This document shows positions 1 through 64,000 of a stretch of DNA of 64,000 bases, piece after piece (within the stretch, counting starts at the first letter, position 1; each line of letters starts with the position of its first letter). The notes below the pieces were generated by a model. It was not told where the DNA came from, made no database searches, and was given only the letters and a program-made list of their open reading frames with translations. The DNA comes from Desulfoplanes formicivorans. Its GTDB lineage: Bacteria > Desulfobacterota > Desulfovibrionia > Desulfovibrionales > Desulfomicrobiaceae. The stretch lies in NCBI RefSeq assembly GCF_001748225.1, contig NZ_BDFE01000009.1:1-64000 (forward strand), read 5' to 3'. The translations under genes were made by a program, and so were the position numbers.

Positions 1-264
1 CCTCCCCTTACCACGTCCATCTCCTAGCCAGGCCATTCCTGGCTTCAAGGAGCATGGATCACTCTTGTTCCCCCTCAAAGGCTGTTTTTGAGGGATACAA
101 CGGAAAAAGTAAAAGGAAGGTATGCGCGCACAGGTCGCATGGAGCAATGGGGCACAAGAAGGGCTTGCCACATTTGATGCGGGCTTCAAACTGTCCAGCG
201 TTACGGCGTTACTACATAAGGGGTATGGATTCCCTCTGAAGGGGTCCATCTTAGTGTCCGGAGA
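1..264. other. Flank without a supported gene; possible remnant of an IS end
   Basis: No convincing gene is present. A 61-codon open frame at 54-239 has no recognisable domain and no good ribosome site. At 237-259 the sequence TGAAGGGGTCC...GTGTCC resembles the terminal repeats of the neighbouring IS3-family element, so it may be a leftover end of a related element into which the intact copy inserted. The last four bases (GAGA, 261-264) are the target duplication of that intact copy. Confidence 0.4.
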
Positions 265-289
265 TGAGGTGGACCCATAACGTTGGACA
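265..289 (+). repeat. IS3-element terminal inverted repeat (orfB end)
   Basis: Starts TGAGGTGGACCC and ends TTGGACA; pairs with the other end at 1555-1579 with 19 of 25 positions identical. Chosen over the alternative TGAAGGGG end at 237 because the match is longer and it gives a GAGA target duplication. Confidence 0.75.
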
Positions 290-374
290 GCTTGGAGCCT
301 CCAATAAGCTTTGCCAGCCTTGTTTGTGTTCCGCGGCTCCATGCGGATAGATGTTATTGCCAGTCGAGGGTTAA

Positions 375-1223
375 TCACGCAGCCACATTTAGTGTCTGCC
401 TGTAAACCTCGTCAGGTGTTTTGTCATTTAGAGCCGCATGTAGGCGAAATTCATTATAATAGTTGATCCACTTCCGTAAACCCTTTTTCAAGGCGTTGCC
501 ACCGTGAAATTCATTGATGTAAACACATTCATATTTCAGGCTTCTCCAAAATCGTTCAATGAACACGTTATCCATCCAACGACCTTTTCCATCCATTGAA
601 ATTTTGATGTCATGAGACTTGAGGACACTTGTAAATTCATCCGATGTAAATTGGCACCCTTGGTCGGTATTGAATATTTCAGGAGGTCCATACACGGAAA
701 TCGCCTCCTTTAAGGCCTGGACACAAAAATCTGTTTCAAGGCTGTTTGAAATCTTCCAGGAAAGTATTTTTCTGGATTGCCAGTCCATAATGGCTACAAG
801 ATACATAAATCCTTTTGAAAGAGGTAAATAGGTTATATCGGCACACCAAACTTGATTGGGACGATTGATTTCTAGACCACGTAGAAGATACGGATATACT
901 TTGTGATGAGGATGATTTTTGCTTGTCCCTGGTCGCGGAACAATTGCGACAACTCCTATCTTTCGCATAAGACGCTGCACTCGTTTTCTATTAATACAAT
1001 ATCCCAGATGTTGTAGATATAGTGTCATTCTTCGACTCCCATACCATGGATAATCCATAAATATCTCATCTATAACACGTGTTATACGCAAATTTTCTTC
1101 AGATTCACCTTTTCTTTCGAAGTAATAGCTAGATCGACTTACTCCTAGCAGTTTGCACTGCTTTACGATACTGAGCCTGGAGTTGTTGCGGTCAACCAAC
1201 TCCAGCCTGCGGGTTCGGCTCAT
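375..1223 (-). CDS. IS3-family transposase OrfB, catalytic subunit
   Basis: 282 aa. N-terminal HTH_21-type region (SRSSYYF, GSRRMTLYLQ) followed by an rve integrase core. The DDE triad is readable: Asp in WCADITYLPL, Asp in FNTDQGCQF and Glu in NVFIERFWRSLKYE, the usual D-D-(35)E layout of IS3 transposases. Its ATG overlaps the orfA stop as ATGA (1220-1223), so translation is probably coupled; in many IS3 elements OrfA and OrfB are also joined by -1 frameshifting, but no clear slippery site was identified. Length is normal and there is no internal disruption. Confidence 0.95.
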   Translation of the reverse strand: MSRTRRLELVDRNNSRLSIVKQCKLLGVSRSSYYFERKGESEENLRITRVIDEIFMDYPWYGSRRMTLYLQHLGYCINRKRVQRLMRKIGVVAIVPRPGTSKNHPHHKVYPYLLRGLEINRPNQVWCADITYLPLSKGFMYLVAIMDWQSRKILSWKISNSLETDFCVQALKEAISVYGPPEIFNTDQGCQFTSDEFTSVLKSHDIKISMDGKGRWMDNVFIERFWRSLKYECVYINEFHGGNALKKGLRKWINYYNEFRLHAALNDKTPDEVYRQTLNVAA

Positions 1224-1510
1224 TTCCCGCAGGCTTTTGCTAAAAAATCTCGCTCAATAGTTAGCTGGCCGATTTTGGCGTGCAGTTCCTTGATCTCGGC
1301 CTCATGGGCTTTCTCCAAGGTCTTTTTCTTGCTTTTTGAGGAGAATATACTGCTAGCGCCTGCCTGGAGCTCTTTGCGCCACTTATTGACCAGCGTTGGA
1401 TGAACCCCATATTTCGCAGCGATCTCTGGGGTTGTCAGATCGTTTTCCAGGGCTTCCAAAGCCACACGGGACTTAAACTTAGGGCTGTATGTTTTTCTCT
1501 TTGTCCTCAT
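1220..1510 (-). CDS. IS3-family transposase OrfA, DNA-binding subunit
   Basis: 96 aa. A helix-turn-helix of the HTH_Tnp_1 type (SPKFKSRVALEAL, EIAAKYGVHPTLVNKWRKE) is followed by a short leucine-rich coiled coil (residues about 70-92) used by IS3 OrfA proteins for dimerisation. OrfA recognises the terminal repeats and supplies the N-terminal part of the OrfAB transposase. It overlaps orfB by 4 bp. Confidence 0.93.
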   Translation of the reverse strand: MRTKRKTYSPKFKSRVALEALENDLTTPEIAAKYGVHPTLVNKWRKELQAGASSIFSSKSKKKTLEKAHEAEIKELHAKIGQLTIERDFLAKACGK

Positions 1511-1554
1511 ATCGGTCCTCCTGCGGTTAGGAGGCTAGCCAAAGCTTAATCGGT

Positions 1555-1579
1555 TGTCCAAAATTGGGGGACCACTTCA
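1555..1579 (-). repeat. IS3-element terminal inverted repeat (orfA end)
   Basis: Read on the minus strand it starts TGAAGTGGTCCCCC and ends TTGGACA, matching the opposite end. It lies about 45 bp upstream of orfA and is followed by the GAGA target repeat at 1580-1583. Confidence 0.75.
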
Positions 1580-1594
1580 GAGATATACCCGTGA

Positions 1595-2314
1595 TCATCC
1601 AGCTCCACCCAGATAGGCCTTACTGATTTCCCTGTTTTCCAACAGGTCCTGCGCTTTGCCTTCCAGGACGATCCTGCCGACTTCAAGAACATACCCTCGA
1701 TCCGCGAGTTTCAGGGCGGCTCTGGCGTTTTGTTCAACCAGTAAGATGGTTACGCCCGACTTGTTGATTTCCCTGATGGTTGCGAAGATTGATTTGACCA
1801 GAATGGGCGCAAGCCCCAAGCTGGGTTCGTCCAAAAGGAGAAGCTCAGGACTGCCCATGAGGGCCCGGGCAATGGCCAGCATCTGCTGTTCGCCACCGGA
1901 GAGGGTTCCGGCCAGCTGTTGCCGGCGTTCGTGGAGACGTGGAAACAGGGAAAAGATCCATTCCTGATTTTTGGCGATCTTTTCCTTGTCTGTCAGAGTA
2001 AAGGCTCCCAGATTCAGATTCTCCTGCACGGTCAGGGTGCCAAAGATGCGTCGGCCTTCAGGAACCTGGGAAATGCCTTGTTTGACGATGTTGTGGGCGC
2101 GTAGTGTTGTCAGTTCCTTGTCCTTATACGAAATTGTTCCTTGGGCTGCCTTGACCAGACCGCTTATGGACATGAGAGTGGTCGACTTTCCCGCCCCATT
2201 GGCGCCCAGAATGGTCACGATTTCGCCTTGTTCCACCGTGAGATCGATCCCGTGCAGTGCCTTGACATTCCCGTAGGTGACATGAAGATTTCGGATTTCC
2301 AGCAGCATGATCAT
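1595..2314 (-). CDS. livF: Branched-chain amino-acid ABC transporter ATPase LivF
   Basis: 239 aa cytoplasmic ATPase that works with LivG to power uptake through LivHM. Walker A GANGAGKST (about residues 37-45), signature LSGGEQQMLAIARAL, Walker B LLLLDEPSLGL and the H-loop region are present, in the short form typical of LivF. Last gene of livKHMGF; its ATG overlaps the livG stop (ATGA at 2311-2314), implying coupled translation and 1:1 production. The IS3 copy begins only 16 bp past the stop codon, so the operon's 3' trailer has been replaced by IS sequence. Confidence 0.95.
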   Translation of the reverse strand: MIMLLEIRNLHVTYGNVKALHGIDLTVEQGEIVTILGANGAGKSTTLMSISGLVKAAQGTISYKDKELTTLRAHNIVKQGISQVPEGRRIFGTLTVQENLNLGAFTLTDKEKIAKNQEWIFSLFPRLHERRQQLAGTLSGGEQQMLAIARALMGSPELLLLDEPSLGLAPILVKSIFATIREINKSGVTILLVEQNARAALKLADRGYVLEVGRIVLEGKAQDLLENREISKAYLGGAG

Positions 2315-3075
2315 TCCTCGTCGGTACCCAGATAGGCTTCAATGACCCTGGGATTGTTCTGTACGTCTTCGGGAGAACCTTGGGCGATCAAGGCACCATG
2401 TTCCAGAACGATGATCTGTTCGCAAATGCGCATGACCAGGCTCATATCATGTTCGATGAGCAGGACGGTTATGCCCCGTTGCTTGATGTCCTTGATCAGT
2501 TCAACCAACTCGGCGGTTTCCTGGGCGTTCATGCCCCCTGCGGGTTCGTCCAGGATGATGAGCTTGGGTTGTGAGGCCAGTGCCCGGGCGATTTCCAAAA
2601 GGCGCTGGTTGCCGTAGGACAGGTTCTTGGCCTTGTTGTTGGCCTGATGGGCCAATTTGACGAATTCCAGCTCCTTGAAGGCCTGTTCCAATGCCTTTTT
2701 TTCTTCCCGGCGCTGACCGGGCAGGCGGAACATGGAGGAAAAGATCCCAGATTGCATGCGGCAATGGCAGCCTGCCAGGACATTTTCAATGACCTTCATG
2801 TTGGGGAAAAGGCGGATGGTCTGGAAGGTGCGGGCAATCCCCCTGGAGACAATGGCATGAGGTGATTGGCGGATCAGGGATTCGCCGTTAAAGACAACCT
2901 CGCCCGCATCGGAAGGGTAATTGCCGGTGATCAGATTGAATACGGTGGTCTTACCGGCTCCGTTGGGACCGATGAGACCCATAACCGTGTTGGCTTCCAG
3001 GTCAAAACTCACGTCGTTGACAGCCATGAGACCGCCAAAGGATTTGGTCAGATGGGAAACGTGCAAAAGACTCAT
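2311..3075 (-). CDS. livG: Branched-chain amino-acid ABC transporter ATPase LivG
   Basis: 254 aa ATP-binding subunit. Walker A GPNGAGKTT, the LivG-type signature LSYGNQRLLEIARAL (SYGNQR in place of SGGQ) and Walker B LIILDEPAGGM are visible, plus the C-terminal BCA_ABC_TP_C-like extension (GSPEDVQNNPRVIEAYLG) found in this family. It overlaps livM by ATGA at 3072-3075 and livF by 4 bp. Function (ATP hydrolysis driving import of Leu/Ile/Val or related amino acids) follows from family and operon context; the exact substrate cannot be read from sequence. Confidence 0.95.
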   Translation of the reverse strand: MSLLHVSHLTKSFGGLMAVNDVSFDLEANTVMGLIGPNGAGKTTVFNLITGNYPSDAGEVVFNGESLIRQSPHAIVSRGIARTFQTIRLFPNMKVIENVLAGCHCRMQSGIFSSMFRLPGQRREEKKALEQAFKELEFVKLAHQANNKAKNLSYGNQRLLEIARALASQPKLIILDEPAGGMNAQETAELVELIKDIKQRGITVLLIEHDMSLVMRICEQIIVLEHGALIAQGSPEDVQNNPRVIEAYLGTDEE

Positions 3076-4028
3076 GACTCAGATCCTCCCCGGTTCTCCT
3101 TGGCCAGTTTGTAGGTCCGCGGCAGGGGCGGAAGAATGCCTGATGGGCGGAAGATCATCATGATGACCATGGCCGCACCAAAGATCAGCATCCGGGCGCT
3201 GGCGAACTGTCTGAAGACTTCCGGCAGTCCCACAATGAGAAAGGCTCCCAGAATGACCCCGGGGATGCTGCCGGAACCACCCAGGATGACGATGGTAAAG
3301 TAGAGGACTGATTCCCAGAAGGAAAATGATTCCGGAGAGATGATCATCATCTTGGAAGCATAGATATTGCCGACCATGCCGGCCCAGAACGCGCCCAGGA
3401 CAAAGGCGATCAGCTTGTAGTGGGCCGTGTTGATCCCGCATCCCTCGGCGGCCAGCTCGTCTTCCTTGATGCAATTGAGGGCTCGACCGAACCGTGAATT
3501 TTCGAGCATGCGAAAGAGGAGTACGCTTATACCCAGGAATATCCAGATGTAATAATAGAATTGATGCGGCCTTCTGATTTTCATCCCAAAGAATTCCGGC
3601 CTGCCGATGCCAAAGATCCCGTTGGCGCCTCCTGTAACTCCGAAAATATCATTCACCAGGGCGATGCGCACGATTTCCACGATGCCGATGGTCACGATGA
3701 GCAGGTAGTCGCCACGCAGGTGGATAATCGGTCTGGCAACAATCGCTGCAAAAAGAGCGGCAGCAATGCCGCTTAATGGCATGAGCCAGACGATCGGGAT
3801 ATGGTACATGGTGTTCAATATGGCCGTGACATAGGCCCCCACGGCAAAAAAGGCTGCGTGACCCATGTGGAACATGCCCGCATGACCAAGGATGAAATTG
3901 AGACTCAGGGCCAGAATCGCGTAGATGCCGATGTTGTTCAGTACATCCACCCAGTAGGGGTTCAGAAACGACGGGCCAAAGGCCATTGCAAGTACAAAGA
4001 CGGCAAAACAGAGATACATTTTTTTCAT
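3072..4028 (-). CDS. livM: Branched-chain amino-acid ABC transporter permease LivM
   Basis: 318 aa inner-membrane permease with about eight to ten hydrophobic segments and the BPD_transp_2 core (NFILGHAGMFHMGHAAFFAVGAY near residues 43-65; EDELAAEGCGINTAHYKL as the coupling-helix region). The first segment is an uncleaved signal anchor. It begins 3 bp after the livH stop and overlaps livG by 4 bp, so the permease pair and the ATPases form one transcription unit. Confidence 0.94.
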   Translation of the reverse strand: MKKMYLCFAVFVLAMAFGPSFLNPYWVDVLNNIGIYAILALSLNFILGHAGMFHMGHAAFFAVGAYVTAILNTMYHIPIVWLMPLSGIAAALFAAIVARPIIHLRGDYLLIVTIGIVEIVRIALVNDIFGVTGGANGIFGIGRPEFFGMKIRRPHQFYYYIWIFLGISVLLFRMLENSRFGRALNCIKEDELAAEGCGINTAHYKLIAFVLGAFWAGMVGNIYASKMMIISPESFSFWESVLYFTIVILGGSGSIPGVILGAFLIVGLPEVFRQFASARMLIFGAAMVIMMIFRPSGILPPLPRTYKLAKENRGGSES

Positions 4029-4031
4029 GGC

Positions 4032-4952
4032 CTACACCTTTTCAGCAACGCGTTCACCCAACAATCCCGTAGGCCTGACAATCAAAATGAGTATCAGGAC
4101 GACAAAGGCGATGGCATCCTTCCAGGCAATGGACAGATATGCCGCCCCCATGGCCTCGATGACACCGAGGAGCAATCCTCCGAGCATGGCCCCGGGGATG
4201 TTGCCGATGCCACCGAGAATGGCAGCGATGAATGCCTTGAGCCCATACATCCAGCCCATGGTGAAATTGACCTGTCCGTAGTACATCCCCACCATGACCC
4301 CGGCGGCCCCGCCAAGGGCCGGACCAATGAGAAACACGATGCTGATGACCCCATTGACATTGATGCCCATGAGCTTGGCCGCGCCCTGGTCAATGGCTGC
4401 TGCCCGGATGGCCGTACCCGTCTTGGTTTTTTGAACGAAAAAATACAGGCCGGCCATGAGCAGAAGGGAAGTGCTCAGGATGATGATTCGGATGAGCGGA
4501 ATCTCCAGTCCCAGGATGTTCACGGCAACCTTGGGCAGGATGTCGTGGGGATAAACCCGGAACCTGGCCCCGTAGATGAGCATGACCGCATTCTGAAAGA
4601 ATATGGAGGCGCCCAGGGCGGAAACAACAGCAGCAAGGCGGTCGGCTTTTCGCAGGGGTTTGTAGGCAACCCGTTCCAGGATGACCCCTATAATGGCCAC
4701 CAGTCCCATAACCATGAGAGCCAGGACCAGAATGCCCAGGACCGGCCCCAGGGTGTCGGTCAACCCCATGGCCGTCAGCAGGGTCAGTCCCAGAAATGCC
4801 CCGATGGTGAACAGATCGCCATGGGCGAAATTGATCAGTTTCATGACCCCGTAGACCATGGTATATCCGAGGGCAATAAGGGCATAAATGCCGCCCACGG
4901 CCAATCCATTGGTCAATTGTTGGAAAAAAAGCTCCATAAGCGTTTCTCTCAT
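4032..4952 (-). CDS. livH: Branched-chain amino-acid ABC transporter permease LivH
   Basis: 306 aa inner-membrane permease. The LivH hallmark YALIALGYTMVYGVMKLINF is present near residues 20-39, followed by FAHGDLFTIGAFLG, and the C-terminal region holds GGIGNIPGAMLGG. It pairs with LivM to form the channel. It is separated from livK by 90 bp that contain a terminator-like hairpin (4990-5028), so the membrane and ATPase genes are probably expressed below the binding protein. Confidence 0.94.
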   Translation of the reverse strand: MRETLMELFFQQLTNGLAVGGIYALIALGYTMVYGVMKLINFAHGDLFTIGAFLGLTLLTAMGLTDTLGPVLGILVLALMVMGLVAIIGVILERVAYKPLRKADRLAAVVSALGASIFFQNAVMLIYGARFRVYPHDILPKVAVNILGLEIPLIRIIILSTSLLLMAGLYFFVQKTKTGTAIRAAAIDQGAAKLMGINVNGVISIVFLIGPALGGAAGVMVGMYYGQVNFTMGWMYGLKAFIAAILGGIGNIPGAMLGGLLLGVIEAMGAAYLSIAWKDAIAFVVLILILIVRPTGLLGERVAEKV

Positions 4953-4989
4953 TCACGCATGACGTTAGCCGGTTTGTGGGACCGGCATG

Positions 4990-5028
4990 AAAAAAAGACG
5001 CCGGAAAAGATGCAACCCCGGCGTCTTT
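4990..5028 (-). terminator. Intra-operon terminator/attenuator behind livK
   Basis: On the minus strand AGACGCCGG (complement of 5018-5026) pairs with CCGGCGTCT (complement of 4996-5004) through a 13-nt loop and is followed by a run of T (complement of 4990-4996). It sits between the livK stop and livH start. A partial terminator here would yield excess periplasmic binding protein over permease, a common arrangement in ABC importers. Confidence 0.8.
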
Positions 5029-5042
5029 CCTGAAGATGTGTT

Positions 5043-6179
5043 TTATTTGGGCTGCAGAACAAAGGCACCGCTGGCATCGACTTTGTACAGACGATACAGG
5101 TCGCCCACGCGGTCCCCATGCTGGTCAAAGGAGATCTTTCCGGTGAGACCGGGCATGTCCTTGAGCTGGGTGTGCAGGTAGTCGGCCAGCTTGTCGGAAT
5201 CAGTGGATTTGGTGTTTTTGATGGCCGTTGTAATGGCCAGGAATCCGTCACCCGAAAGTACGGCCCATACAGAGCCGGGTTCGGTGCCGTATTTTTTGAC
5301 ATAGCTCTTGAGAAAGTCGCGGGCTTCGGGGGTATCCAGATCCTGGGGAACCGGAGGGCTCAGGAAATAGTAATCCTTGGCAGCGTCTTTGCCCGCAATT
5401 TCCACCAGCTGAGGATTGTTGGTGGCATCACCCCCCAGAAAGGGAACATTCCAGTTCATTTCCATTTTCTGGCGCAAAAGCAGACCGGCTTCAGGATAGT
5501 AACCCGTAAAAAAGACCAGATCGGGATCAGCTGATTTCATCTTCATCAGGGTGACATTGTAGTCCCGTTCTCCCGGGGTCATGGCGTCATAGAAAACAAC
5601 ATCAATCTGTGATTTGGTGTCGAGGAGTTTTTTGGCTTCTTCGGCAAGCCCCTTGGCATAGGTGGTGTTATCGTGCAGAATGGCCACACGCTTGGCTCCC
5701 ATGGATTCAATGGTCTTGACGGCCACCTTGCCTTGTTCGTCATCCCTTGGGCAGGTGCGAAAGAATTTGTCCATCCCCTTGGCAGTCAGGCGGATGGCTG
5801 TTGATCCGTTGGCGATCTGAATGATGCCGAAATCGTCGAAAATATTCTGGGAGGCCTCGGTTACGGCCGAGCCATAGGTTCCAATGACCGCCACAATGCC
5901 CATGGTGGACAGGCGCTGGGCTGACAGGGCCGCAGTTCGCGCATCGCCCCCGTCGTCGCTGACAACGATTTCCACCTTCTTGCCCAAAAGACCACCCTTG
6001 GCGTTGAGGTCTTCGGCCAGAAGTTCCACGATCTGTTTCATGTCCTGCCCTTCACTGGCCCAGGAACCGGTCAGGGGGCACATCAATCCGATTTTGATGG
6101 TCTCTGCCCATGAAATACCGCACATGAAGGTAAAGGCGAGAAGCGCAAGCAGTATTGACTTGACAGATTTTCTACTCAT
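5043..6179 (-). CDS. livK: Branched-chain amino-acid ABC transporter substrate-binding protein
   Basis: 378 aa periplasmic type-I binding protein (LivJ/LivK family, Peripla_BP_6). A Sec signal peptide (residues 1-25) ends in SWA before ETIKIGLMCPLTG, the typical start of the mature domain. GTYGSAVTEASQNIF and later GYYPEAGLLLRQ match the two-lobed fold. First gene of the liv operon; the start is preceded by a good AGGAGG-type site. It captures a branched-chain or related amino acid for LivHMGF; ligand identity is inferred only from family. Confidence 0.94.
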   Translation of the reverse strand: MSRKSVKSILLALLAFTFMCGISWAETIKIGLMCPLTGSWASEGQDMKQIVELLAEDLNAKGGLLGKKVEIVVSDDGGDARTAALSAQRLSTMGIVAVIGTYGSAVTEASQNIFDDFGIIQIANGSTAIRLTAKGMDKFFRTCPRDDEQGKVAVKTIESMGAKRVAILHDNTTYAKGLAEEAKKLLDTKSQIDVVFYDAMTPGERDYNVTLMKMKSADPDLVFFTGYYPEAGLLLRQKMEMNWNVPFLGGDATNNPQLVEIAGKDAAKDYYFLSPPVPQDLDTPEARDFLKSYVKKYGTEPGSVWAVLSGDGFLAITTAIKNTKSTDSDKLADYLHTQLKDMPGLTGKISFDQHGDRVGDLYRLYKVDASGAFVLQPK

Positions 6180-6795
6180 GAGAGCCTCCTGTGAGTGGGT
6201 TTTTGTGTTTTACAAATATGTCGAAACACGCCTGAGCCAGGATATTCCGTTTCTGGTCATAGCAGAATATGATGGACTAACTAACTGAATTGACGCTTTT
6301 TGGCAATGTAAAAAAAACCTCTGTACGAGCCTGGGCATATGTCGGATAACATGCGGGATGTATTGCCTGATTTGCACTCACAAAAGGGCATGGGCCAAAT
6401 GCCAAGACGCCAATTCTGTCAATTTGCGTTTTGGATCTGCTCCCTGGAAAAGAGATGGATCAGGATTGTCTGCCGTATCCTGTTTATCCTGTGGGCATGG
6501 TGGCTGGACCTGCAAGGTGGTGGCGGATCGGCTCCGATTGCCGTTGCATTGGAAAGGTCGTTCCCTGTTCCTGGCAGGCTGGCACGAAGGTGGGCATTTA
6601 TTGTGCGGTTGTGTGTTGCGGGATCCATCGTAAACGATTGAGCGGGAGAAAAGGTGATAGCGTCGGACAAGTGGGCCTTTTATCTTAAAATGTATAACAT
6701 GTTCTCTTCTTTGTTTTTTTGTTGTCTTAAACGGTTTTTCAGGGTATATATGCATTTCCAGAGTACTCACCTACGAGCCCTTCAAGGAGGAATCC
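6180..6795. other. Divergent intergenic region, no gene recognised
   Basis: About 615 bp between the divergent livK and pilZ genes. Open frames of 80-130 codons exist on both strands (for example 6339-6641 plus and 6378-6770 minus) but they overlap each other, are rich in Cys, Trp and Arg, and show no domain, so they are not called. The AT-rich part at about 6680-6760 probably holds the pilZ promoter; no exact element is assigned. Confidence 0.5.
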
Positions 6796-7161
6796 ATGCC
6801 ACAGGAAAACGATGCTACCAATCCCCAAGACTCTCGTGAGTCCCGATCCCATCGAAGAATCGCTCATTCCACACCCATTCAGTTTGTCAGCGAAAATTCC
6901 TACCGGACATATCACGCGACCATGAGAAATTACAGTAGTGGAGGGATGTACATCGAGGCCAAGCGCCCTCTGGTTCCCGGTAAGGATATCCGTATCAGCA
7001 TGTCCAATTATTCGGACAAGGAAAAGGATGGTCCGGAAATTTTCAGCGGCTACTTTGGCAGGGTGGTTTGGTGCAGGCCGGTCCGTTCGGGATCAACCAA
7101 CCTCTATGGTGTGGGCATTGAATACGATTATCCCGTGTACTTTCACGAAATCGGGGAATGA
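6796..7161 (+). CDS. PilZ-domain protein, probable c-di-GMP receptor
   Basis: 121 aa, a single PilZ domain. The arginine motif appears as RSHRR (residues 17-21) and the second ligand motif as NYSSGG (45-50, in place of D/NxSxxG), followed by the beta-barrel (VPGKDIRISM, FSGYFGRVVWCRP, YGVGIEYDYP). These are the residues that bind cyclic di-GMP in characterised PilZ domains, so binding is likely. AAGGAGGAATCC lies just upstream of the ATG, a strong ribosome site. It stands alone, convergent with the gene at 7537, so its target (motility, exopolysaccharide or other) cannot be inferred. Confidence 0.88.
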   Translation: MPQENDATNPQDSRESRSHRRIAHSTPIQFVSENSYRTYHATMRNYSSGGMYIEAKRPLVPGKDIRISMSNYSDKEKDGPEIFSGYFGRVVWCRPVRSGSTNLYGVGIEYDYPVYFHEIGE

Positions 7162-7170
7162 AACCTCGAA

Positions 7171-7217
7171 CAGGAAGGGATGCGCCAGTTCGCATCTCTC
7201 CCTGCTTGCAGGCTTTT
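7171..7217 (+). terminator. Probable terminator of the pilZ gene
   Basis: CAGGAAGGGATGCG (near 7171) can pair with CGCATCTCTCCCTG (near 7192) through a short loop with small bulges, followed within a few bases by the T-rich CTTTTGTTTT. It lies 10 bp after the stop codon. The stem is imperfect. Confidence 0.45.
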
Positions 7218-7278
7218 GTTTTACCATGCTCCAAGGGAGAGTGCTGAGAACCCGGCAATGAGTGTGGCATGGCATTTT

Positions 7279-7335
7279 CGTCCAAACAGCAAGGGACAGA
7301 ATCCGAAACGGATTCTGTCCCTTGCTGTTTGGACG
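7279..7335. repeat. 27-bp perfect inverted repeat with a 3-nt loop
   Basis: Arms 7279-7305 (CGTCCAAACAGCAAGGGACA...) and 7309-7335 are exact reverse complements separated only by AAA. Neither side has a T run, so it is not an ordinary intrinsic terminator. A second hairpin (7335-7344 with 7355-7364, GGCCTGCACA/TGTGCAGGCC) follows at once. It lies between convergent genes and could be a bidirectional transcription barrier, the core of a small RNA, or a miniature mobile element. Confidence 0.9.
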
Positions 7336-7364
7336 GCCTGCACAACGTATGTGCTGTGCAGGCC
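7335..7364. repeat. 10-bp hairpin abutting the long palindrome
   Basis: GGCCTGCACA (7335-7344) and TGTGCAGGCC (7355-7364) are perfect complements around a 10-nt loop. It shares its first base with the end of the 27-bp inverted repeat, so an RNA across 7279-7364 would form two stacked hairpins. Confidence 0.75.
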
Positions 7365-7536
7365 GCATTGCGGTTATTTCTTTGAGCGTTTCAGGATAAA
7401 CCGGGATGTGCTTGCGCTGGTCTGTGATGTTCTCGCCAAAGGGTGATGTTTTCGCGTAACCCGGCGAACACCTTGAGACGAAGTATCCCGGAATCCTCCT
7501 GGTTGCGGGTTTTTTCCTGCAGTCTCGACTGGAGGC

Positions 7537-7986
7537 TCATTTATAGAGGTTTCTCAGGGTGGTCACCAACTCCTCGACCTGGGGCTTGTATTCGTCGGGC
7601 AGATATTCCACGGCCTCGTTGAGGGAGTAGATGGCCTTGCGGATATGGGCCATTTCCAGGGCCTGCTGTCTGGCCAGCTTGTTGGGGCCTACGGCAAAAT
7701 GGAGGGTTTTGCCGTCCATGGTATGATGGACATAGGCGCCGCTCAAGGACAGTTTGCCCAGCTGATGAAGCAACAGGGGGGTATCGTCGGTGATCCAGGG
7801 TGACACATCGTGTTCCCCCTTGGTGTCAAAGAGAACCTCTCCGGTCTGCTCGTCAAAGAGCATGGTCATCTCTTCGGGATCTACATTTTCTTCCCAGATA
7901 CCAAAGAGTTTTTCAATGGATTCCTTGGCGACTTCCAAATGATCCAGGTTGAGTTGCAGCCGGACTTCGTAAGATACTTTGGTCAT
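7537..7986 (-). CDS. Conserved-looking hypothetical protein, function unknown
   Basis: 149 aa, acidic and soluble, with no signal peptide or membrane segment and no family that I recognise. The N-terminal half is beta/alpha (SYEVRLQLNLDHLEVAKESI, MTMLFDEQTGEVLFD) and the C-terminal half looks helical (LARQQALEMAHIRKAIYSL). Codon use and a clean start 74 bp downstream of the nhaB stop indicate a real gene, probably co-transcribed with nhaB. Confidence 0.7.
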   Translation of the reverse strand: MTKVSYEVRLQLNLDHLEVAKESIEKLFGIWEENVDPEEMTMLFDEQTGEVLFDTKGEHDVSPWITDDTPLLLHQLGKLSLSGAYVHHTMDGKTLHFAVGPNKLARQQALEMAHIRKAIYSLNEAVEYLPDEYKPQVEELVTTLRNLYK

Positions 7987-8059
7987 GGTATTCTCCCTTG
8001 GTGCTGATCCGATGCATCTGTGGTCTCGCCGGTGGTGGAGGCAACGGATGTTGTTTCGG

Positions 8060-9550
8060 TTAAAGCAGCCAGATGGTTGCGGCCAGTCCTGTCAGAGACA
8101 TGGTGATGGTATAGGGAAATGCCAGCTTGACCATCTGCCCGTAGGAAAGCCTGATCAACGGGGCCAGGGCCGAGGTGAGCAAAAACAGAAACGCGGCCTG
8201 GCCGTTGGGGGTGGCAACACTGGGGATGTTTGTACCGGTGTTGATGGATACGGCCAGCAGATCAAACTGCTCTTTGGAAATGGCTCCGGCCAGGAAGGCC
8301 TCTTTGGTTTCCGTAATATAGACGGTGGCCACAAAGACATTGTCACTGATCATGGACAGGACCCCGTTGGCCAGATAATAGGCCGCCAGCTGGGTTTTTC
8401 CCGAAAGCTCCAGAACCGCATGGATGACCGGGGAGAACAAGTGCTGATCGTGGATCACGGCAACAATGGCAAAGAAGACCACCAGAAGTGCTGTAAAGGG
8501 CAGAGCCTCTTCAAAGGCATGCCCGATTTTGTGTTCCTCGGTGATTCCGTTGAGGGCCGTGAGCAGGACAATGACACTCAGGCCGATGATACCCACTTCT
8601 GCCAAGTGAAATGCCAAGGCTACAATGAGGAAAATGGCCACACACCCCTGGATGAACAGGGAGGCCTGGAACTTTTTGGTCATCTGGGCCTCGGTCTGCC
8701 GGGCGTTGTCTTCCAGGATGGCCCGAACATTGATCGGCAGTTTGAACCCATAGCCAAACAGGGAAAATTTTTCCAGGACAACACAGGTCAAAAGGCCCAC
8801 CAGAAGAACCGGCATGGAAACCGGGGCCACCCGAATGAAAAAGTCGGCAAAATGCCAATCCATGACATGACCGATGAGCAGGTTCTGGGGTTCGCCCACA
8901 ATGGTGGTCACCCCGCCCAGGGCTGTTCCCACAGCTCCGTGCATCATCAGGTTGCGCAGAAATCCGCGGAACTGGCGGAGATCAAGGCGGTTTTGATCAA
9001 CAATACCTTCGTCTTCGGTCAGGGCACAGGATCCACCAGTGCAATGGGTGTGATAGATTTCATAGAAGCCGTAGGCCACGGCAATGATGACTGCCGTGAC
9101 GGTCAGGGCGTCCAGAAAGGCGGAAAGAAAGGCCCCGGCAAAGCAGAAAAGCAGGGAAAGCCAGATTTTTGATTTCACCTTGATGAGAATCTTGGTGAAA
9201 GCGTATTGGAGCAGGTCTTTCATGAAATAGATGCCCGCGACCATGAACATGAGGAGCAGGATCACTGGAAAATTGTGAGCCGCTTCCTTGTAAACAGCTT
9301 CGGGCGAGGTCATGCCGAGTGCCACGGCCTCAATGGCCAGAAGTCCTCCTGCGGGCAGAGGATAGCATTTCAAGGCCATGGCCAGGGTGAAGATGAACTC
9401 TCCGATGAGAATCCATCCGGTGATAAAGGGTCCGACTGTCATCAGCAGCACCGGATTGGCGACCAGAAAGCCGATAATGGCCAATTTGTACCAGTCCGGG
9501 GAATTTCCCAGAAGATTCTTGTTCAGTGCCTGTGCGACTGTTTTTGGCAT
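8060..9550 (-). CDS. nhaB: Na+/H+ antiporter NhaB
   Basis: 496 aa with about a dozen membrane segments. Highly similar along its whole length to enterobacterial NhaB as remembered: SPDWYKLA near the N-terminus, [53 protein letters not shown], and the C-terminal [23 protein letters not shown]. It exchanges cytoplasmic Na+ for external protons. In this block it stands near an SLC13 symporter that would bring sodium in, so the two could form a sodium cycle (inference). Confidence 0.96.
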
Positions 9551-9600
9551 GGGGGACTCCAGTTTGGGTTGGAAATGAAAACAACACGTGTCATGTATAC

Positions 9601-9630
9601 ACGGGCTGAAACCGTATTGTTTCGGCCCGT
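9601..9630. terminator. Hairpin between nhaB and the beta-helix gene
   Basis: ACGGGCTGAAAC (9601-9612) pairs with GTTTCGGCCCGT (9619-9630), 12 bp including one G-T pair, around a 6-nt loop. It lies downstream of the minus-strand gene ending at 9648 and upstream of nhaB. No strong T run follows on the minus strand, so it may be an attenuator or mRNA-stability hairpin rather than a full terminator. Confidence 0.5.
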
Positions 9631-9647
9631 TGAATTTTGTTGGGGTC

Positions 9648-11075
9648 TCAATCTACAAGATGGCGGATGTCCATGGTGGGGTACATGCCCCGAAAGGGAC
9701 CTTCGGCATAGGGTTGGATGATGTTAAAGGAGATATCCTGTCCCTTTTGAGCGTGTCCCCCCATGTCCTTACCATCGAAAAAGGCCCCATTGGCCTCAAG
9801 AATATGGGTGATGCGGTGTTTGAATGCTTCGACAAAGGCCTTGCCGTGTCCCTGGAAGACCATGGAGCCCTGTTCCCATTTGCCGTCCACCTGGGCGAGT
9901 TTGTCCAGGGAGACGCTGTTGAGTTCCAGGTCCTTCTGGCAGGTGACCAATCCCCAGACCAGGGTGTTTTCCGGGATGGTCACGGGTTCCTGGGCATCAA
10001 TGACCGCATGGGGCATGATGATGGAATCCTTGCCAATGGTGATGATGGCGTTGGGCTTGCCGTGCACAAAGGCGTTGAACCCGACAAACACGTTTTGGCC
10101 CAGGGTGGAGTTGATGATTTTGCCCCCGTGGGCGGTGACATTGTTGCCGTCCAGTGTGGAGTCAATGATGTAGCAATTTTCCTGGGCATTGGAACCGCGA
10201 CCCAACGAGGAATTTTCCACATAGGCCCGTTGGGCCACCAGCACGTTTTCTCCAATAAGGGTCTTGGGTTTGACCACGGCATAAGGACTCACTGATGCGC
10301 CCTTGGTGGAAAAGGGAGGCTGGTTCTGAACCCTGGAATAAATGGACTCAAACTCCTGCTTCTTGGATTCCACAAAATCGAAGAGCATGCCTGTGGGGCG
10401 CTCATTGGGCTTCATGTCGATGTATTTTTTCAGGGGTTCCAGGGGAAAGCGGTATCTGAAATCGAAACTGCCTTCGGAGCGGACCCAGACCATGCCTGGT
10501 TCAATCCATTGGTGGGACAGTTCACCCACCTGAACATAGGCAAAGGTGCCAATGACACAGTCATGCAGCGATGTCAGATCCACCGTGGCAAAGGGGCCGA
10601 GAAAGGCTCCTTCCATGGGTGCCCCGTGGATGTTGGCGTGGTGCAGGGACAGGGTGTTTTTGATGACGAATTCTTCCAGATTTTCCGGGTCATGGGAAAA
10701 ATTGTGCACCAGGGTCTTGATGAGAAAACTGTCCTTGATGACCACTTTTTCATCATGGTGCAAGGGGATGCTGAGACCCTCGTAGTCAAAATGTGTTCCC
10801 TTGCGTTTGAACTCATCACCCCGGATATCTGTTTTGTAAATGAGGGAGTGCTCCACCGTGCATCTGCCCAGCAAATAGCTTCCTGCCAGGCAGGAATTCT
10901 TGAACTTGAGATGCAGAGGGAGGTCCGGGGAAAGTCCGTAAAATGCGTAGAACTGGGCGAATTTTTCCTCGGGAATGAGCTCTAGGGCATAGGGGCCGCA
11001 ATCCACTTTGGGACCACGCAGATTGATGTTGATCCGGTTGACGATGCGTCGGGTAAGCTGTCGAAGATGTTCCAT
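9648..11075 (-). CDS. Left-handed beta-helix (hexapeptide-repeat) protein of unknown substrate
   Basis: 475 aa, cytoplasmic by sequence. Two stretches of hexapeptide-like turns are visible (residues about 145-185, and about 255-365 with [45 protein letters not shown]), the fold of LpxA/GlmU-type acyl- and nucleotidyl-transferases. It lacks an N-terminal nucleotidyltransferase domain, and no catalytic histidine can be assigned with confidence. It lies between the SLC13 symporter and NhaB genes on the same strand. Function unknown; a sugar or amino-sugar acyltransferase or a structural role are both possible. Confidence 0.7.
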
Positions 11076-11133
11076 GGTTTCATAGGCCTCCAGGGTATTT
11101 TTTCCCTTTGGTTTGATGGTGTTTTATAGCAAG

Positions 11134-11167
11134 AACCACGGAAGACATGGCTGCCTTCCGTGGTTTT
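11134..11167. terminator. Bidirectional-looking terminator hairpin
   Basis: AACCACGGAAG (11134-11144) pairs perfectly with CTTCCGTGGTT (11155-11165) across a 10-nt loop, with T residues following on the plus side. It lies between the SLC13 gene (ends 11194, minus) and the next minus-strand gene. The T run is better on the plus strand, so efficiency for the minus transcript is uncertain. Confidence 0.55.
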
Positions 11168-11193
11168 ATGGGTTTGAGACGCTTGGTGACTGG

Positions 11194-12657
11194 TTAGGGG
11201 ATGGTGATGGGCATGCCCATCAGCGGCCAGACAACATAAACAGCCAGCCCGACCACAACCATAAGCAGTATGCTTGCAGGAATTCCGTACATGAAGAATT
11301 CACCAGTTGTAAACTGTTTTGAGTCATACGCAATGGCGTTGGGAGCCGCACCTACCAGGAGCAGGAAGGGCATACCCGCTGTCACCAGGGAGGCAAAGAG
11401 AATGACTTCGGGGGCAACGTGCAGAAAGGGCGCGATGACCAATGCCACGGGCAGGGAGATGGCGATGGCGGCCACGTTCATGATGAAGTTGGTCATCATC
11501 ATGACAAAAAAGGCAATGGACATGACAAAGACGAACCAGTGGGAATCCTTGAACATGTTCAGCCAGTTAATGGCCAGCCATTCGGCGGCTCCGGTCTGCC
11601 AGAGGCAGAAACCAATGCTCATGGCTCCGGCAAACAGCAGGATGATATTCCAGGGAACATCTTCCAGATTCTTGATGTCCAGAATGTTGAGCACATAGAA
11701 GAGAATGGTGGAAACCAGGATGATGGCTGTCTTGTCGATGGACTTGAGCTCGGGAATAAAGGAGCGAAGGGACATGACCAGAATGACTCCGCCCACAATG
11801 ACAGCGGCCAGAATTTCATCCCGGGTCATGGGACCGAGAACGGAATTGAGCTCCCGGGCCTTTTCGCGAAGGCCGGGAATGGTCTTTTTTTCGGGTTTGA
11901 ATACGATCATGAAGAAGCCCCACAAGAGAAAGACCATGAGCCAGCCGATGGGCGCCATGTAATAGGACAGCTGAAAAAAGGTGATGTCCGTGTGGATGAT
12001 CTCCTTGAAAAAGCCGATGGCAACGGCTCCGCGGGCCGCACCCAGCAGGGTGACGATGCTTCCGGCTCCGGCCACATAGGCCATGCCGATGAACAACCCC
12101 TTGCCAAATTTGGTGGGTTTGTTGCCTTCGCCGTACATGGCATAGATGGTCAGCAGCAGGGGATAGATGGTCGCGGCAACAGCCGTATGGGCCATGACAT
12201 GGGTCATGGCCGCGGTGACAACAAAGCAGCCGAGATAGATCATGCTCGTCTTTTCCCCGACAACCATGAGCATCTTGTAGGCCAATCGCTTGGTCAGCCC
12301 GGTTTTGGTGAACACGGCACCGATGATCAGCGAGGCAAAGATGAACAGAACCGAGGGATCCATGAAATCCTTAAAGGCAACTTTTGCGTCGCGTATATGG
12401 AACATGGCCTGGAGAACCCCGATGGCCAGGCTGGTGATACCAATGGGTACGACCTCAAAGACCCACCATACACCGGCGAGTAAGAACACGGCCAGGGCTC
12501 CCTTGCCTTCCCTGCTCAGGGTGATGTGATCGCCGGTTATGGGGTTAACGGCATCCGGCCATGGGGGGCAGTAGTAGACAATGGTGAACAGAGCCACGCC
12601 CAGTACAATGAAAAATATCCGGCTCCATTCAATTCCACCGGTTTTTGCAACAGTCAT
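11194..12657 (-). CDS. SLC13/DASS-family sodium-coupled anion symporter
   Basis: 487 aa inner-membrane protein with about 12-14 hydrophobic segments. DASS features: WWVFEVVPIGITSLAIGVL near the N-terminus, the repeat-related motifs MTNFIMNVAAIAISLPVA and LVGAAPNAIAYDS in the C-terminal half, and LLFAGAMSIGFCLWQTG. Family members import di- or tricarboxylates or sulfate with Na+. Both are plausible in a sulfate reducer; the substrate cannot be decided here. It is the third gene of a receiver-CBS-symporter set, starting 53 bp after the CBS gene, suggesting control by the two small upstream proteins. Confidence 0.88.
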   Translation of the reverse strand: MTVAKTGGIEWSRIFFIVLGVALFTIVYYCPPWPDAVNPITGDHITLSREGKGALAVFLLAGVWWVFEVVPIGITSLAIGVLQAMFHIRDAKVAFKDFMDPSVLFIFASLIIGAVFTKTGLTKRLAYKMLMVVGEKTSMIYLGCFVVTAAMTHVMAHTAVAATIYPLLLTIYAMYGEGNKPTKFGKGLFIGMAYVAGAGSIVTLLGAARGAVAIGFFKEIIHTDITFFQLSYYMAPIGWLMVFLLWGFFMIVFKPEKKTIPGLREKARELNSVLGPMTRDEILAAVIVGGVILVMSLRSFIPELKSIDKTAIILVSTILFYVLNILDIKNLEDVPWNIILLFAGAMSIGFCLWQTGAAEWLAINWLNMFKDSHWFVFVMSIAFFVMMMTNFIMNVAAIAISLPVALVIAPFLHVAPEVILFASLVTAGMPFLLLVGAAPNAIAYDSKQFTTGEFFMYGIPASILLMVVVGLAVYVVWPLMGMPITIP

Positions 12658-12710
12658 GCTCTTTTTCTCCTTGCGTGTTTGGAAAGTGGATATGCAGGGA
12701 TCCTCCAGAG

Positions 12711-13310
12711 CTATTTCTTCTGGGGGATGTCACATTGTTCAATGGCTTCACAGAACGTGCTGAAGATATCAAAGGAGCGGAGTACTCCTACGAAGGTATC
12801 TTCTTTCTTGACCAGCAGGGCGTGTTTGTTGTTCACGATCATGCGGTGGACAGCCAGGTCCAGAGTCGCCTCGGCATCAATCACGTCTTGTGGGATCATT
12901 TCCCATTCAATGTCCTTGAGAACAACCTGGGCTGCCTTGTGGCATACATCTTCCAAAGGGCTGGCCCAGAGATCAAAGGATTCGAGCATGGATTCCACAT
13001 ATCCGGGCTGCATGCCGAAACGGGAGAGATCAATATCCTCGACTTCCTTGTACTTGGGTTCCATGATGCGAAAAATGTCCAGGATGGTCAGCATGGTGGC
13101 GATGGTGCCTTCCTGGGTGACGATCAGAACACTAGTATGGATTTTTTCCTTTTTTTCCTTCTGATGTCTGCGCAATGCCATGACCGCATCGTACAGGGTC
13201 TTGTTTTCATCGAGTTGCGCGTATTCTCCCAGAGGAACCATGAGTTCCTCAACCTTGATAGTTTTCACGTCAAACCTCCTCGCGTATTGGGACGATTGTG
13301 CCTCTGTCAT
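12711..13310 (-). CDS. Two-CBS-domain protein, probable nucleotide-sensing regulator
   Basis: 199 aa, soluble. CBS1 spans about residues 20-84 (VEELMVPLGEYAQLDENKTL ... VLIVTQEGTIATMLTILDIF) and CBS2 about 136-187 (DVIDAEATLDLAVHRMI ... VGVLRSFDIF), joined by an acidic helical insert. CBS pairs usually bind AMP, ATP or S-adenosylmethionine and modulate an attached or partner channel or transporter. The start overlaps the stop of the receiver gene by 4 bp (13307-13310) and it is followed by the SLC13 symporter, so it may gate or regulate that transporter. Confidence 0.85.
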   Translation of the reverse strand: MTEAQSSQYARRFDVKTIKVEELMVPLGEYAQLDENKTLYDAVMALRRHQKEKKEKIHTSVLIVTQEGTIATMLTILDIFRIMEPKYKEVEDIDLSRFGMQPGYVESMLESFDLWASPLEDVCHKAAQVVLKDIEWEMIPQDVIDAEATLDLAVHRMIVNNKHALLVKKEDTFVGVLRSFDIFSTFCEAIEQCDIPQKK

Positions 13311-13699
13311 ATATCAGCATGGCGAGATGTGTCCTCCCACCGTTTATGAGCCTTTCTGATGGTTTTGACCAGGGCCCGGATGTCCAGGGGGAGATAGATC
13401 TCCTCAAAGGGGCCGAGTTTCATGGCTTCTATGGAAAGGGAGATCTGTTCGGGATTGGTCAATAATATGATTTCCGTGCGGGGAAAAGATGTTTTGATGG
13501 ATTTAATAAGCATGATCCCCTCACCCTTGATTCTCTCCATGTCGATGAGCACAATCCCGATGGGATGGGTCTGGAGTTGTTCTTTGACCCCGTTGACACC
13601 GAGCTGTTCGACAACGTGGATATCATGCTGACGAAGCCTGGATGAAAGATGGGCCAAAAAGGATCGGTCCGTGTCCACAAAAAGGATTTTCGGATTCAT
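13307..13699 (-). CDS. Stand-alone, degenerate receiver-domain protein
   Basis: 130 aa, one CheY-like domain and no output domain. The acidic pocket (D9, D11) and phospho-acceptor D53 in VLIDMERIKG are present, as is T81 (LLTN). The invariant lysine of the K-P motif is replaced by leucine (IYLPLD, position 103), so phosphorylation-driven switching may be altered or lost. First gene of the receiver-CBS-SLC13 set, overlapping the CBS gene by ATGA. The cognate kinase is not adjacent. Confidence 0.82.
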   Translation of the reverse strand: MNPKILFVDTDRSFLAHLSSRLRQHDIHVVEQLGVNGVKEQLQTHPIGIVLIDMERIKGEGIMLIKSIKTSFPRTEIILLTNPEQISLSIEAMKLGPFEEIYLPLDIRALVKTIRKAHKRWEDTSRHADI

Positions 13700-14020
13700 G
13701 ATCAGTCGTGGGCAAAGGGTTACACATTAGCTTGTGAAATAGCAAACAAGGTGCCATGAAAAAAGAAGCAGTATATCGGGATATTGAGGAAACAGTGTTG
13801 GCTCGTGATTGAAAAAGAAACAAAATGAGACGTAATCGCAATGGTGGGATTGAACTGATTTGAAACATTATGAGACGAAAACAAAGAAGGGGGCAGAAAG
13901 GGGGACATGATGCAGGAGACTTTTTGGGGTCATGTCTCCTGGAAGGGCGGGAACTGCTGCCGGGTCCAAGGTTCCCTCAAGGCACCCTTGGATCCGGCAG
14001 AATGTGTGGTCAAGACAGGT
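13700..14020. other. Intergenic region with a strong hairpin
   Basis: No gene recognised; a 125-codon open frame starting at 13870 overlaps ttuA and looks like a shadow. At 13957-14000, CTGCCGGGTCCAAGG pairs with CCTTGGATCCGGCAG (15 bp, one G-T) around a 14-nt loop, just past the ttuA stop on the minus strand. No T run follows, so it may protect the mRNA end or act as an inefficient terminator. The part near 13700-13870 is AT-rich and probably carries the promoter of the receiver operon. Confidence 0.5.
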
Positions 14021-14932
14021 TCACTTGGTTTGACGCATGTACTCCCGAATACGGCAGGCACCGCAGGGCTCGTCATTGCACGACGAAGTGGGAAAGCCAC
14101 ATTGGGGGCAGGGATGCAGCACAGTGGTCTTGTCCTCGGTATGCTGGAAATGCGGTCGACCGTGTTCCAGAAATTTTTGGTAGAAACTGCGTTTGCGGCC
14201 GGGTTGGATTTCTTCGAGCTGGTTCAGAAGATTCTTGTAGATGGTGAAGCTGGCTTTTTTGCTGTACGGGCAGGGATGATATCCGTATTCGATACCGGCC
14301 AAAAAACAGAGATTGGCGGTCTCGAATTCCGACAAGGTGTACAGGGGTTTGACCTTTCTGACAAAGCCGTGTTCTCCCGGCAAAACCGGGCCCTGGCCTG
14401 CCAGGTAGGTTGCATCCCAAGCCATGACATTGGAGAACAGCCGAGCAACCTCATCGTCCATGTTGTGGCCGGTGATGAGTACGGTGTATCCGCCTTCAAC
14501 AGCCATTTTGTTGAAAAAATGGCGTTTGAGCTGACCGCAGACCGAGCAGATGGGTCGTTTGACCGTGTCTCTGACAGCCGGAATGGCCAACCCTTCGGAA
14601 GCGAACTCCACGACTTCAAGGGGGATGTCGAACTGGTTGCAAAATCTTTCGGAAATGGTCCGGGCGACCAGGGACGATTCCCCGATGCCGAGATCAAGGT
14701 GCAGGCCGGTAACATTGTACCCGAACTGCTTGAGCTGCCAGGAAATGGCCAGGGAGTCCTTGCCACCACTGATGGCAACGAGCAATCGGTCGTCCTTGGA
14801 AAACATTTTCTGGGTATGAATGGCCCGTTCCACCTGACGGGCAAAGAAAATCAGATAGCATTCCTTGCAAAAAGCCGTATTGTGACTGGGCAGGGCCACG
14901 ACCGCAGGTGCTTTGCAGCGCTTGCATTTCAT
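14021..14932 (-). CDS. ttuA: TtuA/Ncs6-type tRNA 2-thiouridine (or 2-thiocytidine) synthase
   Basis: 303 aa PP-loop ATPase. N-terminal zinc site CKRC (C3, C6) with C22/C25, PP-loop SGGKDS (55-60), cluster or catalytic cysteines C129, C132 (PICSVCG) and C221 (HPCPYSKK), and a C-terminal zinc knuckle starting CPQCGF (C275, C278) with C285/C290/C293. The spacing matches TtuA, where the three central cysteines hold a [4Fe-4S] cluster, rather than TtcA, which lacks the zinc knuckles. It would activate a tRNA base with ATP and insert sulfur. The ThiS/MoaD-like gene immediately upstream fits a TtuA-TtuB-like sulfur relay. Confidence 0.88.
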   Translation of the reverse strand: MKCKRCKAPAVVALPSHNTAFCKECYLIFFARQVERAIHTQKMFSKDDRLLVAISGGKDSLAISWQLKQFGYNVTGLHLDLGIGESSLVARTISERFCNQFDIPLEVVEFASEGLAIPAVRDTVKRPICSVCGQLKRHFFNKMAVEGGYTVLITGHNMDDEVARLFSNVMAWDATYLAGQGPVLPGEHGFVRKVKPLYTLSEFETANLCFLAGIEYGYHPCPYSKKASFTIYKNLLNQLEEIQPGRKRSFYQKFLEHGRPHFQHTEDKTTVLHPCPQCGFPTSSCNDEPCGACRIREYMRQTK

Positions 14933-14938
14933 GAATTA

Positions 14939-15136
14939 TTATCCTCTCGAAACGACATCTCGAACGATGACGGTGTCATGGGGACCGATCTTGCGATCCG
15001 GTGTAAGCAGTTGGCCATCCCTGATGACCAGAACATGGCCGGGCTTGCGATCAATACGATGCAGCAGCTGGAGTACCGAATTGATCTTGGGGAATGAAAG
15101 CCGGATGTTGTCCGGTTCTATGATCACTTCCACCAT
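14939..15136 (-). CDS. ThiS/MoaD-like ubiquitin-fold sulfur carrier
   Basis: 65 aa. The start at 15136 is chosen because AGGAGGT lies 9 nt upstream; a longer frame reaching 15220 lacks such a site. It reads as a beta-grasp (MVEVIIEPDNIRLSFPKINS, GHVLVIRDGQLLTPD, HDTVIVRDVVSRG). It ends in Arg-Gly rather than the usual Gly-Gly; the terminal glycine is what would become a thiocarboxylate. It is six bases upstream of ttuA on the same strand, so it probably delivers sulfur to that enzyme. The activating E1-like enzyme is not in this window. Confidence 0.78.
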   Translation of the reverse strand: MVEVIIEPDNIRLSFPKINSVLQLLHRIDRKPGHVLVIRDGQLLTPDRKIGPHDTVIVRDVVSRG

Positions 15137-15535
15137 ATGCAAAGTACCTCCTGGGTACAGGTTTTCGTTGAGCTGGACGGGCGGGTGTGCTAATGTCTCA
15201 TCGGGTTCATCCACAGACAAGGCCCTTTGAACGTGTTCATTTTTGGTCGGGTCGCTGCAAACGTATGCATGGAGTTGCGGTCCGATCAGGCTGGTTGGTT
15301 ACTGCCTTGGATTGTGGAGCATGCACGGGCGATGCGAACGGCCGGGGATGTCATGCCGGGTGTTCCAGGCGGCACCACACCCTGGCCAGCAAAACATCCT
15401 TCTGGCAACCCAACGGGGCTGGAACACGCATGGGCTGAAATGTTGCGATAAACGTTCCGAACAGTCATGTATGAAGGGGGATGGCTGCCCGGGGACACAA
15501 GGGAAACCATGCAGGTTACAAACGGAGATGTGATA
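15137..15535. other. Divergent intergenic region, no gene recognised
   Basis: About 400 bp between the divergent sulfur-carrier and receiver genes. Several overlapping open frames of 60-116 codons occur but none has a domain, a good ribosome site or biased codon use. It should hold the promoters of both units; no clear -35/-10 pair could be assigned. Confidence 0.4.
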
Positions 15536-15910
15536 ATGGACAATCAGAAAGTGCTTGTTGTGGACGATGAACCTCACATTCGGCTGCTTTACCAGGAAGA
15601 ACTCGAAGGTGCAGGATACGCTGTGGCAGTTTCCGATGGGAGCGATCAAATCGTTCCGTTGATCAAGAAGGAAAAACCAGATGTCGTGGTTTTGGACATC
15701 AAATTGGGCCCGGAGCGGTCAGGTCTGGATCTTCTTCAGGAAATTCGCAGGGAAAATCAGGATATCCCGGTCATTTTGTGTACGGCCTACGACAGTTTTC
15801 AGCAGGATTTCAAATCCATTGCCGCGGATTATTACGTGGTCAAGTCCGTGGATTCCACCGAGCTGCTGACCAAGATCGGTCTGGCCATGAAAAAGGCGGC
15901 CAAAAAATAA
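15536..15910 (+). CDS. Stand-alone response regulator receiver protein
   Basis: 124 aa with the start set at 15536, where MDNQKVLVVDD begins after GGAG; a longer in-frame ATG at 15467 adds a non-conserved leader. All CheY residues are present: D10/D11, phospho-acceptor D54 (VVLDIKLG), T83 (LCTAYD) and K103 (VVKSVD). There is no output domain, so it acts by protein-protein contact. No kinase gene is adjacent; the two sensor proteins at 42.7-45.6 kb are candidates only by being in the same window. Confidence 0.88.
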   Translation: MDNQKVLVVDDEPHIRLLYQEELEGAGYAVAVSDGSDQIVPLIKKEKPDVVVLDIKLGPERSGLDLLQEIRRENQDIPVILCTAYDSFQQDFKSIAADYYVVKSVDSTELLTKIGLAMKKAAKK

Positions 15911-15953
15911 CACAAGGCCGGCAATCATGTCCCGGCCATGCGAGGACACGCGA

Positions 15954-17066
15954 TCACATTGACGGGCATACCCTCAAGATCGCCACGGGTGTGATTTCGG
16001 CAATCAGATTCTGCCTTCCTGCACACCATGGCAGGCGACCTTGGTCCCGTTGTCCAGGGTGATCAGTTCGGGGCGTTCGTTCATGCAGCGTTTCGGGGCG
16101 TTCGTTCATGCAGCGTTTGTTGCAATGGGGGCACCGGCCGTGAAAGAAACATCCCGAAGGAAGGTTGATGGGCGTTGGGACCTCTCCGCTGAGCTTGATA
16201 TGCTTGAGCCCTTTCTGGCCCAGCCTGGGTATGGCGCTCAAAAGTGCCTTGGTATACGGATGGCTGGGGGATTCAAACAGATCTTCGGCCCTGGCAAGCT
16301 CGCACAGGGAGCCCAGATACATGACCGCCACCCGCGAACTGATGTGTTCAACCACCGAGAGATCATGGGTGATGAAGAGATAGGTCAGCCCCTTTTTTTC
16401 CTGAGCGTCCATGAGCAGGTTGAGGATCTGGGCCTGGATGGAAACATCCAGGGCGGAGATGGGCTCGTCGGCCACGATAAATTCCGGATCGACCATGAGG
16501 GCCCTGGCAATGCTGATGCGCTGGCGCTGGCCACCTGAAAATTCGTGGGGAAATCGGTCTGCCCATGCCGGGTCCACGCCCACGAGTTCCATTATTTCGT
16601 CGACCTTGTCAGCGAGTTCGGCAGCCGACTTGTCCGGCCGGTGAAAGGCAACGGGTTCCTGAAGAATCTGTCGAACCTTCATTCTCGGGTTCAACGACGC
16701 ATAGGGGTCCTGGAAAATCATCTGCATCTTGGCCCGATAGGGAAGCATCTTTTTCGGGTCGATATTATCCAGCCGTTCTCCTCGATACAAAATCTTGCCG
16801 CTGGTTGGCGGATACAGTCCCAGAACCGTTCTGCCCAGGGTTGATTTGCCGCACCCTGATTCTCCTACTACACTGAATGTCTCCCCCGGAAAAATACTGA
16901 AAGATACATCGTTGAGGGCCTTGACCGTGGTTTTCGTGCGTACGGGCTTGCCATTTCGTATGCTCAGCTGGTCCAGAAAACCTCCCGAAATATCGAAGAT
17001 TTTGACCAGGTTCTTGACCGAGAGAATTTTTTCTATGGAAGTGGAGAGTTGTGGTTGCATAAGCAT
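15954..17066 (-). CDS. oppF: Oligopeptide ABC transporter ATPase OppF, C-terminus frameshifted
   Basis: About 370 aa. Walker A GESGCGKST, signature FSGGQRQRISIARAL, Walker B EFIVADEP and the OppF/DppF C-terminal cysteines (CFFHGRCPHCNKRC) are intact. Just past CMNERPE a perfect 25-bp tandem duplication (16067-16116) shifts the frame. Removing one copy restores a tail LITLDNGTKVACHGV ending at a TGA at 16004-16006, the typical OppF ending. The present tail is longer and unrelated. The core ATPase should still fold, but the tail Fe-S or dimer contact may be altered. Start uncertain: ATG at 17066 or 17060, neither with a good ribosome site. Confidence 0.9.
   Translation of the reverse strand: MLMQPQLSTSIEKILSVKNLVKIFDISGGFLDQLSIRNGKPVRTKTTVKALNDVSFSIFPGETFSVVGESGCGKSTLGRTVLGLYPPTSGKILYRGERLDNIDPKKMLPYRAKMQMIFQDPYASLNPRMKVRQILQEPVAFHRPDKSAAELADKVDEIMELVGVDPAWADRFPHEFSGGQRQRISIARALMVDPEFIVADEPISALDVSIQAQILNLLMDAQEKKGLTYLFITHDLSVVEHISSRVAVMYLGSLCELARAEDLFESPSHPYTKALLSAIPRLGQKGLKHIKLSGEVPTPINLPSGCFFHGRCPHCNKRCMNERPETLHERTPRTDHPGQRDQGRLPWCAGRQNLIAEITPVAILRVCPSM
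16067..16116. repeat. 25-bp perfect tandem duplication inside oppF
   Basis: The 25-base unit beginning TTCGGGGCGTTCGTTCATGC occurs twice head to tail (16067-16091 and 16092-16116). Because 25 is not a multiple of three it changes the oppF reading frame near the C-terminus. The single-copy frame ends in a family-typical tail, which shows that the duplication is the derived state (or an assembly error). Confidence 0.93.
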
Positions 17067-17284
17067 CAAGGATAAAAAATTGGGGAAGTACGCTGTATGC
17101 AGCAGTGCCCGGAAGGCTCTGCGCAGTGCGCTGGATATTTTTCATGGCACCAGGGGACGCCTGCTACCGTCAGAAATTCGTGGCAACGTTGCCGGATTCC
17201 CTTCAAGGCCCTTTCAACGGGATCGTTCCAGGGCATCGGACAATAATCATGATACGTTGTTGCGCACTACACGCGTGCACATGG

Positions 17285-18256
17285 TTATTCTTCTTTGACC
17301 AGATGACATGCCACCATGCCCCTGCCACCGGAACAGGCATGAAGTTCCGGCTCGCGTTGCCTGCAGATATCCTCACACAAAGGACATCGCGGGTTGAAGG
17401 CGCATCCCTTGGGAATGGAGGTCAAGTTGGGCATCATCCCCGGAATCTGATTGAGGCGGTTGCCCCGTTGCTTGCTCTGGGGCAGGGCGCTGATCAGGCC
17501 CTGGGTGTATGGATGTCTGGGATTGCGGACAATGTCTTCGGTCAACCCCTTTTCCACGATTCTTCCCGCATACATGACCGCCACCTTCTGGGTTACCTGG
17601 GAGACCACGCCCAGATCGTGGGTGATCAGGATGAGCCCCATCTTTTTGGTGTCACAAAGTTCAAGCAAAAGGTCCATGATTTCGGCCTGGATGGTTACAT
17701 CCAGGGCCGTGGTGGGCTCGTCGGCGATGATCAGACTCGGGTTGGTCAACAGGGCAATGGCAATGACGATTCTTTGGCGCATGCCACCGGACATTTCGTG
17801 GGGATACTGGCCAAGGCGTTTTTCGGGTGAAGGGATGTAGACATTGCTCAGCTTTTCAATGGCAATGGCCTCGGCTTCTTTCCGGGACATATGCTTGTGG
17901 GCCAGAATAGTTTCCACCATCTGGGTGCCGATGGTCAAGACAGGGTTGAGGGTCATCATGGGGTCCTGGAAGATCATGCTGATCCGGTTGCCGCGCAGAT
18001 CACGCATTTTTTCCAGGGGATAGTGGCTGATTTCCTCACCCTCGAAGAATATTTCGCCGGAGTCGATAAATCCGGGCTGGCTGATCAAGTTGATGATGGA
18101 AAACCCGGCCACGGACTTGCCTGCTCCGGATTCTCCCACCAGCCCCATGCGTTCGCCCCGACCCAGGGAAAAGGAAATATCGTTGAGGGCTGTCAGGTCA
18201 CCGAAACGGAGACCGAATTTGACCACCAGATTTTTGACTTCAAGAAGTTTGGACAT
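17285..18256 (-). CDS. oppD: Oligopeptide/dipeptide ABC transporter ATPase OppD
   Basis: 323 aa. Walker A GESGAGKS, signature [15 protein letters not shown] and Walker [16 protein letters not shown] mark the OppD/DppD type; the C-terminal oligo_HPY domain has the cysteine set [12 protein letters not shown] linked to a [4Fe-4S] cluster in relatives. It pairs with OppF to energise the OppBC channel. A 226-bp gap holding short repeats separates it from oppC, and a 218-bp gap from oppF, wider than usual inside such operons. Confidence 0.94.
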
Positions 18257-18293
18257 GGGGGAGTCGGTTTTAGGTGTTAAGTTTTAGGTGAAA

Positions 18294-18479
18294 AGTGCAC
18301 AGTGGATGAAAAAGTGCGCAGTACGCAGTGCGCAGTGCGCAGGGCACAGAAGTAACTGCACTGATTATGAAAGTTGGTTCTGGATCATGCCTGTGCATGC
18401 TATTTTAAAATACATTTGTGAGAATCATTAGCAAAAAAAAAGGTTTTTACTGCGTACTGCGCACTGTGTGCTGCGTACT
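18294..18479. repeat. Inverted arms of degenerate GTGCGCAGTAC repeats (locus A)
   Basis: Left arm 18294-18352 is built from AGTGCGCAGT, ACGCAGT and AGTGCGCAGG units; right arm 18449-18479 has the same units in reverse (ACTGCGTACTGCGCACTG). About 96 bp of AT-rich, unrelated sequence lies between. The same layout recurs at 27591-27811 and 56511-56735. In the oppC-oppD transcript the arms could pair as a long imperfect stem. Confidence 0.8.
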
Positions 18480-18482
18480 TTC

Positions 18483-19400
18483 TTATCCCTTGTACAGTTT
18501 GGGGTTGAGCACGTCCCTGAGCCAGTCGCCCAGAAGATTGATGACCAGAATGAGCAAAACAAGGAGAAAGCCCGGGAAAAGGGTGATCCACCAGGAGCCC
18601 GAAAAGATGTATTCGAATCCCGAATTGATCAGGGAGCCCAGGGATGGTTTGGTCACGGGCATGCCAAGGCCTAGAAAGGACAGGGCTGCTTCGCTCATGA
18701 CCGCATTGGCCACCTGAACCGTGGAGATAACCAGAATGGGGGAAAGGGTGTTGGGCAGGATGTGCCGCCACATGATCCTTCTGGGGGAAAACCCGATGAC
18801 CCTGGCCGCTTCCACGTATTCCTTTTTCTTTTCCGCAAGAACCGAGGCACGGACCGTACGGGCGTATTGGGGCCATTCGGCAAGTCCGATGACCATGATC
18901 AGGAAGGGGACGGCCATTTCCTCGAATCGGGCCACCCCAAAGGCAGCCTGGAAAATGGCACTCAAAAAGATGGCCACCATCATGGTGGAAAAGGACAGCT
19001 GAACATCGGCCATGCGCATGAGCAGAGATTCGATCTTGCCGCCGAAATATCCTGCCATGAGCCCCAGGATGATGCCCAGTACAGCCTGCATACCCACGGC
19101 GCCAATGCCGATGAACAGGGAAATGCGCATACCGTAGAGCATGGTGCTGTACAGATCACGGCCCTGATCGTCGGTACCCAAGGTATAGGCGGGGTTGCCG
19201 CCTTCGAGCCATACCGGCGGGATTTCGGCATCCAGAATGTCGATGGTTGTGGTGTCATAGGGATCATGCGGTGCAAAAAACGGGGCCCCTATGCCCATGA
19301 CCAAAAGGACGAGCAAAACGACCAGACTGACGATGGCCACCTTGTCGTGCAAAAAACTGTAGAGAAAATATGATTCTTTGAATTGTTTGAGGCGTCCCAT
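18483..19400 (-). CDS. oppC: Oligopeptide/dipeptide ABC transporter permease, OppC/DppC type
   Basis: 305 aa inner-membrane permease with an N-terminal OppC_N segment (first TM about residues 22-44) and a BPD_transp_1 core with five further TMs. LGTDDQGRDLYSTMLYGMRISL and the EAA loop (EYVEAARVIGFSPRRIMWRHILPN) are characteristic of DppC/OppC. It starts directly after the stop of the partner permease, with no gap, so translation is probably coupled. Confidence 0.94.
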   Translation of the reverse strand: MGRLKQFKESYFLYSFLHDKVAIVSLVVLLVLLVMGIGAPFFAPHDPYDTTTIDILDAEIPPVWLEGGNPAYTLGTDDQGRDLYSTMLYGMRISLFIGIGAVGMQAVLGIILGLMAGYFGGKIESLLMRMADVQLSFSTMMVAIFLSAIFQAAFGVARFEEMAVPFLIMVIGLAEWPQYARTVRASVLAEKKKEYVEAARVIGFSPRRIMWRHILPNTLSPILVISTVQVANAVMSEAALSFLGLGMPVTKPSLGSLINSGFEYIFSGSWWITLFPGFLLVLLILVINLLGDWLRDVLNPKLYKG

Positions 19401-20378
19401 TTATGACCTTCCTGTGATCCTGACCATGGGATTGACCAGGCCGTAGATGATGTCGATGACCGTGTTCACGCACACGAAAATGGCTCCCACAAAGATGAGG
19501 TAGGCTACCAGCAGTGAGGTGTCTGAACGCTCCACTGCCTCGAGAAACATGAAGCCCATGCCTTGCCACTGGAAAACCGTTTCCGTGAGAATGGTGTAGG
19601 CGATCATCATGCCCAGCTGAACTCCTCCCACGGTGATAACCGGAAGCAGGGTGTTCTTGAATGCATGCACGAACCAGATCCGCCATCTGTGAAGGCCCTT
19701 GGCCCAGGCAAACTTGATGTAATCGGTCTGCAGGACTTCCATCATCTCCGAGCGGATGAGTCGAATGAACAGGGGAAGCATGATGGAGGACAGGGAAATA
19801 GTCGGCAGGATCAGGTGTTTGAGCCCGTCCAAGGTGAGCAGGCCCGTGTCCCACCATCCTCCGATGTTCACGGTCTCACCCCGTCCGTATGAGGGGAGCA
19901 CGCCCCATTTGATGGCAAAGATGTAGACAAGCAGGATGGCGGTCAGAAAGACGGGAAAGGAGACCCCGACAATGCTTCCGCTCATGGCAAATCGGGAAAA
20001 GAGACGTTTGGGATAGATGGCCGAATAGATGCCCACCGGGATGGATACCAGCACGATGAGAATGGAACTGCACAAGACCAGTTCCAGGGTTGCAGGGGCC
20101 TTTTTGAGGATGACCTCCATGGCCGGTTTCTTGTAAAAATAGGATTGGCCGATATCTCCCTTGGCCGCATTGACCAGGAATCGGCCATACTGGACGAGAA
20201 AGGGGTCATTCAAACCAAGCTGGTCTCGCAGGGCTTCGCGTTCAGCCTTGGAAACGGAAATGCCGGTAAGCTGGCGTACCGGGTCACCCACGTTCTGCTT
20301 GATGGCAAAACCGATCACGCTGATAATCAGCATGACGACCACGGCCTGAAGGATGCGTCGGACTATGAAGGCAAACAT
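19401..20378 (-). CDS. oppB: Oligopeptide/dipeptide ABC transporter permease, OppB/DppB type
   Basis: 325 aa permease, six TMs. The N-terminus FIVRRILQAVVVMLIISVIG and the IRLIRSEMMEVLQTDYIKFA EAA-type loop are standard for DppB/OppB; a large periplasmic segment after TM1 carries GDPVRQLTG. It forms the translocation channel with OppC. It lies 245 bp downstream of the binding-protein gene; that gap contains a GC-rich hairpin that may reduce read-through from the highly expressed binding-protein gene. Confidence 0.94.
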   Translation of the reverse strand: MFAFIVRRILQAVVVMLIISVIGFAIKQNVGDPVRQLTGISVSKAEREALRDQLGLNDPFLVQYGRFLVNAAKGDIGQSYFYKKPAMEVILKKAPATLELVLCSSILIVLVSIPVGIYSAIYPKRLFSRFAMSGSIVGVSFPVFLTAILLVYIFAIKWGVLPSYGRGETVNIGGWWDTGLLTLDGLKHLILPTISLSSIMLPLFIRLIRSEMMEVLQTDYIKFAWAKGLHRWRIWFVHAFKNTLLPVITVGGVQLGMMIAYTILTETVFQWQGMGFMFLEAVERSDTSLLVAYLIFVGAIFVCVNTVIDIIYGLVNPMVRITGRS

Positions 20379-20582
20379 GAGATGCTGTCCGGGGTAGTAG
20401 GATTGGGAAAAAAAGGGATAACAGATACAGGATACAGACTATGCAGGATTTGTTGTTCCAACAACAATGCATACGCACAGAAATGTGAGAGCCTGGAGAA
20501 AAGACAAGCCGTTACCGTCAGTGCATGCCATTTCTTCAATGCTCACATTTCTTGAATGCGGATTGTGTTGTTCCATGCGGGG

Positions 20583-20616
20583 GCAAAGCCCATAACAGGC
20601 TCCGCCCCCGTTGGAT
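20583..20616 (-). terminator. GC-rich hairpin after the peptide-binding-protein gene
   Basis: GGGGGCAAAGCC near 20583 pairs with GGCTCCGCCCCC near 20603 (one internal mismatch) just past the stop codon at 20624 on the minus strand. No T run follows, so it resembles an mRNA-stabilising or attenuating structure rather than a strict terminator. Confidence 0.45.
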
Positions 20617-20623
20617 ACGGGTT

Positions 20624-22186
20624 TTATTTGACGACCAGGTCCCCGAAGTAGGGGAAGTTCTGGGCATTGACAATGGGTTCGATCATCAGAGGCTTCTTGG
20701 AGGCCCAGGAAAGATTCTGCCAGTGCAGGGGGATATAGGCTGCATCATCATAGAGAATCTGTTCAACTTCCTGGAGCAGGGCGCTTCGCTTGGCCATGTC
20801 GGTTTCGGTCATGGCCTGCATGATCAGCCCGTCAACCTGCTTGTTGCAGTAGTTGCCGCTGTTGTACTGGCCAAAGCCGGTTTCCTTGTTGGGACACATG
20901 AGCAGGAATTCGGTGTAGTTGGAGGAATCCTCGGTGTCGGGATGCCAACCGATCATCTGGATGTCGGCAACCTGGGCGTCGAATTCATCCCAGTACTGGG
21001 CCTTGGGCATGGTCTTCAGATTCACCTTGATGCCGATCTTGGAGAGCATGGCCGCAACAGCCTGGGCGATCTGTTCGTCTTTGACGTACCGGTTGTTGGG
21101 GGCGATCATGGAGCAGGAAAATCCGTTGGGGTATCCGGCTTCCTGCATGAGCTGCTTGGCCTTGTTCAGGTCGTAGCGGGGGGTCAGGTTGGCCTTGTAG
21201 CCGGCAAATCCTTCGGGGGCCTGCTGTGCGGCAACAGAAGCCGTACCCTTCATGATCTTCTTGACGATACCGGCGTTGTTGACTGCGTAAACCATGGCCT
21301 GACGGACCTTCTTGTTGCGGAATTCGGGCCGTCTTTTCTGGTTTAACTGAAAGGTGATGACCCGGCTGCCGGACATGGTTACCAGCTTGAGATCGCTGTT
21401 GCCCTTGATGCGGGCGTAATCCTGGGGAGGAACAGGCATGATAAAATCCACATCACCGGAAAGAAGGGCGGCCACACGGGTGGCGTCATTCTTGATGGGG
21501 GTCAGGATGATTTCATCCACATTGCCCGTCTGGTCCCAGTACTCGGGGAACTTGGTGAAGATCATCTTCACGCCCTGTTCACGAAAGGTGACCTGATACT
21601 TGCCGGTCCCGGACTCGTTGATATTGGCAAAGGAATACTGAGTCTTGACGATGGCATCCTTGGGCAGCCCCTTGTCATCCGTGCCGGTGTAGAACTTGCT
21701 GTCCATGGGGAAGATATAGGTGCACATGTTCAGGAGCAGGGGATAGGGCTTGGTGGTCTTGATGTCGATGGTGTAGTCGTCAACAATCACCGGCTTGGTG
21801 AACGGATCGAAAAGTGCTTTGAAATCCTGACTTTTTTTCAGACGATCCAGAGTCCAGGCCACATCCTTGGCCGTGAAGGGATTGCCTGAGTGGAACTTGA
21901 CGCCCTTGCGCAGGTAAAAGCGCACGGTCAATGGGTCGATACGTTCCCACTTGGTGGCCAGACGGCCTTCAAAGGTCATCTTCTGGGTCCAGCGGATCAA
22001 TGGGTCAAAGACCATGTGGGAATACTGGAGCATGCCACCGGAAAGCTGAACATGGGGGTCCAGGGAAACGGGGTCAGCGTCAAACGCCACCTTGATGGAT
22101 TTACCGGCCATGGCCTGCCCGGCAAAGAGTGCGCCCATGGAAAGCACCAGGGCAGCGGTTAGCAATAGGGTTGACAATCTTTTCAT
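20624..22186 (-). CDS. Peptide ABC transporter substrate-binding protein (DppA/OppA family)
   Basis: 520 aa SBP_bac_5 protein. The start at 22186 is chosen over the longer frame (22309) because GGAGGT lies 7 nt upstream and it begins a clear Sec signal peptide (MKRLSTLLLTAALVLSMG ... AMA). The mature domain starts KSIKVAFDADPVSLDPH, and the core shows the family motifs GTGKYQVTFREQGVKMIF and NNAGIVKKIMKGTASVA. It is the first gene of the SBP-B-C-D-F peptide importer operon. Dipeptide versus longer peptide or nickel specificity is not decidable here. Confidence 0.94.
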   Translation of the reverse strand: MKRLSTLLLTAALVLSMGALFAGQAMAGKSIKVAFDADPVSLDPHVQLSGGMLQYSHMVFDPLIRWTQKMTFEGRLATKWERIDPLTVRFYLRKGVKFHSGNPFTAKDVAWTLDRLKKSQDFKALFDPFTKPVIVDDYTIDIKTTKPYPLLLNMCTYIFPMDSKFYTGTDDKGLPKDAIVKTQYSFANINESGTGKYQVTFREQGVKMIFTKFPEYWDQTGNVDEIILTPIKNDATRVAALLSGDVDFIMPVPPQDYARIKGNSDLKLVTMSGSRVITFQLNQKRRPEFRNKKVRQAMVYAVNNAGIVKKIMKGTASVAAQQAPEGFAGYKANLTPRYDLNKAKQLMQEAGYPNGFSCSMIAPNNRYVKDEQIAQAVAAMLSKIGIKVNLKTMPKAQYWDEFDAQVADIQMIGWHPDTEDSSNYTEFLLMCPNKETGFGQYNSGNYCNKQVDGLIMQAMTETDMAKRSALLQEVEQILYDDAAYIPLHWQNLSWASKKPLMIEPIVNAQNFPYFGDLVVK

Positions 22187-22344
22187 GGATTCTACCTCCA
22201 GAAAAAAGTTGAGAAAACAAACTCCTTCATCAGCCTTGGCTGTCATTGATTGTTGCGATCTGGTCACATACGCTTGGATCCCTGAAAAATCAAACAGCTT
22301 TTTAAGCACCGATCACAGTGAAGTCTTGCGTACAACCAGCGGCC

Positions 22345-23394
22345 CTATCTGTGCAATTGGTAGGTGCGTACGTACTGGTTGTGCTCCCTGAGGGTTCTGC
22401 TGAAGGCGTGGCTGCCGTCGCCCCTGGCCACAAAATAGAGATAGGTATGGGATTCAGGATGCAGAGCCGCCTTGATGGAGGCCAGCCCCGGAGAACAGAT
22501 GGGGCCGGGGGGAAGACCCGGATGCATGTACGTGTTGTAGGGATTGGACCTATCACGGAGATGCTTGCGCGTCAGGTTGCCGTCAAAGTCCGGGCCGATA
22601 CCATAGATGATGGTTGGATCGCATTGGAGACGCATGTTTTTTCTGAGCCGATTGGCATAGACCCCGGCGATGCGGGCACGCTCGTCATCCCTTGATGTTT
22701 CCTTTTCCACCAGAGAAGCCAGGGTGAGAATATCCCGGATGGCTTCGGGGGACATGTCCGGCGGAAAGAGTTCTTTTGTCTTTTCCCGGAACATGGCCAA
22801 AAGGTGGTTGGCAATGGCCAGATCCTGCTCGGTGGGGGTGTTGCCCGGGGTAGTGATCGCGACACGGGGGAAGAGATAGGTTTCGGGGAAGAGATAGCCT
22901 TCGGCATTGTCTCCCGGGATATGCCACCTGGCAAGGAAGTCCCGGTCGCTGACGATTCGGGCAAAACCTTGCCGCGTTCCAAGGCCTGACGCCTGAACAA
23001 GATCGGCTGTCTGCCACCATGTGAGCCCCTCCGGAATGGTCAGCGGGTAGAGAATATCCCTGCCCCGGCCAAGTTCTTCCAGCACTTGCATGGGAGTCCA
23101 TCCGGTATGCAGGGTGAATTCTCCGGCCCGTACCGAGCCTGCCTTGTTCATGAACCTGCCCAGAAGGGCGAATCGTGTCCGGTCGACAACAATCCCCTTG
23201 GATTCGAGCAGGGCGGCAATGGCAGAAAAGGACATGCCCGGAGATATGCGCACGACCAGGGGGGTGCCGGGATGCTCGGGCGCGGTATGCAGAAAGTGGT
23301 GGACTTGATACAACAGGACGCCCGCTGCCAGGAGCATGGCGCCGAGAAATACGAGAAGAAACCGCTGGAGCGGGGAGAGACGACAGGAATGCAT
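22345..23394 (-). CDS. mltG: Endolytic murein transglycosylase MltG (YceG-like)
   Basis: 349 aa, one N-terminal TM (residues about 11-31) and a periplasmic YceG domain. The catalytic glutamate is E230 in TLASLVEKET; YLFPETY and the C-terminal motifs YNTYMHPGLPPGPICSPG and YLYFVARGDGSHAFS are diagnostic. MltG cleaves nascent glycan strands and limits their length. It starts 2 bp after the ruvX stop, the frequent ruvX-mltG pairing. Confidence 0.95.
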   Translation of the reverse strand: MHSCRLSPLQRFLLVFLGAMLLAAGVLLYQVHHFLHTAPEHPGTPLVVRISPGMSFSAIAALLESKGIVVDRTRFALLGRFMNKAGSVRAGEFTLHTGWTPMQVLEELGRGRDILYPLTIPEGLTWWQTADLVQASGLGTRQGFARIVSDRDFLARWHIPGDNAEGYLFPETYLFPRVAITTPGNTPTEQDLAIANHLLAMFREKTKELFPPDMSPEAIRDILTLASLVEKETSRDDERARIAGVYANRLRKNMRLQCDPTIIYGIGPDFDGNLTRKHLRDRSNPYNTYMHPGLPPGPICSPGLASIKAALHPESHTYLYFVARGDGSHAFSRTLREHNQYVRTYQLHR

Positions 23395-23396
23395 GC

Positions 23397-23909
23397 CTAT
23401 TGGGGTCTGTGAAGAGATCCGTGATGATGGTGACGGCTTAAAAAGGACTCCAGAATGGCCACGGCTGCCATCTGGTCCAGAACGTTTTTCCTGCGGGCTC
23501 CGAAAACCCGGGCCTCATGAAGGCGATTTCTGGCCTCAAAGGATGTCAGTGCCTCGTTTTCCAGATGGATGGGTAGGGCCACTCGTCTGGCCAGACTGGC
23601 GGCAAAATTTCTGACCTGTCTGGTGATCAGCTGTTCGTTGCCTTCAAGGTCCAGGGGCAGGCCAAGAACAATGGCCTGGATGTTTTCCTCGGCAATGATC
23701 CCGAGAAGCTCCTCGAACAAGGCGGCTCTGGTGGTCCTGAAGATGGTCTTCAAGGGAAAGACCATGGTGCTGTTGGGCCCTGCCACGGCCAGCCCGACCC
23801 GTTTGAGGCCGAAATCAATGCCCAGATAGCGGGGCGAAGGGATTGTCGAGGACGTCATGATGCGTTGTAGTCGGGATGCTGTTTTTTGGTTGACTGTTTG
23901 CGGATCCAT
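23397..23909 (-). CDS. ruvX: Putative Holliday-junction resolvase RuvX (YqgF)
   Basis: Up to 170 aa; a start at 23858 (MTSSTIPSPRYLGIDFG, 153 aa) is equally likely because the first residues are not conserved and no clear ribosome site favours either ATG. RNase H-like fold with GIDFGLKRVGLA (first Asp), VLGLPLDLEGNE and the C-terminal DQMAAVAILESFL acidic end. In E. coli the protein is also linked to 16S rRNA 5' processing. Co-transcribed with mltG. Confidence 0.92.
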   Translation of the reverse strand: MDPQTVNQKTASRLQRIMTSSTIPSPRYLGIDFGLKRVGLAVAGPNSTMVFPLKTIFRTTRAALFEELLGIIAEENIQAIVLGLPLDLEGNEQLITRQVRNFAASLARRVALPIHLENEALTSFEARNRLHEARVFGARRKNVLDQMAAVAILESFLSRHHHHGSLHRPQ

Positions 23910-23993
23910 GGTCCGGATGGCGTTGGGGTTCTTCTGTCACCTGGGGAGCACGTGTTTTCTGCGTCCCCAGGGCATTGTCTTTACCGGTCCGGT

Positions 23994-26900
23994 TCATGCC
24001 TGCAGCACCCTGGCGCCATTGATCACCTTGGCCCGTGCCAGGGCCTTGAGGAATTCCTTTTTCCAATGCGTGCCCCCGTGGAGCTGGGCCAGATACTCAA
24101 GGGTATGCAGGACCTCGTTCTCCCGGTGCATCTGGATGAGGGAACGTTTGATCCCGATTTTGCAAGACGGGCAGCCCACCACAACGGGGCCGTTTGCGGG
24201 ATAGCCCTTGAGGTCCTGATTCAGCTGACGCTGTTTCTTGGAGCGGATCTTGTTGTAAATGGCCGGCGAAGTCATGGCTCCCATGCCGGACTCTCCGCAA
24301 CACCCCGGACTTATGCGCACGGTACAGCCTGCCTGGGTTGCAAGGGCTTTGGCATAGATGGTTCCTGCCTTGGCCGGGTCCATGCCCATCCATTCGGGAT
24401 GGCAGGCCGCATGATAGATGAGCGAGCCCTGGTCCCTGGTTGTGTCTGGTCCTTCCAGCCGTTCCATGAGGAACTGGACCACATCAAGATGGCTGATGCT
24501 TTTGCCTTCTCCAGGGCGTAGCCGGTATTCCTGGGTTCCTTCCCGGCAGGTGCCGCAGGATGTCAGAAAAAAGGTGCAGGCATGGCCCATGTCGGCGAGT
24601 CGGGCCATGGTTTTGTGGATGACCTCCCGGTTTTCCCGTCCCATTTTCTGGGCCTCCTCCTTGTGTCCGGCCGCCAGCAGGGGATATCCGCAACACAGGT
24701 GGACCGGAGGAAGGGCCACGCCAACGCCTGCCTTGAGCAACAGGTATGTCCCGGCAACGGCAATGGACGGGTAGAAGAGGCCTGCTCCGCATCCCGGAAA
24801 ATAAAATACCGTTTCCAGGGGTTGGGAGGAATTGGCATGGGGGAGGAAGATGGTTCCCTTTTTCAACCCCAGTTCCTGAGCGAGGTTGGTGAAATCCAGT
24901 TTTGGCCCCTTGCCCGTGAACAGGGGATTGGCCATACGTTGTTTCCATGCATCCGGAATCCGGTTCACCACCTTGTTTTGGATGGCCTGGCCCACACTGA
25001 CTGCCCGGGCGGCCATGGGAAGCACCTTCTGGGGATTTTTGCTCAGCAATGTGAGAACCTGGGCCTTGAACGGATGCCCTCCGGCTCCCTTTTCATTCAG
25101 GTAGGCCCGCATGTGCAGAGTTACGTCACTGGTGTGGATCTTGACCGGGCAGACGGCTGTGCATTTGCCGCAGGCCGTGCAATGATCCATGATCTGTCGG
25201 AGCTGGTCCAGCAGCTTCTTGTCCGGTTCACCCGTGTGCAGCTGGGAATAGTAAATGGCCTCAATAAGGGCGCCCAGGGCAATGTTCTTGTTCCTGGGAT
25301 GGAAAAGCAATCCCGCTTCCGGCTGAAACATGGGACAGACCTGCTTGCACTTGCCGCACCGGGTGCATGTCTGGATATCGACCAGAAGGCTGATCAGTCG
25401 ATCCTTGCCCGGGATGGCCGTCTTGTTGATGTCCTTGATGAGCCGGTTGAAGGAAAAGGTATACGGCAGGACCACCAGCTCGCGCTGGGTCAGTTTGCCG
25501 GGATTGAACACATTGTTGGGATCCACCTTGCGCTTGTAGCCCTTGAGGGCGATGATTTTTTCTTCCTGCAAAAAGGGGATCTTGGTGATCCCTATGCCGT
25601 GTTCGCCCGAGACCACGCCACCGAGTTCAATGACTTTGCGGGTCACCTTGACCACGGCCTCTTCGGCCAGGGCAAGCATTTGGGGATCATTTGAATTGAC
25701 CGGCAGGTTCACATGGCAGTTACCGTCTCCGGCGTGCATATGGTTGGCCACGATGATCCGGGTCCCGGTCATGTCCTCGAAAATCCTGTCCAGCTTGTCC
25801 TGGATCTGCGTATATTTGTTTTTCAGATGCTGGAAAAAGTAAAAGACCTGGAGCTCCAGTTCCTGTTCGGAGATGTCCGCAGTGGTTGTTTTTTCCTTGA
25901 GGATGTCCGTGGTTACGCCCAGTTCCATCTGGATGAATCCGTCGTCCACCTCGACTCCTTCCAGCGTGGTGACCTGCTGCAGTGCCTTGCGGTAGGCCCT
26001 GGCCAGATAGTGGAGGTTGATCTCTTCAATATAGTCGGAAAATTCCGGAATGACGGCAAGGGGCAGGACAACGTCCTCATTGATTTTGAAGCCGCTGGTA
26101 CGTTTGGAAATGGCACTGAGCTGATGGCGGTCGTGCCAGAACCGTTCGGCTTCTTTTTCGTCCCTGGCAACAAAGATATCCACGTTGTCAAAAGGATCGG
26201 TGATATGGACGATTTCCTGCATGGCCTTGTCCAGAGCCGCTTCGTCATCAGAATCAAGCTGAATGATCAGTACCGAAATGGGCGCGCCCTCGAACCTGGA
26301 TGATTTTTTCCGGTAATCAATGGCCTGGACATACTTGGTACCGAATTCTTCCATGGCCGAGATTTTGACCTTGTCCCCTTCCTTGCGGATGGTGTCGCGC
26401 AGGGCGACCACGCTCTGGATGACCAGGGAGGCGTTGCGCATGGAGGAGCCAAAGAATTCCAGACACAGGACCCGAAAATGATCCTGCTGGGGATGCAGGG
26501 TGAAACAGGCTTCGGTAATGATCCCGTCCACTCCTTCCTTCTGGATGCCGGGAAGGCCTCCCAGGTATTTGTTGGTCACGTCCTTGCCCAGACCTGCGGC
26601 CCGGATTTTGTCCCCACGCAGGGAAATGGTCTCCCGTATTTCGTCCCGTTCATCCCTGATTTCAAAAATGGCTGTTTCATGGGGGAAGATCTTGTGGCCG
26701 GGATGGTTCTTGCGCCTGATCCGGATGCACTCTCCCGAGGGGGTGACCATGGTGTAGCTGAGCACGTTGTCGATGGTTGTGCCGTATTCAAAGGCAAAGG
26801 GGCCACCAGCATTTTCCGACAGGTTGCCGCCCAGGGAGGAGGCTGCCTTGGAAGCCGGGTCCACGGTGAAGAGCATGCCGTGTTTGGCGGCTTCCTGGCC

Positions 26901-27548
26901 TGCGTGCAGCGTGAGAACACCGGTCTGGGCACAGATGCATTTTTTCTCCGTGTCCACGGAAAGGATTTTGTTGAACCTGGTCATGCTCAACACAACGGTC
27001 CGCCATTTGGCAGGGACCGCACCACCGGTCAGTCCTGACCCCCCGCCCCGGGGGACAATGGCAAAGCCGAGCTCGTTGGCCAGTCGGACAATCTTCTGGA
27101 TCTGCTCCGTGGTCTCGGGGAACACGACCATGGCCGGCAGCTCCATGCGCAGATCCGTGGCATCGGTGGAACATTCCACCAGGGTGTGGGGCGAGGTGGA
27201 AATCTGATCTCTGGACAGAATGGAACTCATCCGCTTGAGCAGTTTGGCCGTGAATTTGCGATCCTGGTCAAACCGGTCCCAATAGCCTTGCAGACACGTG
27301 GACAGGTCATGGAAATATTCCGGAGACAATGCCCCTTTTTCCCGTTTGAGCCGGTCCATGACGCTGGCATGGACGTTTTCAGCGGGAATAAAGGGATTGT
27401 ACCGAATCATGAACAGTTCTTCTGCAAGGGACAGGGCCAGTTCCTGAAGATATTCAGGCCAGGTCTGGAATTCTTCCAGAGGAATGCCAAGGACACGTTT
27501 GACCAGTCGTTCCGGGGCCAGGGATATGTGGGGTCCGCGTTGGGGCAT
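23994..27548 (-). CDS. Giant FAD-linked oxidase / Fe-S / CCG-domain fusion, D-lactate-dehydrogenase-like
   Basis: 1184 aa, apparently cytoplasmic or peripheral. Order: FAD-binding PCMH domain (PRGGGSGLTGGAVP near residue 164), FAD-oxidase C-terminal domain (NHMHAGDGNCHVNLP near 600, then GEHGIG), two 4Fe-4S clusters (CTRCGKCKQVCP near 726; CTACGKCTAVCP near 788), and two CCG cysteine-rich domains (CCGYP near 950; CCGESG near 1081). This fuses what GlcD/Dld plus GlcF/LldE do separately: oxidation of a 2-hydroxyacid such as D-lactate or glycolate and passage of electrons to the menaquinone pool. Relatives of this size occur in Desulfovibrio. The substrate is inferred. No lactate permease is adjacent. 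Confidence 0.9.
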   Translation of the reverse strand: MPQRGPHISLAPERLVKRVLGIPLEEFQTWPEYLQELALSLAEELFMIRYNPFIPAENVHASVMDRLKREKGALSPEYFHDLSTCLQGYWDRFDQDRKFTAKLLKRMSSILSRDQISTSPHTLVECSTDATDLRMELPAMVVFPETTEQIQKIVRLANELGFAIVPRGGGSGLTGGAVPAKWRTVVLSMTRFNKILSVDTEKKCICAQTGVLTLHAGQEAAKHGMLFTVDPASKAASSLGGNLSENAGGPFAFEYGTTIDNVLSYTMVTPSGECIRIRRKNHPGHKIFPHETAIFEIRDERDEIRETISLRGDKIRAAGLGKDVTNKYLGGLPGIQKEGVDGIITEACFTLHPQQDHFRVLCLEFFGSSMRNASLVIQSVVALRDTIRKEGDKVKISAMEEFGTKYVQAIDYRKKSSRFEGAPISVLIIQLDSDDEAALDKAMQEIVHITDPFDNVDIFVARDEKEAERFWHDRHQLSAISKRTSGFKINEDVVLPLAVIPEFSDYIEEINLHYLARAYRKALQQVTTLEGVEVDDGFIQMELGVTTDILKEKTTTADISEQELELQVFYFFQHLKNKYTQIQDKLDRIFEDMTGTRIIVANHMHAGDGNCHVNLPVNSNDPQMLALAEEAVVKVTRKVIELGGVVSGEHGIGITKIPFLQEEKIIALKGYKRKVDPNNVFNPGKLTQRELVVLPYTFSFNRLIKDINKTAIPGKDRLISLLVDIQTCTRCGKCKQVCPMFQPEAGLLFHPRNKNIALGALIEAIYYSQLHTGEPDKKLLDQLRQIMDHCTACGKCTAVCPVKIHTSDVTLHMRAYLNEKGAGGHPFKAQVLTLLSKNPQKVLPMAARAVSVGQAIQNKVVNRIPDAWKQRMANPLFTGKGPKLDFTNLAQELGLKKGTIFLPHANSSQPLETVFYFPGCGAGLFYPSIAVAGTYLLLKAGVGVALPPVHLCCGYPLLAAGHKEEAQKMGRENREVIHKTMARLADMGHACTFFLTSCGTCREGTQEYRLRPGEGKSISHLDVVQFLMERLEGPDTTRDQGSLIYHAACHPEWMGMDPAKAGTIYAKALATQAGCTVRISPGCCGESGMGAMTSPAIYNKIRSKKQRQLNQDLKGYPANGPVVVGCPSCKIGIKRSLIQMHRENEVLHTLEYLAQLHGGTHWKKEFLKALARAKVINGARVLQA

Positions 27549-27590
27549 TTTTAGTTGTAAGGGTTAAAGGTTAGGATGAAGGAGAAGAAG

Positions 27591-27811
27591 GTGCGCAGTG
27601 CTTTAGTGCACAGTGCTTTAGTGCGCAGTACTTGAGTGCACAGTACGCAGTACGCAGGGCGCAGGGAGAACATATTGTTTTTAATGTGGATTATCCGTTC
27701 ATCCGTTTTTGGGGAGATAATTCGTGCAGGTCAGAAACGAGGTGACGATAAACACTGAAAATCGTCTTTTTCATCCCTGTGTACTTCGTGTGTACTGTGT
27801 ACTGCCCACTT
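27591..27811. repeat. Inverted arms of degenerate GTGCGCAGTAC repeats (locus B)
   Basis: Left arm 27591-27667 has about eight units of the GTGCGCAGT / GTGCACAGT / ACGCAGT type, in part spaced by CTTTA; right arm 27781-27811 has the reverse units (GTACTTCGTG, TGTACTGTGTACTGCCCACT). About 113 bp lie between. A TTTAG-GTTAAAGGTTAGG tract precedes the left arm as at locus A, so the two loci share more than the short unit. It fills the gap between ychF and the FAD/Fe-S gene. Confidence 0.78.
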
Positions 27812-27813
27812 TA

Positions 27814-28914
27814 TTACACATTAAAGAGGAAATGAACAACGTCTCCATCTTTGACCACGTATTCCTTGCCTTCCACCCGAAGCACTCCCTTGGATCGGCA
27901 GGCAGCTTCGGACCCGTTGGCAACATAGTCGTCATAGGCGATGATTTCCGCCCGGATGAAACCGCGTTCAAAATCCGTGTGGATGACGCCGGCTGCCTGG
28001 GGGGCTTTCCAGCCCTTGCGGATGGTCCATGCCTTGACCTCCTTGGGTCCGGCCGTGAAGTAGCTGATCAGGCCGAGGGTGGCGTATCCGGTGTGGATGA
28101 CCTGTTCCAGACCGCTTTGGGTCACCCCGTAAGACTCCAGAAATTCAGCGCGCTCGTCTTCGTCCAGACCCGCAAGTTCCTCTTCCATCTTGGCCGAGAC
28201 CTTGATGCAGGCGCACCCGCGTTGTCCGGCCAGTTCCCGTACACGGGACACATGCTCGTTGTTCTGGGCAAGGGCATCCTCGTCCACGTTCATGGCGTAG
28301 ATGACCGGCTTGGCCGAGATGAGTCCCAGTTCCCCAAACGCGGATTCAAGGGTTTCATCATCCTTGAGGGGAAAGGTTGCTGCGGGCTTGCCCGTTGCCA
28401 GGTGTGCTTCCAATTGCTGGCACATGGCCAGGACGGGCATGAGTTTCTTGTCACCCTTGACCTGCTTTTCCAGACGGGAAATGCGGTTTTCCACCATCTG
28501 CAAATCAGCCATGATCAGTTCGGTTTCAATGATGTCGATATCCCGGATGGGGTCGATGGACCCGTCCACATGAACGATGTCATCGTTTTCAAAACACCGG
28601 ACAACATGAAGGATGGCTTGGGTCTCCCTGATATTGCCCAGAAATTTGTTGCCCAATCCTTCGCCCTTGCTCGCCCCGGCCACCAGGCCGGCGATGTCGA
28701 TGAAGTCCACGGTGGCATGGACGATCTTTTCCGGATTGACCAGCCTGGCCAGTGCCTGGAGGCGGTCGTCGGGAACAGGTACCACCGCCTTGTTGGGTTC
28801 AATGGTGCAAAAGGGGTAGTTGGCACTTTCTGCGTTCTGGGCCCTGGTCAGGGCGTTGAAAATGGTCGACTTGCCCACGTTGGGAAGACCGACGATTCCA
28901 ATACTCAATGACAT
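27814..28914 (-). CDS. ychF: Ribosome-associated ATPase YchF (EngD/OLA1 family)
   Basis: 366 aa with the start at 28914 (MSLSIGIVGLPNVGKST after AAGGAGC); the open frame extends 30 codons further without conservation. G1 GLPNVGKST, G3 DIAGLVAGASKGEGLGN, and NVDED in the place of NKxD, as in the OLA1/YchF subgroup that prefers ATP. The C-terminal TGS domain (VKAWTIRKGWKAPQAAG ... FERGFIRAEII) is complete. Universal housekeeping protein binding the 70S ribosome. Confidence 0.96.
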   Translation of the reverse strand: MSLSIGIVGLPNVGKSTIFNALTRAQNAESANYPFCTIEPNKAVVPVPDDRLQALARLVNPEKIVHATVDFIDIAGLVAGASKGEGLGNKFLGNIRETQAILHVVRCFENDDIVHVDGSIDPIRDIDIIETELIMADLQMVENRISRLEKQVKGDKKLMPVLAMCQQLEAHLATGKPAATFPLKDDETLESAFGELGLISAKPVIYAMNVDEDALAQNNEHVSRVRELAGQRGCACIKVSAKMEEELAGLDEDERAEFLESYGVTQSGLEQVIHTGYATLGLISYFTAGPKEVKAWTIRKGWKAPQAAGVIHTDFERGFIRAEIIAYDDYVANGSEAACRSKGVLRVEGKEYVVKDGDVVHFLFNV

Positions 28915-29314
28915 GAATGGATGCTCCTTGATGAGGGACAACCCGTATCCGGCATGGTTGCGTGCTTCATGACAATGCCCGAGGTCCTGACGGAAAGGGT
29001 GCACACGGGAAAGGAAACGTTCGGAACGGGTGTATAGTTTTGAAGACTAAAACATATCTTTCTGGAGCACAACCAAAGGGGTCGTCAAGAGAAAATCCGC
29101 GGTGTCCCGGAAGTCCTCTGGAGCCCGGTCTGTACATGGTGGGGCAAATCCATTACCAAAGCCTGATTTGATGACGTTTGTTCCAAGTTGCCATGGCCGA
29201 CGAGATGCGCTTCTTCGCCCTGTTTTGCCGGGGATGTCGGCATGGTTGAGGCAGTTGGAGTGGCGGGGATTGTCAGTCCAATCTGTTGTAAAGAAACCAC
29301 CACAGGGGTCCTTC
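28915..29314. other. Divergent intergenic region, no gene recognised
   Basis: About 400 bp between ychF and ispG. The ispG frame remains open back to 29102 but those residues are not conserved in IspG. No repeat or RNA element stands out. Promoters for both genes must lie here. Confidence 0.4.
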
Positions 29315-30418
29315 ATGCATATTTCACGGAAACCGACACGAACCGTGTTTGTGGGCAATGTGGGCATTGGCGGGAACAATCCTGTCCGGGTTCAGAGCAT
29401 GACCAACACGGACACCCGGGATGTTCAGGCCACGCTGGCCCAGATCCATGCCCTGGCCAAGGCCGGGTGCGAGATCGTGCGGCTGGCCGTGCTTGATGCC
29501 GAGGCCGCTTTATGTCTGCGTGCCATTAAAGAGGCGGCAGAAGTACCTCTTATTGCAGATATTCATTTTGACCACCGGCTGGCCATCTCGGCCATGGAGG
29601 CCGGGGTGGACGGGTTGCGCATCAATCCCGGGAACATCGGGGGCAAGGACCATGTGGACATGGTTGTTGACGCGGCCAAGGCCCACCATGTGCCCATCCG
29701 CATCGGGGTCAACAGCGGTTCCGTGGAAAAGGATCTGCTGGCAACTTTTGGCGGCCCCACGCCCGAGGCCATGGTCCAATCGGCCATGCGTCATGTACGG
29801 CTGCTTGAAGAACGGGGATTTGATCAAATCAAGATTTCTCTCAAATCGTCTTCGGTCCTTTCCACCGTGGACGCCTACCGGATCATGAGCGACAAGGTGG
29901 ACTATCCCCTGCACATCGGGGTGACCGAGGCCGGGACACCGCTGCGGGGAGCCGTGAAGTCCGGGGTCGGGCTGGGTATGCTCCTTGCTCAGGGAATAGG
30001 TGACACCCTGCGCGTCTCCCTTACCGGAGATCCAGTGGACGAAATGCTCGTTGCCTGGGAAATCCTGCGTTCCCTGGGGATCCGGCAGCGCGGTCCGGAG
30101 ATTGTTTCCTGTCCCAGTTGCGGGCGGACCGAGGTGGATCTGATCGGCCTGGCAACAGCTGTTGAAAAGCGGCTTATGCACGTGACCGACGTGTTCACCG
30201 TGGCGGTCATGGGGTGTGTGGTCAACGGCCCTGGCGAGGCCAGGGAAGCCGATATCGGCATTGCCGGTGGCCGGGATTGCGGGATTATTTTTCGAAAAGG
30301 CAGGATCGTACGCAAGATCAAGGGCGAAGCCAACCTGATACCGGAGTTTCTGCAGGAACTGGAGACATTTCTGGACCAGAGGGCCCGGACCGGCGAACAT
30401 GGCCCGGGGCAGCGCTAA
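29315..30418 (+). CDS. ispG: (E)-4-hydroxy-3-methylbut-2-enyl-diphosphate synthase IspG
   Basis: 367 aa, start at 29315 (MHISRKPTRTVFVGNVGIGG). Converts MEcPP to HMBPP in the MEP isoprenoid pathway. TIM-barrel region with VQSMTNTDTRD, IADIHFDHRLA, LRINPGNIGG; C-terminal [4Fe-4S] ligands CPSCGR and MGCVVNGPGEAREADIG. Compact, bacterial-type length without the plant insert. It heads a plus-strand cluster that also holds ispA and dxs of the same pathway. Confidence 0.96.
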   Translation: MHISRKPTRTVFVGNVGIGGNNPVRVQSMTNTDTRDVQATLAQIHALAKAGCEIVRLAVLDAEAALCLRAIKEAAEVPLIADIHFDHRLAISAMEAGVDGLRINPGNIGGKDHVDMVVDAAKAHHVPIRIGVNSGSVEKDLLATFGGPTPEAMVQSAMRHVRLLEERGFDQIKISLKSSSVLSTVDAYRIMSDKVDYPLHIGVTEAGTPLRGAVKSGVGLGMLLAQGIGDTLRVSLTGDPVDEMLVAWEILRSLGIRQRGPEIVSCPSCGRTEVDLIGLATAVEKRLMHVTDVFTVAVMGCVVNGPGEAREADIGIAGGRDCGIIFRKGRIVRKIKGEANLIPEFLQELETFLDQRARTGEHGPGQR

Positions 30419-30639
30419 TGGTTGCACGGGGTATGTTTTAACATCTGCCAGGGACTGTTTTCCCCGAGTCCGGGCCGCCTGCCCGTGATGGTCAACAGCA
30501 TTGACAAGCAGCAGGAACATCACAAAGAAACCGGTTGCAACAACGCGTAGGCCAAGCTGTCGGGCTGGTGGTACGGGTCCGGTTTTCGTGCATGTGCTGC
30601 ACCCGACAGGGTTTCATTTTTCATACAAGGAGATCACCC

Positions 30640-32379
30640 ATGCTTTTCAGTGGATACTATGTCCCCACTCTCAAGGAAGATCCGGCCGAGGCCGAGGTCA
30701 TCAGCCACAAACTGCTCTTGCGGGCAGGCATGATCCGCAAGCTGACGTCGGGGATGTATACCTACCTGCCCCTGGGTCTACGGGCCGTGAACAAGGTCGC
30801 CAAGATCGTGCGCGAAGAGATGGACCGGGCAGGAGCCCTGGAGGTTCTCATGCCCATGGTCCAGCCCGCCGACCTTTGGCAGGAAACAGGCCGTTGGGAA
30901 TTTTACGGCAAGGAACTCCTGCGTTTCAAGGATCGGCATGGCCGGGATTACTGCCTGGGGCCCACCCACGAGGAAGTGGTCACCGATCTCATCCGGGGAG
31001 AGGTGCGTTCCTACAAGCAATTGCCGTTGAACCTCTATCAGATTCAAACCAAGTTCAGGGATGAAATCCGGCCCAGGTTCGGTTTGATGCGTGGTCGGGA
31101 GTTTGTCATGAAGGACGGGTATTCCTTTGACGCAAATGAGGACGGAGCCAACCAGAGCTATGCGAGAATGTACGAGGCCTATGTGGCCATTTTCTCACGC
31201 ATTGGTCTGGAATTCCGGCCGGTTGAAGCGGATACGGGATCCATTGGGGGAAGTTATTCCCACGAATTCATGGTTCTGGCCGATACCGGGGAAGACACCA
31301 TTGCCGTGTGCACCCAGTGTGATTACGCAGCCAATCTGGAAAAGGCAGAGGTCACCTGTGTTGCCGGGGACGCTTGTTCGGCCTGCAGCCAGGACATGGT
31401 AGAGGTGGCCACCCCCGGCAAGCATGCCGTGGACGAGGTGGCAGCGTTTCTGGGTGTTGACCCCCAGCGTATTCTCAAAACCCTACTTTACGACATTGAT
31501 GGCGAATCCGTTGCCGTGCTGGTGCGCGGGGATCGGGAGGTCAACGAGTGCAAGTTGAAGACTCTGCTCGGCGGTGATGTCTGCCAAATGGCCAGTGCCA
31601 AACAGGTTGAGGAGTGGACCCAGGCTCCGGTGGGCTTTGCCGGACCTGTGGGGCTGAAGGTAGACAAAATCTATGCGGATTTTGAAGTTCGAACCGCCAC
31701 GGACTGGATAGCGGGCGCCAACAAGAAAGATACCCACGTCATGCACGTGGACATTGCCCGGGATGTCAAGCTGACCGGGTATGCCGATCTCAGACAGATT
31801 ACGGATCAGGATGTCTGTCCCCGGTGCGGGGCTCCCATCACCCTGCCCAAGGGGATTGAGGTGGGCCATGTTTTCAAACTGGGTACCAAGTACAGTGAAT
31901 CCATGAATGCGTGTTATCTGGATGAAAACGGCAAGGAAAAGCCCATGATCATGGGGTGTTACGGCATCGGGGTCAGTCGGGTGGTTGCCGCGGCCATCGA
32001 GCAGAACCATGACGAGCACGGGATGATGTTTCCGCCTTCCATTGCTCCCTTTGAGGTCTCTCTGCTGGCCCTGACCGGGGCCAAGGACGATGACCTCAGG
32101 GCCAAGGCCGTTGAACTGCATGATGTGCTGGAGAACATGGGCGTTGAGGTACTCCTGGACGATCGCAAGGAGCGTCCAGGAATCAAGTTCAAGGACGCCG
32201 ATCTCATGGGCGCACCCATGCAGCTTGTTCTGGGCAAGAAAGGCCTCACCAATGGGATCATTGAGGCCAAGAACCGCAAGACAGGGGAAAAAATGGAATT
32301 GCCCCTGGAAGGTTTCCAGCAGGGATTCGAGGCATGGCGCAAGGAAGTGTATGCGTCCTGGGGGCTTGAGGTGGCGTAA
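30640..32379 (+). CDS. proS: Prolyl-tRNA synthetase, bacterial type
   Basis: 579 aa, start at 30640 behind ACAAGGAG. Class II synthetase: motif 2 ([21 protein letters not shown]) and motif 3 ([18 protein letters not shown]) are visible, with [10 protein letters not shown] in the active site. The YbaK-like INS editing domain lies between motifs 2 and 3 (about residues 225-400; [20 protein letters not shown]), which is the bacterial architecture that hydrolyses Ala-tRNA(Pro). C-terminal anticodon-binding domain is complete. Confidence 0.97.
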
Positions 32380-32561
32380 ATCGCGCCCCTGGTTGGCCCG
32401 GCCAGGGAAGAGGCCTCCCCCTTCACGGCGGGATGGAGTGGGCGCGATGGCCTGCCTGCTGGTGGTTGTCATGGAAACAACATGTATCGCCCGGACTTCT
32501 GTTTGGTTCAGAGTCCGGGCGGTTTCTCATGACAACGCCTTCATGTTTGCAAGGAGAGGAA

Positions 32562-33959
32562 ATGGTGCAGATTTTCACGGTCACCGGGATCACCGAAGCC
32601 GTGGCCCATACGCTGCAGGCAGAGTTTCCCTTTGTCTGGGTCCGTGGTCAGGTGACCAATCTGGCCCGTCCCGGGTCCGGACATATCTATTTTTCCCTCA
32701 AGGACCACAACGCGTCCCTGGCTGTTGTCTGGTTCAAGTCGAACCAGCAGGGCACGATGCCTTCCTCCGGGGAACGCGTTGATCCCCTGACCGGTGAAGT
32801 CCTTTCGGGTCGGGGGCTCGTGCTCCAGGAAGGCATGGACATTCTGGTTGCCGGGCGGATACAGGTCTATGCCCCCAGGGGAACGTATCAGCTGGTGGCC
32901 GAACTGGTGCAGGAGCAGGGGGTGGGCGACCTGCACCTGGCGTTTGAAGCGCTCAAGCAGAAACTGGCCGGTCAGGGATATTTTGATCCCGGCCGTAAGC
33001 AGACCCTGCCCAAACATGTTCGGCGGGTGGCCGTGGTTACCGCGCCCGGGGGAGCCGCCATTCGCGATTTTGTGAAGATCGCCCGGTCGCGGGGGCTGGG
33101 CGGACAGATCCGGGTGTATCCCTCCCTGGTCCAGGGGGACAAGGCCCCGGAATCCATCATCCATGCCATGGATCGTGTTGTTGCCGACGACTGGGCCGAC
33201 ATCCTCGTGCTCATCCGGGGCGGTGGATCCATTGAAGATTTGTGGGCATTCAATGACGAGTCCGTGGCAACGGCCATTTTTTCCAGCCCCCTTCCGGTTG
33301 TCTGCGGGGTAGGTCATGAAGTGGATACCACCATCGCCGATCTGGTGGCGGATGTGCGTGCGGCAACCCCCACCCATGCAGCCCAGATCATATGGCCCGA
33401 GCGCGAAACCATGATGCAAGGGCTGGACGAGTTGAGCATTCGTCTTTCCCGGGCCATGAATCAGCTCATATCCGGGTTTGAGGCCCGCCTTGGGCATCAG
33501 GAAAAGGGGCTTGACTGGCTCAGTCCCGAGACGCGCATCAACCGGATCATGGACCAGGTGAACCATGCAATCCTCGGGCTAAAACAGGCTGGCACCCAAT
33601 GGATGGCCCGAAAAAGTGATCTTCTGATCAGGGAGGCCACGCGCCTTTGTACGGCTCTTGGTCCGGGATTCTGGCGCATGCATGAGCATTCCCTGCTGAC
33701 CCAGGGGGATCGTCTTGCCCTCCATGGACAGGGATTTGTGGAGGCCAAGATGGCCCAAACCAGGGTTGTGCAGACCAGGCTGCAGGGGCTTGATCCCCAT
33801 GCGCCCCTGCAACGGGGATATTGCCTGGTCAGAAAGGAAGACGGTTCGTTTGTGCGTGACCAAGGCGAGGTGGCTCCTGACGAGCTGGTTGAAATCCTGC
33901 CCGCTCGGGGGCGGATCGTTGCCCGTGTGGTTGATCATCAACCAGCCAAAAAGGGTTAA
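32562..33959 (+). CDS. xseA: Exodeoxyribonuclease VII large subunit
   Basis: 465 aa, start at 32562 after AAGGAGAGGAA. N-terminal OB fold (VWVRGQVTNLARPGSGHIYFSLKD) and catalytic exonuc_VII_L domain (VVTAPGGAAIRDF; ILVLIRGGGSIEDLWAFND; VCGVGHEVDTTIADLVAD), then the long helical arm and C-terminal PLQRGYCLVR. Forms a complex with XseB, encoded 1 kb downstream, to degrade single-stranded DNA. Confidence 0.96.
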   Translation: MVQIFTVTGITEAVAHTLQAEFPFVWVRGQVTNLARPGSGHIYFSLKDHNASLAVVWFKSNQQGTMPSSGERVDPLTGEVLSGRGLVLQEGMDILVAGRIQVYAPRGTYQLVAELVQEQGVGDLHLAFEALKQKLAGQGYFDPGRKQTLPKHVRRVAVVTAPGGAAIRDFVKIARSRGLGGQIRVYPSLVQGDKAPESIIHAMDRVVADDWADILVLIRGGGSIEDLWAFNDESVATAIFSSPLPVVCGVGHEVDTTIADLVADVRAATPTHAAQIIWPERETMMQGLDELSIRLSRAMNQLISGFEARLGHQEKGLDWLSPETRINRIMDQVNHAILGLKQAGTQWMARKSDLLIREATRLCTALGPGFWRMHEHSLLTQGDRLALHGQGFVEAKMAQTRVVQTRLQGLDPHAPLQRGYCLVRKEDGSFVRDQGEVAPDELVEILPARGRIVARVVDHQPAKKG

Positions 33960-34088
33960 AGCCTGCTTCTTGTACCGTCTCGGGCATGGTGATATTTGTC
34001 CGATTTTGCCGTGACTTGATGTTTGCCGTAAATTGGCCCAAAAAACAGGTGGTGTCCGGATCCGGGTCGTGGGATGCAAGGGGGATTG

Positions 34089-34952
34089 ATGGTTTTTAAC
34101 AAGGGTTTTCTGCTGGGCCTGATACTCATGGTTTTGGGAACAGGCTCGGTACTCCATGCTGCAACCGGGGTTGAGCTGACAGCACCCCATACCGTGTACA
34201 GGGGGCAGGCCTTTGTGTGCCGGTTCACGCCGGTGAACGGGGGGAGCAACTATCAGCTGACATGGCTGGACAAGACTCTGGATGTTGCCGTGGGCGCCGG
34301 GGATCCGGTGGTGGAAGTGCTGCTGGGAGTGGGATTGACCCGCCAACCCGTAGCGGAGACTCTGGAGTTGTCCTGCATGCGGGACGCCCGCAAGCTTACC
34401 GCCCGGCAAACCATCAAGGTGGAGGACAAGGAGTATCCGGTTCAACGCCTCACGTTGCCCAGGAAGATGGTTCACCTGTCCCCGGAAAATCTTGCGCGAT
34501 ATCACAGAGAAAAAAAAGAGATTTCAACGATCCTGAAGGGCCGCAGCAAGGGGCGCTTCTGGTCCCTTCCCCTGACTCGACCGGTTCCAGGAGGTGTTTC
34601 TTCGGCCTTTGGGCTGCGTCGCATCATCAATGACGAGCCCCGTTCTCCTCATCGGGGAGTGGATTTCCGAGGCGGCATGGGTGTGCCTGTCAAGGCCTGT
34701 GCCGACGGCATTGTGGATCTTGTTGCCGACCACTATTTTTCAGGTCGGTCCGTGTATCTTGATCATGGCCAGGGCGTCATGAGTATGTATTTCCATCTGT
34801 CCCGCATTGATGTGAAGGAAGGACAGGTGGTGCGCAAGGGCGAGGTTGTCGGAGCCATGGGCAGGACTGGACGGGCCACAGGGCCGCATCTGCATTTTGG
34901 CTTGTATCTGCTTGGTGAACCCGTGGACCCCATGCCGTTGTTTGGCGAATAG
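34089..34952 (+). CDS. M23-family (LytM/LasA-type) cell-wall metallopeptidase
   Basis: 287 aa with a Sec signal peptide (residues 1-25, ending near HAATG). N-terminal half is a beta-rich region (LTAPHTVYRGQAFVCRFTP) like the peptidase M23 N-terminal Ig-like fold. The LytM domain has all zinc ligands: HRGVDFRG (H and D) and the downstream HLHFG. It probably cleaves peptidoglycan cross-bridges in the periplasm or activates an amidase. It lies between xseA and xseB on the same strand. Confidence 0.9.
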   Translation: MVFNKGFLLGLILMVLGTGSVLHAATGVELTAPHTVYRGQAFVCRFTPVNGGSNYQLTWLDKTLDVAVGAGDPVVEVLLGVGLTRQPVAETLELSCMRDARKLTARQTIKVEDKEYPVQRLTLPRKMVHLSPENLARYHREKKEISTILKGRSKGRFWSLPLTRPVPGGVSSAFGLRRIINDEPRSPHRGVDFRGGMGVPVKACADGIVDLVADHYFSGRSVYLDHGQGVMSMYFHLSRIDVKEGQVVRKGEVVGAMGRTGRATGPHLHFGLYLLGEPVDPMPLFGE

Positions 34953-34999
34953 GTGCGGGTGTACGGTTTGTGGTCATTTGAAAGGGGAAGGAACGCTTC

Positions 35000-35245
35000 A
35001 TGGACAACACGCAGGATTCCTTTGAAAAGAAACTGACGGCGCTGCAGGACATCGTGGCCCAGCTGGAAACGGGTGAACCCGAGCTGGAAAAAGGGGTGGA
35101 ACTTTTCAAGCAGGGGGTCACCCTGGCTCGAGAGTGTCGCACAGAGCTCGAACAGGCCAAAAAGGAGGTTCGGGTTCTGGTGGATAACATGTGGAAGGAT
35201 TTCGATGACCAAGAGGAAGATGATGGCCGTGATTCCCGCGATTAA
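35000..35245 (+). CDS. xseB: Exodeoxyribonuclease VII small subunit
   Basis: 81 aa helical protein of normal XseB length, with FEKKLTALQDIVAQLETGEPELEKGVELFKQG, the family core written here in part: the motif LEKGVELFKQG is diagnostic. AAGGGGAAGGA precedes the ATG. Overlaps the start of ispA by about 40 bp, a common xseB-ispA-dxs arrangement. Confidence 0.95.
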   Translation: MDNTQDSFEKKLTALQDIVAQLETGEPELEKGVELFKQGVTLARECRTELEQAKKEVRVLVDNMWKDFDDQEEDDGRDSRD

Positions 35246-36116
35246 ACAGGAACTTGCCGCACGCGGCAGTCAGGTTGAGACCTTTCTGGCGACCTGCCTG
35301 CACGATCCTGCCGTACCCGCTCATCTGACGTCGGCCATGGAGTACAGTCTGCTTGCGGGCGGCAAGCGTCTCAGGCCGGTTTTGTGCCTGACATGCGCTG
35401 CTCTTGCGGGAGAAATCATGGAGAATGTTCTTCCCTTTGCCGCAGGGATCGAATGCATTCATACCTATTCCCTGATCCATGATGACCTGCCGGCCATGGA
35501 CGATGATGATCTGCGAAGGGGCAAACCCTCAAGTCACAAGCAGTTTGGCGAGGCCATGGCCATTCTGGCCGGAGACGGGCTGCACTGCGAAGCCTTTACC
35601 CTGATGCTTCAAGCCAATGTCTCGGCCGACCGTCTTGTTGCGGCCATGCGGGTCATGGCTCATGCGGCCGGAAGTCGGGGCATGGTCGGAGGGCAGGTTC
35701 TGGACATGGAATATACGGGCCGTTCGGATATTTCCCTGCAGGGGCTGCGTTCCATGCACGCCATGAAAACCGGTGCCCTGATCCGGGCGTCTTGTGAATG
35801 TGGCGTCATTCTGGGCGGAGGATCTGACCACGAACAGGCGCAGGTCCGTTGTTTTGGTGAACATCTGGGGCTGGCTTTTCAGGTGGTTGACGATGTTCTG
35901 GATGTTGTCGGTAGCGAACAGGAACTGGGGAAACCCGTTGGCAGTGATCAGGTGGCCGACAAAAACACCTATCCCCGTCATCTGGGGCTGGATGCGAGCA
36001 TGGAGCTTGCCCGCACGCAGGTCAAACAGGCCTGTGATGCCCTGGCCGTATTTCATGGGCCGCACAAGGATTTTTTGACGGGTCTGGCCGAATATGTCCT
36101 GGCCCGGGCATGTTGA
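35205..36116 (+). CDS. ispA: Polyprenyl (farnesyl/geranyl-type) diphosphate synthase IspA
   Basis: About 303 aa; start at 35205 after GGAAGGA, with ATGs at 35220 and 35223 as alternatives. First aspartate-rich motif DDLPAMDDDDLRRG and second VVDDVLD are intact, with GGKRLRP for IPP binding. Chain length cannot be fixed with certainty but the short-chain (C15) farnesyl type fits the xseB-ispA-dxs context. Confidence 0.94.
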   Translation: MTKRKMMAVIPAIKQELAARGSQVETFLATCLHDPAVPAHLTSAMEYSLLAGGKRLRPVLCLTCAALAGEIMENVLPFAAGIECIHTYSLIHDDLPAMDDDDLRRGKPSSHKQFGEAMAILAGDGLHCEAFTLMLQANVSADRLVAAMRVMAHAAGSRGMVGGQVLDMEYTGRSDISLQGLRSMHAMKTGALIRASCECGVILGGGSDHEQAQVRCFGEHLGLAFQVVDDVLDVVGSEQELGKPVGSDQVADKNTYPRHLGLDASMELARTQVKQACDALAVFHGPHKDFLTGLAEYVLARAC

Positions 36117-36150
36117 ATCCTTTCCAACCACAAAGAGAGCAGATACTGGT

Positions 36151-38067
36151 ATGAAGACCATGCAACAGCCGCTGTACACCCGGACCGACGGACTCGCTTC
36201 CCTCACATCTCCCACGGATATCCGGAAACTGGGGTTCGAGGAGCTTGCTTCCCTTGCCACTGAACTTCGTGAGATCATCATTCAGACGGTTTCCAGAACG
36301 GGCGGTCATCTTGCCCCGTCCCTCGGGGTAGTCGAACTGACCCTGGCACTGCTCAAGTCCTTTCATGCCGATCAGGACAGATTCATCTGGGACGTGGGCC
36401 ATCAGGCCTACGCCTACAAGCTGCTGACGGGCCGTTTGGACCGCTTTCATACCCTGCGGCAGCTCGGCGGCATCAGCGGGTTTCCGCGTTGTGATGAAAG
36501 TCCGTACGATTGTTTTGGTGTTGGCCATTCAAGCACTTCCATTTCCGCTGGTTTGGGCATGGTCGTGGCCAGAGATCTGAACCGTTTGCGTCACCATGTG
36601 GTTTCCATCATCGGTGACGGGTCCATGACCGCAGGATTGGCCTACGAAGGCCTCAATCAGGCCGGAGGGTTGGAGAAAAATTTCATTGTTGTCCTCAACG
36701 ACAACGAGATGTCCATTTCCAAGAACGTTGGGGCCCTGTCATCCTTCCTGAGCAAGCGGTTTGCTTCCCGTTGGGTCATGCGGCTCAAAAAGGAAACCGA
36801 GGCGTGGATCAACCAGATTCCCAAAATCGGCACCGAACTTGTGGGCTATCTCAAGCGGGGCGAGGATTCCTTCAAGGGCTTCTTCACGCCGGGCATGCTG
36901 TTTGAGGCCTTTGACTTTACCTATGTGGGACCCATCAATGGTCATGACATTCGAGAACTGGTTTCCGTGTTCAATCGGGTCAAGCAGCTGGAAGGCCCCA
37001 TCCTCGTCCATGTGTTGACCAAAAAGGGCAAGGGGTACGAGCCTGCGGAAAAAAATCCCACCCATTTCCACGGTGTGGGCTGCTTCGAGCCTGAAACAGG
37101 GAAGGCCAAAAAATTCGCGGCCTGTTCCCTGCCGTCGTATACTGATATTTTTGGCAAGACCCTGTGTGAGCTGGCCGCCAAGGATGACAAGATTGTCGCC
37201 ATTACCGCGGCCATGCCCGAAGGCACGGGGTTGACCCATTTTGCCCGGACCTTTCCCGACAGGTTTTTTGATGTGGGCATTTGCGAACAGCATGCAGTGA
37301 CGTTTGCTGCGGGTCTGGCCGCCCAGGGGTTCAAGCCGGTGGTGGCCATTTATTCCACCTTTTTGCAACGGGCCTATGACCAGATTGTCCACGATGTCTG
37401 CCTGCAGAACCTGAACGTGACTTTGTGTCTCGACCGGGGTGGGCTGGTGGGCGAGGACGGCGCCACCCACCATGGGGTGTTTGATTTTGCCTACCTTCGA
37501 CATATACCCAACATGTCGATCATGGCCCCCAAGGACGAGGCCGAACTGGCAACCCTTTTGCGAACGGCCATAGCCCATCCCGGTCCTGCTGCCCTGCGCT
37601 ATCCCCGCGGTGTGGGTACGGGTGCTGTCCCGGACAGGAACGGGGTGTCCATCCCCCTGGGGCAGGGAGAATTGATCAAGGATGGAACGGATGGCTGTGT
37701 CATTGCCGTGGGCAGCAGGGTACATCCGGCCCTGGAGGCGATCCAGGAACTCGAGGCCGAGCACAAGTGCTCTTTTGCCTTGTACAATCTTCGTTTTGTC
37801 AAGCCCTTGCCCCAGAAGGACCTTGTGGATCTGGCCGGCCGTTTTGCCTCGTTTGTGCTGGTGGAGGAAGGTACGCTGGCTGGCGGAATGAGCTCTGCGG
37901 TGCTGGAATGCTGGACAGACCATGGTGTACTGAATGGTCAAGCCATCAAACGGCTGGGCATACCTGACGTGTTTGTGGAACATGGGGCGCAAAAGGATCT
38001 TCGGCGGTTGGTGGGGATCGGCAAGCAGGGCATCAGGAAAGCCTGTCTGGCAATGACAGCTGGATAG
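36151..38067 (+). CDS. dxs: 1-deoxy-D-xylulose-5-phosphate synthase
   Basis: 638 aa thiamine-diphosphate enzyme, first step of the MEP pathway (pyruvate + glyceraldehyde-3-phosphate). Family motifs: GGHLAPSLGVVELTLAL, WDVGHQAYAYKLLTGR, the ThDP/Mg site GDGSMTAGLAYEGLNQ ... NDNEMSIS, the catalytic glutamate region DVGICEQHAVTFAAGLA and DRGGLVGEDGATHHG. Start at 36151 or 36160. It closes the isoprenoid part of the cluster, 35 bp after ispA. Confidence 0.97.
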   Translation: MKTMQQPLYTRTDGLASLTSPTDIRKLGFEELASLATELREIIIQTVSRTGGHLAPSLGVVELTLALLKSFHADQDRFIWDVGHQAYAYKLLTGRLDRFHTLRQLGGISGFPRCDESPYDCFGVGHSSTSISAGLGMVVARDLNRLRHHVVSIIGDGSMTAGLAYEGLNQAGGLEKNFIVVLNDNEMSISKNVGALSSFLSKRFASRWVMRLKKETEAWINQIPKIGTELVGYLKRGEDSFKGFFTPGMLFEAFDFTYVGPINGHDIRELVSVFNRVKQLEGPILVHVLTKKGKGYEPAEKNPTHFHGVGCFEPETGKAKKFAACSLPSYTDIFGKTLCELAAKDDKIVAITAAMPEGTGLTHFARTFPDRFFDVGICEQHAVTFAAGLAAQGFKPVVAIYSTFLQRAYDQIVHDVCLQNLNVTLCLDRGGLVGEDGATHHGVFDFAYLRHIPNMSIMAPKDEAELATLLRTAIAHPGPAALRYPRGVGTGAVPDRNGVSIPLGQGELIKDGTDGCVIAVGSRVHPALEAIQELEAEHKCSFALYNLRFVKPLPQKDLVDLAGRFASFVLVEEGTLAGGMSSAVLECWTDHGVLNGQAIKRLGIPDVFVEHGAQKDLRRLVGIGKQGIRKACLAMTAG

Positions 38068-38171
38068 AAGGAAGACATCGTATCCTTCCCGGGAACGTGT
38101 TGTGTTGACGGGCAAAAAATTGTATGCCCGCATGTGGTTGGGTACATCGGCCAATACAACCCGGAGGAGGC

Positions 38172-41100
38172 ATGGGAAGGATGCTTGATGCGTGGCGTGG
38201 TTTGCACGGGGGGATGAAAACCCTCGTTATTCTGCTAGGCCTTTTTGTGGTATACACGGCCCTGGGCTTCATGGCCGTGCCACCCATTGCCCAATCGGTT
38301 CTGAGTGCCAGGCTGGAACAGGCCCTGTCCCGGCGAGTGGTCATTAAAAAAATAGAATGCAACCCCCTGACCTTGCGGGCGCAGGTTCAGGGGGTTGTCG
38401 TGTATGGTACGGACAACAGCACCGTTGAGATGTCTCTGGATCGCCTTGACGTGGATGTGCAGGCCGTGTCGGTTTTTCGCGGCGCCATTGTGGTCAAACG
38501 GCTTGTTCTGGATACTCCTTCGGTATTTGTTCATGTTCTGGATGCCTCCGGCCGGACCAATCTGACGGATCTGGTTGCTGGTGACGGCAATCAGGAACCC
38601 GAGCCCGAAGAGTCATCAGAAGCCGGGTCGCTTTTCCCGGTGATCATCAGGGATTTTGCCTGCATCAATGGCACCCTGCGCGTGCAGGACGATCCCAGGT
38701 CCGTGAACCATCTGATCGACGGGATCGAACTGTTTGTGCCCTATTTTTCAACCCATTCCAAAGATCTTGGAACCCAGATCCTTCCTCGTCTTGCGTTTCG
38801 TCTCAACAAGACTCCCTTTGAGATCCAGGGAACATCCACCCCCTTTGCCTCTTCCCGACGTACGGAATTCGATCTGAGCGAAGCCGGGCTCGATCTGACC
38901 GCTTTCTGGAAGTACGTGCCCATCGGCCCTCAGCTTACCCTTGTTTCGGGTCGGGCCACTACCGACCTTTCCCTGCTGATCGAAGAGTCCGACACGGGCG
39001 ATCACCCCCTGAGTCTGTTTCTCGCAGGCCAGATCGAGCTGGATGATGCCCAGCTGAGCCATCAGCGGGACGGAACCATCCTTTCCTGTCACAAACTGGT
39101 GGTCCCGGTAACGCGGTTCGACTGGCTGCGCCGGGAAATCGCCTTTGCCAACATTCGTGTCCAGGACCCCTTTGTTGCCGTGATCCGCGAGAGCGCGGAC
39201 GTGATCAACTGGCAGCGGTATGTTCAGGAGATCCAGGGGAGGGTGCCCGGCGGGAACAACACCACGGCAGCTGCTGGCCCGGACCAACCGTCCATGGACA
39301 TCAGTGCCTCCTCCATTCTGGTGGAAAATGGTCGGATTCATTTCAGGGACAAGGTGGTGGATCAGGGATTTGAAACGGATATTGCTCCCTTGAACGTGGA
39401 GATCAGGGATTTTGATACCCGGGCCCAGGCTGTTTCCCGGGTCCGGCTGGATGCAGGGACCAGTCAGGGAGCCTCTCTGGCCCTCACGGCCGATGTGGTG
39501 GTGACCCCGTTTGCCTGCAACGGTACCACCAGCCTGGACAATGCGACCATACCGGCCTTTGCTTCCTATTATGCCCGGTATCTCCCCTTGGAATTGTACC
39601 GGGGTCAAGGCCGGATTGCTTCGGGATTTGTCATCACACAGGACAATGGCCTGGATATGCAATGGAACAATGTCCAGGTGCATCTTGCCGACATGCAGTT
39701 GCGCAAACCCGGTGCTCCCAAACCGTGCATCGGCTTCGACACCCTTTCCCTGGAGGGGGGCAGCATTGATCTGACAGGGCGTCGTGTGGGGTTTGTCCAT
39801 GCCATGTTGACGGTCCCGCGGGTGGTGCTTGAACGGGATTCCCACGGGAAGGTGGACCTTGTGACCCTGTTTGCCGGGCATGCCCGGCAGGCCAATGGGG
39901 AAACACCACCGGCAGAAGACGTGCCCGCAGAATCCGTTCCCTGGCAGATTGCCATTGGGCAGGTGCACTGTGCCGACGGGTATGTGGAATTCAGGGATCA
40001 TGCGGTGAAGCAAAGAGTTGTGAACCAGGTCGGGGATGTGGACCTGGACCTTGTCGGAGTGAGCACGGATCCCGAGCAGTCCGTCGGGTTTACCCTGGCC
40101 GCGGTTGTCAACCAGGGCGGGACCGTCCGGGCCAAAGGCACGGTGATTCCCGCAACCCTTGGTTCGACGGGGGATCTGGATATATCGCGACTCGGCATTG
40201 CCCCCATAACCCCCTATCTTCCCGAATCCATGCACATTGACGTGGGAAGTGGGCGCTTGGATCTTGCCGGAAGCTGGGATTTCGCGGGGCAGAAGAGCAT
40301 GACCGGTACCATCCGGGGAAATATCCGCATGGCCGATGTCATGTTCAGCGAATCCGGAAACAAAAGCAGACTGGCCGGGTTTGACGCCCTTGAGGTGAAT
40401 GGGATCCAACTGGGCCTTGAGCCCCGCGTCCTGTCCGTGGACCGTGTTGTTGTAACCAGTCCGGATATGATCCTGGCCAAAGACGAGCAGGGCATCCTCA
40501 ATCTGGCCCGGGTGTTGGGCGGCACAAACCGGGACAGGGATTCTCCGTCATCCAAGACCACCGCGCAAGGAAACACACAGCCCTACTGGTTTCGGGATAT
40601 GGACATCAACAGGGTGCAGGTCTCCCAGGGACGGGTCGATTTTCACGATCACTCCCTGTCTCCGCATTTTACGGTCAATCTGGACAAGATCAGTCTTGAT
40701 CTTCGTCATGTATCCCTGGATCCCGCCAAGCGGGCCCAACTGGATCTGAACGCCACCCTGAACGATCATGCCCCTGTCTCCCTGCGTGGGGACATCAGTC
40801 CGTTGCGTCAGCCTGTTGCCTCGAATCTGCTGGTGCGTCTTTCCCACATGGACATGACCAGCCTGACTCCCTACACCCTCAAGTCCCTGGCCTATCCCAT
40901 TGTGCAGGGCAAGCTGAACTGGAACGGGAAATTCGTTACCGAGGCGAATGTGCTTGATGCGACCAACACCTTTTTTGTTCAGCAGTTTCAACTGGGGGAC
41001 AAGGTGGACTCGCCCGATGCCGTGAATGTGCCCATCAAGCTCGGGCTGGCTTTGCTTCAGGATGGCAACGGCGATCTGACCCTGGATGTTCCCGTGCATG

Positions 41101-41771
41101 GCCGGCTGGATGATCCCCAATTCCGTCTCGGCGGGCTGATTTTCAAGGCCATTATCGGCATTTTTTCCAAGATTGCCACGGCACCCTTCGCCCTTATCGG
41201 GGCCATGTTCGGCGGAGGGGATGACTTGAGTCATCTTGATTACGGCCCCGGCCAATCCATGCTTTCCCCGGCAAGCAGGATCAAGCTGGATACCATGATA
41301 ACGGCCCTGACCAAGCGGCCCAAACTCAGGGTTTTTGTTTCGGGTATGGTTGATGCGGATGCGGATCGCCTGGCCCTTGAACACGACGCCTTCATGCGCA
41401 AGCTCAAGGAGAGGAAACATGATGCGGGCAAGGACAAGGCGTTGGACGTCAACAAGGTGACCATTGCCCCGGATGAGTACATGACCTGGCTGTTTGAGGC
41501 CTACAAGGCAACGCCGGGCAAAAAGCCGCGCAGGTTCGGCAGGGTGGTCCGGCCCAGTCAGGAGGCCATGGAGCAGGCGGTCCGCCAGCACATCTCCATC
41601 GGGCAGGACGATCTTTTGGATCTGGCCAATCAACGAGCACGCGGCGTGCAGCAGTATCTTCTGGAAAAGGGAAATATTGCCCCGGACCGGGTTTTTGTCA
41701 CCTCTTCGAAATTTGCTTCAGGAGATGAAGACCAGCCCGGTATGCGGGTTGACCTGTCTTTGGGAAAATGA
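38172..41771 (+). CDS. Giant AsmA-like / DUF748 envelope protein
   Basis: 1199 aa. One N-terminal TM (about residues 20-40, MKTLVILLGLFVVYTALGFM) anchors a very long beta-rich periplasmic repeat protein (segments such as VVVKRLVLDTPSVFVHVLDASG, IALSVTLNDH-like strands), typical of DUF748/AsmA-like proteins, which are thought to bridge the envelope and move lipids. The C-terminus (RARGVQQYLLEKGNIAPDRVFVTSS) resembles an OmpA-like peptidoglycan-contact end. The start at 38172 or 38181 is uncertain because the GGAGGAGG site is very close to the first. Function is inferred from architecture only. Confidence 0.82.
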   Translation: MGRMLDAWRGLHGGMKTLVILLGLFVVYTALGFMAVPPIAQSVLSARLEQALSRRVVIKKIECNPLTLRAQVQGVVVYGTDNSTVEMSLDRLDVDVQAVSVFRGAIVVKRLVLDTPSVFVHVLDASGRTNLTDLVAGDGNQEPEPEESSEAGSLFPVIIRDFACINGTLRVQDDPRSVNHLIDGIELFVPYFSTHSKDLGTQILPRLAFRLNKTPFEIQGTSTPFASSRRTEFDLSEAGLDLTAFWKYVPIGPQLTLVSGRATTDLSLLIEESDTGDHPLSLFLAGQIELDDAQLSHQRDGTILSCHKLVVPVTRFDWLRREIAFANIRVQDPFVAVIRESADVINWQRYVQEIQGRVPGGNNTTAAAGPDQPSMDISASSILVENGRIHFRDKVVDQGFETDIAPLNVEIRDFDTRAQAVSRVRLDAGTSQGASLALTADVVVTPFACNGTTSLDNATIPAFASYYARYLPLELYRGQGRIASGFVITQDNGLDMQWNNVQVHLADMQLRKPGAPKPCIGFDTLSLEGGSIDLTGRRVGFVHAMLTVPRVVLERDSHGKVDLVTLFAGHARQANGETPPAEDVPAESVPWQIAIGQVHCADGYVEFRDHAVKQRVVNQVGDVDLDLVGVSTDPEQSVGFTLAAVVNQGGTVRAKGTVIPATLGSTGDLDISRLGIAPITPYLPESMHIDVGSGRLDLAGSWDFAGQKSMTGTIRGNIRMADVMFSESGNKSRLAGFDALEVNGIQLGLEPRVLSVDRVVVTSPDMILAKDEQGILNLARVLGGTNRDRDSPSSKTTAQGNTQPYWFRDMDINRVQVSQGRVDFHDHSLSPHFTVNLDKISLDLRHVSLDPAKRAQLDLNATLNDHAPVSLRGDISPLRQPVASNLLVRLSHMDMTSLTPYTLKSLAYPIVQGKLNWNGKFVTEANVLDATNTFFVQQFQLGDKVDSPDAVNVPIKLGLALLQDGNGDLTLDVPVHGRLDDPQFRLGGLIFKAIIGIFSKIATAPFALIGAMFGGGDDLSHLDYGPGQSMLSPASRIKLDTMITALTKRPKLRVFVSGMVDADADRLALEHDAFMRKLKERKHDAGKDKALDVNKVTIAPDEYMTWLFEAYKATPGKKPRRFGRVVRPSQEAMEQAVRQHISIGQDDLLDLANQRARGVQQYLLEKGNIAPDRVFVTSSKFASGDEDQPGMRVDLSLGK

Positions 41772-41879
41772 ATGCTTCAATGCAGTGTATCCTGACCCCT
41801 TTGGAAGAAGCCTTTGGAAAGGGAACGCCACCGCCGTTGCATGGATCAATACAGGATCGGATGGGCATGACAAGGCAAC

Positions 41880-41931
41880 GCTCTGTTCCTGACCGGTCAC
41901 GAGGATGGTCATGATTTGACGGGAACAGAGG
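41880..41931. repeat. Inverted repeat downstream of the DUF748 gene
   Basis: CTCTGTTCC near 41880 pairs with GGAACAGAG near 41923, enclosing a second small palindrome TGACCGGTCA. There is no T run, so it is reported as a hairpin of unknown role in the 256-bp gap before the small peptide gene. Nothing else was found in that gap. Confidence 0.4.
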
Positions 41932-42027
41932 GGAAAGGTAGATTCCGGACTTTGAGCAACCCGGTCACGCACGTTGCAATGGTTTTCCCATGGGCGTGCG
42001 GCGCGGACAGCACTTCCTGGAGGGAGT

Positions 42028-42117
42028 ATGAATATCTGGATATTGACCCTGTGCGGGTTCCTTGTCGGCGGGCTCATTGCCTATGCCCTGTACAAGAATA
42101 TAAACGGAAACTGGTAG
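42028..42117 (+). CDS. Putative 29-residue single-TM membrane peptide
   Basis: Translates as MNIWILTLCGFLVGGLIAYA followed by LYKNINGNW, then TAG. GGAGGGAG ends one base before the ATG (GGAGG core at 42019-42023), a strong ribosome site. Residues 3-22 form one hydrophobic helix with a short polar C-tail, the profile of bacterial small membrane proteins. No homologue is recognised. It lies between the DUF748 gene and an unknown gene on the same strand. Confidence 0.55.
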   Translation: MNIWILTLCGFLVGGLIAYALYKNINGNW

Positions 42118-42246
42118 AGCAAAGGCGATGCCGGGTTGCATTTGAGGCGGTCGAATTGATTGTGTGGGCCGGGGTGCTTGTCCAAACAGGTCGGGCCCCA
42201 CGTGAGCAGGCAAGAGAACATGATGATCATGATGCGAGGAGACAAC

Positions 42247-42570
42247 GTGGCAACGAGTGAAGCAAGCAAAAAATTCAAATTCATGTGTGATGAAATCGAG
42301 GGCTATCTTTTTGATATCAGGCGGGCCATGGATATTTATGAAGGACTGGTGCGCAGGGAAAGTCCGGAATCTGCCATTGAGGTGCGCAAACAATTCGACG
42401 CGGTGATCCAGCGGATCAATGCATTGCGTGACGCAGGCCGGTCCATGGAGTTGCCCGAAGGTCTGGAACCTCTCAAGGAATCCGTGGCCTTGTGCAAGGA
42501 TGCCTTGAAGCGGGTCAAGGTCGGGGTGAATCAGTTTTCCCAAACCGAGATCCATGTCGAACCGCATTGA
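42247..42570 (+). CDS. Hypothetical helical protein, function unknown
   Basis: 107 aa from a GTG at 42247 placed 5 nt after AGGAG; the upstream ATGs in the same frame lack such a site and are not protein-like. All-helical and soluble, with regular heptad-like charge pattern (KKFKFMCDEIEGYLFDIRRA, KDALKRVKVGVNQFSQTE). No family recognised. Followed by a strong terminator. Confidence 0.7.
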   Translation: MATSEASKKFKFMCDEIEGYLFDIRRAMDIYEGLVRRESPESAIEVRKQFDAVIQRINALRDAGRSMELPEGLEPLKESVALCKDALKRVKVGVNQFSQTEIHVEPH

Positions 42571-42605
42571 ACCACGGTTCGACTCCTTTTATACAGATCC
42601 GTCAG

Positions 42606-42644
42606 CGCGGTCGTCCCCCAGGTTCGGGACGGCCGCGTTTTTTT
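42606..42644 (+). terminator. Intrinsic terminator
   Basis: GCGGTCGTCCC pairs with GGGACGGCCGC (11 bp with one G-T pair) and is followed by seven T at 42638-42644. It ends the plus-strand unit before the convergent sensor gene. Confidence 0.9.
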
Positions 42645-42665
42645 CATGCCTGGCATTGTCCTGGA

Positions 42666-44114
42666 CTAGAACTGTTCGCTCATTCCGACCAGTTCCTGAC
42701 TGAATGTTTTGGGCAGGGTGATGGTTACTGAGGTACGATCCGTGCTCTGCTTGAAGGAGATGTATCCCCCGATGTTTTTGACCATTCTGTAGGTGGCAGC
42801 CATGGAGTTGTCCTGTTCCTTTTCAAAGGGAAGCACACTCAATCCGGGATGTTTGAGCTCCTTGATGCTCGGGGCGATGGACACGGTGATGCCGACATGC
42901 TGGCTGGTTGCGTGGGAAGCAAAACGGATGCGCCCATGGCGGGCCTGGGGGACGATCTGGGAGATCAGGCTGATGAGGATCTGCCGGATGGTGTTTTCAT
43001 CGGACATGATGGGGGGGATGTTTGGGGTGAGGTCCATGCTGTGGTCCACCTGGTGCCTGATAAAGAGTTCCTTGAGCATGCCAATGGAAGACATGAGCAG
43101 ATCGTTAATCTGGCACGATGTGGGGGAAAAGGAAACCGGGCGGATATACTCGTCCACGTTGGCAAGAAGTTCCTCGAGTTTTTTGGCTTCGCTCAAGACG
43201 ATTTCGGCTTCCTTGATGTCCGGATACTTGTTGTGGAGTATGCGCGCAAAGCCACCCAGAGACATGAGGGGGTTGCGAAATTGGTGGGCGATTTCCGTGG
43301 ACATGGTACCCAGAAGGTTCAGTTTTTCCCGCTGTACCAGAACCTCTTCGAGAAAATGGTGCTCTGTGACATCCAAAAGCACGCCTTCGATGCGGCGGGG
43401 TGTCTGGGGGTTGTCCGGGTTGACCAGAACAATGGATTTGGCCTGGAGATGGATGAAGTATCCCTGCTTGTGCTTGAATCTGAATTCCAGGGAGAACGGA
43501 GTGGTTGACTGCCGAAAGCAGGTGGTGAAGGACCGGATGATCTCTTTGCGATCCTCTTTGGGGATGCGCTGAAAGAAAAGACCCCGTTTTTCCATGAGTT
43601 CGTGAGCGGAAAACCCAAGGATGGCCTGGCTGGTCCGGTTGATGAAATCTATGGAGAAATCCTTGCGCAGGGCAAAGATGATGATGGGCAGGTTCTGGAC
43701 AAGCTGACTGTACCGTTCTTCCACCTGTTTGATCTGTTCCTTGAGCTCCTTTTTTTCCAGACAGTTGAGGATGGTTGCCTTGAGCATGTCCATGCTCAGG
43801 ATGGGCTTGGTCACATAATCCCATGCCCCGGCCTTGAAGGCCGAGATGACGTCCGCGATGTTGTTCCTTCCGGAAACAATGATCACGGGTACATCGGGGT
43901 CCTGCTCCCTGATGGCCCTGAGCACGCTCAACCCGTTCATGCCGGGCATGGTCAGGTCCAGCAGGACCATGTCCGGGTGTTCCCTGGCAAAGGTTGCAAG
44001 ACCTTCTGCGCCGCTGGAGGCCATAAGGGGCGTGAATCCATTGTCCTCGAGCCATTCCACCAGAGTTTCCCGGATGATCTGGTCATCTTCTATGGTCAGT
44101 ACGGTATGCTCCAT
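42666..44114 (-). CDS. Receiver-PAS-histidine-kinase-like sensor with a degenerate ATPase domain
   Basis: 482 aa, soluble. Receiver domain 1-120 with D10/D11, D53 (LLDLTMPGMNG) and K103 intact; coiled linker; PAS about 130-255 (QLVQNLPIIIFALRKDFSIDF); HisKA-type helix with H277 (EIAHQFRNPLMSLGGFA). The C-terminal HATPase region is eroded: the N-box reads DENTIRQILISLISQ with no conserved Asn, and the DxGxG and GxGLG loops are absent. Probably cannot phosphorylate itself with ATP, so it may act as a phosphatase, scaffold or receiver partner of the next gene's kinase, 35 bp upstream on the same strand. Confidence 0.85.
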   Translation of the reverse strand: MEHTVLTIEDDQIIRETLVEWLEDNGFTPLMASSGAEGLATFAREHPDMVLLDLTMPGMNGLSVLRAIREQDPDVPVIIVSGRNNIADVISAFKAGAWDYVTKPILSMDMLKATILNCLEKKELKEQIKQVEERYSQLVQNLPIIIFALRKDFSIDFINRTSQAILGFSAHELMEKRGLFFQRIPKEDRKEIIRSFTTCFRQSTTPFSLEFRFKHKQGYFIHLQAKSIVLVNPDNPQTPRRIEGVLLDVTEHHFLEEVLVQREKLNLLGTMSTEIAHQFRNPLMSLGGFARILHNKYPDIKEAEIVLSEAKKLEELLANVDEYIRPVSFSPTSCQINDLLMSSIGMLKELFIRHQVDHSMDLTPNIPPIMSDENTIRQILISLISQIVPQARHGRIRFASHATSQHVGITVSIAPSIKELKHPGLSVLPFEKEQDNSMAATYRMVKNIGGYISFKQSTDRTSVTITLPKTFSQELVGMSEQF

Positions 44115-44149
44115 AATCCGTTCTCCGGTTGCCCGTTATTCCATTCCCC

Positions 44150-45553
44150 CTAGTTGGCGCAGGGGAGGATGACATAGAAATTGTTTCCCATTTGGGTTGG
44201 TTCGTATCCCACCTTGCCTCCGTGAAGCTCCACAATCTGTTTGGCGAAGAAGAGTCCATGTCCTGAGCCGGGTTCGTTTTGGGTGGCTTTGCACCTGAAA
44301 TTGGATTCAAAGAGCCAGCTGCGTTCTTCCGGAGGGATGTGGGGGCCGGTGGAAAAAACATTGGGTTTGATGGCGTCTTTGCCCGGACCGAAATAGTCGG
44401 GGAGCTTTTCCCATCCATAGGAAATGAATTTGTGGGGCCTGCCGTCGGGCCCGATGACCTCGCGTGTATATTTGGCCGCATTGGAGAACAGGTTGGCAAA
44501 GACCTGACTCAACAGCCCGATATCGGCCACCAGCATGATGTCCTCATCAGGAATGCCGCCGAGTTTCGTGTCCACGGCAATGTTTTTTTGTTCAAAATGG
44601 GGTCGGAAATGCTCAAGCTGGGGATCGATGATCTTTTTCTTGAAATTGCAGGCCTGTTTGAGCAGGACATAGCGTCCCTTTTCAAAATGACTCCGTCTGA
44701 GCAGGGTTTCCAAAAACAGGCTCGATCTGGTGTAGTGACTGTACATCTCACGATAATGGTCCATGAGTGCGTTGACACTCCTGTCCAGACCTCCCAGCGC
44801 GGTATCCAGGTGATGAATATTCGTTTTCTGGAGATTTGATTCCAGTTGCCAGGTCAGATTGCGCAACCGTTCCCTGAGTTCGTCCAGCCGTTTTTTGAGT
44901 TTGTTGAACAGGAGTTTGAAGTACATGTTGGGCACAATGACATTGTGGCCAATGTCCTGAACAAGGCTCTTGATAAAACGCAAATGTTCCTGGTTGGTAA
45001 AATTCAGAATCTTGTTGTGGGTTTGAAATCCCACCCGGTTGGCGTATTTTTCGAAAAAGAAACGTTCGTGTTCGGTCAGAGGGCGGGAGGCGGTCAGTTC
45101 GAGAATACCGATGACATCCTTGTTTTTGGGTACAAAGGGAAGCTGGGCCGTGAGCATGTGTTTGCATCGCACGGGCAGGATGAACCGGTTGCCCTGCTGC
45201 CAGGGAGTCCAGGAAAAGGCCTGGGGTTCCTTCCAGACGTCAGCAACGCAATCATCGCCGATGGTCGAGCTCTTGATGATGAATTGTCCCTTGGCGTCAA
45301 GGATGTAGAGGGATGCGTCAATACCGAATATGGCCTTGGGGGTGCAGACCGCCAGGGTGTACAAATCGTCGAGGGAGTTGAACTCCTGGGCCAGGTCGAA
45401 GAAAATGGCCAGGGTGTGGATCTGTTCCCTGGTGAAGTGATAATGCCGGTAATTGGCGATTTTTTGACGGATGCGTTCGTTAACCGTGTCCTGACGTTTT
45501 TGTGCCTGGGGATCGTTTATCTCTTTACAGAACGAAAGGCTTTGCATACGCAT
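44150..45553 (-). CDS. GAF-domain sensor histidine kinase, cytoplasmic
   Basis: 467 aa, no TM. A GAF-like sensor (about residues 45-180), a dimerisation region whose likely phospho-histidine is H203 (LVQDIGHNVIVPN, unusual in lacking the HExxxP pattern), and an HATPase domain: N-box VFANLFSNAAKYT (351-363), a divergent G1 (STGPHIPPE), F-box WLFESNFR and G2 GSGHGLFFAKQI (429-440). A second in-frame ATG (45547) fits the AAGGGG site better. Together with the receiver-PAS-kinase gene downstream it is likely to form a signalling pair. Confidence 0.85.
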   Translation of the reverse strand: MRMQSLSFCKEINDPQAQKRQDTVNERIRQKIANYRHYHFTREQIHTLAIFFDLAQEFNSLDDLYTLAVCTPKAIFGIDASLYILDAKGQFIIKSSTIGDDCVADVWKEPQAFSWTPWQQGNRFILPVRCKHMLTAQLPFVPKNKDVIGILELTASRPLTEHERFFFEKYANRVGFQTHNKILNFTNQEHLRFIKSLVQDIGHNVIVPNMYFKLLFNKLKKRLDELRERLRNLTWQLESNLQKTNIHHLDTALGGLDRSVNALMDHYREMYSHYTRSSLFLETLLRRSHFEKGRYVLLKQACNFKKKIIDPQLEHFRPHFEQKNIAVDTKLGGIPDEDIMLVADIGLLSQVFANLFSNAAKYTREVIGPDGRPHKFISYGWEKLPDYFGPGKDAIKPNVFSTGPHIPPEERSWLFESNFRCKATQNEPGSGHGLFFAKQIVELHGGKVGYEPTQMGNNFYVILPCAN

Positions 45554-45624
45554 ACCCCTTTGCCCTTGCAGGTGAGTGAATGCTCCCTGGTTATCCCAGA
45601 TTGCTGGATGTTACAATCCTTTTT

Positions 45625-45658
45625 GAGCCTTTGATGGCCACCCGATCATCAAAGGCTC
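45625..45658. repeat. 12-bp perfect inverted repeat
   Basis: GAGCCTTTGATG (45625-45636) and CATCAAAGGCTC (45647-45658) are exact complements around 10 bases. It sits between the divergent kinase and TraB genes. Just after it (45680-45722) is a degenerate TTTATCCATCC short repeat tract. It could be a regulator-binding palindrome; no T run follows. Confidence 0.55.
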
Positions 45659-45743
45659 GGGAAGCGGGCCGCCTTGCCTTTTCTTTTGTATTCTTTTTAT
45701 CCATCCATTTTATCCATCCGTGGCCGCTGAGCCATTGAATACT

Positions 45744-46922
45744 ATGCAATCCTCCTTATCACCTCTACCCAAAGCGTGTACCCATGTCCGGGCCAACGGC
45801 AAGGACATCTATCTCGTGGGAACGGCCCATGTTTCCAGGGAAAGTGTGGAAGACGTCAGCACAAGCATCAAGACGATCCGTCCGGATGCCGTTTGCGTGG
45901 AACTCTGCGAGGCCAGATACCGATCCATGACCAACCGGGACAACTGGAGGAGCATGGACATTTTCAAGGTCATCAAGGAAAAAAAGACCTTGTTCGTGCT
46001 CGCGCAGCTCATGCTTGCCTCGTTCTACCGGAAGATCAGTGAAAAGCTCGGGGTGCAGCCTGGTGCGGAAATGATGGAAGGAGTCCGGCAGGCTGGTCTT
46101 GTGGGGGCTGATCTGGTGTGTGCCGATCGCAATGTGGAGATTACCCTCAAACGGGTCTGGGGCTATCTTGGTTTTTTCAGCAAGGTGAAGATGCTTTGGC
46201 AGCTTGTGGCCGGCATTTTTGTCAGCGAAGACATTGATGAAACAACCATTGAAGAGATCAAGCAGCAGGACCAGATGGAAGGGCTGATGGCCTCCCTTGC
46301 GTCGTCCCTGCCCGAGGTCAAGAAGCGGCTCATTGACGAACGGGATGTCTACCTGAGTCAGAAAATCCGTTCGGCCCCCGGGGATACCGTGGTTGCCGTT
46401 GTGGGCGCCGGGCATGTTCCGGGCATTCTCGAACATATCCATGAGGAGCACGACCTTGCTCCCCTGGAGGAGCTCCCCCCCCAGGGACACGCCAAAACGA
46501 TCATCAAGTGGGTCATTCCCGCGCTCATTCTCCTTGTTTTGATTCTGGGGTTTTTCAAGGGAGGTGCCGAGCATTCCATGCAGTCGGTGTATATCTGGTT
46601 TCTGGTGAACGGAACCCTGTCGGCTGCAGGGACCGCCCTGGCCCTGGCCAATCCGTTGACCATTCTGGCCACGTTTCTTGCCGCGCCCCTGACAAGCATG
46701 AATCCCCTCATTGCCGCGGGCTGGGTGGCCGGGCTGGTACAGGCCTGGGTCAAGAAACCCACGGTGGCCGATCTGGAGGACATTCCCCGGGCCATTGGTT
46801 CGGTCAAGGGGTTCTGGAAGAATCCGGTCTGCCGGATTCTTCTGGTGGTTGTTCTGGCCAATGTGGGCAGTTCTCTGGGCACGTTCATCGCCGGCAGCTG
46901 GATCACGGCAAGGATTTTTTAA
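45744..46922 (+). CDS. TraB/TIKI-family membrane protein
   Basis: About 392 aa (ATG at 45744; a GTG at 45720 is an alternative). N-terminal TraB domain with GTAHVSRES (GxxH motif), the acidic VCVELCEARY, LIDERDVYLSQKI and GAGHVPGI; then four to five TMs in the last 150 residues (IIKWVIPALILLVLILGFF onward). Named after the enterococcal pheromone-shutdown protein; eukaryotic TIKI relatives are metalloproteases with the GxxH/ERD residues, so a membrane protease is possible. Role here unknown. Confidence 0.85.
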   Translation: MQSSLSPLPKACTHVRANGKDIYLVGTAHVSRESVEDVSTSIKTIRPDAVCVELCEARYRSMTNRDNWRSMDIFKVIKEKKTLFVLAQLMLASFYRKISEKLGVQPGAEMMEGVRQAGLVGADLVCADRNVEITLKRVWGYLGFFSKVKMLWQLVAGIFVSEDIDETTIEEIKQQDQMEGLMASLASSLPEVKKRLIDERDVYLSQKIRSAPGDTVVAVVGAGHVPGILEHIHEEHDLAPLEELPPQGHAKTIIKWVIPALILLVLILGFFKGGAEHSMQSVYIWFLVNGTLSAAGTALALANPLTILATFLAAPLTSMNPLIAAGWVAGLVQAWVKKPTVADLEDIPRAIGSVKGFWKNPVCRILLVVVLANVGSSLGTFIAGSWITARIF

Positions 46923-46941
46923 TCTGTTGACAAAAAAATCC

Positions 46942-46968
46942 TTGACCGGTGTCACTGATTTCTATAAA
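46942..46968 (+). promoter_or_regulatory. Probable promoter of tRNA-His
   Basis: TTGACC (46942-46947) and TATAAA (46963-46968) are separated by 15 bp and end 18 bp before the tRNA. Spacing is shorter than the ideal 17; an upstream TTGACA at 46927 is too distant to be the -35 element. Confidence 0.5.
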
Positions 46969-46985
46969 CACGCATTTCTTCAGAC

Positions 46986-47062
46986 GGTGGATGTAGCTCA
47001 GTTGGTAGAGCTCCTGGTTGTGGCCCAGGTGGCCGCGTGTTCAAGTCACGTCATCCACCCCA
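46986..47062 (+). tRNA. tRNA-His (GTG)
   Basis: Acceptor GTGGATG (46987-46993) pairs with CATCCAC (47052-47058); the histidine-specific extra G at 46986 faces discriminator C at 47059. Anticodon GTG at 47020-47022 in the loop TTGTGGC, stem CCTGG/CCAGG. GTTCAAGTC T-loop and an encoded CCA (47060-47062) are present. Confidence 0.96.
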
Positions 47063-47068
47063 CAAACA

Positions 47069-47101
47069 AAAGACCTGTACGTACACGTGCAGGTCTTTTT
47101 T
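47069..47101 (+). terminator. Intrinsic terminator of tRNA-His
   Basis: AAAGACCTGTACGT pairs with ACGTGCAGGTCTTT (14 bp, one G-T) and runs into T residues up to 47101. It lies seven bases after the tRNA. Confidence 0.9.
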
Positions 47102-47381
47102 GTTGCCCGGGATCAAGGTTTCCCGGGAGGAATCCGCACAACCAGTCCGTTCATGTGCTGTGGGCTTCGGGTTGTTGCGTTGCAGGTAAAACCGCCGGTT
47201 ATCGTGTGTGAATTCGGGAGCTGACGATCGGGCGTCCTCTGTCGGCCCGGCCTGCAGCGATGGCAGGCCCATCATGGACAGGTCTATTTAACAAATGACT
47301 TTTAACTGATTTTGGAGTAGAGAATTGACCTTTGGAAACGCTTTCAAGACTCCTGATTTCAACCAGATCAAGGCCGTTCTC
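47102..47381. other. Leader region of murA, no gene recognised
   Basis: About 280 bp between the tRNA-His terminator and murA. A small GC hairpin (GGCCTGC/GCAGGCC near 47252-47272) is the only structure seen. The murA frame is open upstream to 47325 but those residues are not conserved. Confidence 0.35.
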
Positions 47382-48635
47382 ATGGACCAACTCGTTATAG
47401 AAGGAGGTTACCCCCTGTTTGGAGAGGTAACCATCAGCGGGGCCAAAAATGCAGCCCTGCCCATTTGTATCGCTTCCATTCTGTGTGATGGCGAGGTGCA
47501 GCTCACCAAGATTCCGCGACTGCGTGATATTGCAACAACCATCAAGCTCCTTTCCCTGTTGGGATGCTCTCTCAGGCAGGAAGAAAATCGTGTCTGGGTG
47601 AGGGCGGACAACCTGGTCCCCGATGCCCCGTATGATCTGGTGCGGACCATGCGTGCGTCCGTGCTGTGTCTGGGTCCCTTGCTCAGCAGACTCGGGCAGG
47701 CTAGGGTTGCTTTGCCCGGAGGATGCGCCATTGGCGCCCGTCCTGTTGATCTTCATCTCAAGGCCCTGGAAAAAATGGGGGCCCGGTTCGAACTTGAAGG
47801 GGGCGATATTACCGGCTATTGTAACCGGTTGCATGGTGCACGCATCCATTTTGACTTCCCCACGGTGGGAGGGACCGAAAATCTGCTCATGGCCGCCACC
47901 CTGGCCTCGGGCGAAACGGTTCTGGAAAACGCGGCCAAAGAACCGGAAGTGGTTGATCTGGCGCATTTTCTGATCGACTGTGGTGCGAGGATCGAAGGCC
48001 ACGGGACCAGTGTCATCAGGATTCAGGGGGTCGACCGTCTTGAGGGCTGTTCCTATGAGGTCATGTCCGATCGCATTGAAGCAGGCACCTACATGGTTGC
48101 CGCCGGCATCACCGGGGGCGAGCTTTCCCTGGCAGCGTGTCCTTTTGCCGAACTCGAACCCGTTGTGGCCAAGCTGCGGGAAATGGGGATGCACATCCAG
48201 GAGGTCGGGGACAGGGTGGTTGTCAAGAGTAACGGCGTCTTGGAGTGTGTGGATGTGGAAACCATGCCCCATCCGGGGTTTCCCACGGATATGCAGGCGC
48301 AGCTCATGGCCCTTATGTGTCTTGCCCAGGGATCGGGCGTGATCACGGAAAATATTTTCGAGAACCGGTTCATGCATGTCCTCGAGCTGGTCAGGCTGGG
48401 GGCGGATATCAAGCTCTCGGGGAAGACCGCCCATATCCGCGGGGTGAAACGCCTCAACGGGGCTCCTGTCATGGCCTCGGATTTGAGGGCCAGCGCTTCC
48501 CTTGTGCTTGCCGGACTTGCAGCCAAAGGCACGACCACGGTCCGCCGGATCTATCATCTTGATCGTGGTTACGAGACCATGGATGTCAAGCTTGCCAGGG
48601 TCGGTGCCCATATCAGACGCGAACAGCAACCGTAG
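47382..48635 (+). CDS. murA: UDP-N-acetylglucosamine 1-carboxyvinyltransferase MurA
   Basis: 417 aa, first committed step of peptidoglycan synthesis (enolpyruvyl transfer from PEP). Start at 47382 places the reactive cysteine at residue 115 ([11 protein letters not shown]), the same number as in E. coli, so the protein should be fosfomycin-sensitive. GAKNAAL near residue 20, [21 protein letters not shown] and the C-terminal HLDRGYE are all present. No sign of a second murA copy nearby. Confidence 0.97.
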
Positions 48636-48710
48636 TTTTCGGCATGTTCCCTACGATGCCGTGATTTGTCAGTCTATTTCATTCACAACCCCAATCATGG
48701 AGGAAAAAAG

Positions 48711-49454
48711 ATGCAAAGGATTGCCATTGTCTTGCTCGCCGGGCTCATGCTCTGCTGCCTGGCCGGAAACGCTGCGGCCAAGAAACTTGTGGTCGCCTGT
48801 GACACTGCGTTCATGCCCTTTGAGTACAAGGATACCAAGACCGGGAAGTACGTGGGCTTTGACATTGATCTCTGGGATGCCGTGGCCAAGGACCTCGGCC
48901 TGGAATACGAACTGCAGCCCATGGCCTTTAACGGGATTGTTCCCGCCCTGCAGACCGGAAATGTGGATGTGGGCATTGCCGGCATGACCATCAAGTCCCA
49001 GCGCATGGAAGTCATTGACTTTGCCTATCCGTATTATCAGTCCGGACTGCGCCTTTTGGTCAGAAGCGACAACACGGACATCAAGAGCGTGGAAGATCTG
49101 AAGGACAAGGTTGTTGCCACCAAGATCGGCACCAGCAGTGTGGATTTTGTCAAACCCTATACCACCAAGCCCATCCGCAAGTTCCAGGATCAGGATGCCG
49201 CATTCATGGAACTTCGAAGCGGTGGTGCTGATGCGGTCATCTTCGACAAGCCTGTTGTGGAATACTATGCCAAGGATGCCGGCAAGGATGCGGTCAAGGT
49301 TGTTGGCCCCGTGTACGCCGGTCAGTATTACGGCATCGGGTTCCCCCAGGGCTCTCCCCTTCGCAAGAAGGTTAGCATTTCCATCCTCAAGCTGATGGAA
49401 TCGGGTGAGTATGCCAAGATCTACAAGAAGTGGTTTGGCGTTGATCCTCTCTAA
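48711..49454 (+). CDS. glnH: Polar amino-acid ABC transporter binding protein (GlnH-like)
   Basis: 247 aa. Start at 48711 after GGAGGAAAAAAG, beginning a Sec signal peptide that ends in AAA before KKLVVACDT. SBP_bac_3 fold: FMPFEYKDTKTGKYVGFDID, IVPALQTGNVDVGIAGMTI, GTSSVDFVKPY. First gene of a glnHPQ-type importer. The symbol reflects the family; glutamine versus another polar amino acid is not settled. Confidence 0.92.
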   Translation: MQRIAIVLLAGLMLCCLAGNAAAKKLVVACDTAFMPFEYKDTKTGKYVGFDIDLWDAVAKDLGLEYELQPMAFNGIVPALQTGNVDVGIAGMTIKSQRMEVIDFAYPYYQSGLRLLVRSDNTDIKSVEDLKDKVVATKIGTSSVDFVKPYTTKPIRKFQDQDAAFMELRSGGADAVIFDKPVVEYYAKDAGKDAVKVVGPVYAGQYYGIGFPQGSPLRKKVSISILKLMESGEYAKIYKKWFGVDPL

Positions 49455-49467
49455 ACCATGGTTTTTT

Positions 49468-49507
49468 CTGGTGCGGCAAACAGGTTTGCCGCACCAGCAT
49501 TTTTTTT
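49468..49507 (+). terminator. Terminator/attenuator between the binding protein and permease genes
   Basis: CTGGTGCGGCAAAC (49468-49481) and GTTTGCCGCACCAG (49484-49497) are a perfect 14-bp stem followed by eight T (49500-49507). It closes the binding-protein message while some read-through feeds glnPQ, the same logic as behind livK. Confidence 0.93.
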
Positions 49508-49634
49508 CGCAGACAGGACCAGGCCCGGAGCCCGGCAGGGCATGATGACTTTCTGAAGCATATTTTCAGAACGTACACGGGCCCTTGTCTTGTGTGTTTT
49601 TGATGTCAAATGCCAAGCAGTTTCAAGGATCGTT

Positions 49635-50306
49635 ATGGGTAATTTTCAATTCAAGTTCGAAGCAATCTGGGAAGCCATCCCCATTCTTCTTCAAGGGGTC
49701 GAGTTGACCATTCTCATCGCTCTGGTGGGGCTTTTTGCAGGCTTCATCCTGGGAGCCATAACCGGGCTGTGCAGAATTTCGCAAAACTGGTTCCTGCACA
49801 AGCTGGCTGGCGCGTATATTGAAACCATTCGCGGGACTCCGCTCATTGTTCAGGTCATGTTTTTGTATTTCGGGCTGCCCCTGGCCCTTGGGATGCGTAT
49901 CCCTCCCCTGACAGCGGGTATTGTGGCCATTGCCGTGAACGCGGGGGCCTATATCGCGGAAATCGTTCGCGGTGCCGTCCAGTCCATCAGTCTGGGCCAG
50001 TATGAAGCCGGGCGGTCCATCGGGCTCACCCGGGGGCAGACCATGGCCTTTGTCATCTGGCCCCAGGCCTTCAAGCGCATGATTCCTCCCCTGGGCAACC
50101 AGTTCATCATCAGTCTCAAGGATACGTCTCTGCTCGTGGTCATTGGCGTGGGCGAACTGACCCGCAGCGGTCAGGAGATCATTGCCACCAATTTCAGGTC
50201 CTTTGAGATCTGGCTCACCGTGGCCGTCATGTATCTTGTTCTGACCATGACCATCTCCAAGATTCTTTCCATTGTGGAGCACAGGCTGGTTTTTGCCAGA
50301 AGATAG
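49635..50306 (+). CDS. glnP: Polar amino-acid ABC transporter permease (GlnP-like)
   Basis: 223 aa His/Glu/Gln/Arg/opine-type permease with five to six TMs. Signature YIETIRGTPLIVQVMFLYFG (about residues 63-82) and the EAA loop SLGQYEAGRSIGLTRGQTM are diagnostic. Start at 49635 (MGNFQFKFEAIWEAIP). Forms the channel as a homodimer or with another permease; only one permease gene is present here. Confidence 0.93.
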   Translation: MGNFQFKFEAIWEAIPILLQGVELTILIALVGLFAGFILGAITGLCRISQNWFLHKLAGAYIETIRGTPLIVQVMFLYFGLPLALGMRIPPLTAGIVAIAVNAGAYIAEIVRGAVQSISLGQYEAGRSIGLTRGQTMAFVIWPQAFKRMIPPLGNQFIISLKDTSLLVVIGVGELTRSGQEIIATNFRSFEIWLTVAVMYLVLTMTISKILSIVEHRLVFARR

Positions 50307-50431
50307 CTTGCCGCGTATGCGCTTGGCCCGGGACGCTGCCCTCCGGCAGAACCTGTCCGGCCGACGCATGCGGAGACCCTTGCAACAAGACGCCTGTCAA
50401 TATGACGGGCGGGCAACCCAAGTAGGATGTT

Positions 50432-51160
50432 ATGGTACGGATTGAAAATCTCATCAAACGATTTGGCGAACTGGAGGTGCTTCACGGTGTTGATCTCCAT
50501 GTCAAGGCTGGCGAAGTGGTGGTCATCATCGGGCCGAGCGGTTCCGGCAAGAGCACGCTGCTTCGGTGCGTGAATCGTCTTGAAGATATCACGGACGGCC
50601 GGGTCATTGTGGACGGACATGATCTGGCGGACAAGAACACCAATATGAATCTGGTGCGGGCCGAGGCTGGCATGGTCTTTCAGCAGTTCAATCTGTTCCC
50701 GCACATGACCGTGCTCAAAAACGTGACCCTGGGACCGATCAAGGTCCGCAAGATGGGCCGGGCCGAGGCCAGGACCCTGGGGACCAAGCTTCTTGCCAAG
50801 GTCGGTCTCGGGGACAAGGCCGATGTCTATCCCGATCAGTTGAGTGGAGGTCAGAAACAGCGGGTGGCCATTGCCCGTTCATTGGCCATGAATCCCAAGC
50901 TGATCCTGTTTGACGAACCAACAAGCGCCCTGGACCCGGAACTCGTGGGCGAGGTCTTGGACGTCATGAAGGATTTGGCCAAGGAAGGGATGACCATGAT
51001 CGTGGTCACCCATGAGATGAATTTTGCCAAGGATGTGGCCGATCGGGTCATTTTCATGGATGACGGTCGGGTAGTGGAAGAAAATGATCCTGAACAATTT
51101 TTTGCCAATCCCCAGAACGAACGCACCCGGGAGTTTTTGGGCAAGGTCGAGGATCACTAG
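50432..51160 (+). CDS. glnQ: Polar amino-acid ABC transporter ATPase (GlnQ-like)
   Basis: 242 aa. Walker [11 protein letters not shown]-loop [17 protein letters not shown], signature [15 protein letters not shown], Walker [15 protein letters not shown] and H-loop VVTHEMNFA are all standard. Third gene of the glnHPQ unit, 125 bp after glnP. Confidence 0.95.
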
Positions 51161-51249
51161 CGGGTAGACGGGTGGCGGGGCATGTTGGCCGCTTCCCGTC
51201 CCCCTTGAGTCTACACCCCTTCCTTTTTCCTGCACCCCTTCCCGTTTCC

Positions 51250-52143
51250 ATGGAGAATGCTGTTTCCATGACCCTTCCCCTGTCCCTCCCCATGCTGGCC
51301 CTGATCGGGCGGGTAGTCACCTTGGGTGTGGAGCGGATCGTGGTCAAGAAGATGGGCTCACGAGCCGATTCCTCCTGTTCCACGTTCCTGTTCTTTTTTG
51401 TCGGCGCCCTGTTCCTGCTACCCTTTGTCCTGTTTGAACGATTCGGGGAATGGGATTTCCTGTCCCGGGCCTTTGTCAGCGGCCTGTTCTATTCCGTGGC
51501 CTTTGTCTGTTATATCCGGTCCCTTTCCCTGGAAGAGGCTTCACTGGTCAGTCCGCTTTACAATTTCAATATCGTTTTTCTGGCCGTCATCGCGTTCATC
51601 TTTCTGGGCGAACCGCTGACCCTGTACAAGTGGTTGGGGCTCGCGCTGCTTTTGTACGGGGCCTCCCATCTGAATCGCAACGGTCTTGCCCATACCACGT
51701 TTGTCCAGTCCATGCGCGGATTGCTGCACAATACAGGTTGTCGCTTCATGATGGCTGCTTCCCTGCTCATTGCCGTGGGCCGGGTCATCGACAAAAGCAA
51801 TATGCAGACAACCCCTCCCCTTGTATACTGCTTCTTTCTCTACCTGATCATTGCCGGTTATGTGCTGGTCTATGTACTCATGAGAAAACGGTTCACGGGT
51901 ATCGTCCGCATCATGCAGGAACAGCCCTGGACCGCTCTGGCCAGCGGAGCCATCAATGCCTATTCCTATCTTTTTCTGCTCGTGGCCATCACCTCCATTG
52001 ACGTGAGCGTTGCCGAACCCGTGTCCATGCTCGGCATGATCGTCACCCTGTTTCTCTCCAAATGGTTTTTGCAAGAAGATGTGAGTAAACGCTGGTTTGC
52101 GGTTCTGGTCATGCTGTCCGGGGCATGGGTCATGTTCGTGTAG
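51250..52143 (+). CDS. EamA/DMT-family transporter
   Basis: About 297 aa (start 51250 or 51268) with ten TMs in two EamA halves: the C-terminal end of each half carries the typical motif (VSPLYNFNIVFLAVIAFIFLGE; VAEPVSMLGMIVTLFLSKWF). Drug/metabolite exporters of this family move amino acids, polyamines, nucleotides or drugs; the substrate is unknown. It lies about 90 bp after glnQ on the same strand. Confidence 0.85.
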   Translation: MENAVSMTLPLSLPMLALIGRVVTLGVERIVVKKMGSRADSSCSTFLFFFVGALFLLPFVLFERFGEWDFLSRAFVSGLFYSVAFVCYIRSLSLEEASLVSPLYNFNIVFLAVIAFIFLGEPLTLYKWLGLALLLYGASHLNRNGLAHTTFVQSMRGLLHNTGCRFMMAASLLIAVGRVIDKSNMQTTPPLVYCFFLYLIIAGYVLVYVLMRKRFTGIVRIMQEQPWTALASGAINAYSYLFLLVAITSIDVSVAEPVSMLGMIVTLFLSKWFLQEDVSKRWFAVLVMLSGAWVMFV

Positions 52144-52318
52144 CCTGCGACATGAATCATGCCTGTTGGGTTGCCCCTTTGCACGGCGTTTGATGCATGG
52201 TAGGAACAGAGTGACTCGAGGTTCACCAACAAGGTGGACAAGAGTTGCAAAAAGCTGTTCATTGGTACTGCCATGTGATCTGCATGGGAATGAAACGACC
52301 TTGAACCAGGGGGTGATC

Positions 52319-53317
52319 ATGCTGGGAATTGCTGCGCGAGACAGGGCCATGGGCGCTATTGCGGGATGTTTCATTGGCGATGCCCTGGGAGTGGGGCCGC
52401 ATTGGTACTACAATCTGGAAAAGATGCGTCAGGATTACGGGCAGTGGATCAGCGGGTATACAGCGCCCAAAAAGGGGCGGTGGCACGAGGGGTTGCAACC
52501 CGGAGACAATTCCCAGACGGGTCAGGTCACCCTGATGCTCCTGGAATCCCTGGCCTGTACAAAGGGGAAGTATGATCAGGACGATTTCACCAGCCGGATG
52601 AATGATTTGCTGGCCACCCTGGACGGGTCCATCCATGGCGGGCGAATGACGGATATTGCCATGCGCGAGCTGTGGAAGGCCTGGAGCCAGGACGGGTCAT
52701 GGGAACATGCGGGATCGTATGCGGATACGGCCGAGGCCGCCATCCGGGCAACGGTCATGGCGGCAGCCTATGCCCATGAGCCGGAGCAACTGGCCGAGGT
52801 GGCTCTGAAAAATATCCACCTGACCCATAACGAACCATTCATTGCGGCCCAGTCATTGGCCTTTTGCCTGACCGTATGCGCCCTTATCCGGGATATTCCC
52901 CTGGGCAAGACCCGTATGGTTGTGCCAAAATGGGCAGAACCAACCGGATTGACTCGTTTTTTTCACGATGCCTTTATCCAGCCCGACCTGATCGCCATGG
53001 CCGCCGGCAACCCCAACATCCACATCGACCCGCCCCTGCATGTTTGTCAGCTGTTTGGGTTGCCCTGTCAGCTCGGGTTTCTGGCGCCTGCAGCGTACTA
53101 TCTTGCCGCCCGCTTTCCCGATGAATTCGAGATGCCCGTGCTGTCGGCCATCAATGGCGGAGGCAATAATATGGCCCGGGCCGCCCTTACCGGCGCTCTG
53201 GCTGGCGCTCTGGTGGGATTTTCCAATATCCCAGAACGGTTTGTGGATGGCTTGCAGGACAAAATCGCCATCCTGCCCCTTGCCGAGAAAATCACCGAAA
53301 ATCTGACGGTTTCATGA
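52319..53317 (+). CDS. ADP-ribosylglycohydrolase-fold protein with altered metal site
   Basis: 332 aa, start at 52319 directly after AGGGGGTG. The fold is recognisable from GCFIGDALGVGPHWYYN (18-34) and the C-terminal INGGGNNMARAALTGALAGALVG (278-300). In active DraG/ARH enzymes the two Mg ions are held by a TDDT-like motif and a GGDTDT-like motif. Here these read GDNSQT (62-67) and GGNNMA (281-286), so one Asp of the first and both Asp of the second are lost. It is probably inactive as a hydrolase, or uses another metal arrangement; a binding or scaffolding role is possible. Confidence 0.82.
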   Translation: MLGIAARDRAMGAIAGCFIGDALGVGPHWYYNLEKMRQDYGQWISGYTAPKKGRWHEGLQPGDNSQTGQVTLMLLESLACTKGKYDQDDFTSRMNDLLATLDGSIHGGRMTDIAMRELWKAWSQDGSWEHAGSYADTAEAAIRATVMAAAYAHEPEQLAEVALKNIHLTHNEPFIAAQSLAFCLTVCALIRDIPLGKTRMVVPKWAEPTGLTRFFHDAFIQPDLIAMAAGNPNIHIDPPLHVCQLFGLPCQLGFLAPAAYYLAARFPDEFEMPVLSAINGGGNNMARAALTGALAGALVGFSNIPERFVDGLQDKIAILPLAEKITENLTVS

Positions 53318-53453
53318 TTCAAGTCCGCGGGGGTACTTGTGAAAGTGCCCCTGCGAAATGTCCATTGCGGCATCGCAGCGGCAGGCATCTTCTGGCCTTT
53401 CGTGAGGGTGCCTTGCGCTGTGGTGCTTGTCGGGCAATGGGCTTGACCATGGA

Positions 53454-55670
53454 TCAATCAACGCACATCCCTTTGTGTACACATCTCAGGATACCATAGT
53501 CGTATTTGCCGCCCAAGGCCTCGAACACGGGTTTGAGCATGACCTGGCCGTTTGTTGTCAGGTCCGCAAAGGTGGTTTGGATGGCGGCCAGTTCCTGATC
53601 GCTCAGGCCCGTGACTTCCTGGACACTGATCTTGCCAAGGGCAATGGCCTGGGCAAGGTGGTTGGTGATGGTTGTTGGCTTGAGGCCCCGTTGTTCGGCT
53701 ACCTGATCAATGGAGCCCAGCCTGGCGAAAAGATCGAGGGACCGGGCTTCTGTTTTGCTTAACTCCTGCCTGTCCCTGCCGGGCATGGGAGGCGGTTCTG
53801 ATGCCGGAAGGTCGGGAAGGTTGGTCGGGCGTCCGTGCTGGGCTTCATGATGTGTAAGGGCATCCAGAAAAAGCTGGCCATAACGGTCCAGTTTGGTGCG
53901 GCCGATGCCATAGAGAGAACGCATGGATTCCAGGTCGGTTGGCCTGTAGGTGACCATTTCCAGAAGTGTTTTGTCCGCAAAGACCGTGTAGGGCGGGACG
54001 TTTTGCCTGCTGGCAATGTCTTTGCGCAGGTTGCGCAGGGACTCCCAGAGAATTCTGGATTCTTCGGTGGTCAATGCCATGGCGGCACGTGAACCCGAAG
54101 TTTTTTTGCTGCTTTTTGGGGGGGTGGGGTCGGTTCTGAACCTGACCTTTTTCTGCCCGCGCAGGATGGCCCAGCTTGCGTCGTTGAGCTTGAGTGCCCC
54201 GTAGTGCTCCATATCCACATACAGGGATCCGGACGACGCCAGTTGCCGGTAGACCGAGGCCCATCCCCGCTTGTCCAGTTCGGTGCCAATGCCAAAGGTG
54301 GAAACCTTGTGGTGGCCGAATTTGATAATGGGCTGGGTCGTGTTGCCCAGCAGAACTTCGGTCAGATGTCCCACTCCGAACCGCTGGCCGGTCTTGAAGA
54401 TGTTGGACAGCGCCTTTTGGGCGGCAATGGTTCCGTCCCAGGTCTCAAGGGGGTGCAGGCAATTATCGCAGTTGCCACATGGTTCGGGATAGGCATCTCC
54501 GAAATAGCCCAGCAAGGCTTGTCGTCTGCACGAAGCTGTTTCCAGAAATCCCAACAATGCTTCGAGCTTGTGCCATTGGATGCGCCGTTGTTCCTGGGGA
54601 AGGGTGTTGGCCATGACCATCTGGCGAATGGCCACGATATCCCCGAATCCATAGGTCATCCAGGCGTCGGCCGGCAGTCCGTCACGACCGGCACGACCTG
54701 TCTCCTGATAATAACTTTCCATGCTTCTGGGTGGCTCAAGATGGGCCACAAAACGGATGTCCGCCTTGTCCACGCCCATGCCAAAAGCAACGGTGGCCAC
54801 CATGATGATCCCTTCCTCGCGCATGAATTGATCCTGATTGGTGCGCCGGGTATGGGCGTCCATACCTGCATGGTAGGGCAGGACCTTAAGTCCTTTGTCT
54901 GCAAGCCATGAAGCGGTCTGGTCGACCTTTTTACGGCTGAATCGGTAGACAATGCCCGATTCTCCGGAATGTTCGTTGCGGATGAATTGGAGCAGCTGCT
55001 GGTGAGGATTGTTTTTGGGGATGACCGTGTACCTGATGTTGGGCCGGTCAAATCCGGTGGCAAAAACACGGGCTCTGGTCAGCCCCAGGTGTTTCTGGAT
55101 ATCCTTTCGGGTCGGCATGTCAGCCGTGGCGGTCATGGCCAGTCGGGGAACCTGGGAAAATCGTTCTTCCAGAATGCTCAGCCGGGTATATTCGGGCCTG
55201 AAATCATGTCCCCACTGGGAGACGCAATGGGCCTCGTCAATGGCAAACAGGGCAAGGGTGCTTTGTTCCAGAAGGTGAAGGAAACGATCGGTCAAAAGGC
55301 GTTCCGGTGCCACGTACAACAGGTCGAGGTGCCCGGCAACGAGCTGATTTTCCACGTTCACGGTTTCCTGGGCGGGCAGGCTTGAATTGAGAAAGGCCGC
55401 CTTGACTCCCATTTGCAGCAGACCGGCAACTTGATCCTCCATGAGGGCGATGAGGGGGGAAATGACAATGCCGGTCCCTGGACGGACCATGGAAGGAATC
55501 TGGTAACACAGGGATTTGCCCCCGCCCGTGGGCATGAGAACCAGCCCGTCATGACCGCCAACAACATGGGCAATGATTTCTTCCTGAAGATGGCGAAAGG
55601 TGCGGAATCCAAATGTATCATGCAGGATTTCGCGGCAGCGGCCAAGATTGGCTTGGAGGGCAGGGGGCAT
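53454..55670 (-). CDS. recQ: ATP-dependent DNA helicase RecQ
   Basis: 738 aa. Helicase core with LMPTGGGKSLCYQIP (Walker A), FAIDEAHCVSQWGHDFRP (DEAH) and QETGRAGRDG (motif VI); zinc-binding cysteines (C in SCRRQALL, then PCGNCDNC); RQC winged helix (about 415-510); HRDC domain (about 545-620, SLRNLRKDIASRQNVPPYTV). The C-terminus (about 650-700) is an extra helix-turn-helix-like HTH_40 region seen in many bacterial RecQ proteins. Normal length for this longer form. 12 bp downstream of the flavodoxin/ferredoxin gene. Confidence 0.96.
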   Translation of the reverse strand: MPPALQANLGRCREILHDTFGFRTFRHLQEEIIAHVVGGHDGLVLMPTGGGKSLCYQIPSMVRPGTGIVISPLIALMEDQVAGLLQMGVKAAFLNSSLPAQETVNVENQLVAGHLDLLYVAPERLLTDRFLHLLEQSTLALFAIDEAHCVSQWGHDFRPEYTRLSILEERFSQVPRLAMTATADMPTRKDIQKHLGLTRARVFATGFDRPNIRYTVIPKNNPHQQLLQFIRNEHSGESGIVYRFSRKKVDQTASWLADKGLKVLPYHAGMDAHTRRTNQDQFMREEGIIMVATVAFGMGVDKADIRFVAHLEPPRSMESYYQETGRAGRDGLPADAWMTYGFGDIVAIRQMVMANTLPQEQRRIQWHKLEALLGFLETASCRRQALLGYFGDAYPEPCGNCDNCLHPLETWDGTIAAQKALSNIFKTGQRFGVGHLTEVLLGNTTQPIIKFGHHKVSTFGIGTELDKRGWASVYRQLASSGSLYVDMEHYGALKLNDASWAILRGQKKVRFRTDPTPPKSSKKTSGSRAAMALTTEESRILWESLRNLRKDIASRQNVPPYTVFADKTLLEMVTYRPTDLESMRSLYGIGRTKLDRYGQLFLDALTHHEAQHGRPTNLPDLPASEPPPMPGRDRQELSKTEARSLDLFARLGSIDQVAEQRGLKPTTITNHLAQAIALGKISVQEVTGLSDQELAAIQTTFADLTTNGQVMLKPVFEALGGKYDYGILRCVHKGMCVD

Positions 55671-55682
55671 GGATCTGATCCC

Positions 55683-56489
55683 TCAGAAGAACATTTCAGG
55701 TTGTTTGGGCTGGGCGTGCTTGGTGTGCAGGAACACCTGGATTTCATGGATCTTGGGCACCTTCCACGCCCGTGCGTGGGTGGGGCATGCCTTGATGCAC
55801 GCGCTGCATCGGATGCACCCCGAGGCGGAGACATCCGTGATCACGGTGTCGTCCACCGTGATGATCTGCGGAGGACAGACTCGGGCGCATTCTCCACACA
55901 AAATGCACAGGTTGACATCGGTTTCCGGCGCAATGGGCGCAGGAGTCACGCCGTCCCTGTAAGGCCGGTTACCCGGCAGATGGAGTGGGTCCATGGTATC
56001 AAGGGATGTGAGGTTGGCCAGTTTTTCAGCGACCTGGCGCCCGAAATCCCGGGCCGCTTTCAGGTCATTGTCATGGGGCCGCCCCTGGGCAACGGGAAGT
56101 TCTGGTGAAGAAAAGGAATGTTCACCAATAAAGGTGCCCCCGGCAACAGGTATGAATCCCAGTTCTTTGGCAAGATCGCCCAATTCGAGCAGGGCATCTT
56201 CATAGTGCCGGTTTCCGTACACAGTCACCAGAATGGCTGGTCTACCATTTCCCTGGACTCGATCGCGCAGGCGTTGGGCTGCCAATTGGGGAACTCGTCC
56301 TGCGTAGACCGGAACACCCACAATGGCCACGCCTTGTGAGGGACTGGGTAGAGGGGCGTTTTCCACGGGAAAGGTCAGATCCGTTTTGATTGGTTCGCCA
56401 AGGCCCATGCCCTGGGCAATGGCCTCCACCGTGGCCAGGGTGGTCTTGGTGGGGGAGAAGAAAATCAGTTCGAGATCTTGCATGTTCAT
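55683..56489 (-). CDS. Flavodoxin-like plus 2[4Fe-4S] ferredoxin (EFR1-type) protein
   Basis: 268 aa. An N-terminal flavodoxin-like domain (FFSPTKTTLATVEAIAQGM as the FMN phosphate loop; VPVYAGRVPQ) is followed by a bacterial ferredoxin with two clusters, CILCGECARVCPP and CIRCSACIKACPTHA. This EFR1-type fusion is found in anaerobes; it presumably shuttles electrons, with FMN as entry or exit. No partner enzyme is adjacent. First gene of the unit with recQ. Confidence 0.88.
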   Translation of the reverse strand: MNMQDLELIFFSPTKTTLATVEAIAQGMGLGEPIKTDLTFPVENAPLPSPSQGVAIVGVPVYAGRVPQLAAQRLRDRVQGNGRPAILVTVYGNRHYEDALLELGDLAKELGFIPVAGGTFIGEHSFSSPELPVAQGRPHDNDLKAARDFGRQVAEKLANLTSLDTMDPLHLPGNRPYRDGVTPAPIAPETDVNLCILCGECARVCPPQIITVDDTVITDVSASGCIRCSACIKACPTHARAWKVPKIHEIQVFLHTKHAQPKQPEMFF

Positions 56490-56510
56490 AAGAGAGATCC
56501 TTGTTTTGAG

Positions 56511-56735
56511 GAGTGCGCAAGGAGTGCACAGAACACAGGAGTGCGCAGAAAAGTTTTTGGTCGGTAAAATGTTCTTGTTTCTCGTTTCCTGCTGAGCTTG
56601 GCGGTTTCCTTTTTCTTTTTTTTTACCGCGAAGATCGCCAAGGGCGCAAAGAAAGGCAAGAACTTTTCAGGAAAGCACAGAACAAGTTTTTCCCTGCGCA
56701 CTGTGTACTGCATACTCAAGTGCGCGATGCGCACT
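56511..56735. repeat. Inverted arms of degenerate GTGCGCAGTAC repeats (locus C)
   Basis: Left arm 56511-56550 (GAGTGCGCAA, GAGTGCACAG, AGTGCGCAGA); right arm 56694-56735 (CTGCGCACTGTGTACTGCATAC ... GTGCGCGATGCGCAC, shown in two parts). About 143 bp lie between and include a second degenerate tract (CCGCGAAGATCGCC, GGGCGCAAAG). Same plan as the loci at 18.3 and 27.6 kb. It occupies the gap between the flavodoxin gene and the J-domain gene. Confidence 0.72.
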
Positions 56736-56738
56736 TGC

Positions 56739-57530
56739 TCATACAGCCAGAAAGCGCAGGTACAGATCTCCCTTGAAAGGTCCCAGACTGCGCCCCTGAC
56801 CCTTGAGGCGGATGGGACGACCAACAATGAAATTGTGGGGGAGGCGCAGTTCCAGGGACATGGACCCCTTGCCCTTGCGTTGGATCTGAACCCGAACCTT
56901 GCTGCCGGGACGAAGTTGCGGAGCCGGAAGATGGATGGTCTGCCAATCGTCCAGCTGGGACCCGAACCATTTTTTGACGCCGGTCCACAACCCATGGGTG
57001 ACATCCAGATCAAGAGACCGTTTGCCCCAGGACAGGCTCAGCTTTTTCTGTGGTGTTCCCGCGGTTGTTTGCGCCCTGGTGGAGATGGATGGTTTGCGGG
57101 TTTTGATCCTTTCAAAGATGTCTTCAAAAACCTGCCGGGCAAAGGGATCGTTCAGAATGTCCTTGAGGGTTTCCTCCTGCCGGGCGGCAAATCCTTTTTT
57201 GGGCCTCTGCCTGTTGTCGGATGCAAATGTATCGGCCTTGTGCCCATTGGAGGCATGGGCAGAAGCAAACGAGGTGGATCCGGTCGGGGGAGTCTGGTCC
57301 TCGGAACGGGCCTGTTTGCGGGCAGCTTTTTTCTGTTCCTTGGCAGTCAGGTATTCCTTGAGATGTACATAGGCCTTGTTCAGGTCGTGAAATTTTTTTG
57401 CCGCCTGGGGGTCATCGGGATGGAGGTCGGGATGGTAGGCAAAGGCCTGTTTGCGAAAGGCTGATTTGACTGTATCCAGATCGGCCCCAAAGCGCAGCCC
57501 TATGATTCTGTAAGCTTGTCGTAGATCCAT
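56739..57530 (-). CDS. J-domain (DnaJ-like) protein
   Basis: 263 aa. N-terminal J domain with the HPD tripeptide at 33-35 (YHPDLHPDDPQAAKKFHDLN), then a Lys/Gln-rich linker, and a C-terminal region (about 190-263) ending in LKGQGRSLGPFKGDLYLRF that resembles the last substrate-binding strand pair of DnaJ/CbpA. No Gly/Phe region or zinc fingers. It would stimulate a DnaK partner; client unknown. The right arm of repeat locus C touches its 3' end. Confidence 0.87.
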   Translation of the reverse strand: MDLRQAYRIIGLRFGADLDTVKSAFRKQAFAYHPDLHPDDPQAAKKFHDLNKAYVHLKEYLTAKEQKKAARKQARSEDQTPPTGSTSFASAHASNGHKADTFASDNRQRPKKGFAARQEETLKDILNDPFARQVFEDIFERIKTRKPSISTRAQTTAGTPQKKLSLSWGKRSLDLDVTHGLWTGVKKWFGSQLDDWQTIHLPAPQLRPGSKVRVQIQRKGKGSMSLELRLPHNFIVGRPIRLKGQGRSLGPFKGDLYLRFLAV

Positions 57531-57638
57531 GAATGGTTGGCGGTAGTAGAAGGTTGGTCAGGATAGGTGTGCCTGAACCCGGAGGGTTTGTTTCTGCCCA
57601 GCAGGGGCAGTGATGACGACCCCCGCCTGCCAGCGGGT

Positions 57639-58094
57639 TTACGGGGATTTGATATCCGAAACCTTGAGGGCGTTGGCATCCAGATCCTGATGGTGGATCA
57701 GTCCATGTTCCTTGAGGTAGATGAGTCCCTGGCGCACAAATTCCGCATGGGGCACCTTGGGACATATACCCGGACAATAGTCCTGAGCCATTTCCCAGCT
57801 GGTGGGATCAAGAAGGTTTCCCCGGAAAAAGGGCCATGCCCTGCATACATCGGGTTTGGCCTCATGAACCGAGCACCCTGTGTCTTTTTTGAAAAAAATG
57901 CAGTACCCGGATGCATCGCTTTTAATGATCCGTTTGGATGAAGTCAGATGGGTATACTGTTTTTGAAAGGCGGTCAGATCAAGTTCCAGAAAGTGACACA
58001 ACCGTTGTTGTTCTTCCGGGGAGACAACGATTCCGCCGGTTCCCTGGCAGCAATGGCCGCACATGCGGCAGGAAAAGGCACGGGGTGTTTTCAT
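57639..58094 (-). CDS. CxxCxxCC-type (YkgJ-family) metal-cluster protein
   Basis: 151 aa. Start at 58094 (MKTPRAFSCRMCGHCCQG) with an AAGGAC site upstream; a longer frame to 58196 is not conserved. CRMCGHCC at the N-terminus plus later cysteines (YCIFF, GCSVHEAKPDVCRAWPF, YCPGIC) form the YkgJ/UPF0153 pattern for a zinc or Fe-S cluster. Exact role unknown in the family. Divergent from mqnC. Confidence 0.85.
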   Translation of the reverse strand: MKTPRAFSCRMCGHCCQGTGGIVVSPEEQQRLCHFLELDLTAFQKQYTHLTSSKRIIKSDASGYCIFFKKDTGCSVHEAKPDVCRAWPFFRGNLLDPTSWEMAQDYCPGICPKVPHAEFVRQGLIYLKEHGLIHHQDLDANALKVSDIKSP

Positions 58095-58396
58095 GAATGG
58101 ATAAAGGTCCTTGAATGGGGTTGAACGGGGAGATGATATACTCCCGGATGATTTTTTTGCCAGCATACAAAAGTAAAAAACTACTCCCATGTGCATGCAT
58201 GGTCAATATCCGGTTGCAGCTCCTGGTGTCTGCCTGTTGATCCCGGCTTGACCGATACCTTCGGGAAGACTAGCCAAACCACTGGGGCGCGGAACCATGT
58301 TGCGTTCCGGCCTGCCTGCAAGTGTTTTTTGCAGGCATATTGTACCCCGTTTGTGCGCGAGAATGTGTGCAGCATCAACCAGCAAGCGAGTTAGCC
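58095..58396. other. Divergent intergenic region, no gene recognised
   Basis: About 300 bp between the YkgJ-family gene and mqnC. A hairpin with arms GCCTGCAA and TTGCAGGC near 58312-58340 is the only structure seen. No promoter could be set with confidence. Confidence 0.35.
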
Positions 58397-59422
58397 ATGA
58401 GTGATCGATTGACACGTCAGGATGCCAAGGTTCTGTGGCGTGAGGATGTTTTTGCCCTGGGCAAAAGGGCTCACGCAGCCAGGACCGAGCGTCATCCCGG
58501 AAACATTGTCACCTATATTGCCGACAGAAATATCAATTATACCAATGTGTGTGTTTCCGGATGCAAATTTTGCGCGTTTTTTCGGCCCCCTGGTCATCCT
58601 GAGGGGTATGTGCTTTCGCGTGAAGAACTTGGGGCCAAAATTCGGGAAACCGTGGAGTTGGGCGGGTACCAGCTTTTACTTCAGGGGGGCATGAATCCTG
58701 ATCTGGGACTGGATTTTTATACGTCCATGCTTGCCTTTATCAAGGAAGAGTTTCCCATGGTGGCGGTGCACGGGTTTTCTCCGCCGGAGATCGTCTTTCT
58801 GGCGGACAAGGAAAAACTCTCCATCGAGGAAACCATAACCGCCCTGCATCAGGCAGGTCTTGATTCCATTCCTGGTGGTGGAGCCGAGATCCTGGTCAAT
58901 GCCATCCGTGCCCGCATATCACCGCGCAAATGCAATGCCGACCAATGGATCAGTGTCATGGAAACAGCGCATAACCTTGGGCTGAAGACCACGGCAACCA
59001 TGATGTTCGGCCATGTGGAATCTTTTGAGGATCGGTTGGAGCATCTGGATCGCATTCGTGATCTTCAGGATCGTACCGGCGGATTCACGGCCTTTATTCC
59101 CTGGACATTTCAGCCCCACAATACCCTGATCAAGACTCCTGAAGTCTCTTCGGTTGAGTACCTGAAGTTTCTGGCTTTGAGCCGGCTCTATCTGGACAAT
59201 ATCGAGAACGTCCAGGCTTCATGGGTGACTCAGGGACCCATGATCGGTCAGCTGGCCCTGTTCTGGGGGGCCAATGATTTCGGATCCACCATGCAGGAAG
59301 AAAACGTGGTTGCTGCCACCGGCTGTCGATTCCGCCTGGCTGAAGAACGAATCCGCGCCATCATCTCATCGGCCGGATTCACACCCCGGCGCAGGGCCAT
59401 GGACTATACCCTGGTGGATTGA
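58397..59422 (+). CDS. mqnC: Cyclic dehypoxanthinyl futalosine synthase MqnC
   Basis: 341 aa radical-SAM enzyme, start at 58397. The cluster cysteines are C52, C56 and C59 (VCVSGCKFCAFF), followed by the MqnC-type LLQGGMNPDLGLDFY and SIPGGGAEILVNAIR. It cyclises dehypoxanthine futalosine in the futalosine route to menaquinone, the route used by many sulfate reducers. MqnA, MqnB, MqnD and MqnE are not in the window. Length is normal. Confidence 0.95.
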   Translation: MSDRLTRQDAKVLWREDVFALGKRAHAARTERHPGNIVTYIADRNINYTNVCVSGCKFCAFFRPPGHPEGYVLSREELGAKIRETVELGGYQLLLQGGMNPDLGLDFYTSMLAFIKEEFPMVAVHGFSPPEIVFLADKEKLSIEETITALHQAGLDSIPGGGAEILVNAIRARISPRKCNADQWISVMETAHNLGLKTTATMMFGHVESFEDRLEHLDRIRDLQDRTGGFTAFIPWTFQPHNTLIKTPEVSSVEYLKFLALSRLYLDNIENVQASWVTQGPMIGQLALFWGANDFGSTMQEENVVAATGCRFRLAEERIRAIISSAGFTPRRRAMDYTLVD

Positions 59423-59465
59423 ATGGGGTTGGTGATAAAAATCCTGAAAACATGAATTTTTGTGC

Positions 59466-59492
59466 TTGACAAGAAGACCCCGTCTCCATAAA
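59466..59492 (+). promoter_or_regulatory. Probable promoter of tRNA-Lys
   Basis: TTGACA at 59466-59471 and the -10-like CATAAAA at about 59487-59493, about 15-16 bp apart; the tRNA begins 40 bp further. The -35 is perfect; the -10 is weak. Confidence 0.5.
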
Positions 59493-59532
59493 AGGTCGTC
59501 TCGTTGCTTGGGAGACCAATCAACACCCCGCC

Positions 59533-59608
<76 letters not shown>

Positions 59609-59617
59609 AAAAAAATC

Positions 59618-59650
59618 AAGAGGTTAGATGAAAATCTAACCTCTTTTTTT
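59618..59650 (+). terminator. Intrinsic terminator of tRNA-Lys
   Basis: AAGAGGTTAGAT (59618-59629) and ATCTAACCTCTT (59634-59645) form a perfect 12-bp stem with a GAAA loop, and T residues run to 59650. The candidate prophage end begins 27 bp later, so the tRNA unit is left intact. Confidence 0.95.
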
Positions 59651-59676
59651 GTGCCTGAGCTGTTCTGCTCCAAATT

Positions 59677-59703
59677 TGTGCCAGTTGCAGAAAAACTGGA
59701 GAA
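59677..59703 (+). promoter_or_regulatory. Candidate MuA-binding site L1 at the prophage end
   Basis: TGTGCCAG then TTGCAGAAAAACTGGAGAA (59685-59703). It shares TTGCAG...AAAAC...GAGAA with the site at 59890-59909, and its 27-bp layout from the TG end parallels the L1 site of Mu. Confidence 0.35.
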
Positions 59704-59848
59704 TCCCTGCAGGCCTCTTGGAGTGATGTCTGTTGTGGGGGGTCAGTGAAGATGAGAAATATTGACATAGGGGGATGGAGGGGGCCTGATGTGGGACAAA
59801 CATAGGACTGATGCGGGCTGGTGGAGGTTGACGGCAAGATTTGGAGGC

Positions 59849-59909
59849 GCAAAGAGAAAACGAGAAAAAATTTACTTTTTGTAGAAAATTTGCAGGTAAA
59901 ACGAGAAAA
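59849..59909 (+). promoter_or_regulatory. Candidate MuA-binding sites L2 and L3
   Basis: GCAAAGAGAAAACGAGAAAA (59849-59868) and TTGCAGGTAAAACGAGAAAA (59890-59909) share the exact core AAAACGAGAAAA, 41 bp apart. In Mu, transposase sites carry CGAAA-type cores and L2 and L3 are also close together about 100-170 bp inside the end, as here. Confidence 0.45.
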
Positions 59910-59912
59910 TTG

Positions 59913-59937
59913 AAAGGGCCGATTTGGCCCTTTTTTT
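59913..59937 (+). terminator. Terminator at the left edge of the prophage
   Basis: AAAGGGCC (59913-59920) pairs with GGCCCTTT (59926-59933) around GATTT and is followed by T to 59937. On the plus strand it would block host transcription entering the prophage; on the minus strand the same stem could end the repressor message. Confidence 0.75.
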
Positions 59938-60134
59938 ATGGCGCCGTATTTTGTCATACATGCATGGCGTGATTGGGTTATGCAGCAAAACCCACCACAA
60001 CGCGTATCCTTTCTGAGCCCCGACCAAAACGCTGCGTCTGTGTATCCCATTCTATCTGGGTAAGGTTTCCGACTGTCCTGATGCTTCGTATATTGGTGTA
60101 TGCCCGGTGAAGCCTCAGGCCGTTGTGGTGGAGC
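59938..60134. other. Prophage end region without a gene
   Basis: Sequence between the end-proximal sites and the repressor stop. A 144-codon minus-strand frame over 59616-60050 crosses two terminators and the candidate transposase sites and has no domain, so it is not called. Nothing else was recognised. Confidence 0.4.
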
Positions 60135-60773
60135 CTAACCCGTGTCCTCAGTAACTTCCTGATCTCGGTCGCGCCTTATCTCGTCGCGTAGCTGCTGGTT
60201 TTCCTGGCGTAGCTTGGCAACTTCTTTTCGTATATCGTTAAACATTTTAGCGGTTTCTGTTTGCATTTCCGCTTTGAATTTCTGGAGCTCCTTTTTCATC
60301 TGGATAGCCTCGTGAAAGGCTTCGATATTACTTACTATTGCCGTTGTGAACACGGTCTTTGATTCAAGTATTTCTATTGTTTTTGATATGATCTCGGCTG
60401 TATTGAAATCCTGACCATCTTCAAGTGTTTTTGCAACTCGTTCATGTTCTGGAGCCGTATCATTATTTATAGCCCCAGAATCCCCACCTGTTCCATACGG
60501 TGCCAATTCCTCCTTACCAGACAGCAGCCAGTCGGTTGAAACATTTAGGGCTTCTGCGATTTTGGCAACAACGTCACCCTTTGGAAACGTTCCCCCTTCA
60601 TAGTTTTGAACAGAATTTGGTACAACCCCAATTTTTTTGGCCAACTCTTTTTGGGTTATACCAATGCTTTCGCGTGCCTTGCGAAGTCGAAAGGCAAATG
60701 AATTTTGGTTCGCAGTTCCTTGCGTTAAGTGCGAACCTAAGTGCGAACTTTTGTTGCTGGTTCGTTCTTTCAT
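60135..60773 (-). CDS. Phage repressor, XRE/cI-type HTH with C-terminal coiled coil
   Basis: 212 aa. HTH_3 domain about residues 27-88 (RLRKARESIGITQKELAKKI, VPNSVQNYEGG, IAEALNVSTDWLLSG), then a flexible acidic linker and a long coiled coil (about 150-205, KKELQKFKAEMQTETAKMF onward). No LexA-like peptidase domain, so induction is not by self-cleavage. By position it corresponds to the Mu c repressor. Its own N-terminal codons contain two copies of the putative operator (SHLGSHL). Confidence 0.85.
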   Translation of the reverse strand: MKERTSNKSSHLGSHLTQGTANQNSFAFRLRKARESIGITQKELAKKIGVVPNSVQNYEGGTFPKGDVVAKIAEALNVSTDWLLSGKEELAPYGTGGDSGAINNDTAPEHERVAKTLEDGQDFNTAEIISKTIEILESKTVFTTAIVSNIEAFHEAIQMKKELQKFKAEMQTETAKMFNDIRKEVAKLRQENQQLRDEIRRDRDQEVTEDTG

Positions 60774-60841
60774 TTATCTGTCCAAAATTTAAAGATTTTT
60801 ATGTTTGAAGTATATATTTTTTGGATTTTTTAAGTGCGAAC
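60707..60841. promoter_or_regulatory. Repeated putative operators AAGTGCGAAC
   Basis: AAGTGCGAAC occurs at 60727-60736, 60739-60748 (12 bp apart) and 60832-60841, with a related inverted copy GGTTCGCAGTTCC at 60707-60719. Two lie in the first codons of the repressor gene and one 11 bp before the early promoter -35. The placement fits a repressor that controls both its own gene and the early promoter. Confidence 0.6.
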
Positions 60842-60852
60842 CCAAAAACTTG

Positions 60853-60882
60853 TTGACAAAGACCAAAATTCATGGGTACTAC
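60853..60882 (+). promoter_or_regulatory. Predicted prophage early promoter
   Basis: Perfect TTGACA at 60853-60858 and TACTAC at 60877-60882, 18 bp apart, facing the early genes. An inverted repeat GCGGGGTAA/TTACCCGC (60891-60911) follows in the leader and could bind a regulator or form a hairpin. Confidence 0.55.
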
Positions 60883-60947
60883 GAACTTCAGCGGGGTAAC
60901 AGCTTACCCGCTAAACTGATAACTAACCGCATCTGGAAGTAAACTCA

Positions 60948-61397
60948 ATGTCTAGGAACCCGAAAAAATCTGTCGGACCATGCAGGCAGCTCCTGCTCCC
61001 GATTCAGACATCGGGCTCTCAGTCCATGAGGGCCGGTAGTCTGAGCCGGAAGGACGCGGTGCGCGAGGCACTGACACATGCGATGGATTCCTGCCAGTTG
61101 AGCAGAGAACAGATTGCATCTGAGATGTCTCGGCTGACAGGGGAATCGATCTCCATCAACCACATCAACAACTGGACGTCTGGGGCCAAGAGGGACTGGC
61201 GCTTCCCCATGGAGTATGTGTCCGCACTGGTGGTGATAACCGGCGATGCCGGGATTGTATCCGCCATTCTGGAAGGGACCGGCCTGGCCGTGTTGGATGA
61301 GGATGATCAGATGTATGTCGAGTATGGCAGGCTGGTGGTTGAAGAGAAGCAACGTCAGAAGAAGAAACGCGCCTTGATGCAGAAGCTGGGGGTATAA
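60948..61397 (+). CDS. Prophage early protein with an HTH-like region, function unknown
   Basis: 149 aa. Central segment SREQIASEMSRLTGESISIN then HINNWTS resembles a helix-turn-helix, suggesting a DNA-binding regulator; the rest (LAVLDEDDQMYVEYGRLVVEEKQRQKKKRA) is helical and charged. No close family is recognised. It is the first gene after the early promoter, the position where Mu has ner. Its stop overlaps the next start (TAATG at 61395-61399). Confidence 0.65.
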   Translation: MSRNPKKSVGPCRQLLLPIQTSGSQSMRAGSLSRKDAVREALTHAMDSCQLSREQIASEMSRLTGESISINHINNWTSGAKRDWRFPMEYVSALVVITGDAGIVSAILEGTGLAVLDEDDQMYVEYGRLVVEEKQRQKKKRALMQKLGV

Positions 61398-61615
61398 TGA
61401 AAAGCAGAAAAATCAAAGCCTGGCTGTTGCTCCACGGCATTACCCAGGCGCAGGTAGCATTAGAACTTGGTGTTTCCAAACCAACTGTCAGCATGTTCAT
61501 TGCTGGCAAAAAGACATCACGCAGGCTGTACTTGTACTTTGTTTTGGAGCTTGGTGTCCCCAAGTCCTACTTTGGGGACAAGTATAAGGAAGATGAAAAG
61601 GATGTGGCCGCATAA
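61397..61615 (+). CDS. Small XRE-type HTH protein, Ner-like position
   Basis: 72 aa, mostly one helix-turn-helix: ITQAQVALELGVSKPTVSMF then IAGKKTSRRLYLYFVLELGVP. Size and place between the repressor and the transposase match the Ner regulators of Mu-like phages, which turn down early transcription; this is inference. Coupled to the upstream gene by a 1-base overlap. Confidence 0.75.
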   Translation: MKSRKIKAWLLLHGITQAQVALELGVSKPTVSMFIAGKKTSRRLYLYFVLELGVPKSYFGDKYKEDEKDVAA

Positions 61616-61694
61616 ACTGGATCAAGTCGCTTCGCCCATTTTGACCCTTCCTCCGCTCATCGGGGGCAGGGAATTAAACGGATGAGGACAGGCA

Positions 61695-63848
61695 ATGAAA
61701 GAGTACACACCAAAAGAAATAGCAGACGCAATAGGCGTTACAGTCAGGGCCGTGCAGAAGCGTGCCAAGGCCGAGTCATGGACAAGCCACAAACGGAAAG
61801 CGCGAGGCGGCGGCAAGGCGTTCTACCTTGCCGATCTGCCGGAAGACATCCAGCACAAAATACTTGCCGAGTCTGCAAAAGATACGGCCTGCGTCCAGAC
61901 AGTTAAGCCCCAGGCCCCTGCCATTATCGAGATACCAACATCTGCAGCCATACCTGATTCTGCCCACCAGAGCGGGTTGGACAGGTACCGCATTGTCCAT
62001 GAATGGCGGGCCCATGTTTCCAAGTCCGCATCAACCAAGGGTGCGGCAACTGATGCTTTTTTGCTGGCGTACCATTCCGGGCAATTGCTGCCCAAAGTGC
62101 ACGCACGGCGCGGGCGGGTCTCACGGCCAACCTTGTACAAGTGGGACAAGGCCTTGCGCGACAACGGCGATGATTACCGTGTGCTATGCGACAAACGCGG
62201 GGCATGGCTCAAGGGCGGGAAAAAGGGCCCAGGGCAGATCGGTCCTGAGGCGGAAGCCGTGTTTTTGACCGCATGGCTCAACCCAAACAGGCCCGGGATC
62301 GCCCTGGCATACGAGGCAACCAGGGCTGTACTGGAAAAGCGCGGTGTTCCTGTAGCATCCTATGCAAGTTTTCGTCGGTTTGCCAAACGGTTCGATGCCC
62401 ATCACCACGACCTGGTTGTGCTTATGCGCGATGGCGAAAAGGCTCTCAAGGACAAGGTTGGGCCTTTTGCCACACGAAACGACAAACTTCTCTCTGTCGG
62501 GGACTGCATCTTTGCTGACGGTCATGACCTTAATTTCCAGGTCCTCCACCCGGTTCACGGGCGGCCCGTGCGCATGTGTCTGCTGGTCTGGTTTGATTGG
62601 CGGGCCCACTGCCCGGTTGGCTGGGAGATCATGCCTTCTGAATCGACCTTCTGCATCTCATCTGCACTGCGGATGGCGTGTCAGACTCTGGGGAAGTACC
62701 CCAAGGTGGCATATATTGATAATGGCCGTGCCTTCACCTCCAAATATTTCCTGGATCACAACGACGAAATTGACGAGCTCAACGGCCTGTATGCCAGGCT
62801 TGGAATAGCCGTGCGCAGATCAAAGCCATACGAGGCCAGGACAAAAATTGTGGAGCGGTTCTTCCGTACATTTGACGAGCAGTGCCAGCGGCTTTTGCCA
62901 TCATATTGCGGGCACAATATCGACTCCAAGCCAGCATGGAGATCCAGAAACGAAAAATTTCATCAGGCCCGCCACTCCGGGTGGATTCCCAACGTTCGCG
63001 AGGCCGCAGAAATCTTTCGCCTGTATGTTGGCTGGTACGCAAACAGACCGTGCAGATCCCTTGGTAAAGGGATCACGCCCATGCAAATTCTGGAGGCCGG
63101 TCGCGGCCCGGGCATCAGTACGGAAGAGCTGGACCAGCATTTCATGCACACCAAGGTTGTCCATCCGAAACGGTGCAGATTTACGCTGGCCGGTGTCGAT
63201 TACGAGTCCGATGTACTCTACGGGCTCAATCAAAAGATCAAGATCCGGTACCACTGGGCGGACCTGTCCACTGTCAAAATGTTCACCATGGACAACCATC
63301 CCCTGGGCGAGGCCACGCCCGTATCGGCCATCCATCCCCTGGCCAAGGAATTCGGCAACGAACTGGACATGCTCAAGGTTCAGGAGGCCAACAGACTCCA
63401 AGCTCGGCTGAAGCGCGAAACCTTCCGCCAGGCTGACGCCATGGGCCTTGGCCGGGACAGTGAGGCCATCCAGCAATTGCCGTGGGTCAAGCGGGAAAAG
63501 GTGGAGCTGCAAGTTCAGGACATTGTCCCGGAACAGCCCCAGGTGGCGCATGAGGACGAAATCGACCCGGAGCTGATCGCTGCCCAGCAGGCCATTGCAG
63601 CCGAATTGGACGCGGACAAACCCGGGTATGATCGGCCCGCTTTTTTCTCAACTGAATTGGAAAAATACGAGTACCTGTTCAAGATTTCCGAGGTTGAAGG
63701 GATCGAGCTGACCGAGGAAGACCGGGCATGGAAGGAATATTACGAGAAGAGCCGGGAATATGCCGAGGTGGCTGCACCACGGTACAACCAACTCCGGCAG
63801 ACGCTGGTCATGCTGCGTGACCAGGATGGTCACGCGGTAAACATATAA
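61695..63848 (+). CDS. Mu-type DDE transposase (MuA homologue)
   Basis: 717 aa. N-terminal Mu DNA-binding HTH (YTPKEIADAIGVTVRAVQKR), middle helical end-binding region, then a DDE catalytic core: D275 (IFADGHDLNFQ), D342 (AYIDNGRAFTSK) and E387 (KIVERFFRTFDEQ), spacing 67 and 45, close to D269/D336/E392 of MuA. A Mu_transpos_C beta-barrel follows (about 500-570) and an acidic C-terminal tail suited to contact MuB or ClpX. It cuts and joins the prophage ends during replicative transposition. Intact and therefore potentially active. Confidence 0.95.
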   Translation: MKEYTPKEIADAIGVTVRAVQKRAKAESWTSHKRKARGGGKAFYLADLPEDIQHKILAESAKDTACVQTVKPQAPAIIEIPTSAAIPDSAHQSGLDRYRIVHEWRAHVSKSASTKGAATDAFLLAYHSGQLLPKVHARRGRVSRPTLYKWDKALRDNGDDYRVLCDKRGAWLKGGKKGPGQIGPEAEAVFLTAWLNPNRPGIALAYEATRAVLEKRGVPVASYASFRRFAKRFDAHHHDLVVLMRDGEKALKDKVGPFATRNDKLLSVGDCIFADGHDLNFQVLHPVHGRPVRMCLLVWFDWRAHCPVGWEIMPSESTFCISSALRMACQTLGKYPKVAYIDNGRAFTSKYFLDHNDEIDELNGLYARLGIAVRRSKPYEARTKIVERFFRTFDEQCQRLLPSYCGHNIDSKPAWRSRNEKFHQARHSGWIPNVREAAEIFRLYVGWYANRPCRSLGKGITPMQILEAGRGPGISTEELDQHFMHTKVVHPKRCRFTLAGVDYESDVLYGLNQKIKIRYHWADLSTVKMFTMDNHPLGEATPVSAIHPLAKEFGNELDMLKVQEANRLQARLKRETFRQADAMGLGRDSEAIQQLPWVKREKVELQVQDIVPEQPQVAHEDEIDPELIAAQQAIAAELDADKPGYDRPAFFSTELEKYEYLFKISEVEGIELTEEDRAWKEYYEKSREYAEVAAPRYNQLRQTLVMLRDQDGHAVNI

Positions 63849-63858
63849 GGAGGAAGAC

Positions 63859-64000
63859 GTGAAGCCAGTATTTGTGGAGACGGAAAATGTATCCAGGTTC
63901 CGCAGAGCCATGCGGAACCTGGAAGATACGGAAAAGGGCCAGCCTGGTATTGGCGTTGTGTCCGGCCAGGCTGGCAGAGGCAAAACCTTTGCCGCTGAGA
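63859..64000 (+). CDS. MuB-like AAA+ target-selection ATPase, cut by the window end
   Basis: GTG start at 63859 directly after AAGGAGG. The visible 47 residues contain the Walker A GVVSGQAGRGKTFAAE and follow the transposase by 10 bp, the order of A and B in Mu. MuB coats target DNA with ATP and activates MuA; family assignment rests on position and P-loop only. The C-terminus lies beyond 64000. Confidence 0.8.
   Translation, partial: MKPVFVETENVSRFRRAMRNLEDTEKGQPGIGVVSGQAGRGKTFAAE

Follow-up and report, generated by a model that had tools for sequence, protein, structure and literature searches.

Phage Mu inserts broadly and lands almost anywhere. For the Pseudomonas phage Ab30, insertion is described as random genome-wide, with hot spots adjacent to BIME repeats (PMC5977238). 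In Desulfovibrio piger, according to the available part of a 2025 report, 13 prophages out of 18, the non-Mu group C counted in, lie "in or next to tRNAs" (PMC12724379). Here we describe a Mu-like prophage of Desulfoplanes formicivorans that begins near the end of the window (the whole stretch analysed, 64,000 nucleotides from the start of contig NZ_BDFE01000009.1) and runs on beyond it. We consider it highly probable (roughly 0.87) that this element belongs to a tRNA-directed clade, phylum-wide here, with an insertion zone ∼45-180 bp downstream of tRNA genes.

The prophage occupies contig positions 59734-89421 (29,688 bp), of which the first 4,267 bp (59734-64000, + strand) fall inside the window. 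Its termini read TGT...ACA, giving TG/CA ends, and it is flanked on both sides by the 5-bp target duplication TCTGT (59729-59733 and contig 89422-89426). When 10,105 TG/CA pairs were compared, 59734/89421 alone had both matching 5-bp flanks and terminal identity (22/30), the runner-up pair with matching flanks reaching just 13/30. The same genome carries a phage-free paralogue of the target (G000, C20:202424-202900) with only one TCTGT, in which the counterpart of the host target DNA (59707-59733, + strand) is unoccupied at 202424-202450, and in a metagenomic relative (L019) homology begins exactly at 59734, with a different flank. Three results, the empty paralogue, the L019 breakpoint and the Mu-like site spacings, fix the prophage ends. 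The TG at 59842, which as a left end would stand at the right distance before L2, ranked third by terminal identity among the TG/CA pairs and was rejected, as its flank is AGATT rather than TCTGT and it lacks a duplication. A congener (G001) has the tRNA-Lys locus on a contig that stops right there and so cannot reveal an empty site. The preliminary description had put the left end at 59677, 27 bp after the tRNA terminator; the TCTGT at 59729-59733 is a target repeat that gives a different left end, and the duplication, the empty paralogue and the site matrix together move it 57 bases further, to 59734, which widens the gap to about 84 bp. The right end and 5-bp duplication that it had proposed to look for were found, at contig 89421 and as TCTGT.

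Several candidate transposase-binding sites lie at both ends, in the layout of Mu. On the left, all on the + strand, candidate L1 (59743-59766) was recognized by the site matrix and its Mu-like spacing, and candidates L2 (59851-59874) and L3 (59892-59915) by a repeated core together with the matrix. The identical AAAACGAGAAAA cores of L2 and L3, at 59857 and 59898, are separated by 41 bp, just as first described. Because ∼1% of Markov-1 sequences contain a 12-mer repeated within 300 bp, L2 and L3 by themselves are weak evidence, which becomes decisive with the two more core copies present at the right end, in opposite orientation, at 89373 and 89395. Counted from the ends, the candidate sites stand at 16 (L1), 124 (L2) and 165 (L3) on the left and at 16 (R1) and 38 (R2) on the right; the positions of R1, R2, L2 and L3 in Mu are the same or nearly so, those of R1 and R2 being identical. 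A matrix made from the window phage's own sites, when run on Mu, finds R1 and R2 at 16 and 38, and the right end matches the Mu right end at 36 of 55 bases, which none of 20,000 shuffles reached. The accepted sites score 24-31 bits versus 2.3 bits for 59685-59703, a stretch of host DNA formerly taken for L1, so that of the three A-rich sites originally named L2 and L3 stand and the first does not; once L1 is placed at 59743-59766, the L1-L2-L3 spacings are indeed Mu-like. With its TG/CA ends, L1-L2-L3 and R1-R2 sites and TCTGT duplication, the window prophage was inserted by Mu-type transposition.

The host tRNA-Lys(CTT) (59533-59608, + strand; ARAGORN, Rfam RF00005) has its 3' end towards the prophage and is followed by a terminator-like hairpin and T run, recognized by reading the sequence (59619-59650, + strand); as previously remarked, this unit is unharmed, the insertion point lying 125 bp beyond the tRNA. 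Within the prophage are a CI/XRE-type repressor with a coiled-coil C-terminus (60135-60773, − strand; Pfam HTH_3, PHROGs repressors) and three operator-like repeats TAAGTGCGAAC (60726-60841, − strand; starts at 60726, 60738 and 60831). On the + strand there follow an early regulator (phrog_2345; 60948-61397), which 20 of 22 relatives have, a 72-aa HTH protein (61397-61615) common to all 22 prophages compared, and a Mu family transposase A (61695-63848). The last has Pfam Mu domains and matches phrog_310 (E=3.5e-106), its D275, D342 and E387 aligning with D269, D336 and E392 of MuA, so the DDE triad is intact, as was claimed from the outset; phmmer against solved structures gave no match. The AAA+ target-capture ATPase B starts in the window (63859-64000, + strand) and continues to contig 64554, with matches to phrog_296 (E=7e-47) and, by profile, to MuB (E=5e-22). 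A winged-helix protein comes next (contig 64551-65165), and further Mu-type genes encode Gam, GemA, a Mor-like activator, a Mu-type portal and head and tail proteins. No TniQ was detected in scans of the main prophage genes with the general PHROGs and Pfam profiles. The ends, the duplication, the DDE transposase and the Mu-type genes all bear out a Mu-like prophage shortly past tRNA-Lys.

The proximity to tRNA-Lys, incidental in the preliminary description, is the main point, since relatives sit nearly always just past a tRNA gene. The tRNA idea came from three prophages and was then put to the test on further relatives, using a delimiting script ignorant of tRNAs on windows with related transposases from across the phylum. 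In each of 26 windows this blind script returned one convincing end pair with an exact 5-bp duplication. In 22 of them the prophage lies downstream of a tRNA gene, 44-178 bp (median about 120 bp) from its 3' end, which points towards the prophage; the upstream side is never used. Insertion of the broad, near-random sort that characterizes Mu and Ab30, a matter of behavior more than a strict criterion, was thus not seen in this set. The prophage end nearer to the tRNA is usually the right one, an orientation bias. A 23rd prophage has a 3' fragment of tRNA-Met at a distance of 88 bp, and three true exceptions (G101, G113 and G176), all well delimited, are away from any tRNA or tRNA fragment. Rfam found hammerhead ribozymes inside the phages of these exceptions and matched no other RNA gene in their neighborhood, where relaxed ARAGORN gave overlapping noise only. 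When the three idea-giving prophages are left out, 19 of 23 are near a tRNA. With 44-93 tRNAs per genome the chance is 0.28-0.53% per insertion, and P for the tRNA association is about 1e-45. Given that the duplications vary and that many tRNA types are targeted, the insertion events are independent. Ends, duplications, tRNA association and distance window were all obtained directly by computation.

The pattern also holds in the phylum-level relatives G359a and G597, delimited by the blind script, and a third, G453a, is near a tRNA by the earlier scoring only; G096c and G453a, both near tRNAs and earlier accepted by eye, fail the blind script and stand outside the 22 of 26. The position of L019 speaks against the pattern, since this relative interrupts a tRNA-Thr gene instead of following it, as judged from a flank of 59 bp of metagenomic contig. 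No end pair emerged from about 17 more windows, which carry no information either way. A plain search of relatives for TG/CA ends with duplication, leaving sites aside, was too noisy and was replaced by homology breakpoints, by site-based scoring and then by the blind script. Two further pairs were set aside: that at 1606/28482 in G322 (score 43), a tandem-repeat artefact that fails the blind script, and one from the blind script in G453b (score 32) that is probably spurious.

We infer that the phage transposition machinery chooses the zone. ATPase B, alone or jointly with the winged-helix protein, would pick it before transposase A joins the ends, or B might capture a host feature of tRNA genes; either choice would permit lysogeny without damage to host genes. 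A tentative version, to which we give somewhat less than an even chance, is that B and the winged-helix protein read tRNA genes as DNA and place the phage in a safe downstream zone, as a TniQ-free phage counterpart of Tn7 TnsD homing. The winged-helix gene as sole determinant of targeting is weakened by a homologue, which had escaped plain tblastn of phage records, in Ab30, a phage without known tRNA targeting.

This homologue in a non-targeting phage also favors a different mechanism, in which no phage protein reads tRNA genes and B tethers to a host feature at tRNA units: terminating RNA polymerase, supercoiling, a nucleoid-protein boundary or the pre-tRNA trailer. The distance is variable (44-178 bp), unlike the fixed one of Tn7, tRNAs of many kinds serve, and Mu in E. 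coli avoids the mature tRNA sequence, with more insertions in the leaders and trailers of pre-tRNAs (PMC7350765). However, the restriction to the downstream side, with the 3' end facing in 22 of 22, and the orientation bias are harder to reconcile with such a tether, as is the one insertion next to a tRNA 3' fragment, a spot that an integrative element may, however, have reached later. We regard this host tether as possible, at somewhat less than even odds.

Random Mu-like insertion, from which only lysogens with harmless sites survive to be sequenced, would dispense with targeting altogether. The surveyed insertions are standing prophages only, so selection after insertion contributes to some degree; the tRNA-Lys unit here is unharmed, and the D. 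piger authors, in the available part of their text, call tRNAs stable integration sites (PMC12724379). Yet intergenic sites where an insertion is tolerable are vastly more numerous than the 200-bp stretches following tRNAs, which make up about 0.3-0.5% of a genome and contain 22 of the 26 prophages, and Mu prophages of E. coli, having passed the same filter, are found in and between protein genes, many copies adjoining or interrupting them and none of the left flanks checked having a tRNA. As a full account, survivorship is improbable. It is very improbable that the window prophage is an ordinary Mu-like element, inserted at random and near a tRNA by coincidence. Its left end is the one nearest the tRNA, which holds for only a minority of the prophages, and its target borders on a duplicated module that is by chance next to the tRNA, but its distance of 125 bp falls in the middle of those of the relatives. 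A conventional prophage of a tRNA-integrating tyrosine integrase with Mu-like passenger genes, suggested by the tRNA genes being classic att sites of integrase phages and by the prophage adjoining one, is contradicted by the 5-bp duplication, the Mu-type ends, the intact DDE transposase, the lack of an integrase among the prophage genes scanned, the position of the insertion, 125 bp away from the tRNA, and the absence of an att repeat.

Reliable settling downstream of tRNAs would show that MuA/MuB machinery can become site-selective, apparently without TniQ or CRISPR parts, and would open target choice in Mu-type transposition to direct tests. It would also tie Mu to the problem, shared with Tn7 and IS21, of how an AAA+ ATPase gets target information, would be a parallel to the way in which amoeba and yeast retroelements target tRNAs, and may account for the clustering of Desulfovibrio prophages at tRNAs.

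With Mu (Muvirus), the window phage shares TG/CA ends, a 5-bp duplication, R1/R2 at 16 and 38, an L2-L3 spacing of about 40 bp, a DDE transposase with Mu I-gamma and C-terminal domains, and B, Gam, GemA, a Mor-like activator and the Mu portal family. Unlike Mu, it has a CI/XRE-type repressor, a 231-aa B with a winged-helix gene directly after it, and only a few distal genes behind the tape-measure gene; its right end carries a dead diversity-generating retroelement (DGR) where Mu has the G-segment invertase, com and mom, and its clade inserts downstream of tRNA genes. This non-random insertion sets the clade apart from Mu in behavior, and the clade is hence a variant of Mu-like transposable phage. 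The Ab30/D3112-type Pseudomonas phages (Casadabanvirus) have the same order of repressor, regulators, A, B, winged-helix gene and GemA, a CI-like repressor, and a homologous B and winged-helix protein. The Mu-like prophages of D. piger (groups A, B and D) have Mu-like proteins, with DGRs in three group B prophages, whereas their tRNA location is ascribed to ordinary tRNA integration, the available part of that paper giving no duplication, distance window or link to transposition (PMC12724379). The tRNA-homing Tn7-like elements (CAST I-B2 and I-D) also insert downstream of a tRNA with a DDE transposase and an AAA+ ATPase, A and B of the window phage being a related TnsB/TnsC-type pair, but they use TniQ/TnsD selectors, and CyCAST inserts narrowly, 30-33 nt downstream of the tRNA (PMC10293859), whereas the distance in the window clade varies. 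TRE3 and Skipper-2 of Dictyostelium likewise insert downstream of tRNA genes of many kinds, at about 100 bp (PMC5006619); these are eukaryotic retroelements, and the likeness is one of analogy without homology.

The prophage is an element of 29,688 bp with its left end at 59734, as indicated by the ranking of possible end pairs, an empty paralogue of the target and the breakpoint in a metagenomic relative. The core motif reported near the left end in the preliminary description recurs on the opposite strand in two copies, at 89373 and 89395 (22 bp apart), and the right end reads ...ACGTGACCCCTTACA, then TCTGT; the same TCTGT directly precedes TGTGGGGGGTCAGTGAAGATGAGAAAT at 59734. Matching 5-bp flanks occur in 18 of the 10,105 TG/CA pairs examined, and the pair 59734/89421 matches at 22 of 30 terminal bases, with the runner-up among flank-sharing pairs reaching 13. 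The empty paralogue, in the same genome (contig C20, 202424-202900), has TCTGT once and is 93% identical on its right side. In the metagenomic relative (locus L019), whose transposase is 95% identical to that of the window phage in the best segment, the match begins exactly at 59734 and the flank differs, being the 5' half of a tRNA-Thr gene. Paralogue and relative are two independent proofs of the prophage ends and move the left end 57 bp to the right of the 59677 first suggested; the right end and 5-bp target duplication that the same description proposed to look for are present, as TCTGT at both flanks. The prophage lies close to the border of a duplicated module (contig 89422-94313 versus C20 202446-205361) with outer blocks 93-95% identical, a differing middle, repeated palindrome-like boundaries and integron-integrase-like fragments. 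The module may represent the decayed remains of a cassette array; a simple scan for attC motifs gave no convincing result.

Five candidate transposase sites were recognized, whose cores begin at 16 (L1), 124 (L2), 165 (L3), 16 (R1) and 38 (R2), each numbered from its own end of the element. A weight matrix built from these five sites alone and applied to the ends of Mu (NC_000929) gives 16 and 38 as its top two positions on the right and 161 as its best on the left, where position 121 ranks fifth. Compared ungapped, 36 of the first 55 bases of the two right ends are identical, which none of 20,000 shuffles reached. The L1 proposed earlier falls away, with a score of 2.3 bits where the real sites reach 24-31, and the repeated 12-mer by itself is expected by chance in ∼1% of comparable sequences. 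Many relatives with confirmed 5-bp duplications have 5'-TA at the left terminus and 5'-TG at the right (G284, G285, G270, G263, G096b, G117a and G117b among others); G022 and G197 have TA at both, and Leptospira prophages are reported to carry TA-TA ends (PMC8705779).

Gene content was read beyond the window to base 118000 of the 218,680-bp contig. Downstream of the host tRNA-Lys gene (59533-59608) lie a leftward CI/XRE-type repressor and, rightward, regulators and a Mu-family transposase (A) of 717 residues, followed by genes for ATPase B, a winged-helix protein, HNH, Gam, MazG, GemA and a Mor-type activator, and then by those for endolysin, terminase, Mu-type portal, head, connector, tail tube, tape measure and an Mtd-like tail protein. 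The prophage may still be active, as A, B and its two ends appear undamaged, although the source genome holds a single transposase and one prophage copy. A type II hammerhead ribozyme lies within the prophage (contig 66934-67021; L006:8934-9021), and others occur in two relatives (L185:4408-4473 and 9247-9313; L150:10230-10296). At contig 87764-89323 (L007:9764-11323) a diversity-generating retroelement survives as a relic: directly after an Mtd-like variable tail protein comes part of a reverse transcriptase, with YMDD retained and positions 1-118 of the 205 in RVT_1 missing; no template repeat is left, and no second RVT_1 match was found in the genome. There are homologues that have complete retroelements of this kind. 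Between the window phage and L019 the repressor HTH domain is 39% identical and the C-terminal part 92% (window 60135-60860; L019:380-1290), and operator-like repeats switch with the HTH domain from TAAGTGCGAAC to TAACTGCGAAC, which looks like an immunity-specificity swap.

The window prophage starts 125 bp past the tRNA gene. The three closest delimitable relatives, all of another genus, have left ends made sharp by homology breakpoints, and the two for which right ends with 5-bp duplications were obtained lie 122 and 141 bp past a tRNA 3' end. Additional relatives were fetched and delimited by end structure; as the first passes printed the tRNA list alongside the end pairs and could have biased the choice, a final script used end features only (an exact 5-bp duplication, resemblance of R1 to R2 and of L1 to R1, and a match of the L2/L3 type). 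This script gave a convincing pair (score ≥38) in 26 windows, almost always the sole pair, and one weak pair besides; in ∼17 windows with related transposases no end pair was obtained, often owing to short contigs. Of the 26 standing prophages so delimited, 22 lie downstream of a tRNA, at a distance of 44-178 bp and with the tRNA 3' end towards the prophage; when the three that raised the idea are left out, 19 of 23 do. These are separate events, since almost none of the insertions share a duplication and the tRNA types used include Lys, Thr, Ala, Glu, Pro, Arg, Val, Tyr, Asn, Met and Phe. One more insertion lies 88 bp from a 49-base tRNA-Met 3' fragment, leaving three true exceptions (G101, G113 and G176). 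For G113 and G176, one site is near the 3' end of an isocitrate dehydrogenase-like gene, read by eye, and the other apparently inside a protein-coding region.

With genomes of 2.8-4.7 Mb and 44-93 tRNA genes, the chance of an insertion falling ≤200 bp downstream of a tRNA is 0.28-0.53%, and the probability of the observed count ∼1e-45. The right end is usually the nearer to the tRNA (16 versus 3 in the 22-prophage set, p = 0.004; 18 versus 5 in the 27-prophage set, p = 0.01), the window prophage being among the left-end-nearer cases. In contrast, E. coli Mu copies adjoin or interrupt many different protein genes, and six annotated Mu left flanks there, from at least five distinct sites, hold no tRNA.

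A, B, a 72-residue HTH protein, GemA and the winged-helix protein are common to all 22 prophages compared, and in the window phage the winged-helix gene start overlaps the last codons of B. The B-type ATPase of Tn7-like elements gets its target information from a partner protein, which makes B and the winged-helix protein the natural targeting candidate. Presence of the latter does not suffice, since the Pseudomonas transposable phage Ab30 has a homologue after B (E = 7e-20) and inserts broadly at random (PMC5977238). A survey of TnsC homologues mentions a conserved gene operonised with MuB (PMC10293859), and the winged-helix gene may correspond to it. Targeting by the B/winged-helix pair and tethering to some host feature at tRNA genes are about equally probable. 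As E. coli Mu avoids mature tRNA sequence and inserts more often into the leaders and trailers of pre-tRNAs (PMC7350765), the trait may exaggerate a tendency already in Mu.

Insertion of transposable phages has been described as random (PMC6379469, PMC8705779). Main-text passages of a 2025 D. piger study place 13 of 18 prophages in or next to tRNAs, class three of four groups as Mu-like and credit general tRNA integration; target duplications, distances or a link to transposition were not found in those passages (PMC12724379). Within the limited literature covered, tRNA-downstream targeting by Mu-like phages appears new. Similar placement is known from Dictyostelium retroelements, which insert ∼100 bp downstream of tRNA genes (PMC5006619), and from a Tn7-like CAST, 30-33 nt downstream of a tRNA (PMC10293859).
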